Assembly: GCA_024958795.1 (NCBI GenBank)
Contig: JANXHP010000114.1
Coordinates: 1-33,039, forward strand
Source: Candidatus Poseidoniaceae archaeon
Lineage (GTDB): Archaea > Thermoplasmatota > Poseidoniia > Poseidoniales > Poseidoniaceae
Length of the DNA stretch: 33,039 nucleotides
Direction: 5' to 3'
The notes under the pieces were generated by a model, which did no database searches, had not been told where the DNA came from, and saw nothing but the letters and a program-made list of their open reading frames with translations. Position 1 is the first letter of the stretch. The number at the start of each line of letters is the position of its first letter. Of the stretch, positions 1 to 33,039 are shown one piece after another. Both the position numbers and the translations under genes were made by a program.

Positions 1-312
1 TACAGAAGCATATTCAAACCCTGAACCTCCGCCTTTGACCAAATAATGATTGGCTTTTGCTCTACCAGAAGCAGACAAAATTTCAATTTCTTCTAGTTCT
101 TCTAATTCATTTACTTCAACTACTTTCTCATCATATAACAAAACTGGAGTAAGTACTGAAAATAGTAAAATCATAATTATACTGCGGGCAATTACACTCT
201 GAGATAGACTGCGCATAGATATCGGTTGTGCCAATAGAACATCAATCCTTGCATTATCAGTTTGCCTTGCTTTCGCTCTAAATACTGGTAAAATCACGCA
301 AATATTGCTCAC
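1..312 (-). CDS. Unknown membrane protein, N-terminal part (cut by window edge)
   Basis: An open frame runs to the left edge of the window, giving 104 codons if it starts at the GTG at 312. That GTG overlaps the rpl30e stop as GTGA, which suggests translational coupling. A later ATG at 216 would give 72 codons starting MRSLSQSV. Neither start has a good ribosome site, so the start is uncertain. After the ATG at 216 there is one hydrophobic helix (around IIMILLFSVLTPVLLY), then an acidic stretch rich in Glu and Leu and a glycine-rich piece. The helix could be a signal anchor. I do not recognise the family. In many archaea a NusA-like gene and rps12/rps7 follow rpl30e; this protein does not look like any of them. 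Confidence 0.5.
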   Translation of the reverse strand, partial: MSNICVILPVFRAKARQTDNARIDVLLAQPISMRSLSQSVIARSIIMILLFSVLTPVLLYDEKVVEVNELEELEEIEILSASGRAKANHYLVKGGGSGFEYASV

Positions 313-608
313 TCGATATTGTTATCAAGTGTTAACAAACTACTATCGCCTGCATCTACAACACAGATAGTTGATACTGAAAAAGGCTTACCACAAGCGA
401 CACCGAGTTCACGATTAACTTGTGAAGTTCGGTACATTGTGACCTCTGGGTGTGATGCATGAAGAGCATCAACATATTCAGTCGGGCAGTTTGCTGCAAG
501 GATGATCAACTTTGCTTCACCACGTGCACAAGCATCAATGGTTTGGCGTTGTCCAAACAGTAGGTTTCCAGTTGCGTTTGCATTTTTTAATTGTCGGCTT
601 AAATCCAT
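309..608 (-). CDS. rpl30e: Large ribosomal subunit protein eL30 (L30e)
   Basis: This 99-residue protein has the length and pattern of archaeal L30e: an N-terminal helix, a lysine-containing stretch followed by ILAANCP (the RNA-binding loop region), and a C-terminal GVACGKPFSVSTICVVDAGDS segment that matches the conserved G-x-x-CGK-P-F-x-V-x-x-x-x-I-x-D-x-G-D pattern of the family. It binds a kink-turn in large-subunit rRNA. The start is the ATG at 608, with GGAGGAATAAAAA just before it. It is the last typical member of the RNA polymerase operon, 46 nt after rpoA2, which is its usual position in Archaea. Identity is secure. Confidence 0.93.
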   Translation of the reverse strand: MDLSRQLKNANATGNLLFGQRQTIDACARGEAKLIILAANCPTEYVDALHASHPEVTMYRTSQVNRELGVACGKPFSVSTICVVDAGDSSLLTLDNNIE

Positions 609-654
609 TTTTTATTCCTCCATTCTCCACATTTGTTTCTCATGGGGTGGAAAT

Positions 655-2211
655 TCATTCAGGGATGTAGAATAGTTCTACACTACCGGTACCAAGTGAA
701 ATTGGTTGACCAACGATAATGTTCTCTGCAACACCCGTAAGGTAATCCTTCTCGCCAATAATTCCGGCCTTGAGTAAGTGATTAACAGTAACTTCGAACG
801 CAGCACGAGCAAGAATACTGTGCTTTGAACCAGATACACCATGACGACCAATTGCACGAACTTCCCCTTCTGAAGTCATTACATCAGCAACCATCAACAA
901 GTGTCGAACATCTACTTCAAGACGAGCTCCATCAAGAGTTGCTTGTAATTCATTGACAATTGCTTGCCTTGCTGCTTCAATACCAAGATAGTTGTATACT
1001 TCTAGAATATTGTTAGTATAAGTTCTAGAGCGATCAATTGTTTCAAGTTCACTTACACGTTGAAGATTTGAACCGATTGTAGAAAGATAGTATTCTCCAG
1101 TCTTGTCATCCAATTGTACGTTTGCACGAAGAACATTTGGAATACCCTTCAAACGCATATCTCTAATCTTCTCTTCTAATTGAAGAAGCATGGTATAGGA
1201 TGGCGGGTTATCTGCCAGTTCTGCTAAGTCTTCTGCACTGTGAATTCCTGGAATCAATGTCAAAGTAGAAGGTTTCTTTTCCTTATCCGCTTGAACATAG
1301 AGTCTTGTTGCTCGCTCTAGTTTATCCTTAACTTCTAACTCAGTCATTCCTTTTTGCTTGAGCATTCCTTTGTTCAATTTCAAAACTAATCTTCTTTGAG
1401 CGACATCTGTTTCAAGAGAAGCAATATTTACAGTTGTAGTAACTTCAATTCCAGCAGCCAATTTCTTAGCTTCTTCAGCAGAGTTTTTCTTATCTTCAGC
1501 CAAACGAATTGTCATAGTTGGTGTTTGTGGAACTTTTCGAGCATCTACCACTTCAATAATACGTGGAAGACCCATTGTGACGTTAATCGTTGCAACACCC
1601 GCATAGTGGAAAGTACGCAAAGTCATCTGCGTACCTGGTTCACCAATAGACTGTGCTGTAATAATTCCAGCTGCCTCGAATGGGTCAATACTTGCACGTT
1701 CAAGTGCTTCAATGGAACCAGCAATCACTTTCTTTGCCTGTGGCTTAGTAAGTTTGTTAATCCCTCTATCATGAACTGCTTGAGTTAAGTCATGGAAAAT
1801 TCGGTCGGTGAAACGCGTACTACCAGACTTTTCAACTGCATCTTCTAATGCTTTGAAAACTTGGTCATCGGACAATGGATCTGCATATGAAAGCATTTTT
1901 GATTCAACATCATATATCTCCATATCAACAGCTGTCTTGATTGTAGAACGTTTCTTTGTTTTCTTCAATTGGACTTTAGTGACAGGACCGGTTGATTCGC
2001 TATTTTGGTCTTGCCCTTTCTTAGTTGCACCAATAATAATTGTATGAATTGTATCTCCTGTTTCAGAATCGGTTTCACAGATTTGAGCAATTTGTTGTGA
2101 ATTCAGAATTTTGACATCATCCCACTTCCTATCATCTGCTAGAACGTGTGCATAATTATCCGCAATACCCAGATCCATTAACTTCTTCTTGGTTGCACTC
2201 TTTACTACCAT
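655..2211 (-). CDS. rpoA2: DNA-directed RNA polymerase subunit A'' with an extra N-terminal domain
   Basis: This 518-residue protein is the C-terminal part of the largest RNA polymerase subunit, which archaea encode as a separate gene. The trigger-loop region is clear at about residues 183-215 ([20 protein letters not shown], then GLPRIIEV), and the C-terminal jaw and clamp parts follow, ending in SVELFYIPE. Archaeal A'' is usually near 390 residues; here the first 95 or so residues are an addition. Its beginning, [15 protein letters not shown], is almost the same as the beginning of RpoH in this operon. Residues 65-95 form a basic, low-complexity linker. The start ATG overlaps the rpoA1 stop by one base and is preceded by GGAGGTG. 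It should assemble with A', B and H as the catalytic core. Confidence 0.95.
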
Positions 2212-5200
2212 CAGTTTTCACCTCCATCATGTTCAGTTGCATCTTCCCATGCACCAAGATCGTCTTCAGCGATTTCACGCTCAAAGGATTCTCTTTCAAG
2301 AACTGTTTTTCCTTCAGTTCCAAGAGCATCATCAACAATTACATCGATATTAAACGGTGAACCGTGAACACCTCTTGAAGGGTCAATACCATCTTCTCCA
2401 TATGAGAATTGAATAATACGATTTGCAGTATTACGCACTGATAGCATATCATCACTGTGAACTTTCAAATCATCCATTGCGTTAATCAAACGGCGTTGCA
2501 TATATCCAGACTTGGATGTACGAACCGCTGTATCTACAAGGGATTCACGACCCGAAACAGAGAGCATAAAGAACTCTGTAGGCCTTAATCCACGCTTGAA
2601 AGAAGAATCGATGAAACCTCTTTCACTAGCACCACGTCCTCCACGTTGGAAGTGAGGAAGTACACGGTCTAGGTATCCACGCTCTAGACGCTTACCACGA
2701 ACCTTTGCTTGTCCGATAGAACCTGCCATCATTGTCAAGTTGTCCATTGAACCACGTGCTCCAGAAATCGCCATGTTAACCGCAGCATTTGTTGAACCAG
2801 ATTGATTCAATTCATCCTTTGCAATATCACCAGCAGCCTGCTTACCTTCATCCAAGATTACCATAATATTCTCTTCAAGAGTTTCGCGAGTTGTACGACC
2901 AGGTCTGGTTTCATATCCACGTCCATCTTTACCGAACTTTTCTAATTCTTCAGTAACCAACTGTCGTGCATCTGCATTTGCTTGCTCAATAGAATTCAAT
3001 GCTACTTCACTCAAATCTTCATCATCAATACCAGTAGTAAATCCAAGAGAGGTACAAGCTGCGATTGATAACTTGGTGAAATCATCCAAGAACTTTGCGC
3101 CATCTTGAGGTCCTTTGGTCTGAACGATTTGGTCCAGTAGACGTCCGTCTTCAGCACCAATTGCACGCTTATCTAGAGTCCCAGAAACATTTCCGTTCTT
3201 GATAATCACATCGTCGTTAGAACGACTGCGGAAACGAATATTAATGTCATCAGGAATAATCAATGAAATGATATCCTTACCACGGAAAGCATCGTTTCCA
3301 TTTTCGTCCTTAACAATTTCAGGTAGTTCTTTGGTCCAACCAATACTTCCAAGCATTTCTAATCCATGCTTAAATGAAATTAGTGTACCTGGACGTGTCA
3401 ATAGATAAGCACCAGAAATGTGATCGTGTATTCCACCGATTACAGCTCCACCATAACGTGGAGTTAGGATGTGCTCTTGTACTCTCATTAAGATCTTAGC
3501 TTCTGCACGAGCTTCTTCAGATTGGATAATGTGTAAGTTCATTTCATCACCGTCAAAGTCTGCGTTATATGGTGTACAAACCGCTAGGTTGAAACGGAAT
3601 GTATGCCCTTCCATTACACGAACTTCATGAACCATCATAGACATTCTGTGAAGTGAAGGCTGTCTGTTGAAAATTACAACATCCTTATCGATTAAGTGAC
3701 GTTCTACCAACATACCTGGTTTCGGGTTTCCATTTCTGTCAAGTGTTGACAAACGGTCTTCAACAAATGTTCGGTCTCCCCATTCATCTTCAGGACTTCC
3801 ACAGTGTGGACAAGAAACTGAAAGGTTTTCTGGAATTGGTTCAGGGTGTGGCTTATCAGATTGTGCTAACTCCCACTTCCAACGGTTGTGGAGGACTGCA
3901 CGAGGGTCATCATCATCTAGAGGATGTCCATCTATATCTTCACCACGAAGGTTAGCGATAGTTGCTTCATCGTCAATTACATATTGTTCTTCAGCTACTG
4001 ACCCATCTATTCCAAGAGAAGTTTCCTTGCGGATTACTAGACCTGGAAGGAAGTTAGGTGCATGAAGTACGGAATGAAGATCTGGTCGTAGAGTGTTTTC
4101 ATCACCACTTTCTCGACATTCTGGGTTTCCACAGCGGAATCCAGCATTGAGCAAACGGCTACGTTTATTGATACGAACACGGCGACCGTCACCACGAATA
4201 ATGTAGTTTACACCAGGATGTACATCAGGACCTCGTAGAATCATTTGTCTCATCTGTTCTCTGTTTCTTGAAGTAACGCGAATTGGAACTGTTAATTCCT
4301 TAGCGGTTACCAGTGGAACACCAACTTCGTTTACACTGAGGAATGGGTCCGGAGAGATAACTGAACGAGCACAGAAGTTAACACGCTTACCCGATAGGTT
4401 AGAACGGAATCTTCCTTCCTTGCCCTTCAGGCGTTGTGTCAAAGTCTTCAATGTACGACCTGAACGATGACGTGCTGGTGGAATACCAGCAGTTTGGTTG
4501 TCAAAGTAGGTAGTGATGTGGTATTGTAAAAGTTCCCACAAATCTTCAACAATCAATTGAGGAGCCCCGGTATCACGGTTTTCTCTTAGACGTTGGTTGA
4601 TTCTCAATACATCGACTAATTTGTGTGTTAGATCGTCTTCTGAACGGTCACCACTATCCAAAGTAATGGATGGGCGAACGGTAATTGGCGGAACTGGCAA
4701 AGCCTTGAGAACAATCCATTCAGGACGGTTCAACTTATCCATTCCAATAAAAATTAGGTGCTCGGAAGGAATTCCACGAAGCCATTCTCTAACATCTCGA
4801 GGATTAAGTTTTCTTTCAGTTTCTTTTCCAGTACCTGCATTATCAATTCTCTCTTTGAAAGTAGTTGGTTTGTCAAGAACAACCTTGCCCTGCAATTGAT
4901 CACAGTGCATACATTGCTTTCTCTTAACACCAGAAGTTACCTTCTCAACTTCCTTGATAATCTTAGTGAATTCAGTTGAACCAACACCGTGCTTAGTGAT
5001 GATATCACGAATTCTGAAACGGAAGTAGTCTTGCTCAGAATGCTCGTCATTTGCTGGGGAAGAACCAGGTTCTCCGTGCAATAAGATTTTGTTACAATTA
5101 TTACATGTAGCCTTCAAAGCAGTCTTGATTAAGTTAACGAAACCGATATGAATCACTGGTAATTCTAATTGAATATGTCCAAAGTGACCAGGCGATTCAT

Positions 5201-5414
5201 CATACTTACAATTGTCAGTAGGACAAAGTAATCCCGGCTCAATAACACCCATGTGAGGATCCATCAAACCTTGCTTGTATGCATGTCCATCATCTTTGTA
5301 AGTATCAGCAGTCTTGACTTCAACTGAAGACATTTTGCGGATTTCAATCGGGTCCATTAGTCCGAAACGAATCTGTTTGATTCGCTTTGGTATCATTATA
5401 CTTTTTTGGCTCAT
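2211..5414 (-). CDS. rpoA1: DNA-directed RNA polymerase subunit A' (largest subunit, N-terminal part)
   Basis: This 1067-residue catalytic subunit carries the metal-binding loop [10 protein letters not shown] at residues 617-626. The N-terminal clamp zinc sites are present: C64/C69/H77/H80, and the pairs C104/C107 and C168/C171. The conserved [20 protein letters not shown] segment lies at about 561-580, and a bridge-helix region follows further on. Archaeal A' is more often about 870-900 residues. Part of the extra length is an insertion at about 418-565 with its own four cysteines (C428, C433, C535, C538); an acidic C-terminal tail adds more. The start ATG overlaps the rpoB stop as ATGA, with GGAGGACC upstream. 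It is co-transcribed with rpoB and rpoA2. Confidence 0.95.
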
Positions 5415-8400
5415 CTTTGGTCCTCCAGTTCGAGACGCATGGCCACACCTAAACTCTTCATTTCGTCTAGTAGCAGCTTGAATGCATATGATGTTTGTAC
5501 CTTGTAAACTTCAGCGCCATCACCATGGATAGGGCTGACGTATGTTCTACGCTTTGGATCATACCAAGCGATGTGCCCTGATTCGGCACAAACATACATT
5601 TCAATACCGTCTGACTCATCGAGTAGACGGTCTTTGATAACCATTGAAGCACCGTGTGCAATCAAACAATCACGTTCCATCTCACCAAATCGCAGACCAC
5701 CTTGTCGTGCACGACCTTCTGTAGGCTGGCGTGTTAAAATTTGAACGCGACCACGAGAACGAGCGTGTATCTTGGAAGATACAAGGTGGTGAAGACGTTG
5801 GTAGAAAATACAGCCGACGAAAATATCAGCTGGATATTCTTCACCAGTTTCACCATTGATCATCAACTCTCGGCCTGTATGATTTAGACCATTACGGACT
5901 AATCCATCACGTAGGCTGGATTCCTTTTCTCCACGGAAAGCAGTACCATCAATACGGCGTCCTTCCATTGCACCAACCTTACCACCAATCATTTCCAATA
6001 CGTGAGCAACTGTCATTCGTGATGGAATCGCGTGCGGGTTGATAATTAGATCTGGAATTACTCCATCTACGGTAAACGGCATATCTTCCGGTTCTACAAG
6101 GCGTCCAATAACACCTTTTTGACCGTGACGACTTGCGAACTTGTCACCAACTTCAGGAATCTTGTGGCTTCGAACCATTACACGAACAAGACGACCTGAG
6201 TCTAGAGATTCTGTAACATATACATTGTCGACCCATCCTTTCTCACCATGACGAACTAGCATTGATGATTCTCTTCTCTCTTGAGCAGTAAGGAAAGCGC
6301 CACCAGTTGATTCTTCTAAGAATCTTGGAGGGCTGGTCTTGCCAACAAGAACATCGCCACCGGATAATTCAATTTCAGGAACAGGCAAACCATCATCTTC
6401 TAGATGATTATATGCTTCAGGTGCCTTCATTCCTTTAACTTCTTGCAGAGATGAACCAGGCTTCTCAATCAATTCTTCTTGACCACCAGGGAACCTTCTT
6501 CGTTCTGCGTTGTAAGTTCTGTTAAATGTTGAACGTCCTAGAGCGCGGTCAACTGAACCTTTGTTCATTATGACTGCGTCTTGCATATTATATCCGTGAA
6601 GAGACATAATTGCAACGATGTAGTTTTGTCCACCAGGTCGCTCATCGAAATTTGTTGTTGACATTGCACGTGTACGTGTAATGGAACGGTGTGGATAGTG
6701 CAGAATATGTGCGCGAGTATCTGGACGTAGACGGTAGTTAGCACTAGGAAGACCAAGTGATTGCTTTACCATTGCAGTTCCACCAGTAACACGAGGTGTT
6801 GAGTTGTGTTCTGGATATGGAATCAATGAAGCACATACTCCATGAATCAATTGTGGATCAATTTCAACGTGTGTATGTTCTTCAGTATACAACAATGGTA
6901 CCTTCAAAGATGCTTCTTCCCATGAGCCATTAGGCATACGGACACGAGCAAGTAATTCTGCATCAGTAGAACCTGGAACTCCAAGATTTACCCACTTGAT
7001 TTCCTCATTGGTTACCAATCTACCCTTTAGTGGGCCATCTTCAACCATTTCAGGGGTGATGAATGGGCGAGGTGCGATGTACAAATCTTCTTCTTCTTCA
7101 GCGTCAACCCACTCAACGATTCCTTCATTAACCAATTCCTTGAATGCCATCTTTCCATTACGGAGAGATTCCAAGTGGTCATTGGTTAGACGAGGTGTTC
7201 CGTCGTATAGAATAAGTAAAGGTCGTAGAATACGACCCTTGTCTGTATTGATGAAAATATCATTGTTTTCTTTATCAAATCTGATAGAAACTTCTGATGG
7301 AATTACACCACGTCGGCGAGCCGATTTGAAGTGTCTTACCAAATTTGCACCACGCTTGTGTACACCATAGATATCACCGTTTACGTGAATTCTGTCACCA
7401 CTGGTCCAATCATCTGGTTGTACAACATCAAGTTCATCAAGGCGCTCTCTGATTTCAGTCTCATCAATATTTTCTGAGATGTCAATCATTTGAGCTGCGT
7501 TCTTTACCAAACCACAGTTTTGACCTTCAGGTGTCTCATTCGGACATAGACGGCCCCATTGTGTTGGGTGCAGATCACGCGCCTCGAAGTGAGGCTGGCT
7601 GCGTACAAGTGGTGAAGTTACACGACGCATGTGAGATAGTGCAGCAAGGTATGTGGTTCGGTCTAGAAGTTGTGAAACTCCAGAACGTCCGCCTACCCAG
7701 TTACCTGTCGCCAATGCGTGCATAATCTTAGAGGTTAGAACATCAGGACGAAGGCAAGAGGTAATCTTCAATTCTCTCTTACGGTTGTGATGTCTTTCTA
7801 GTTGATACTTTAGGTCACGAGCAAGTTGTCCAGATGATACTCGGAATAAATCCTCAATCAAATCACCTGCAAGACGAACACGCTTGTTTGCATAATGATC
7901 CTTGTCATTCGGTTCGCGGTTAGTCATAGCCATTTCCAAAACTTGTCGGACGATTCTTCCAAGGAAGATAGCCTTCTTCTTACGGTCCTCAGTTTGGTCA
8001 CCCAAGTGAGGAAGTAGTTCTCTATCTAAGAGTTGGTTTACACGAGCCTCACGGTATTCTCGTTGTTGGCCTGCAGCGAATTTCTTCTGAAGCCATTCAT
8101 GAGATTCAAGAGTATTGTTAACTGCATACTCTTCATTATCATTAACTTCGTTAATATTAGCAACGATATACTTGAAAGTTTCAGTTGGACCTGCAATTGC
8201 TTGGAATACTTCTTGGTCATTTTCAATTCCAAGTGCTCGCATTAGCATTACTACTGGTATTGGTGTTGTACCTACTGTACTGATCTTAACCATCAACATT
8301 CCATCACGACGCTTCTCAACAGTCAATGGTTTTCTCATACCATCTTTTTGAGAGAAAATCTTAGCAACTTCAGTCTTCTTTACAGAACGCTTGTTGATTT

Positions 8401-9019
8401 CAACAGTTACTCTGTTAGGAGCTAAATCTTCCATAGAAATTAGAACACGTTCTGTTCCATTGATAATGAAATAACCACCAGGGTCAAGTGGGTCTTCGCC
8501 CTTCTTGCGTAGTAAGTCCTTCCACAAGTCAGCGTCTTCGCTAGAATTGGTTGGGTCTAGCACTCTATCATTGATTATGTGCTCAGGATGCAAATTACAT
8601 CTGCGAGAACGAATCATTATCGGCATACTTCCAACTTGTACACTCTCTTCAAGAGGTGATGGAATACCGCCACGATAGATTTGGAAATTAATTGAAACAG
8701 GAGACATATATGTCAACTTTCTTAGACGACACTCCATTGGAGTAGAGTCCATGTTTGCCCCATTAGCTTCTCTAATTGTAGGCTTTCCGAGTTGAATGTC
8801 TTTTAGACGAATGACGATTTCTTGGTCGACTACGTCTAATTTGATGTATCCACCTTCATCATCAACGATTTCTTCATCGGTTCCGACTCGGATATTGCGA
8901 ATGATTTTCTCCATACGAGAGATTGAACTGTCACCTACTGGAATACAGTCGTTATACGATGCTAATTGATGGTTTACCAAACTGCGAGCTTTGAAAAATG
9001 ATTGAATTATTTCTTGCAT
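5411..9019 (-). CDS. rpoB: DNA-directed RNA polymerase subunit B (single, unsplit)
   Basis: The second-largest RNA polymerase subunit, about 1202 residues in one chain; many methanogens and halophiles split it into B'' and B'. Recognisable blocks are TPEGQNCGLVKN in the middle, GDKFASRHGQKG in the hybrid-binding region, RQPTEGRARQGGLRFGEMER near the end and SYAFKLLLDEMKSLG at the C-terminus. A GTG at 9028 is in frame, but it lies inside the ribosome site GGGGAGGTG; the ATG at 9019, six bases after that site, is the better start. The C-terminal clamp zinc motif is degraded: where archaeal and eukaryotic B subunits have two CxxC pairs, this one has CAESG and SPIHG, so only one cysteine remains. 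Confidence 0.95.
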   Translation of the reverse strand: MQEIIQSFFKARSLVNHQLASYNDCIPVGDSSISRMEKIIRNIRVGTDEEIVDDEGGYIKLDVVDQEIVIRLKDIQLGKPTIREANGANMDSTPMECRLRKLTYMSPVSINFQIYRGGIPSPLEESVQVGSMPIMIRSRRCNLHPEHIINDRVLDPTNSSEDADLWKDLLRKKGEDPLDPGGYFIINGTERVLISMEDLAPNRVTVEINKRSVKKTEVAKIFSQKDGMRKPLTVEKRRDGMLMVKISTVGTTPIPVVMLMRALGIENDQEVFQAIAGPTETFKYIVANINEVNDNEEYAVNNTLESHEWLQKKFAAGQQREYREARVNQLLDRELLPHLGDQTEDRKKKAIFLGRIVRQVLEMAMTNREPNDKDHYANKRVRLAGDLIEDLFRVSSGQLARDLKYQLERHHNRKRELKITSCLRPDVLTSKIMHALATGNWVGGRSGVSQLLDRTTYLAALSHMRRVTSPLVRSQPHFEARDLHPTQWGRLCPNETPEGQNCGLVKNAAQMIDISENIDETEIRERLDELDVVQPDDWTSGDRIHVNGDIYGVHKRGANLVRHFKSARRRGVIPSEVSIRFDKENNDIFINTDKGRILRPLLILYDGTPRLTNDHLESLRNGKMAFKELVNEGIVEWVDAEEEEDLYIAPRPFITPEMVEDGPLKGRLVTNEEIKWVNLGVPGSTDAELLARVRMPNGSWEEASLKVPLLYTEEHTHVEIDPQLIHGVCASLIPYPEHNSTPRVTGGTAMVKQSLGLPSANYRLRPDTRAHILHYPHRSITRTRAMSTTNFDERPGGQNYIVAIMSLHGYNMQDAVIMNKGSVDRALGRSTFNRTYNAERRRFPGGQEELIEKPGSSLQEVKGMKAPEAYNHLEDDGLPVPEIELSGGDVLVGKTSPPRFLEESTGGAFLTAQERRESSMLVRHGEKGWVDNVYVTESLDSGRLVRVMVRSHKIPEVGDKFASRHGQKGVIGRLVEPEDMPFTVDGVIPDLIINPHAIPSRMTVAHVLEMIGGKVGAMEGRRIDGTAFRGEKESSLRDGLVRNGLNHTGRELMINGETGEEYPADIFVGCIFYQRLHHLVSSKIHARSRGRVQILTRQPTEGRARQGGLRFGEMERDCLIAHGASMVIKDRLLDESDGIEMYVCAESGHIAWYDPKRRTYVSPIHGDGAEVYKVQTSYAFKLLLDEMKSLGVAMRLELEDQR

Positions 9020-9034
9020 AATAGACACCTCCCC

Positions 9035-9685
9035 TCAGTTACCCTCAACGATTAGACGGTATGCGATGGACTTACCAGCCGACGGGGATCGGCGGATAAC
9101 CTTGATAACGCGGTCGGCAATCCAACCAGCAGGAAGTGGTGTGTGGTCTGCATCAGCAGCCAAACGGGCCATGTCTTCAATTTCAGCAGTTTCTTTAATC
9201 GCTTGAACGACAGGGTCTGAAATCAAAACCTTTGGAAGAAGTTCCTTTGCTAGACGTGGCAATTCTGTTTCCTCATCCATTTCAAGAATTTGCCATGGTG
9301 CAAGTTCTTCGCTTTCTATAGCAAACTGTTCCTCATCAGAAATATTTGCAGCACCTACCAATTCTTGGTGAGGCACTAATTCATGATTCAAAGCATTGAA
9401 TCTGGAGGTGATTACTGGGCGATCAAAATCGTCAACAGTCTTGGCACGAATTGTAATCTTCTTGCTCTTCTTTGCCGCTCTGCGACGAGAACCTTGTTCT
9501 GCGATAACAGACATTACATTTGTGAATTGCTCGGAATCCTTTGAAACACCTAGTATTGCTGCAATCTCATCTGAAGAAAGACCCTTGATATCGGTCATGT
9601 TTCTGTCAGTTGCTAATTTGTGGGCAAACTCTTCGGAGACTCCCAGTTCCATTAATCGCTTTTTTGTTGCGCTCTTTACCACCAT
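9035..9685 (-). CDS. rpoH: DNA-directed RNA polymerase subunit H, enlarged
   Basis: The C-terminal part, about residues 98-216, is RpoH (eukaryotic Rpb5 C-terminal domain): ELVPHQELV, LPKVLISDPVVQAI and IRRSPSAGKSIAYRLIVEG match the conserved core. Normal archaeal RpoH has about 75-85 residues; this protein has 216. An N-terminal domain (1-50) plus a basic linker (66-85, containing RRRAAKKSKK) has been added, and about 20 residues (around 164-187) are inserted inside the core between DPVVQAI and ADRVIKV. The first 44 residues share 26 identities with the start of RpoA''. That alignment and the GGGGAC site support the ATG at 9685 rather than an in-frame start nine codons upstream. It is the first gene of the RNA polymerase operon. 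Confidence 0.92.
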   Translation of the reverse strand: MVVKSATKKRLMELGVSEEFAHKLATDRNMTDIKGLSSDEIAAILGVSKDSEQFTNVMSVIAEQGSRRRAAKKSKKITIRAKTVDDFDRPVITSRFNALNHELVPHQELVGAANISDEEQFAIESEELAPWQILEMDEETELPRLAKELLPKVLISDPVVQAIKETAEIEDMARLAADADHTPLPAGWIADRVIKVIRRSPSAGKSIAYRLIVEGN

Positions 9686-9734
9686 GTCAAGTCCCCTGTA
9701 CCCCTTTTGCACCCTAGCCTGCCGCTCAGTCAGG

Positions 9735-9808
9735 CGGGCCTGACGGGGTTCGAACCCGCGACCATCGGATTAAAAGTCCGACGCTCTACCTGACTGAGCT
9801 ACAGGCCC
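9735..9808 (-). tRNA. tRNA-Lys (anticodon UUU)
   Basis: On the minus strand the gene folds as a full cloverleaf: a 7-bp acceptor stem GGGCCTG/CAGGCCC, D arm GCTC...GAGC, anticodon stem TCGGA/TCCGA around the loop CTTTTAA (anticodon TTT, lysine), and a T arm with GTTCGAAC. The discriminator is G and the 3' CCA is not encoded (CCT follows). It lies 49 bases upstream of rpoH with no TATA-like box between them, so it may be transcribed together with the RNA polymerase genes. Confidence 0.95.
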
Positions 9809-9849
9809 AAAGTAGCAACCTGGGCTTTAGGGCCGTCCTACCAACTGCT

Positions 9850-9860
9850 CTTATATTTTA
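9850..9860 (-). promoter_or_regulatory. Candidate TATA box for tRNA-Lys and the RNA polymerase operon
   Basis: The minus strand reads TAAAATATAA here, AT-only within a GC-rich spacer. A start site about 26 bases downstream would lie near 9828, some 20 bases before the tRNA. No other TATA-like element was seen between here and rpoH. Confidence 0.4.
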
Positions 9861-9952
9861 CGGCGCCGGAGAATGCTGCCTCGCATCGGCGAAGCTCGCC
9901 CCCAGAATTGGCCTTTGGTCGGGCGAATACCGCCATCGTAGCCACTGGGCGC
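9861..9952. other. GC-rich spacer with consecutive hairpins, possible structured RNA
   Basis: This non-coding stretch is much richer in G and C than the genes around it. Three hairpins can be drawn. In the first, CGCCG (9864-9868) and ATGC (9873-9876) pair with GCAT (9883-9886) and CGGCG (9887-9891), with a four-base bulge. In the second, TCGCCC (9896-9901) pairs with GGGCGA (9921-9926). In the third, CGCC (9931-9934) pairs with GGCG (9948-9951). I do not recognise it as SRP RNA, RNase P RNA or a known riboswitch. Its strand and function are unknown. A TATA-like CCTTTATGCC on the minus strand at about 9975-9984 would start a transcript close to 9950. Confidence 0.35.
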
Positions 9953-9975
9953 ATTATTCTGTTAAACGGACATAG

Positions 9976-9984
9976 GCATAAAGG
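9976..9984 (+). promoter_or_regulatory. Candidate TATA box for the methyltransferase/biotin ligase gene
   Basis: GCATAAAGG lies about 30 bases before the ATG at 10014, the spacing expected for a leaderless archaeal transcript. No ribosome site precedes that ATG, which fits leaderless translation. Confidence 0.3.
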
Positions 9985-10013
9985 CTTCGTTCTATGACCG
10001 CTTCGGCCCTACA

Positions 10014-11498
10014 ATGGCGGATGATGGCCCCTTCGATTTTTCTTGCGCCGAACAAGAAATTGACCGATTAAACAGACCAATGCAATCTATAATTTGGCAT
10101 GCACCAAAAGGAGAATCCTTTACCCTCAGTATTCCACCAACTGTATACCCTCCTAGAGAAGATACAGACCTACTTGCTAAAGCCATTGTTAGGCTCGGTG
10201 CTGGACGAGGAAAAAGATGTCTTGAAATCGGTTGTGGTAGCGGCGCTTTATCTCTTTTGGCCGCTGGCCAAGGATGGAAAGTTAGGGCTTGTGACATCAA
10301 CCCATTTTCAGTAATGGCATCTAGGCATTCTGCAAAAATTGCTGAGATTGATATTGATGTGCGAGAAGGCGGACCAGGACCTATTGTGGATGGTGATATC
10401 AATCAGTGGTCTGGAACAGATCTCCACGATTTAATCATCTGGAACCTGCCTTATTTAGAACTTCCAACTTCAACTGACGATGTCCTTGGGCCACTCGAAG
10501 AAGCTGCGTTGCTTGATACTGATTCAGTAGGACTAATTTCTCGACTGGTGAAATTGATTTCTGCTGGAAAATTAATGACTTCTAACGGAATGACACTGAT
10601 TCTCGTTTCAAACAATCAAAGGGGGCGGGATACCAAGAGAATTTGTCTGCAAAATGGCCTCGCTTGTCGCAAGTTTTCAAGTCAGCAATTTGAAGATGGT
10701 GAGGAATTAACTGTTTATGCTATTTGGCATCCATTTTCATCCTGCATAAATAGTGTATTTGATGAATTAGATTCAACCAACAAAATGTTACTCGATAGAG
10801 GTGGACCAATTGGCACTTCCATTCAAGCAACAACGCAACTTGAAGGGCGAGGTAGACGAGGACGTACATGGTCTAGTGAAACAATTGCATTTGCAGGTTC
10901 TTGGATTGTTCACGATGGTAAAGGAAAGTTAGTTCACTCCGACTTACAATTGGTGGGGGGACTTGCGGTTGTTGATGCGATTAGAGCACTTTCAATGCAT
11001 GAAAAACACGACCGAATAAGACTCAAGTGGCCTAATGATATTTTGTTACAAAATGAAACAGGAGATTGGGCTAAAGTTGCAGGTGCATTGCTTGAGGGAA
11101 GAAGTATTGCTTCTGAGGTAAGAATGGTTTTGGGAATTGGAGTCAATATTTTCTCTGACAAGCCCTTAATTAAGCAAGATTATAAGATTGCAACCATTAA
11201 CCAAAGTTTGAATTTAAACATTGAATTATCCCAGTTTTCTGCAGTGATAAATGCTGCATTATCATCGCTGTTAGAACAGAGAAACGAAATTGCTAATTAT
11301 TCTGCAGATAAACTGCTAGAAATCACTCTAGATGAAATAAATAACACTGTGAGTTCATTGGGTAATCCAAACTATAGAAAAACTAACTGCGAGATAATTA
11401 GACTTAAAGAAAATGGACATTTGGAACTGAGAACTGCTTCTGGAGAAATCATTGAAATTGATGAAGGCGAAGATTTGATTTGGCCCAATTATTGCTAA
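10014..11498 (+). CDS. Fusion of a HemK/PrmC-like methyltransferase and a biotin protein ligase
   Basis: A 494-residue two-domain protein. Residues 40-240 look like an S-adenosylmethionine-dependent methyltransferase of the HemK/PrmC family: TVYPPREDTDLLA, the SAM loop EIGCGSG (71-77), and NLPY (144-147) in place of the usual NPPY. Residues 246-494 are a BirA-type biotin protein ligase: FDELDSTN, the ATP/biotin loop GRGRRGRTW (278-286), KWPND (338-342), AGALLEG, GIGVNIF and a small SH3-like C-terminal domain. There is no DNA-binding domain, so it should be an enzyme only, joining biotin to a carrier lysine. A carrier with EAMKM is encoded at 30530. The methyltransferase target is unknown; family members modify glutamine in release factors. 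Its stop codon directly abuts the stop of the next, opposite-strand gene. Confidence 0.88.
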   Translation: MADDGPFDFSCAEQEIDRLNRPMQSIIWHAPKGESFTLSIPPTVYPPREDTDLLAKAIVRLGAGRGKRCLEIGCGSGALSLLAAGQGWKVRACDINPFSVMASRHSAKIAEIDIDVREGGPGPIVDGDINQWSGTDLHDLIIWNLPYLELPTSTDDVLGPLEEAALLDTDSVGLISRLVKLISAGKLMTSNGMTLILVSNNQRGRDTKRICLQNGLACRKFSSQQFEDGEELTVYAIWHPFSSCINSVFDELDSTNKMLLDRGGPIGTSIQATTQLEGRGRRGRTWSSETIAFAGSWIVHDGKGKLVHSDLQLVGGLAVVDAIRALSMHEKHDRIRLKWPNDILLQNETGDWAKVAGALLEGRSIASEVRMVLGIGVNIFSDKPLIKQDYKIATINQSLNLNIELSQFSAVINAALSSLLEQRNEIANYSADKLLEITLDEINNTVSSLGNPNYRKTNCEIIRLKENGHLELRTASGEIIEIDEGEDLIWPNYC

Positions 11499-12002
11499 TT
11501 AAGATTCTATTTCTGCATCAACAATATCATCATCTGAATGTTCTAATTCCATCTCTTCTTTACGCTTGTACAAGCCGAACATCAAGAGTAATATTCCTAC
11601 AGGATAGACAAGTTTATCCAACATCATTTGTCTATCGATTGAGATCGTCGCTGTAGTAATAGAAGAATCATCTGCCCCATCAACAGAAATTAAGAATGAA
11701 TGGTCTCCACTATCTTCCACTGCAAACAAATATTTTCCCTTTTCTCCTTCCGCCAATACTATTTCTTCAACAACTTTCCCATCTATTGCAATTGTCACAG
11801 TTGTTGCATTTGATGTACTGAATTCCATATTTACTTCATCGCCTTCACTCAAGCTAGTACTCATAGCATGTGAATTATTGTTGCTAATTTTAATTGGTTC
11901 AACCCAAGAATGCATAATGAATGCACCAACTAATATTGAGATAGATACTAGAATGAAAACATCACTCATTTTCATTGCAGGTGCTGTACCTCCGCCGGAC
12001 AT
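11499..12002 (-). CDS. Small membrane protein with an exposed central domain
   Basis: About 167 residues with a hydrophobic helix near each end: one close to the N-terminus (VFILVSISILVGAFIM) and one near the C-terminus (LVYPVGILLLMFGLY), followed by a charged tail rich in Asp and Glu. The middle 90 or so residues are rich in Ser, Thr and Asp and have a beta-sandwich-like pattern (DGKVVEEIVLAEGEKGKYLF, SGDHSFLISVDGAD), probably exposed outside the cell between the two helices. The ATG at 12002 follows GGTGGCG at a suitable distance; an in-frame ATG at 12026 lies further upstream. Family and function are not recognised. It is convergent with the biotin ligase fusion and downstream of the Pop5-like gene. 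Confidence 0.65.
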   Translation of the reverse strand: MSGGGTAPAMKMSDVFILVSISILVGAFIMHSWVEPIKISNNNSHAMSTSLSEGDEVNMEFSTSNATTVTIAIDGKVVEEIVLAEGEKGKYLFAVEDSGDHSFLISVDGADDSSITTATISIDRQMMLDKLVYPVGILLLMFGLYKRKEEMELEHSDDDIVDAEIES

Positions 12003-12055
12003 ATTGTACGCCACCAGCATTGGCATGATGAAGATAGTGATAGAAAATACTGCCT

Positions 12056-12466
12056 TCAGCGCTGAGTTCTCTTGGGCTTAGGTAAATTCAATCTTTGTCT
12101 AATCAAGCGGATTTTTCCACTTGTACTAACGCTCAACATTGAATATTTTGAATAACCAGATTGATTGTCAATCAATTTTCTAAACTCTGATGAGACTTCA
12201 TGTGGAACTTGAATTATCGCGAACCCTTCATCTCCCTGCAACGAATGAGATGGCAATGAATTATCTAAGTTAGTATGTGCCGACTTAGCGACGTCACTGC
12301 TACTATTGAAGAAATCCATGAGTTTCAATTTCTTTTTACATTGCAATAGTTCATGCAATATTGCCAAGGACTTTTCTAACTCGTTACGTGCCTCTACCTG
12401 TGGCGAAACCGCAACTCCAAACCAGCGCCTTTTACCACGCAGAGCCTTAGACAGTTTCTTTGCCAT
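12056..12466 (-). CDS. Probable RNase P protein component 2 (Pop5/Rnp2-like)
   Basis: 136 residues from the ATG at 12466. Two blocks suggest archaeal Pop5: an N-terminal RGKRRWFGVAVSPQ like the family's KRRYI-F start, and a C-terminal GFAIIQVPHEV...MLSVSTSGKIRLIRQRL that resembles the G-I-I-R-V...V-S-G-T-I-K end of the family. The length fits (about 120-145). If correct, it is a protein subunit of RNase P, which removes tRNA 5' leaders. The middle part, with a run of Ser and Asn, is divergent, so the call is tentative. An in-frame TTG at 12493 exists but has no ribosome site. The C-terminus is basic (KPKRTQR). Confidence 0.5.
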   Translation of the reverse strand: MAKKLSKALRGKRRWFGVAVSPQVEARNELEKSLAILHELLQCKKKLKLMDFFNSSSDVAKSAHTNLDNSLPSHSLQGDEGFAIIQVPHEVSSEFRKLIDNQSGYSKYSMLSVSTSGKIRLIRQRLNLPKPKRTQR

Positions 12467-12554
12467 ATATTGAGGCAGAATGCACTCCTTCAATTAGATT
12501 TCATATGGTTTTTCTTGCCATACACTGAAAATAGAAGACCAATTCCCCCTATCT

Positions 12555-14042
12555 GTGGCAGATGAGTTAGAGGCTGACGCTTCCACAGTTGACTCTGAAA
12601 CGAGTAATGAGCATATTGATAATTCCGTTCTTAGTGAACTGGCAAATCAACAGACTTCGATTTGGGGTCTTATCAAAACTTTATTGTCTCCTCAAACACT
12701 ACCACATATTGCTTTAATAGTGATTTTGTCAACTACTTTTTACATTACTGCCAGCATTGACAGTCTGACAACATTTGCTGCAATGTGCTTCGTATCAGTT
12801 ACAATTGGATATGCATTGACAGCACTACTTTCGAATACAGAATTCGTACAAAAGATCACAAAACTTCCGAGTAAGGAGTTGAATGATGTTGCTGAGGGAA
12901 AATCATCAGGCGACCAATTAAGTCGGATGAAACGAATTATTTTCAGTTTTAGAATCTGTATTTTCCCATTAGCGTTATCTGGTCTTGCTATGATAGGGCT
13001 GATGGCACTATTCTCTGATGATGGCGCATTGTCCGCTTTTGAAGGCACAATAACAACAGTACTTGCTTCGTTATTCGTGATTTGGAGTATAATTCAAGGA
13101 CGTTCATTTTCTAATTGGATCGCTTCAATTTCTGCATCCAATATTTCACAGCCGACAGAAAAAAATGGCAATCCTAAGTTTCAAGCAGTAATCCATGGAC
13201 TTGCAATATTATTTATCGCATTCATTGGAGTTTGTATTTTCCACTTATTGCAAGGTGATGAAATAATTCCTGTGAAAATAGCGATTATGAATCTACCATT
13301 TCTATTAGCAGCTATCGGATTACACGCTCTTGCAGTAACTTTGTCATGGAAATCAAGAGTTGACGCTTCTAAAGATGTTGCAATGTCTGCATTTACCTGG
13401 AAATGGACATTGATGGCACAGGCTTTTATCACCTGGCATGCATTGACAATTTGGCGTCAAATAGAGATGGCTCCAAACGGTGCAGAATTACTTATTGAAG
13501 AGGTTCTGCTAATGGTATTTACAGTATTTATGGCGATATGGACTTTGACTTCTAGAGGCATCAATTCCAAATTGCCGTTTTTCAACCAAAACAGTGCTCT
13601 TCCTTGGGGACTCTCATTTGGTTACGCCTATGCTGGTTCAGTTGCAATGTTAACAGTAGCACTCAATGATATTACCAATGTGATGATGGCGGGACACTTG
13701 GTGGTAATATTAACAATATTATGGATGCAACGTTCGGTATTGAAAAAACTTGTAGGAAATAGAGACCGGGATATTGAAATTAGCCGAATCACTGATATTG
13801 CAATTAGTAACAAAGCGGCCGTATTAGAACAGAAATCAAATGAGAGTGAAACACAACAAATTGCTGAAGTGGTTATTGATTCTGAAGAGGAAGTTGATGA
13901 ACTCGTGGAAATCGTTGAAGAAAATTCCCAAAAAATGGAAGGAGATTGGCAAGATGATTCTACAATAGAATGGGGAAAGCAAGTTGAAACAATTAGCGAT
14001 GAAGTAGAATGGGAAAACGATGTGATTGAATTGGATGACTGA
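12555..14042 (+). CDS. Polytopic membrane protein with acidic C-terminal tail, unknown function
   Basis: 495 residues with a GTG start and no clear ribosome site. An acidic N-terminal segment of about 45 residues is followed by about ten hydrophobic helices between residues 50 and 400 (for example IALIVILSTTFYITA, IFPLALSGLAMIGLMALF, GLAILFIAFIGVCIFHLL). A cytoplasmic tail of about 90 residues follows, rich in Glu, Asp and Trp and ending EWENDVIELDD. No transporter signature or catalytic motif was recognised. It ends five bases before the convergent stop of the FtsZ-like gene. Codon use resembles that of the neighbours, so there is no sign of recent transfer. Confidence 0.75.
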   Translation: MADELEADASTVDSETSNEHIDNSVLSELANQQTSIWGLIKTLLSPQTLPHIALIVILSTTFYITASIDSLTTFAAMCFVSVTIGYALTALLSNTEFVQKITKLPSKELNDVAEGKSSGDQLSRMKRIIFSFRICIFPLALSGLAMIGLMALFSDDGALSAFEGTITTVLASLFVIWSIIQGRSFSNWIASISASNISQPTEKNGNPKFQAVIHGLAILFIAFIGVCIFHLLQGDEIIPVKIAIMNLPFLLAAIGLHALAVTLSWKSRVDASKDVAMSAFTWKWTLMAQAFITWHALTIWRQIEMAPNGAELLIEEVLLMVFTVFMAIWTLTSRGINSKLPFFNQNSALPWGLSFGYAYAGSVAMLTVALNDITNVMMAGHLVVILTILWMQRSVLKKLVGNRDRDIEISRITDIAISNKAAVLEQKSNESETQQIAEVVIDSEEEVDELVEIVEENSQKMEGDWQDDSTIEWGKQVETISDEVEWENDVIELDD

Positions 14043-14047
14043 TATGA

Positions 14048-14959
14048 TCATTCAATTCCAGATAACAAAGTTACCACTCTAATCGAGTCGTGTAAATCTT
14101 CACTTACTCTCGCACCCAGAATAACTTGTGCATCAACATCCAATGCAGCAGTAAACAAACTTGCAACAGTTTCAACTTGGCCAATCGTCATTCCTTGGCC
14201 GCCTTCTATTTGGATAAGACACCCTTTTGCACCCCCTACATCTAATTCTGCCAAGGGAGCCATCATAGCAGAATTCAATATTTCTTCAGGTTCATCAGCA
14301 CGTCCAACACCGACTAGCATAGTCGCACCTCCTTCAGCATCAACGATTGCCCTCAAGTCCATTAAATCCAAATTTATTAATCCCATTCGTAGCAAAGTCC
14401 TAACCAATCCATCTACTAAATCTTCTATCCATTCAGCACCCATTTGCCATGCTGTTCCCTTTTCCCTTGCTTGTCTTGCAAGTCTTTCAAGTGATAATTG
14501 AACTGTAATGTGTGCATTATGTTGTAGACGTTCAAGACCTTCCTCTGCTATTTTTGCTCGCGTTTCTTGAACTGGAAATGGTAATGCTGCTACTGAAAGA
14601 ACTACAGCCCCAGATTGCCTTGCTTGTCGAGCAAACTCGTGCCCTGCACCTGTTCCAGAACCACCGCCAAGTCCAACCAATAATACCACTAATTCTACAT
14701 CTTCTAAAATTGTTCTAGCCAAAGGTGCTAGCCCTCTCATTCTTTGTTCAGCCAAAGGAGGTAATGCTGCACAACCTACTGAATCCAATGTATGACCCAA
14801 TCGTAATACATGAGCCGATTCACAGCCAGTTAAACTCGAATCATCTGCATCAATAAGAAGTACATCTGCCCCTCTGTCACACTTTTCATATGCTCTTTTT
14901 GCCCAAGCACAACCTAATCCACCAACTCCGGCAATTAGGATTTGTGAGGCCTCCATCAT
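14048..14959 (-). CDS. Divergent FtsZ/tubulin-family GTPase
   Basis: 303 residues from the ATG at 14959. The N-terminus has the GTP-binding loop GVGGLG (residues 11-16), the tubulin signature loop reads GGGSGTG (98-104; usual FtsZ GGGTGTG), and the T7 loop is INLDLMD with the N-x-D-x-x-D catalytic pattern (N196, D198, D201). After it comes a typical G-ATMLVGVGRA strand. The protein is shorter than most FtsZ and has no C-terminal tail for partner binding. With both the nucleotide site and T7 loop kept, it may polymerise and hydrolyse GTP, perhaps in division or cell shape, but it is clearly not a standard FtsZ1. An upstream in-frame TTG at 14983 is possible. A TPR-protein gene lies 56 bases upstream and is probably co-transcribed. 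Confidence 0.8.
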   Translation of the reverse strand: MMEASQILIAGVGGLGCAWAKRAYEKCDRGADVLLIDADDSSLTGCESAHVLRLGHTLDSVGCAALPPLAEQRMRGLAPLARTILEDVELVVLLVGLGGGSGTGAGHEFARQARQSGAVVLSVAALPFPVQETRAKIAEEGLERLQHNAHITVQLSLERLARQAREKGTAWQMGAEWIEDLVDGLVRTLLRMGLINLDLMDLRAIVDAEGGATMLVGVGRADEPEEILNSAMMAPLAELDVGGAKGCLIQIEGGQGMTIGQVETVASLFTAALDVDAQVILGARVSEDLHDSIRVVTLLSGIE

Positions 14960-15015
14960 CCTAATGGCGGCGTTGAACCTCAATGAACTTTGGCTGTACC
15001 AATATTGTCCGAGTT

Positions 15016-15315
15016 CTACTCAACATAACGCAAATAACGTCTTCTTGCATCTCTTGCCCAAGCATTATCAGGCTCTATTTCTAGAACAATGTCATAATAC
15101 TTTATTGCATTCTCAAATTCTGATAAATGACGCCCGTACAGGTGTCCAAGATTAGATAATACGGGGATGCATTTGTAGTCTTCTTCTAACATTTTTAGCA
15201 ACAATTCTTCAGCAGCACCAAGTGCATTTTTCAGCATCAATTCCTCTGCTTCATCGAGCTGCTCTAATTGCTCATTGCTCAAGTTGTAAATATTATCGAA
15301 TGTATGACTTGACAT
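15016..15315 (-). CDS. Small TPR-repeat protein
   Basis: 99 residues. The second half carries a tetratricopeptide repeat (PVLSNLGHLYGRHLSEFENAIKYYD... with EIEPDNAWARD following), and the first half has a helical segment resembling a partial repeat (AEELMLKNALGAAEELLLKMLEED). Such repeats bind other proteins. The start ATG at 15315 has the ribosome site GGTGAAGG just upstream. It lies directly before the FtsZ-like gene, so it may act with it, but this is inference from position only. Confidence 0.75.
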   Translation of the reverse strand: MSSHTFDNIYNLSNEQLEQLDEAEELMLKNALGAAEELLLKMLEEDYKCIPVLSNLGHLYGRHLSEFENAIKYYDIVLEIEPDNAWARDARRRYLRYVE

Positions 15316-15418
15316 AATCCTTCACCTATCACGGGGATAGGGGACAGTGAATCAAACCTTTCCTAATAATGCTCAATAATGTCAAAAAAAGTGGTAAAAT
15401 TGACATTCTCGGACCGAT

Positions 15419-15427
15419 TATATTTCT
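15419..15427 (+). promoter_or_regulatory. Candidate TATA box of the respiratory operon
   Basis: The 15316-15549 spacer separates divergent transcription units. TTATATTTC here is the best plus-strand TATA-like element; a second, TTTATTC, lies at 15479-15485. No operator or riboswitch was seen in the spacer. Confidence 0.35.
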
Positions 15428-15549
15428 AATAACATACTTTATGTCAACGAGATATCTAAAACGCATTACTGCGGGGCATTTATTCATCATTAATTCAAGC
15501 AATGTTTAAGGGGTCTATCCAAGTCGCTAAGAACATCTTGGGTGTGACT

Positions 15550-16365
15550 ATGCGAGTTGGCTCTTTTTCTATGAGAACTGCACTTCTTCTAGGACTGGTC
15601 GCGCTGTTACTACTTCCAAGCATTGCTACATCATATCACACCGGTATTGGTGGCGAACAAAGCAATGCTGGCGAGACTATTGATGATGTTGCAAAACAGG
15701 GATGTTTATGCCACAATGGTGCTGCAGATAATTCAGTTCAAGTGATCCTTGACAAAGTTCCTTATGCTTGGAACGCTGGTGAGACCTATGAATTCCATTT
15801 ACAACTAATTGGAGGTCCTGAAGGTGGAACTTACACTGCTGGATTCTCAATGCTTACTAGTGCTGGAGAACTTGCTGGAACAGATTTACAGAATTGGAAA
15901 GAAAATTCTACAACGCTCACTCACACCGACGCATCTGCAAGCCAAGATGACCGTTCATGGCTACTAACATGGACTGCACCTGCTGCTGGTGAAGGAAGTG
16001 TTAATTTTTGGATTACTGGCAATTCAGTTTCTGGTGATGGAATCCCTGGTGAAGACGATAAATGGAATCAACTATTATTCGCACTTCCTGAAGGAGATGC
16101 AGATAGTATCGCCATGGGAACAAGAACATTATTCGCCGGTGATGGCAATGTAAGCCCACCTGAACCTGTTTCTCATGGAGTGGACTTACATCACATGGGT
16201 GCTGCACTTAGAGCGCATTGGCTTGGCCTTCTCGGTTTTAGCGCTGTTATCAGTGTAATTATTTTCTCAGGAATATTGCTAAGATATGGTTTCTCAACAT
16301 CATACACTGGACGTAGCAATGTATTGCGACTTCGCTACAAGTTGATGAGAAGAGGTGATCAATGA
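15550..16365 (+). CDS. Exported, membrane-anchored Reeler/choice-of-anchor-like protein with CxCH motif
   Basis: 271 residues from the ATG at 15550, which follows GGTGTGACT; an in-frame ATG at 15502 would add 16 residues. A signal peptide covers about 1-28 (MRTALLLGLVALLLLPSIATS). Next comes YHTGIGG and QGCLCHNG (C52, C54, H55), then a beta-sandwich region of about 150 residues (AGETYEFHLQL, AGFSMLTSAGELA, WLLTWTAPAAGEGSVNFWI) resembling Reeler or choice-of-anchor domains. A C-terminal helix (about 222-245) and a basic tail anchor it, facing outward. Relatives often carry a CxxCH-like motif; this one has CxCH. It opens the Rieske/cytochrome b operon, overlapping the next gene by ATGA, so a role at the outer face of that complex is likely, but heme binding is unproven. 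Confidence 0.7.
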   Translation: MRVGSFSMRTALLLGLVALLLLPSIATSYHTGIGGEQSNAGETIDDVAKQGCLCHNGAADNSVQVILDKVPYAWNAGETYEFHLQLIGGPEGGTYTAGFSMLTSAGELAGTDLQNWKENSTTLTHTDASASQDDRSWLLTWTAPAAGEGSVNFWITGNSVSGDGIPGEDDKWNQLLFALPEGDADSIAMGTRTLFAGDGNVSPPEPVSHGVDLHHMGAALRAHWLGLLGFSAVISVIIFSGILLRYGFSTSYTGRSNVLRLRYKLMRRGDQ

Positions 16366-16808
16366 TGGATGATACAATCACCACATTATTACGAGGTGTT
16401 GCAAAGGGAAGCATCAGCATTGATGATGCACGAACTGCTTTGCAAAACGCTTCTCTAACCGAAGACCAAATGCAAAAAGCAATCGATCATGGTGTTTTCA
16501 ATCCCGCAGAACCGGGCTCAATTATTAGTGCTACATTGGCACCATCAGGCGCATCAAATTTGGTAATGTTTTTCTTCGTATGGGGATTATTTTGGACTTG
16601 TTATTGGTCGTTTTCTATGATGTATGGATTGTTTAAACATTGGGACCAACAACAGTTATCATTCCATCTAGCAATGACACTCACGACCATCACACTGATG
16701 GGAATTATCTATCTTAAGTATGTCCTGCCTGACACTATTATCGTCAAGTATGCTAGAAACAAGTTCGTACCTGAACATCAAAAGGATTGGAAGGAGTACA
16801 ACTGGTGA
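16362..16808 (+). CDS. Two-helix membrane protein of the respiratory operon
   Basis: 148 residues. The first 60 residues are soluble and helical (TTLLRGVAKGSISIDDARTAL), followed by two hydrophobic helices at about 66-87 and 98-118 and a basic C-terminal tail. The ATG overlaps the preceding stop and follows GAGGTGATCA. I do not recognise the family and see no heme- or metal-binding motif. Its place between the CxCH protein and the Rieske protein suggests a small structural or assembly subunit of the complex. Confidence 0.7.
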   Translation: MMDDTITTLLRGVAKGSISIDDARTALQNASLTEDQMQKAIDHGVFNPAEPGSIISATLAPSGASNLVMFFFVWGLFWTCYWSFSMMYGLFKHWDQQQLSFHLAMTLTTITLMGIIYLKYVLPDTIIVKYARNKFVPEHQKDWKEYNW

Positions 16809-16813
16809 TTATT

Positions 16814-17662
16814 ATGTCTCGTGAATATGATCTCAAACCCGCACCAAGTGATGGGAAATCTTCTGCTAATGCAGTTGGTAATTCGTTAATCAATAGACGA
16901 CAATTCCTAAGTTATGGATTCAATACTGCTACGGGAGTATTAGCCGCTTCTTTGGGAGTTCTTGGCTTTGCATCCCTTATTCTACCTCCTGGCGGCAGCG
17001 GTGGTGGAGACCTTGCTGCAAAGTATTGGGCTAAAGGTCGTGAAGATGAAGCATGGTATGGTGCAATGCATGAACAGGTGATGAAGAAGTCGGATTTCGT
17101 TGCTGAAGCTGCTAAGAGTTCAACTGGTACATCAGGAGCTGCTGGTGTATGGAATGGAGTTCCGATTGTAGTCACATATGTTGACCACTCAAAGAATGCA
17201 GGTAGCCCTGTTTCCAATGGTAAAGCGAGATTCCAATTCATGGATGGCTATGATGGAACTGGAAAATATGTCGGTCATTTTGAGGACTTATCTGATGTTG
17301 ATCCAAGATTATTACCTAATGATAATTTGGTAATGATTTTTGCAAGGTGTACACATTTGTGCTGCATTCCGGGGTGGCAATTAGTTTCTAACTCTTATAC
17401 AGAAGATACATGGACTCCTGGTGGAGGCGATGGGGGTGGAACTAAATTGTTCTGTATTTGTCATTCATCTCGTTTTGACCCTACTGCTTTGGAAATGAAT
17501 ACAAATACAAATCGTTCCAACGGTTCTAAATTTAATTATGCTGGAATTCGTAGAGCTGGTGGACCTGCCCCTGTAGGATTACCGATTATTCCAATCGCTA
17601 TGAATGGCGATATCATTGAGGGATTACCAGATTATGTGGATTGGTACACATATTGCGATTGA
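16814..17662 (+). CDS. Rieske [2Fe-2S] protein with Tat-type signal anchor
   Basis: 282 residues from the ATG at 16814, preceded by GGTGATTATT. RRQFL at 28-32 followed by a hydrophobic stretch is a twin-arginine signal, probably uncleaved as a membrane anchor. Cluster box I is CTHLCC (179-184) and box II is CICHSS (214-219). Together they supply the two Cys and two His cluster ligands (C179, H181, C214, H217) and the disulfide pair (C184, C216). Box I normally reads CTHLGC; here the glycine is a third cysteine (C183). A glycine-rich loop TPGGGDGGGT lies just before box II. The protein would accept the first electron from quinol at the Qo site of the cytochrome b encoded next. No cytochrome c1 gene is nearby. 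Confidence 0.92.
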   Translation: MSREYDLKPAPSDGKSSANAVGNSLINRRQFLSYGFNTATGVLAASLGVLGFASLILPPGGSGGGDLAAKYWAKGREDEAWYGAMHEQVMKKSDFVAEAAKSSTGTSGAAGVWNGVPIVVTYVDHSKNAGSPVSNGKARFQFMDGYDGTGKYVGHFEDLSDVDPRLLPNDNLVMIFARCTHLCCIPGWQLVSNSYTEDTWTPGGGDGGGTKLFCICHSSRFDPTALEMNTNTNRSNGSKFNYAGIRRAGGPAPVGLPIIPIAMNGDIIEGLPDYVDWYTYCD

Positions 17663-17673
17663 GGTGAAATGAA

Positions 17674-18540
17674 ATGACTACAATGTTTTGGATTCTTTGG
17701 TTCTTCATCGCTTTCGTAGTGGTACTTGTTGCATTCACTCTGCGTAAGGAATCAGAGGATATGCCTCGCAGAGATATTCTGCGCGCTGTTGAGTCAACTG
17801 GGAAAATGGGAGTGGCTGAAAGGTCTTTCCTTTGGGTATTTTCATGGCTTGATACTAGATTTAGATTACAAGATTATTGGAATATGTCGAAAGGTGCTTA
17901 CTACAATATGCATCGCCAAATGCCACTTACACACGCAGAAAAATACAAGTTGAGAATCATATGGTACTGGTATCCACTATACTGCCTAGGTGGAATCTCA
18001 TTCCTTGCATTTATTATTTTAGTGATTACTGGAACTGTTCTTGGAATTTTTTATGTCCCAGGTGGAGAGGGTGATCCTTCTCCAGCATACGCTAGTATGC
18101 AATATATCATGACTGAATTACCATTCGGATATATTCTTCGAGCAGTTCACCACTGGGCAACTCACTTCATGGTAGCGAGCGTATTCTTACATATGTGCAG
18201 AGTATACTTTACTGGTGCATATAGAAACCCTAGAGAGTTAAACTGGCTTATCGGAGTCGCACTAATGTTCCTAACTATCTTCTTTGGTTATTCTGGATAT
18301 CTTCTACCTTGGGACTCATTAGCATATGGTGCCGCTGTTATCGGAATTAACATGGCAAACTCATCACCATTGATTGGAAAGTTTGCTGCAACAGCATTGT
18401 TTTCGGGTACATCTCTAACCCCAAGAACTGTTACAAGAATGTATTTTATTCACGTATTTATTCTACCTGTGATTGTGACATTACTAATCATTATTCACTT
18501 GTTTATTGTATGGGTGCAAGGCATCGCGGAGCCACATTGA
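17674..18540 (+). CDS. Cytochrome b6-like protein (N-terminal half of cytochrome b)
   Basis: 288 residues. Four heme-ligand histidines are clear: H159 and H173, and H260 and H275, spaced 14 and 15, which is the b6f-type spacing. The sequence follows chloroplast and bacterial b6 closely: PLYCLGGISF, VHHWATHFM, LHMCRVYFTGAYRNPRELNW, SGYLLPWD and RMYFIHVFILP. C104 in YCLGG falls on the cysteine that holds heme c(n/i) in cytochrome b6. An extra N-terminal helix (about 4-22) and a 65-residue soluble segment precede the core, so there are five helices. The start has GAGGTGA before it, 11 bases after the Rieske stop. The C-terminal half of cytochrome b is in the next gene. Confidence 0.93.
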   Translation: MTTMFWILWFFIAFVVVLVAFTLRKESEDMPRRDILRAVESTGKMGVAERSFLWVFSWLDTRFRLQDYWNMSKGAYYNMHRQMPLTHAEKYKLRIIWYWYPLYCLGGISFLAFIILVITGTVLGIFYVPGGEGDPSPAYASMQYIMTELPFGYILRAVHHWATHFMVASVFLHMCRVYFTGAYRNPRELNWLIGVALMFLTIFFGYSGYLLPWDSLAYGAAVIGINMANSSPLIGKFAATALFSGTSLTPRTVTRMYFIHVFILPVIVTLLIIIHLFIVWVQGIAEPH

Positions 18541-18557
18541 TATTGGAGGGTTAAGTT

Positions 18558-21371
18558 ATGGGATTAGTAGAAAACCTTGGAAGAGTCGCTTCCACCTATA
18601 TGGATGAGAAGGAAAACTTGCAAAGTGCTAGCACGAAAAGAAAGCGCACACCAATGGGTCATGCTTTTTGGCCTCACGAAGTTCTTCGTGATGCACTAAT
18701 CTTTTCATTCATGACCGCAGTATTGCTGTTCTATTCATGGATTATTCCTCCTCCATTGCATAGTGCTGCTGACCCATATGCTCAAGCTGGATTCGTGTTC
18801 CCTGATTGGTATGTACTATTCTCATATGGATATCTTCGCTGGGGAGAATATTTGCCGCAATTCTCTGTACCTACAGGATTTGTTGGCGACATAGTCGGAC
18901 AGCCTGTTTTCCCTTGGAACGCTGCATGGTGGGGAGCAGCACTCACTGGAATCCCAGTAGGTATTCTAACACTACCACCAATGCTTGGTGGTCGTGAAAA
19001 GAGACCGGTTGAAGACCCCTGGTTTGCCAGCGCTGGTGTAGTTTATCTTGCACATATATGGTTCATTTCGGTATTTTCGATTAATATATTCTTACAGTTA
19101 TATAGCACTAATAGGTCGGACTTTTGTAAATTAGATTCGCATGGGGACCTATTATGTGGTGTTAGAGAACCCTGGATTGCAGATGCATTCAATGCTATAC
19201 CCTGGGTATTAACTGGAATTCTAATATGGATTATCATTTATTTTGTTACTAGATCAATAATGGTTAAGGCATGGGGTGCTGGATTCACACCTGCACATGG
19301 TAAGAGAATAATTGTTGGAGCATTAATGGTTTCAACTGCAATCTCGGTTTCAACTTGGGATGTTTATGACGATGGTTTCTGGGATGCAAAGGGATTGTTA
19401 ACTATTGCTGATTATGGTGAACTTGAAGAGATGAGAACACAACCAGTTGATGTACATGTTCATTCTGCTAACGAATTTACTGACACACAAGGATGGTCGG
19501 ACACAGGTATTGTTCCAACCACTGCATGGCTTGATTGGAATCTGTATCAACCCGCTAGATATATTATTACTGATTTTGGAGATGCAAATGGGCATCAAGA
19601 TGCTGCTAATGGAATAAATGCTGCATCGGTTGCAGATACATTCTCAGGAGATACAGAATGGGTTGCCACAGGATCATTCACAATTACTGAAGATTCAACT
19701 CATTTCCCTGAAGGACACCACAAGACTGTTGAGACCATTACTACTGATATTGCTTGTGAATACCGAGCTAGTGAAAGAAAAATCAATGAAATGTCTACTA
19801 CTGATATGCTAAGTTCAACACTTGTAGTTACCGATTCATCAGGAAAGACTGTTTCTTCATTCACTGAATGTGATGGAGCAACCGTTGAACTCAAAGTAGG
19901 GACATATGACTACCAAATGACTGTGCAAGCATCTGGTTTACTTGCCCTAAATTCATCTATTACAACTGAAACTGCAATGAAGATTTCTGCCTTCCAGCCA
20001 CTATTGGTATGGAATGATGATGCCCCAGCTAGTCTTGTAGGAACGAGTGTCAATCTATCAAACTCTGAAGAGATGGTCCTTGGAAATGGTAAGTTCTCCT
20101 CAATAGAGAATCCATCATATCACAGGAATCCAAAGTCATTGGATGCAAAATTAACCTATGCTATGTTTATTCCATGTCTAACATTTGGCGCTCTTGTATT
20201 TGTAGTGCTGAGATATATGGCTCGTGGATATGAGTTTGAGATGAACAAGTGTTACGGCTGTGACCTTTGTGATGATGCTTGTCCTGTTCGCCTATTTACA
20301 GGTGGAGATAAATTGAACATTATTTACAACTCTTGGAATAATGAAGATGATGGTGTTCCAATGTATTCATGTTTGACTTGTACTGCTTGTACTAACGCCT
20401 GTCCACAACTTGTTGATTATGACTCATATGTTGATATCAGACGTGGACTAATAGTTGGTGCATCTCAAGCTGAGATTCCTCACACTGTGCTTCAAGCAGT
20501 TCTTGCTGCTGAAGCAGAGGAAGAAGCAGATGCAGACTTTATTGCTACAGAAGATTATCCAATCAATTCAAAGGTTGGATACTATCCTGGCTGTGTTGAT
20601 TATCTTGACCAAGAAATGGTATTCTCTCATGTTAATGATGGCGAGATGAACTTAGGAGATTCAACTACTGCTGCTTTCACTTTGTTTGAAGAGATGGGTA
20701 ATGAAGTCTCATATCTTGGAAGAGATTTCCTAAAGTGCTGTGGTCATGACCAAAAGTGGCAAGGCCTTGATGAAGTATTTGACAAGTTGAAGGCATATAA
20801 CCAACGCAAGATTGAGGAATCTGGAATCGATACTCTTGTTTCTTCTTGTGCTGAATGTTTCAGAACATTTGCTCGTGATTATGAACTTGAAGGTGTTAAG
20901 GTAATGCATACTACAGAGTATCTAATAGAGCAAGGATTTGATATGAACTTAAGTGCTGATGAAACTACTGTAACCTATCATGACCCATGTAGACTTGGAC
21001 GTCAAATGGGAGTCTATGATGAACCTCGAGAATTGATTAATGCAGTTGAGGGTGTTAATTTAGTTGAGATGGAACACAGTGGAGAAGATGCAATGTGTTG
21101 TGGTGTTTCTAGCATGATGTCTTGTAATGAAAACGCTCGCTCTCTTCGTGTATCTCGCATGGAAGAAATAAGGGCAACTGGAGCCGATACAATGATCACA
21201 TCGTGTCCAAAGTGTGTTACTCACTTTGAATGTTTGAAGTTTGAAGGAGATGAAAAGTATGCAGATATTGAAATTCTGGATGTCGTTTCATTCTTAGCAA
21301 GACAAGTTGAGGCAAAGAAAGCAGAAGCAGTTTCAACTACTGTTGAGATACAGAATCCAATCGAAGCTTGA
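18558..21371 (+). CDS. Fusion: cytochrome b C-terminal half (subunit IV-like) plus exported domain plus HdrD-like Fe-S/CCG module
   Basis: 937 residues. Residues 40-270 are a subunit IV-like membrane part with about five helices and the Qo motif PDWY (82-85; usual PEWY). Residues 270-528 are a soluble domain, predicted outside the membrane. A sixth helix (about 530-552) returns the chain to the cytoplasm. Then come two [4Fe-4S] motifs (C565/C568/C571/C575 and C605/C608/C611/C615, both ending in CP) and two CCG domains: C679, CCG 727-729, C764/C767; and C811, CCG 847-849, C883/C886. This order is that of HdrD, GlpC and related disulfide or quinone oxidoreductases. It probably links quinol oxidation at the Rieske/b complex to a cytoplasmic redox partner. 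The reading frame is unbroken, so this is a real fusion in this sequence. The start follows GGAGG. Confidence 0.9.
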   Translation: MGLVENLGRVASTYMDEKENLQSASTKRKRTPMGHAFWPHEVLRDALIFSFMTAVLLFYSWIIPPPLHSAADPYAQAGFVFPDWYVLFSYGYLRWGEYLPQFSVPTGFVGDIVGQPVFPWNAAWWGAALTGIPVGILTLPPMLGGREKRPVEDPWFASAGVVYLAHIWFISVFSINIFLQLYSTNRSDFCKLDSHGDLLCGVREPWIADAFNAIPWVLTGILIWIIIYFVTRSIMVKAWGAGFTPAHGKRIIVGALMVSTAISVSTWDVYDDGFWDAKGLLTIADYGELEEMRTQPVDVHVHSANEFTDTQGWSDTGIVPTTAWLDWNLYQPARYIITDFGDANGHQDAANGINAASVADTFSGDTEWVATGSFTITEDSTHFPEGHHKTVETITTDIACEYRASERKINEMSTTDMLSSTLVVTDSSGKTVSSFTECDGATVELKVGTYDYQMTVQASGLLALNSSITTETAMKISAFQPLLVWNDDAPASLVGTSVNLSNSEEMVLGNGKFSSIENPSYHRNPKSLDAKLTYAMFIPCLTFGALVFVVLRYMARGYEFEMNKCYGCDLCDDACPVRLFTGGDKLNIIYNSWNNEDDGVPMYSCLTCTACTNACPQLVDYDSYVDIRRGLIVGASQAEIPHTVLQAVLAAEAEEEADADFIATEDYPINSKVGYYPGCVDYLDQEMVFSHVNDGEMNLGDSTTAAFTLFEEMGNEVSYLGRDFLKCCGHDQKWQGLDEVFDKLKAYNQRKIEESGIDTLVSSCAECFRTFARDYELEGVKVMHTTEYLIEQGFDMNLSADETTVTYHDPCRLGRQMGVYDEPRELINAVEGVNLVEMEHSGEDAMCCGVSSMMSCNENARSLRVSRMEEIRATGADTMITSCPKCVTHFECLKFEGDEKYADIEILDVVSFLARQVEAKKAEAVSTTVEIQNPIEA

Positions 21372-21416
21372 GACTTTATTGTCTGGTCAAATCCAAGTAA
21401 CCCCTAGTGCTAAGAA

Positions 21417-22112
21417 GTGCTGATGCTAGCGCCATTCATGAACAGACCTGCATTGTATGTACTTACAATAGGCATTGGTTTGTACATCAGTGCTACTGGA
21501 TTAAATGGAATAATTCCAGACCATCTTTCAGAATGGCCAGTCAATATTTGGTGTTGGTCTGTTTTTGCATATATTTTCTCCCAGACCAATAGAAAAGAAC
21601 GAATTGAAATGCTGACTGTATTGGCTATTGCTACTCCGATGGAACTATTCTTCAGTGAAGTATGGCTAATCTATGAATACCAACGTGGCTTAATGCCCCT
21701 ATTCGTTCCAGTTGGACATTACTTCCTATTTGATTTGGGCAGAATTATTGCTAACAATATGCGGGAAAACCTTGCCATGATCTCTTTGACTCCTTTTATC
21801 CCATTAGTTGCTTATGGAGTATATAGTGGAGGTGATACTTCCGCTTTATTCCTCCTAATACTCGTACTGGCATTCACAAATTGGGGACCACAACCGAGAT
21901 TGTATGCAGCAATGGCTTGGGCAGCCTTAGTAATGGAATTGTGGGGTACATATCTAGCCAATTGGACTTGGGCTAATGAGGTTCCATGGACAGGACTAAC
22001 CGCATGGAATCCACCTCTTTTGGTTGGCGCATTCTATTGTATTGGAGATTTATTGGTCAACCTAAGTGTTGCCAAGTTTGAAAGAGAAGTGACGAACGAG
22101 GTGGTAGTATGA
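21417..22112 (+). CDS. Polytopic membrane protein of the respiratory operon, unknown
   Basis: About 231 residues from the GTG at 21417; an ATG two codons on (21423) or at 21438 could also be the start. Six to seven hydrophobic helices are visible, with polar motifs between them such as EVWLIYEYQRG, VPVGHYFLFDLGR and TNWGPQPRLY. The glutamate-, tyrosine- and histidine-containing loops could bind a cofactor or quinone, but I do not recognise the family. It overlaps the following ferredoxin gene by four bases (ATGA), so the two are likely to be translated together and to work in the same complex. Confidence 0.7.
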   Translation: MLMLAPFMNRPALYVLTIGIGLYISATGLNGIIPDHLSEWPVNIWCWSVFAYIFSQTNRKERIEMLTVLAIATPMELFFSEVWLIYEYQRGLMPLFVPVGHYFLFDLGRIIANNMRENLAMISLTPFIPLVAYGVYSGGDTSALFLLILVLAFTNWGPQPRLYAAMAWAALVMELWGTYLANWTWANEVPWTGLTAWNPPLLVGAFYCIGDLLVNLSVAKFEREVTNEVVV

Positions 22113-22441
22113 CCACCAGTGACGAGTTGGCAAAGAGGCGGGCGGCTGAAGCGTTAGCTATCCGCACCTCTCTAAACCGTCAGCGTGGAGAACAGCGTGC
22201 TAATACAAAAGGTGGAGAAGGAACCGTAGCATATGTCACTGCAGAGAAATGTATTGGCTGTGATCAATGTACAATCGTCTGTGACGATGATGCAATCGAA
22301 TTATACAAGGTTGAGATGTTAAGTCAATTTATCAAAGTAGAAAGCAATCGCAAGGCCAAAATAATCCGAGATGCATGTACTGGTTGTAGATTATGCGTAC
22401 TCGCTTGCCCTACCGATGCGATAACAATGATAGATTTGTGA
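22109..22441 (+). CDS. 2x[4Fe-4S] ferredoxin-like protein
   Basis: 110 residues. The first 45 are charged and helical (many Arg, Ala and Glu). Two cluster motifs follow: C48/C51/C54/C58, and C90/C93/C96/C100 with the usual CP ending (ACPTDA). In the first motif the residue after the last cysteine is Asp instead of Pro. The insertion between the motifs is longer than in small bacterial ferredoxins. There is no signal peptide, so it should work in the cytoplasm, the same side as the HdrD-like module of the fusion protein. It is the natural candidate for a soluble or peripheral electron partner of that module. The start ATG follows GAGGTGG. Confidence 0.88.
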   Translation: MTTSDELAKRRAAEALAIRTSLNRQRGEQRANTKGGEGTVAYVTAEKCIGCDQCTIVCDDDAIELYKVEMLSQFIKVESNRKAKIIRDACTGCRLCVLACPTDAITMIDL

Positions 22442-22450
22442 GTGATTATT

Positions 22451-22753
22451 ATGGTAAAAGATGAGAATTCAGATGCTCAAAGATTTGGAGGAGAATTTGG
22501 GCCATTTCGTAAGGAAGGAACCTCTGGCGTTAGTCTTGGGACATTCAAGACATTGGTATGGGTTTCCAATTTAGGTGGTCTGTTTTTGTGCGCATTATCC
22601 CTTGAAATGCTATTTGTTCGCAAAATGTTTGGTTGGGGACTATTGGCCCTAATCGCTGCAGTAGGTATCGCATTATTCCCTTCAAATTATGAAATTGTTG
22701 GAATGGGTGATGATGTAAATGATTTCATTGAAGATAAGCAGGCTCAAGACTGA
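22451..22753 (+). CDS. Small two-helix membrane protein, last gene of the respiratory operon
   Basis: 100 residues from the ATG at 22451, nine bases after the ferredoxin stop; the same GTGATTATT spacing precedes it as precedes the Rieske start. A polar N-terminus with Gly and Phe (RFGGEFGPFRKEG) is followed by two helices (TLVWVSNLGGLFLCALSLEML and GWGLLALIAAVGIALFP) and an acidic tail. No motif is recognised. It may be a small subunit of the complex. Transcription appears to end after it; the following gene has its own promoter-like element. Confidence 0.65.
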   Translation: MVKDENSDAQRFGGEFGPFRKEGTSGVSLGTFKTLVWVSNLGGLFLCALSLEMLFVRKMFGWGLLALIAAVGIALFPSNYEIVGMGDDVNDFIEDKQAQD

Positions 22754-22780
22754 AATATCAGCACCTACTAGACAACAAAC

Positions 22781-22788
22781 AAATTATA
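22781..22788 (+). promoter_or_regulatory. Candidate TATA box for the methyltransferase at 22814
   Basis: AAATTATA lies about 28-30 bases before the ATG at 22814, the spacing for a leaderless transcript. No ribosome site precedes that ATG. Confidence 0.4.
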
Positions 22789-22813
22789 CGCAACACTCTT
22801 GTGCGATAATTCA

Positions 22814-23314
22814 ATGCACAGAGCCATTTTTCAGTCACCACTTCACGATATTGAAGTGATCGTAATAAATGAAGGTGTTACTAGTGTTCAATGGATAAGT
22901 CCTGAAGATTCTTCAAGATTGAAAATAATCTGTAAATTGCAAGCAAAGCCAAGTCAAATGGAAAGTATTCATCTTGAAGATACTAGTAAGTGGCTGAAGG
23001 CTTTGTGGGAAAATAATACTTTACCACAAGTTCCAGATTTGTCATTTGATGAAGCAACTGATTTCCAAATTAATGTGTGGAATAAATTGGCAAAAACATT
23101 GCCTGGAACAACGATTACCTATCAGCAATTAGCAAGACTTGCTGGAAGTGAGAATGCTAGCAGAGCCGTTGGTAGTGCAATGGCTGCAAACCCCATCACA
23201 ATACTAGTCCCTTGTCACCGAGTAGTCCAAACAAATGGTAAACTCGGCAACTATAGTGGCTATGGCGGTATGGAGACGAAAAAATGGTTACTTGAACTTG
23301 AAGCGAATAATTAA
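22814..23314 (+). CDS. ogt: Methylated-DNA--protein-cysteine methyltransferase
   Basis: 166 residues. The acceptor motif PCHRV is present with the active cysteine at residue 134, followed by GNYSGYGGMETKKWLLELE, as in the family. The DNA-binding helix region ITYQQLARLAGSENASRAVGSAMAANP lies before it. The protein moves a methyl or other alkyl group from O6-alkylguanine in DNA to its own cysteine and is used once. The ATG at 22814 is preferred over a TTG at 22799, because a TATA-like element sits at leaderless distance. Its TAA overlaps the opposite-strand stop of the gamma-glutamylcysteine ligase gene within TTAA, so the two are convergent with no spacer. Confidence 0.92.
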   Translation: MHRAIFQSPLHDIEVIVINEGVTSVQWISPEDSSRLKIICKLQAKPSQMESIHLEDTSKWLKALWENNTLPQVPDLSFDEATDFQINVWNKLAKTLPGTTITYQQLARLAGSENASRAVGSAMAANPITILVPCHRVVQTNGKLGNYSGYGGMETKKWLLELEANN

Positions 23315-24534
23315 GATTTTTCTTGTTCATAATTTAGTGCTTCAGAACCCATTGCTAACATCGACAATTCTGCTACTAATGCATGCCATCCCCTTGCATG
23401 TTGACCATAGAGATGGCCAACTTCCGAATAATCAAAGAATTTGGCACTAGGTGAATTGAGATTATCCATATCTCCTTTCTTATCATTGATTCTATAGAAC
23501 CAAGAAGCAGCTTCACCATCAACCAAATATACAACTGGTTCTACTGGAGCACCTCCTTCTTCGTTTAGTAGAGTCGGCACTCCTTCTTGAATCAAGAAAT
23601 TTTCAACATCTGTTCCACCTTTTGAATACATTAGCTTCTTCATTTTTCTATTAGAGAGTTCAAGCAATTCTTTTCCTTCCTTAACAGCCATAATACCAAG
23701 ACCATATGTTCCTTTATCATTTTTTACAAATACAACCGGCTCTCTTTCAATTCCAAGTAATTCATATTTTACTTTGATTTCTTCAATGAACTGATCTATT
23801 TCTTTTGCCAGTTTTATCCTACAAGCCTCCTGATCAAGACATTTGTCTTCGGAAACAAACCAATTTGCCATTAAATGCCAAGAATCTATTTCCAATAATT
23901 CTGCAATTTCATCTACATATTTTTGCAAACACGCATAATGCTCAGATTTCCTACGACGATGCCAGCCCATACTAGGGGGTGGAGTGACTTTGCTAGTTGG
24001 TAGCCCTGGAACAATTCCCTCTGTAAGATCATTATTTAGTAAAATCAAACAGGGCTTTTCACCTTCAACCAATAACTCTTCTTTTCCATCTTCAACTATT
24101 AACTCAACATTCGATAACTGCAATGGGCCTGAAATACCTGCAAGTGAACCATGACTGGATAAGTCAGGTGAACCGATTGTACATCTAAATCCTGAAAGTA
24201 CAAGCAATCGTTGTATCGTTGCAACATTTTCAATATATCCTGCATTTCTTGTATGGGATTCAGGATACAAATGAACCCATTTACATTCTGAATCAATTCG
24301 CATAATGTGGTTCTTGAGAAGACCTGCAAGATGCGGTTCGTCCTCTTTGGAAATATTGTTAAAACCAGCTGGAAAGTGATTTGCATCTACAACAGCAACT
24401 TTCCATCCTGCATCTCTTACATCCACACTACCATAGATAGGAATTGGAACTTGGCTTCGTTTCTTTGCCATCCACGCGGTGATTTCGTCTCTCTTTTCTT
24501 CAAGAACATTGGAATGATCATGTACATAAGTCAT
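23311..24534 (-). CDS. gshA: Glutamate--cysteine ligase, proteobacterial GshA-like type
   Basis: 407 residues. The N-terminal block IPIYGSVDVRDAGWKVAVVD, then FPAGFNN and LYPESHTRNAGYIENV, matches the GshA family best known from proteobacteria (about 430 residues), which is unrelated in sequence to E. coli GshA. Later blocks PVVFVKNDKGTYGLGIM and EGVPT also fit. The enzyme joins glutamate to cysteine through the gamma-carboxyl, using ATP, to give gamma-glutamylcysteine. No gshB is seen here, so gamma-glutamylcysteine itself could be the thiol made, as reported for haloarchaea, although they make it with a different ligase. The gene overlaps asnB by four bases (ATGA) and is translated after it. 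Substrate is inferred from family only. Confidence 0.8.
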   Translation of the reverse strand: MTYVHDHSNVLEEKRDEITAWMAKKRSQVPIPIYGSVDVRDAGWKVAVVDANHFPAGFNNISKEDEPHLAGLLKNHIMRIDSECKWVHLYPESHTRNAGYIENVATIQRLLVLSGFRCTIGSPDLSSHGSLAGISGPLQLSNVELIVEDGKEELLVEGEKPCLILLNNDLTEGIVPGLPTSKVTPPPSMGWHRRRKSEHYACLQKYVDEIAELLEIDSWHLMANWFVSEDKCLDQEACRIKLAKEIDQFIEEIKVKYELLGIEREPVVFVKNDKGTYGLGIMAVKEGKELLELSNRKMKKLMYSKGGTDVENFLIQEGVPTLLNEEGGAPVEPVVYLVDGEAASWFYRINDKKGDMDNLNSPSAKFFDYSEVGHLYGQHARGWHALVAELSMLAMGSEALNYEQEKS

Positions 24535-26315
24535 AATATCACCTCATCCAACAAGTCAATTGCAGTTCCTGAGCGCTTACTCCTACCACCATCAAGAATA
24601 TGCATTGCTTCAAACAAACCCAAACCAATCGCTAAATCAGGTTGGTCTTTGAATGCACCACTAATAAGTGGGTACTTGCTAATTATTTGTTGTGCTCTTC
24701 CATCCATTTGCGATAACATATTCTGCAATAATGTAGGTGATGTTGCTGTTCCTGCGGGTAATTTTGGCCTACGTACAATTTCTGCAGGTAGTTTAGTTAA
24801 ATCAGCGGCACGTCGTAGTGCTGCTTTCTCTTCCATCGAAGGTGGCAGACGCCATTGCATGGGTAATTTGTGAGATGCTTGACGATGTGATTTACCAAGG
24901 AATGGAACTCGTACCTCAAGGGAATGTGCCATTGAATGTCTATCTACTAATCGTAATTGGAAATTACTCAATTGTCCACCATCTAATTCAAATTGAAGAA
25001 AATCATCTAAAGAAGAAGTATGAGCTGTAGCAGAATGGTCATTTGTATAATAATAATCACCAATAGGCAATTGACCATTTTCAATAATAGATTTTGATGT
25101 ATGATTCATTGAATCTAAACGTGATTGAATTACACTTGAATGGTGATTGAGATCTCTATAACGTGGATAACCTGCGTGTAGTTCATCTGCACCTTGACCA
25201 CATAGCCCAACTGTTACCGATTTTGACATTTCTTCAAACAATGGTTGGAAGAATAGAACTGTTACATCTAAATCCTCACCATGCCAAGCTAAATTAGGCA
25301 ACATATTGTCAAATGAATCCTCTTCTAATATATGCTGATGATGTTCTAATTCTAGTGCGGAAGTGACTAATTCAGCGGCTTGCCAATCGGGATTATCTTC
25401 ACTTTCAGCAACGGTCCAGCATGCTGGAACTGGATTGCTACTTCTTTGTGCTGCCTCATGAGCAACCGCCGCAACTAAACTAGAATCAAGTCCTCCAGAT
25501 AATACAATTCCAACAGGTACATCAGACATTAATCTCTCTTCAACACTGACTACAAAAGATTCCAATAACTTTTTTGCATCAGTATCAGGATTCCAACTAT
25601 CAGTAGGTTCTACTTTTTGCATTTCCACAGTTGCTTTACCTGTAATGGTCGCACATCCATTATCATCTATACTCCAAGTTTCAACAGTTCCTGGCCTAAC
25701 TTGAGCAACTCCTTTGAGAAGTGTTGTACCATCTAGTGGATATTCCCAGGCCAACCTTGCAATCAATGCGAGTTCATCGATTTGTGGAATATGTCCTTCA
25801 TGTGCCCGAAGGGCTTTTGCTTCACTTGCGAATAAAAGACTACCATTAACTTCAGTCCTAACAAGCGGCTTTATTCCTAAAGGGTCTCTAGCCAATAGTA
25901 ACTGTTTCTCTTTAGGATTCCAAATAGCTATTGCATACATTCCGTTCAACTGAGAAATCCATTTTGCGTGTTGTTTCGCTGATAGTTTTGTCTGACTTGA
26001 GGCCATTGCACTTTCATGCAAAGCAAGAATAGTTTCGCTATCACCATTTGTCGTCCAAGGATATTGAGAATTGTTATTTCTAAGAAAAATATGATTGTAT
26101 ATTTCTCCATTTGCAATCAATACAGTTCCACTTTGAGATAGTATTGGCTGGCCGCTACCATCGATATCAATAATTGCTAATCTAGAATGACCTAATGAAA
26201 TATCCTCATCAGTCCAAACATCATTTCCATCTGGACCTCTGTGTTGCATCATTGCATTCATGCGCCCTACTACAGTTGAATCGGGGTTGCCAAGCATACC
26301 ACCAATACCGCACAT
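24531..26315 (-). CDS. asnB: Asparagine synthetase B (glutamine-hydrolysing)
   Basis: 594 residues from the ATG at 26315, chosen because it puts the catalytic cysteine at position 2 (MCGIGG); an in-frame start ten codons upstream would block it. The glutaminase half has HRGPDG, SRLAIID (R45), NGEIYN (69-74) and GDSE (91-94). The synthetase half has the ATP-binding loop SGGLDSS (273-279) and later GLCGQGADELHAGYPRY, RLVDRHSMAHSLEVRVPFL. All key residues are present, so it should make asparagine, or an amide on another substrate, from glutamine and ATP. It is the first gene of a two-gene unit with the GshA-like ligase. AATTAATTAC at 26351-26360 (minus) may be its TATA element. Confidence 0.9.
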   Translation of the reverse strand: MCGIGGMLGNPDSTVVGRMNAMMQHRGPDGNDVWTDEDISLGHSRLAIIDIDGSGQPILSQSGTVLIANGEIYNHIFLRNNNSQYPWTTNGDSETILALHESAMASSQTKLSAKQHAKWISQLNGMYAIAIWNPKEKQLLLARDPLGIKPLVRTEVNGSLLFASEAKALRAHEGHIPQIDELALIARLAWEYPLDGTTLLKGVAQVRPGTVETWSIDDNGCATITGKATVEMQKVEPTDSWNPDTDAKKLLESFVVSVEERLMSDVPVGIVLSGGLDSSLVAAVAHEAAQRSSNPVPACWTVAESEDNPDWQAAELVTSALELEHHQHILEEDSFDNMLPNLAWHGEDLDVTVLFFQPLFEEMSKSVTVGLCGQGADELHAGYPRYRDLNHHSSVIQSRLDSMNHTSKSIIENGQLPIGDYYYTNDHSATAHTSSLDDFLQFELDGGQLSNFQLRLVDRHSMAHSLEVRVPFLGKSHRQASHKLPMQWRLPPSMEEKAALRRAADLTKLPAEIVRRPKLPAGTATSPTLLQNMLSQMDGRAQQIISKYPLISGAFKDQPDLAIGLGLFEAMHILDGGRSKRSGTAIDLLDEVIL

Positions 26316-26411
26316 ATCAAAAGGGCGTTGCACCAACCATTTCAATGATTGTAATTAATTTCTATCAATCTATCAGCAAAGGATAAATGATGATGTTTCA
26401 GATTTTCAATT

Positions 26412-26522
26412 TCACCAAAGTGGCCACTTGAACATAGTGAATACTAAGCACAATACTGCGATTCCAAAAAAGATAAAATACAAATTTTGAGGCGGGTCAT
26501 TGGATTCATTTTCCTCAGACAT
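26412..26522 (-). CDS. Very small single-helix membrane protein
   Basis: A 36-residue frame: a charged N-terminus (MSEENESNDPP), then one hydrophobic helix (YFIFFGIAVLCLVFTMF) and a short WPLW end. AGTGAACT lies seven or so bases before the ATG. It fills part of the gap between the kinase-like gene and asnB, both on the same strand. The clean acidic-then-hydrophobic layout resembles real small membrane proteins, but with so few residues chance is possible. No family is recognised. Confidence 0.45.
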   Translation of the reverse strand: MSEENESNDPPQNLYFIFFGIAVLCLVFTMFKWPLW

Positions 26523-26597
26523 AATAGTTCACTATTCCAAAGGGGAGAGCAACCACCATTTCAACATATTGAGAGATATGTATGACTTTTTGCCGAA

Positions 26598-27230
26598 TCA
26601 TAGTAGGCCAATAAATGGGTCGAGCAATAGAATTGCACATAATGGAATTAGAACCATTGTTGCATTATCATCAATCCAACGTAAACGAGGCCATTCACTT
26701 ATCATACACAACGGTGCCATCAATGGAACTAACCACAAAGGTGTTGAAAAGAAATTCCAGCAAGCTAACCAAATAATAGCAATGGCTATTGTTGAAAATA
26801 TCATTACCTGCTTATCCTCAAATCCTTTTCTTCGCAACTCACCCATCAAAGGATCACCTAATGATAATGAGAGTACAATCGGCCACAGATATTCCTCTGT
26901 AGGCACCATCAACACTGCTAATCCGATTCCAATCGCGCCCCATCCTAATGCAGATACTTGATGAGCTTCATATTCTCTTTGTCCAAAGATAGTTATTGAA
27001 AACTTCAATCTAATAGCCTCGGCGACAATTATCATCAACACGATTGCAGAAACAAATTGTGGAAGATTCAAGCCCACCATTTCTGCACATTTTTCTCCAA
27101 ACTCAAAATAAATAAATGGGATGAAAGATAATCCTAAATGAATCCCTCTTCGCAAAACATGGCCATATATCCCTCCCTTTGATTGTTCAATCGGGTCTGT
27201 CATCTCTACTTGTCCACTATTTCCGTCCAT
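26598..27230 (-). CDS. Dolichol/phytol kinase-like (CTP-dependent) membrane protein
   Basis: 210 residues from the ATG at 27230. A GTG nine bases upstream is part of the ribosome site GGTGA, so the ATG is preferred. About six to seven hydrophobic helices. Three features match the polyprenol kinase family of dolichol, phytol and diacylglycerol kinases that use CTP: RRGIHLG near the N-terminus, SLGDPLMGELRRKG in the middle (family G-D-x-x-A-x-x-x-G-R), and WIDDNATMVLIPL near the end (family DDN-x-x-x-P-L). In an archaeon this could phosphorylate dolichol for N-glycosylation or recycle isoprenoid alcohols; the substrate cannot be told from the sequence. It follows meaB by 16 bases and is probably co-transcribed. 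Confidence 0.65.
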   Translation of the reverse strand: MDGNSGQVEMTDPIEQSKGGIYGHVLRRGIHLGLSFIPFIYFEFGEKCAEMVGLNLPQFVSAIVLMIIVAEAIRLKFSITIFGQREYEAHQVSALGWGAIGIGLAVLMVPTEEYLWPIVLSLSLGDPLMGELRRKGFEDKQVMIFSTIAIAIIWLACWNFFSTPLWLVPLMAPLCMISEWPRLRWIDDNATMVLIPLCAILLLDPFIGLL

Positions 27231-27246
27231 AATTTTCACCTATCAC

Positions 27247-28152
27247 TCAATTATTTAATTTGTTCAATGCCTCATCAATATCTATAGAACCAGATGCTAA
27301 TGACGATAATACTGATTCCAATTGTGCATTTTGTAATAATTTTTGCTCCAATCCAGCCAATAATCGTTCACGCCATCTAGCCTTTGAAGAGCGCCCTGTT
27401 GATTGCAAATTAAGCAACACATCTGATGCATATTGGCAACCATCTCCTGTCAATGCACTAGTCAGTAATACCGGTGGAGACTTGCCATCACCTAACTCAA
27501 ATGATTCCTTAATTTCATCTGCATGCTTTCTCGCACCAACCATATCGGATTTGTTTACAATAACAGCATCTGCCAATTCTAACAATCCAGCCTTTTCTGC
27601 CTGTATCCCATCTCCTCTTGCCGGACCCTCAACGACTACTATTCTGTCTGCTATTGCTGCACATCTAACTTCTGACTGCCCTGCACCAACAGTTTCAACC
27701 AACACTTTATTCCAGCCAAGTGCTAACAGTAATTTTGCCATATCAGAAATAACAACTGGAACACTACTAGATGATTTACGAGTTGCAATAGAACGAACAT
27801 AAACCATGTCTTTCAGCATTCTATCATCGACTACAGATAGCCGGACTCTATCACCAAGTAATGCTCCACCAGTTCTTGAGGAGGAGGGGTCAACTGCGAG
27901 TAAAGCGATCTTTTTACCTTGACTTGCCCACTGCGAAATTATTTTGTCCACAAAACATGATTTGCCGACACCAGGGGCGCCTGTAATGGCCATTATTCTC
28001 CAACTTGAATCATTAGAGTTGTCGCTATTTATTTCACCAATAATTGAAAGCGCATTCACAATATCTAATGTATTATTTTCAAGTGCTGATAATGTCCGTG
28101 CTAATGACCTGCGGCAACCGTCTTTTGCGGCCAGCACAACATCGGCATTCAC
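27247..28152 (-). CDS. meaB: MeaB/ArgK-type GTPase, chaperone of methylmalonyl-CoA mutase
   Basis: 301 residues. GTPase motifs are complete: P-loop GAPGVGKS (58-65), VDPSSSRTGGALLGDRVRL, ETVGAGQSE and the base-recognition NKSD. This is the G3E-family protein that loads and protects the B12 cofactor of methylmalonyl-CoA mutase (older names ArgK or LAO/AO transport ATPase are misleading). It lies immediately downstream of the mutase B12-binding subunit gene, with its ATG directly after that stop codon, which fits the role. The C-terminus is helical, for dimer contact. Confidence 0.95.
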   Translation of the reverse strand: MNADVVLAAKDGCRRSLARTLSALENNTLDIVNALSIIGEINSDNSNDSSWRIMAITGAPGVGKSCFVDKIISQWASQGKKIALLAVDPSSSRTGGALLGDRVRLSVVDDRMLKDMVYVRSIATRKSSSSVPVVISDMAKLLLALGWNKVLVETVGAGQSEVRCAAIADRIVVVEGPARGDGIQAEKAGLLELADAVIVNKSDMVGARKHADEIKESFELGDGKSPPVLLTSALTGDGCQYASDVLLNLQSTGRSSKARWRERLLAGLEQKLLQNAQLESVLSSLASGSIDIDEALNKLNN

Positions 28153-28596
28153 TCAATCACCCTGCCAATACCAATCATTAGATTCTCCAACACCAACTCC
28201 ATCCATTTCAGTTGCAACTTCAATAAATCGGAGTATTTCTGAAGTAGAAGTTCCTGGACCAAAAATTGCTTTGATACCACAGGTGTAAAGGGCTTGTCTA
28301 TCGGTTGATGGAATAATTCCTCCACCAAATACGACAACATCATTCAATCCAGCTTGACGGAGTTCTTCACAAACTTTAGGAAATAAATGACTATGTGCTC
28401 CAGAAAGTGATGATAGGCCAAGGAATGATGCATCCTCATCACGTACAGTTTCAACAATTTGACTCGCAGTTCTACGCAAGCCAGTATAGATCACTTCGTG
28501 ACCCGCATCCCTCAATGCCCTAGCCACAACCTTAGCCCCACGGTCATGTCCATCTAGACCCGGTTTTGCAACTACTACGCGAATCATTGCACCCAT
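28153..28596 (-). CDS. Methylmalonyl-CoA mutase, B12-binding (small) subunit
   Basis: 147 residues, the length of a stand-alone cobalamin-binding subunit. DGHDRG with the cobalt-coordinating histidine at H17 is clear, followed by GLSSLSGAH and VVFGGGIIP, the other parts of the B12 pocket. With a separate catalytic subunit (not in the window), it converts methylmalonyl-CoA to succinyl-CoA. The start could also be the second ATG at 28587. It heads the operon with meaB and the kinase-like gene, and is divergent from the carboxylase genes that make its substrate. Confidence 0.93.
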   Translation of the reverse strand: MGAMIRVVVAKPGLDGHDRGAKVVARALRDAGHEVIYTGLRRTASQIVETVRDEDASFLGLSSLSGAHSHLFPKVCEELRQAGLNDVVVFGGGIIPSTDRQALYTCGIKAIFGPGTSTSEILRFIEVATEMDGVGVGESNDWYWQGD

Positions 28597-28638
28597 GTCA
28601 AAACCGAGTAGGACTTAGCCTATCAACAAAACCCATCC

Positions 28639-28646
28639 AATATATG
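28639..28646 (-). promoter_or_regulatory. Candidate TATA box for the mutase/meaB operon
   Basis: The minus strand reads CATATATT here, about 45 bases before the ATG at 28596. The spacer 28597-28767 serves divergent units; on the plus strand GATAATAAAC near 28670 is the best promoter candidate for the carboxylase genes. GGAGGG at 28733-28738 is too far from either possible start to be an ordinary ribosome site. Confidence 0.35.
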
Positions 28647-28767
28647 TAATTACAGTAATTTTGGTGTAGATAATAAACTTGCAAATCATCGCTTCAGGCC
28701 AGATAGTAACCACTTTTTGTAGCAACGCATAAGGAGGGAGTTTTCTTAGAGATATTTGGCGAAGCCT

Positions 28768-30321
28768 ATGTCATCCACTGAGGAAAGACTCAAGGACCTG
28801 CGAAACCGCAAGGCAAGAAGTGAAGCAGGTGGTGGCCAAGCACGTGTTGATTCTCAACATAATCGTGGTAAAATGACTGCTCGTGAACGCATGGAATTAC
28901 TTCTAGACGAAGGTTCATTCCAAGAAATGGATTCTCTTGTTGAACATCGCTGCAAGGATTTTGGAATGGATAAAAATATTATTCCTGGTGACGGTGTTGT
29001 AACCGGGCATGGAACAATAAATGGGCGAGAAGTGTTTGCTTTTGCTCAAGATTTCACTGTTTATGGTGGGTCACTTGGAGAAATGCATGGATTGAAAATT
29101 TGTAAAGTCTTAGACATGGCTCTGAAAACGGGTAGACCCGTTATTGGAATGAATGATTCTGGAGGAGCCAGAATACAAGAAGGAGTTGCGAGTCTTGGGA
29201 GTTATGCAGAAATTTTCTTCCGCAACGTAAGGTCTTCAGGAGTTATTCCACAGATTTCAGTAATTATGGGTCCATGTGCTGGTGGTGCAGTTTATTCTCC
29301 AGCCATTACTGACTTCGTCATCATGGTTGACCAAACTGCACACATGTTCATCACTGGCCCTGAAGTAATCAAGACAGTGACAAATGAAGAGGTTTCTTTT
29401 GAGGACCTCGGTGGCGCTATGACACATGGCAGTAAATCTGGAGTATCTCACTTCACTGCAGGAAATGATGAGGAAGCAATACATCTTGCAAGAGAATTGA
29501 CTGATTTATTCCCACAAAATAATATGGAAAAGCCTCCGATAAGAAAGACTTCAGATCCAAAGGATAGAAAATGCGAAAAACTGGATACTATCATTCCTGA
29601 TGAAACCAATAAACCATACGATGTTATTGATGTAATCAATGAAATCCTTGACGATGGGGCATTCTTGGAAGTTCAAGCAGATTGGGCAAAGAATATCGTA
29701 ATTGGATTTGGGCATTTAGGCGGTAACACAGTTGGAGTCGTTGCAAATCAACCAAAATTCCTTGCTGGTTGCTTGGATATTGATGCCAGTGATAAAGCTG
29801 CAAGATTTGTCCGTTTTTGTGACTCCTTTAATATTCCAATATTAACTTTAGAAGACGTACCTGGATTCTTACCTGGTACAAGTCAAGAATGGGGTGGTAT
29901 CATTCGCCACGGAGCAAAATTATTGTACGCATATGCAGAGGCTACTGTGCCGTTGTTGACGGTTATTTTGAGAAAGGCATACGGTGGAGCATATGATGTG
30001 ATGTCCAGCAAACATATTCGAGGAGACTACAATGTCGCGTGGCCAAATGCAGAACTTGCAGTAATGGGGGCAGAAGGTGCTGTTGAAATAATTCATCGGC
30101 GAAGGATTGCAAACTCACGAAACGCGGAAGAAGAAAGGACACGATTAACTGAAGATTTTAATGAAAAATTCGCAAATCCCTACAAGGCAGCATCACTGGG
30201 ATATCTAGACGATGTAATCGAACCAAGCGAAACACGAAGTAAGTTGATTCGTTCTCTAGAAATGCTGATGGATAAAGAAGAATTAAGGCCAGCAAGAAAG
30301 CATGGAAATATTCCACTATGA
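28768..30321 (+). CDS. pccB: Acyl-CoA carboxylase carboxyltransferase subunit (propionyl-CoA type)
   Basis: About 517 residues from the ATG at 28768; a TTG at 28756 is also possible, and an in-frame stop at 28747 rules out anything earlier. The N-terminal carboxyltransferase half has [12 protein letters not shown] and [12 protein letters not shown], and the C-terminal half has [19 protein letters not shown] and [14 protein letters not shown]. Both form the oxyanion holes that move carboxyl from biotin to the acyl-CoA. The Asp in AYDVM is at the position linked to propionyl-CoA preference in characterised actinobacterial enzymes. With the mutase genes next door, propionyl-CoA to methylmalonyl-CoA is the likely reaction. 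The biotin carboxylase subunit is not in this window. Confidence 0.93.
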
Positions 30322-30330
30322 GGTGATGTA

Positions 30331-30525
30331 ATGGGGGAAAAGGACGAACAAACTCTCAGAATGGCAGCGATTGCCGGAGTTTTGGCAATGCTTCAATCCC
30401 AGGGAGAAGATCCTGCACAAATAGCACGAAATCCAGGTATGGCTTGGTCACAAGACCATAGAAGGATGCTTTCTGGAAAATCTTCATTGATAAATTACCG
30501 AGCTAGTCGCTCACCTTGGAAGTGA
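30331..30525 (+). CDS. Small protein of the carboxylase operon (possible small subunit)
   Basis: 64 residues between the carboxyltransferase and the biotin carrier, with GAGGTGATGTA before the ATG, so it is translated. It starts with a helix (RMAAIAGVLAMLQSQG) and ends with a basic tail containing Trp (WSQDHRRM, SPWK). Many acyl-CoA carboxylase clusters have a small gene of this shape (an Ala/Ile-rich helix, then a Trp- and Arg-rich end) between the same two partners, so a small subunit linking the enzyme parts is likely. Sequence identity is too low by eye to name it. Confidence 0.7.
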   Translation: MGEKDEQTLRMAAIAGVLAMLQSQGEDPAQIARNPGMAWSQDHRRMLSGKSSLINYRASRSPWK

Positions 30526-30529
30526 AATA

Positions 30530-30940
30530 ATGTCTGAAACAAGAAAAGTCATTATTGATGGAACTGAATTTGAAGTTTTAATTGAAGGCGAAGGGACTAC
30601 TTTTTCTGCAACTGTTGAGGGTAAAACATTTGAGATCCAAATTCCTGATGCAGCACCTATGGCCAAGAAAAAGCGTAGTGCGGGTGGAAAGAAGAAGAAA
30701 TCCGGAACCGTTACTTCTAGTATTCCTGGGAAAATTGTCACAGTAGAAGTTAATCAAGGAGACGAGGTTACTGAAGGACAGGTAGTATTGATTTTAGAAG
30801 CAATGAAAATGCAGAATGAAGTTCAAGCACCAATTTCTGGAACTGTAATTTCAGTAAATGTTTCTGAAGGAGACGCTATTGAAGCAAATATTCCTCTTCT
30901 TGTGATTGAACCTGCAGTTAGTGGTGAAGATTCTGAATGA
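30530..30940 (+). CDS. Biotin carboxyl carrier protein
   Basis: 136 residues. The C-terminal 75 are a biotinyl domain with EAMKM at 90-94; K93 is the biotin site. Two glycine turns (SSIPGKIV and APISGTVI) flank it as usual. The N-terminal 40 residues form a small beta domain. The linker (about 45-58) is lysine-rich (KKKRSAGGKKKKSG) instead of the more common Ala/Pro linker. The carrier moves carboxyl from biotin carboxylase to the carboxyltransferase encoded upstream, and is the expected substrate of the biotin ligase at 10014. The start is four bases after the small gene. Confidence 0.95.
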   Translation: MSETRKVIIDGTEFEVLIEGEGTTFSATVEGKTFEIQIPDAAPMAKKKRSAGGKKKKSGTVTSSIPGKIVTVEVNQGDEVTEGQVVLILEAMKMQNEVQAPISGTVISVNVSEGDAIEANIPLLVIEPAVSGEDSE

Positions 30941-31039
30941 ATCTCTTTCAATATCTAACATACCTTTCTAGTGGAAATGGTGGTGTTTTTTGTGATGTTG
31001 ATGCGATAGTTAAAGTGGGTCCTGTGTTCACGCTATACC

Positions 31040-31279
31040 ATGGCGGAGGCGGCAGTCTGTGATTTACCCGGTTGTGGAGATGAGGGTGAAATTGTTTCAC
31101 GACTTTCCCCTGAAGGATATCTCGTTGCTACCGGAAAAAAGGCCTATTCGTTTAGGGAAGCATACCGTCGTTTCCACTACTGTCAAAATCATCATGATGA
31201 ATTGATGGGTGGAGTATGGTCAAGAGTTAGAACTCCTGATGATAAAAAAGAAGGGCATGTTGCACCTACTGCGATTTAA
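31040..31279 (+). CDS. Small Cys/His protein, possible zinc binder
   Basis: 79 residues. CDLPGCGDEG near the start and HYCQNHHDEL in the middle give three cysteines and three histidines (C7, C12, then H-x-C-x-x-H-H) that could hold one zinc ion; an aromatic-rich helix (YSFREAYRRFHY) lies just before the second group. No known family is recognised. The ATG has no ribosome site; ATAGTTAAA at 31006-31014 is at a plausible distance for a leaderless transcript. It follows the carboxylase operon by 100 bases, a spacer with a short T run (30986-30991) and nothing else notable. Confidence 0.65.
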   Translation: MAEAAVCDLPGCGDEGEIVSRLSPEGYLVATGKKAYSFREAYRRFHYCQNHHDELMGGVWSRVRTPDDKKEGHVAPTAI

Positions 31280-31316
31280 TATTAGCAAAATTGCTATTGA
31301 TGCAAGATACATGAAT

Positions 31317-31325
31317 ATGATAAAG
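31317..31325 (+). promoter_or_regulatory. Candidate TATA box for the secreted PPC-domain protein
   Basis: TGATAAAGT lies about 25 bases before the ATG at 31346, compatible with a leaderless transcript; no ribosome site is present. Confidence 0.25.
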
Positions 31326-31345
31326 TGGACGCCACTGCGTTGTTC

Positions 31346-33039
31346 ATGCGTGAATACGTTAAACCCGCCACTTCTGCGAATTTTAGACCAATATTTGTTG
31401 CTCTGTTAATGCTGATTAGTTCCTTGGCACTTATTGCCAGTCCTGTTCAAGCTACTGGACCAAATCAGAATGATATGGGCTCTGGCGGAGATTCTTCAGA
31501 CAATACTACTAATGCTGTAAATTACATATTTACTGGACACTTATCTGGAACTGGAGAGTTGGATATTAACGATGATCATGATTGGTTAAGAGTTAGTCTA
31601 AATTCTAATCAAGGCGTTACTATGAGACTCTCATTTAATTCCACTACTACACTACCAAATGGGACTACTACTGTAAATGATTTTGATTTAAGTCTGTATG
31701 ATAACACAAGCCAGAATCTAATCTCAAATAGTTGGCAAAGTAATCCGGAAATGGTTACTACAAATGGATCAACTGTTGCACATAATGGATTAGTTTACCT
31801 AGATATTAGCAGATATTCAGGTGTCGGTAGTTGGAGTTTAGATATTTGGAAGTTTGCTGTTAGTTCAGGAAATGGTACAGGTGGAAATGGAACTTCAGTA
31901 CCGGCAAATTGTGCTGGTAACAATACACTTTTGTCAGATATATTAGAACCAAATGATAGCCAAGCAACTGCTACACTAGCATCAGTTCTACCAGTTTCTT
32001 GCACAGGATTGAGTATTCACTCAACTACTGATGTGGATTATTTTGAGGTTCAAATGGTTGCTGGAGTTACATATTACGCAAATATTACATTCCTGCATAG
32101 CAATGGAGATATTGATTGTAGTTGGGAGACTGTTAGTGGTGGCTTTTTGGCTTCATCAGGCTCTGTTTCTGATAACGAAGCAATGTCTTATTCTTCAACA
32201 TCGAACCAAACCACATACATCCGAGTATACGGTTGGAGTAGTGCAATAAATACATACGATATTGATATCACAACCAGTAATCCTGGTGGTGGTCAAAGTA
32301 TGGAAAGCATTGATGTAACAACCACGGGTCTAACAACTGCAATGATTACCTTTAGCGGTCTAAGTGTTGGAAGTAATTACAATTATAATTATTCAAGTGC
32401 ACAAGTAATTCTAGATGGTTCTATCTCTTGGTCCACATCTACCAACGTTTCATTCAATGCTACAGCATCTATCATGACACACAATGTATCAGTATCCCAA
32501 CCTCAATATGTTGAATCTGAATACTATATTGTTTCATACTTCAAGGATTCAACAGGCGGCAACATTGCCTATGATGACGATTACACATACATAGAGATGG
32601 TAGAGGTTACTACTTCTTCTTCAACAACTGGAGAAATATCACTGACAAATTTATCCATTGGTACAGATTACTATCTAGAATGGTTTGTCGTTGACCAAGT
32701 CGTATTCGAGAACAGTTACAATGTTTCGATGGATGTGTATACTGCACTCAATGCATCTACTATTGACACTGATTACACATCTTTCAATGCAACAGCAACC
32801 TCATTAACTACTCAACTAAATTGGACTGGACCAACTACCTTGAATGACCACTTCTTCGCTGTAATTCTCTCTTACAATAATACAGCAACCAATCATAGCA
32901 CTGGTAGTGGGTGGATAGGTTTCCACGATGAGGAGTTCACTCCACAATTACCAACTCTACTAATCGATAGTCACTCAACAAGCAGTACATCTTCTACAAA
33001 TGATGTTTCTGTCAAAGGATATGATTTGATCACCGGTGA
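31346..33039 (+). CDS. Large secreted surface protein with PPC-like domains (C-terminus beyond window)
   Basis: 564 codons are open to the right edge with no stop. A signal peptide covers about 1-36 (FVALLMLISSLALIASPVQA). Residues 55-170 and 190-312 are two bacterial/archaeal pre-peptidase C-terminal (PPC)-like modules. The first contains DINDDHDWLRV; the second contains the typical EPNDS start, then DVDYFEVQMVAGVTYYANI, DNEAMSYSS and YIRVYG. Residues 313-564 form further Thr- and Ser-rich beta repeats (for example EISLTNLSIGTDYYLEWFVVDQ). Many N-x-S/T sites suggest N-glycosylation. PPC modules are found in secreted proteases and adhesins; no catalytic domain is visible in the part present. 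Function beyond surface location is unknown. Confidence 0.8.
   Translation, partial: MREYVKPATSANFRPIFVALLMLISSLALIASPVQATGPNQNDMGSGGDSSDNTTNAVNYIFTGHLSGTGELDINDDHDWLRVSLNSNQGVTMRLSFNSTTTLPNGTTTVNDFDLSLYDNTSQNLISNSWQSNPEMVTTNGSTVAHNGLVYLDISRYSGVGSWSLDIWKFAVSSGNGTGGNGTSVPANCAGNNTLLSDILEPNDSQATATLASVLPVSCTGLSIHSTTDVDYFEVQMVAGVTYYANITFLHSNGDIDCSWETVSGGFLASSGSVSDNEAMSYSSTSNQTTYIRVYGWSSAINTYDIDITTSNPGGGQSMESIDVTTTGLTTAMITFSGLSVGSNYNYNYSSAQVILDGSISWSTSTNVSFNATASIMTHNVSVSQPQYVESEYYIVSYFKDSTGGNIAYDDDYTYIEMVEVTTSSSTTGEISLTNLSIGTDYYLEWFVVDQVVFENSYNVSMDVYTALNASTIDTDYTSFNATATSLTTQLNWTGPTTLNDHFFAVILSYNNTATNHSTGSGWIGFHDEEFTPQLPTLLIDSHSTSSTSSTNDVSVKGYDLITG

Follow-up and report, generated by a model that had tools for sequence, protein, structure and literature searches.

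A putative b6f-type complex III of Marine Group II archaea with an Hdr-like iron-sulfur module fused to subunit IV: a possible electron path from ferredoxin to quinone

In anammox bacteria, Rieske/cytochrome b complexes with b6f-like subunits have been described (Kuste4569-4574 and Kustd1480-1485; PMC12954380) in which heme c_N is modelled and Fe-S clusters on the n-side lead to a redox module in the cytoplasm; they also have separate FAD-bearing NAD(P) oxidoreductase subunits and multiheme cytochromes c. A membrane b part combined with two [4Fe-4S] clusters and two CCG domains, of the CCG fold also found here, occurs in mycobacterial EtfD (9ojn) and in HdrDE; in the membrane these use a different b-type protein, which has no Rieske partner and which in EtfD contains one b heme and five helices (PMC13083937). 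Marine Group II, described as outnumbering all other planktonic archaea in surface seawater (PMC8821943), has been recorded in PMC6336850 as having "cytochrome b and Rieske but no canonical bc1", plus a puzzling lone "RnfB", with the other Rnf subunits absent.

The sequence studied here is a window of 33,039 nt (the whole stretch of DNA that was analyzed) from contig JANXHP010000114.1 of a Candidatus Poseidoniaceae archaeon that appears to belong to Marine Group II (Poseidoniales), and the features of the locus are listed in Table 1. The range 17674-21371 spans two genes, those of a 288-aa cytochrome b6 (17674-18540) and of a 937-aa fusion protein (18558-21371). The initial annotation had described one 937-residue frame with PDWY at residues 82-85, two [4Fe-4S] motifs and two complete CCG domains, preceded by genes for cytochrome b6 and a Rieske protein (16787-17662), and a recheck of the window sequence confirmed all of these elements, the sole stop of the frame being the terminal one. 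The CX2CX2CX3CP motifs lie at residues 565-576 and 605-616, and the cysteines of the two CCG domains at 679/727/728/764/767 and 811/847/848/883/886; Pfam recognizes them as Fer4_8 (2e-7) and, over two stretches, as CCG (2.5e-24). No Pfam family matches the subunit IV part of the window protein itself, but the homologous parts of L118, L117 and L124 match PF00032 (Cytochrom_B_C) above cut-off, so a separate subunit IV with a PE/DWY-type Qo motif is present. A chance open frame was ruled out by its probability of ~1e-26 under a simple base-composition model (41% GC), and an assembly artefact by the occurrence of the frame in many genomes.

Table 1. Features of the complex III locus in the window.
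Feature	Position	Strand	Basis
Gene 1, extracytoplasmic "choice-of-anchor V" domain, C-terminal membrane helix, C-x-C-H	15502..16365	+	NCBIfam NF041895 4e-25
Gene 2, small membrane protein related to haloarchaeal DUF7318	16362..16808	+	PF24002 0.006, below cut-off
Rieske protein (a)	16787..17662	+	TIGR01416 2e-9 (below its cut-off); motifs
Cytochrome b6	17674..18540	+	PF00033 1e-40; best PDB matches are cytochrome b6; motifs
Fusion, subunit IV part, helices E, F, G; Qo motif PDWY at 18801-18812	18558..19112	+	Sequence and comparisons
Fusion, G-H loop insertion: two membrane helices and acidic external domain	19116..20132	+	Missing in L118, L099 and Marine Group III
Fusion, helix H before Fe-S part	20133..20222	+	Equal position in L118 and L099
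Fusion, HdrC-like, two [4Fe-4S] motifs	20250..20405	+	Pfam and motifs
Fusion, CCG domain 1, all five ligand cysteines	20592..20858	+	57/57 Marine Group II rows
Fusion, CCG domain 2, all five ligand cysteines	20988..21215	+	57/57 Marine Group II rows
Membrane protein without family match (Pfam, NCBIfam)	21417..22112	+	Counterpart in 1/16 regions compared (L097)
Dicluster ferredoxin, RnfB-like	22109..22441	+	Fer4_21 5e-14; rnfB 2.6e-13, below cut-off
Small membrane protein	22442..22753	+	Accompanies ferredoxin gene in relatives
a The start of the Rieske gene is uncertain, with an alternative ATG at 16814.

The initial annotation had proposed a search for the junction in related genomes and had named two separate genes with a stop near codon 530 as the outcome that would speak against a fusion. 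Both ends of the fusion were found in one open frame in 51 of the 59 order-level genomes (counted from search results, the frames then being checked), and two genes are not the rule: single broken Marine Group II copies occur in G030 and G039, and in Marine Group III the natural split comes behind the [4Fe-4S] motifs, at about residue 640, with the CCG part as a separate gene and the subunit IV-[4Fe-4S] fusion retained. Every Fe-S and CCG cysteine is kept in 57/57 fusion rows (55 distinct sequences), which had been filtered for length and for containing PDWYVLFSY and CCG, so that this conservation is partly selected. Across lineages, the CCG2 ligand cysteines are kept in all 30 rows with data, and CCG1 is without Cys728 or Cys767 in 18/18 Marine Group III rows and in L121, where module and operon are nevertheless kept. 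The operon also occurs without any Fe-S module in a haloarchaeon and some Thermoplasmatota. In L117, a subunit IV-[4Fe-4S] protein is followed by a small membrane-protein-like ORF, and neither CCG nor ferredoxin was found on the contig, so that the Fe-S part can exist without them. One scan of viral contigs gave no match. In the best tree of 40 b6 rows (L082-L088 were omitted, among them L085, a distinct genome), which has several long branches, the Fe-S-bearing rows do not form one clade and require two changes; their single origin was recovered in 5% of bootstrap trees.

The insertion in the G-H loop was found only in Marine Group II; L118, L099 and the Marine Group III rows lack it. Its net charge is -26, its cysteine pairs 190/200 and 400/438 are conserved in 57/57 rows, and the charge of the TM5-TM6 loop is +3, values fitting a predicted placement of the insertion outside and of the loop inside. 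The external domain previously noted stands, but two more membrane helices (~205-240 and ~250-266) come before it, which makes the helix preceding the Fe-S part (526-555) the sixth. The shorter fused relatives L118 and L099 have a single helix between helix G and the Fe-S part, and the basic plan in relatives without the insertion is helices E-F-G, another helix, and then the Fe-S and CCG parts. From this helix order we infer that the module, with its putative clusters, lies on the cytoplasmic (Qn) side. The structure models are weak (mean pLDDT 54.9 for the membrane part and 66.9 for the Fe-S part), and the CCG fold matches EtfD, LutA and HdrB.

The partners encoded upstream are of the b6f type. 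The four heme histidines of cytochrome b6 (159/173 and 260/275) have the b6 spacing and align with PDB b6 chains, and the PDB sequences that match best are cytochromes b6, in whose alignments the YCLGG cysteine lines up; Cys104 is the equivalent of the b6f heme c_n (c_i) cysteine. This cysteine is kept in the nine Marine Group II b6 copies examined. Among 41 b6 rows, the position is occupied by C in 19, by S in 14 and by A, T or L in 8, and the serine, found exclusively in Marine Group III, indicates that the complexes can do without a covalent c_n. Asp45, close to where c_n is expected, was dropped as a candidate heme ligand, since it is also present in three of six module-free complexes (L119, L120 and L122). 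The Rieske protein carries CTHLCC at residue 188 and CICHSS at residue 223, which are the C-x-H ... C-x-x-H motifs of the Rieske class. Gene 1 has CLCH at 15703-15714, a CXCH rather than a CXXCH motif, which is conserved in 8/8 Marine Group II and 21/21 Marine Group III rows, and PF01578 maturation proteins are encoded in 31/31 genomes. The same slot is occupied by plastocyanin-like proteins in L123, L124 and L126 and by a cytochrome c in L117, and is presumed to hold the p-side electron acceptor. Gene 2 has a syntenic counterpart in Halospeciosus flavus (2e-62).

A dicluster ferredoxin gene was found in 56 of the 59 genomes and in 12/12 further genomes, less than 1.5 kb from the fusion in 51/56 and 10/12, respectively. 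It lies on the opposite strand in many genomes of the source organism's family and ~14-17 kb away in G027, G019, G010, G073 and G112, which weakens the operon argument. In relatives, the carrier is exchanged for a flavodoxin-ferredoxin, a polyferredoxin, or an HdrA-like protein plus MvhD, the HdrA-like neighbour being found only in CSMAG relatives; in non-Marine-Group-II loci whose contig continues, the CCG gene is followed by a ferredoxin, flavodoxin-ferredoxin or HdrA-like gene. The ferredoxin encoded at 22109-22441 is likely the n-side electron carrier of the complex. RnfB is its best NCBIfam match, though below cut-off (49.9 bits versus 68.7), and an Rnf remnant was rejected as a class; the lone "RnfB" is probably a subunit or partner of the Hdr-wired complex III. 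The conservation of the fusion, the shorter relatives that point to its likely topology and the co-inherited ferredoxin gene together support the earlier proposal that a Qo-type complex is physically joined to an Hdr-like module.

Judging from sequence, we favor, with roughly even confidence, a b6f-type Rieske/cytochrome b complex III with an Hdr-type Fe-S wire fused at Qn, in which electrons would flow from ferredoxin (or flavodoxin) to quinone. Subunit IV helices E-G would bear the Qo-site PDWY and the next helix would lead back to the cytoplasmic side; there, HdrC-like [4Fe-4S] clusters and HdrB/D-like CCG clusters, two of each, would form a chain toward the partner ferredoxin. Ferredoxin reduced by 2-oxoacid:ferredoxin oxidoreductases would pass electrons through CCG, [4Fe-4S] and heme c_n/b_n to quinone at Qn, and quinol oxidation at Qo would send electrons along the Rieske branch to the p-side carrier of gene 1 and an oxidase. 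The complex would work as a Q-cycle enzyme with an integrated quinone reductase that takes electrons from ferredoxin or, in some relatives, flavodoxin. Ferredoxin input at Qn has been proposed for b6f in cyclic flow, a comparable case. Ferredoxin producers are common (POR_N in 27/31 genomes) and NuoF is rare (PF01512 in 2/31); the G000 copy carries parts of NuoE as well as NuoF, and the frame next to it looks formate-dehydrogenase-like by eye. The rarity of PF01512 and the character of the G000 copy led to rejection of a complex I NADH module as the usual electron entry. In EtfD, the path proposed in PMC13083937 runs ETF-CCG-[4Fe-4S]-heme b-menaquinone in steps of ~7-9 A, and we count its domain order, which is that of the fusion, in favor of a wire to Qn. 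Against ferredoxin-to-quinone transfer, a NuoF-free complex I could already oxidize ferredoxin and save more energy, and much of the ferredoxin-quinone gap is lost when electrons enter at Qn.

Electrons might instead run in reverse, Qo quinol being bifurcated so that one electron goes to Rieske and the oxidase and the other through the b hemes, Fe-S and CCG clusters to ferredoxin or flavodoxin, a possibility we consider rather unlikely. Bifurcation has been proposed for the anammox Rieske/b complexes, with the n-side NAD(P) oxidoreductase reached via Fe-S near heme c_N (PMC12954380). The driving force would come from the high-potential branch to oxygen, and ferredoxin, flavodoxin or HdrA-like partners could be acceptors. 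However, the step from menaquinone to ferredoxin is steeper than that to NAD(P), and Marine Group II already possesses 2-oxoacid:ferredoxin oxidoreductases. If bifurcation were true, the oxygen respiration of an aerobic ocean archaeon would directly make low-potential reductant, and quinone-based and Hdr-type electron handling would be joined in one enzyme.

We give little credence to a reading in which a flavoprotein or dehydrogenase docks at the CCG domain, electrons pass from there into the quinone pool, and the ferredoxin gene is incidental. Such docking would agree with the fold and sequence similarity to EtfD, which is thought to dock ETF, and with the protein and fatty acid degradation predicted for these organisms (PMC6336850), but the same genome encodes a separate EtfD-like protein (9ojn, 7e-98), the fusion and the ferredoxin gene are conserved to a similar degree, and in some Marine Group III and in CSMAG genomes a flavodoxin or HdrA-like part sits in the carrier slot itself. 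The disulfide chemistry that CCG domains had suggested, namely an Hdr-like catalytic disulfide/thiol reductase coupling quinol to a cytoplasmic disulfide, is improbable: all ten HdrB-type cysteines are present in both Marine Group II CCG domains, including, by motif matching, the bridging-cysteine positions described for HdrB (PMC13083937), but the split lineages have lost a CCG1 ligand cysteine, and outside Marine Group II the CCG gene is followed by carrier genes where the contig continues.

Returning to ferredoxin-to-quinone transfer, Marine Group II complex III apparently wires an inner-side ferredoxin to the quinone-cycle machinery, and the locus offers a single answer to the non-canonical complex III and the lone "RnfB" alike. 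Natural intermediates (no module, subunit IV-Fe-S only, split, fused, inserted) make its assembly readable. Literature searches gave no description of a Rieske/b complex III with a subunit IV-Hdr-like module fusion, in agreement with the initial annotation, which knew of no such complex; a functional analogue nevertheless exists in the anammox bacteria (PMC12954380). Chloroplast and cyanobacterial cytochrome b6f has the same split into b6 and subunit IV, the same histidine spacing and the c_n cysteine. To our knowledge, its subunit IV has no Fe-S module and no dedicated ferredoxin gene adjoins it. The haloarchaeal bc operon with DUF7318 (Halospeciosus flavus, L124) has the same order of p-side carrier, DUF7318, Rieske, b6 and subunit IV, but its subunit IV is without Fe-S/CCG and the c_n cysteine is replaced by Ala. 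The cluster set of HdrD/HdrBC, two [4Fe-4S] and two five-cysteine CCG, is complete here, with neither an HdrE-type b partner nor an HdrA partner at the locus, the membrane part being subunit IV. Whereas EtfD and HdrDE have other b-type proteins, the membrane part here is b6/subunit IV with a Qo site; by motif matching, Thr539 and His583 of EtfD (PMC13083937) correspond to Cys728 and Glu766. No FAD or NAD(P) domain was detected in the eight operon proteins scanned with Pfam and NCBIfam. Compared with the anammox complexes, the Hdr/CCG module is here fused to subunit IV and combined with a ferredoxin, and, if the proposed path is true, this would be a second design by which electrons move between a cytoplasmic carrier and a Rieske/b complex at its Qn side.

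The initial annotation had proposed that subunit IV of a cytochrome b complex, [4Fe-4S] motifs and CCG domains are joined in a single gene, downstream of Rieske and cytochrome b6 genes. Both proposals were borne out: the two partner genes lie upstream on the same strand, as shown in the table below, and the subunit IV and CCG parts share one uninterrupted frame in 51 of the 59 genomes of the order (probably Marine Group II, Poseidoniales), as counted by hand from the match rows and including genome G018, whose frame leaves the contig after CCG1. Six rows with a stop counted in the match show no interruption between PDWY and the final CPKC, the stop sitting at the end. An in-frame TGA (G030) or a break between two overlapping frames of one contig (G039) falls within the inserted region, the fusion copy is interrupted by contig ends in G009, G032, G040 and G042, and no copy was found among the 59 genomes in G011 (74% complete) or G014 (57% complete). 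The 57 fusion rows, comprising 55 distinct sequences, retain every Fe-S and CCG cysteine; they were chosen by length and the strings PDWYVLFSY and CCG and are thus partly selected.

Genes of the operon on contig JANXHP010000114.1
Gene	Position	Strand
Gene 1, choice-of-anchor V	15502-16365	+
DUF7318-like gene	16362-16808	+
Rieske	16787-17662	+
Cytochrome b6	17674-18540	+
937-aa fusion	18558-21371	+
Membrane protein	21417-22112	+
Dicluster ferredoxin	22109-22441	+
Small membrane protein	22442-22753	+

The genome of the window is a draft of 1.88 Mb in 146 contigs, rated 87% complete, and a single PF00033 cytochrome b was found in it. Its relatives belong to two families of one order; in the wider group, the neighbours that carry a name are labelled Marine Group III and 'Poseidoniia' archaea. 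An FtsZ/tubulin-family GTPase gene (14048-14983, - strand; PF12327 1.8e-17, PF00091 7e-13) lies upstream of the operon. Second, short frames that match only the subunit IV end were observed beside full fusions elsewhere in G046 (C47:2181-3092, 310 aa, residues 1-303 only) and G002 (C60:67150-67824, 226 aa, residues 1-225 only), and a second CCG fragment in G032; these may reflect contig ends or contamination.

A phylum-wide search gave a match in 286 of 389 genomes, among the matches listed; this is not a fusion count, because in the 25 matching genomes inspected those outside the order and class had mostly CCG proteins without subunit IV. The architectures were tallied by hand in 30 loci, found by scanning species genomes with sequences from outside Marine Group II. 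The fused form was found in three (L099, L118, and L100, cut in the CCG part), and a subunit IV-Fe-S gene followed by a separate CCG gene in 18 (17 Marine Group III-like loci and L121). Subunit IV stands alone in six (L119, L120, L122, L123, L124, L126). The contig of L128 starts inside the Fe-S part, followed by CCG; in L127 subunit IV stops 76 bases short of the contig end; and in L117 subunit IV-Fe-S is followed by a small membrane-protein-like ORF, with neither CCG nor ferredoxin found on that contig. A four-base overlap between the subunit IV-Fe-S and CCG genes in at least eight Marine Group III loci suggests that these are real coupled genes. Among 80 of the 103 Thermoplasmatota genomes outside the order, nine encode subunit IV-Fe-S (six Marine Group III, G084, G093 and G098) and nine subunit IV without Fe-S. 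Absence of an architecture elsewhere is weak evidence, because the scan behind the 30 loci relied on two peptide patterns. One Marine Group III operon (L114, NZTZ01000011.1) lies on a contig labelled as a Chloroflexi bacterium, which is probably mis-binned; its b6 has an end branch of 0.009 inside Marine Group III.

L118 (nzgw66) and L099 (CSMAG_327) are fused but lack the insertion; their [4Fe-4S] motifs follow helices E, F and G and a fourth helix. If PDWY faces outward, as it does in b6f, these four helices would bring the Fe-S/CCG module to the inner side, a predicted location drawn from sequence and weak models. The Marine Group II G-H loop gains two helices and an external domain, and, since this adds an even number of crossings, the C-terminal end would stay inside. 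The external domain has a net charge of -26 and a cysteine pair (400/438), the G-TM5 loop carries another pair (190/200), and the TM5-TM6 loop has a charge of +3. A subunit IV-Fe-S protein of L121 (CSMAG_355, 781-2142) has extra hydrophobic segments ahead of the Fe-S part, an insertion unlike that of Marine Group II.

Cys104 of b6 aligns with the cysteine of the b6f YCLGG stretch, which we take to be the heme c_n cysteine. Over 41 b6 rows (repeat copies L082, L083, L084, L086, L087 and L088 excluded), this position is C in 19, S in 14, A in three, T in three and L in two, and the 14 serines show heme c_n to be dispensable. None of the eight rows without Fe-S has C here; the other 33 include L127, in which the Fe-S part is not seen, and the rows are mutually related, so that the distribution is a pattern and no test. 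In CCG1, Cys728 is replaced by Ser in 15 of 31 rows and Cys767 by Gly in four of 31 (one more row being unread at 767), none of these rows belonging to the fused lineages. The CCG2 ligand cysteines are complete in 30/30 rows, and Glu766 is retained in 31/31 and 57/57.

The carrier slot of Marine Group II holds a 110-aa dicluster ferredoxin, present in 56 of the 59 genomes (not found in G011, G014 and G018) and in each of 12 additional genomes. By hand count, 51/56 and 10/12 genomes have it no more than 1.5 kb from the fusion or a fusion fragment, with many genomes in the family of the window carrying it on the opposite strand; it is ~14-17 kb away in G027, G019, G010, G073 and G112, and on a different contig in G009 and G042. 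In Marine Group II, RnfB has been reported to occur alone, with RnfACDEG missing (accessible text of PMC6336850); judging from the best NCBIfam match, that RnfB is presumably this gene. The slot protein of L118 has four Fer4 stretches. In Marine Group III, an N-terminal flavodoxin domain precedes the ferredoxin part in L103, L106, L110, L112 and L114, perhaps as an iron-saving variant. L102 and L116 have a zinc-ferredoxin-like part ahead of the ferredoxin part. The CSMAG slot contains an HdrA-like part (NF040770 2e-17, L099). Directly after the CCG end, L089 (G098) encodes a 511-aa HdrA-like/ferredoxin/MvhD-like protein (757-2292; MvhD/FlpD PF02662 1.4e-17); at this locus, one [4Fe-4S] motif has lost two cysteines that L099 retains.

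On the p-side, gene 1 has a C-x-C-H motif (15703-15714 in the window), found in 8/8 Marine Group II and 21/21 Marine Group III rows, the latter including three repeat copies, and absent from four further reverse-strand ORFs with weak matches. In L123, L124 and L126 a plastocyanin-like protein takes the same slot, and in L117 a cytochrome c does (PF00034 1.3e-12); L117 may contradict the absence of PF00034/PF01322 cytochrome c reported for Thermoplasmatota in the accessible text of PMC9287336. PF01578 c-type maturation proteins occur in all 31 Marine Group II genomes searched (in that of the window at C43:7211-7789 and C7:11527-11988), and are CcmF- and CcmC-like by length (~850 and ~245 aa). 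Given these proteins and the reported absence, the gene-1 CXCH may be an unusual heme site; a non-standard heme c or metal site is possible.

2-Oxoacid:ferredoxin oxidoreductases are encoded in 27 of 31 Marine Group II genomes (12/12 of high quality), and PF01512 (NuoF) in two of 31 (0/12). The sole PF01512 match in the genome of the window is a frame in which NuoE- and NuoF-like parts are combined (L131, contig C58), adjoining, as judged by eye, a formate-dehydrogenase-like alpha subunit. We favour electron flow from ferredoxin to quinone, giving it roughly double the likelihood of the opposite direction, in which electrons from the quinone side would be bifurcated to ferredoxin. The preference of the authors of the anammox study for the bifurcating direction counts against flow from ferredoxin to quinone; they consider NAD(P)H input wasteful and speak against it (accessible part of PMC12954380).

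In the main texts of non-subscription papers searched, no Rieske/cytochrome b complex carrying an Hdr or CCG module was found described, and none appears in the accessible text of PMC6336850, PMC11237513, PMC6741140, PMC9287336, PMC9478090, PMC6461757, PMC13287000, PMC12808453, PMC13083937, PMC5861303, PMC12954380, PMC10354927 or PMC6037941; this is no proof of novelty. Such a complex is likewise not mentioned in the available portion of the archaeal gene-fusion study (PMC11237513).

Two systems, as described in the accessible text of their reports, offer precedents. The anammox complexes are Rieske/b complexes wired on the n-side to a reductase, and AlphaFold3 models place their hemes b_N/c_N near Fe-S clusters (PMC12954380). 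Mycobacterial EtfD, with a linear [3Fe-4S] cluster in its CCG1, has His583 at the motif position of Glu766, and Thr539 as the counterpart of the Ser728 seen in the CCG1-altered relatives; with the same domain order, it is a structural precedent for wiring a cytoplasmic flavoprotein to menaquinone (PMC13083937).
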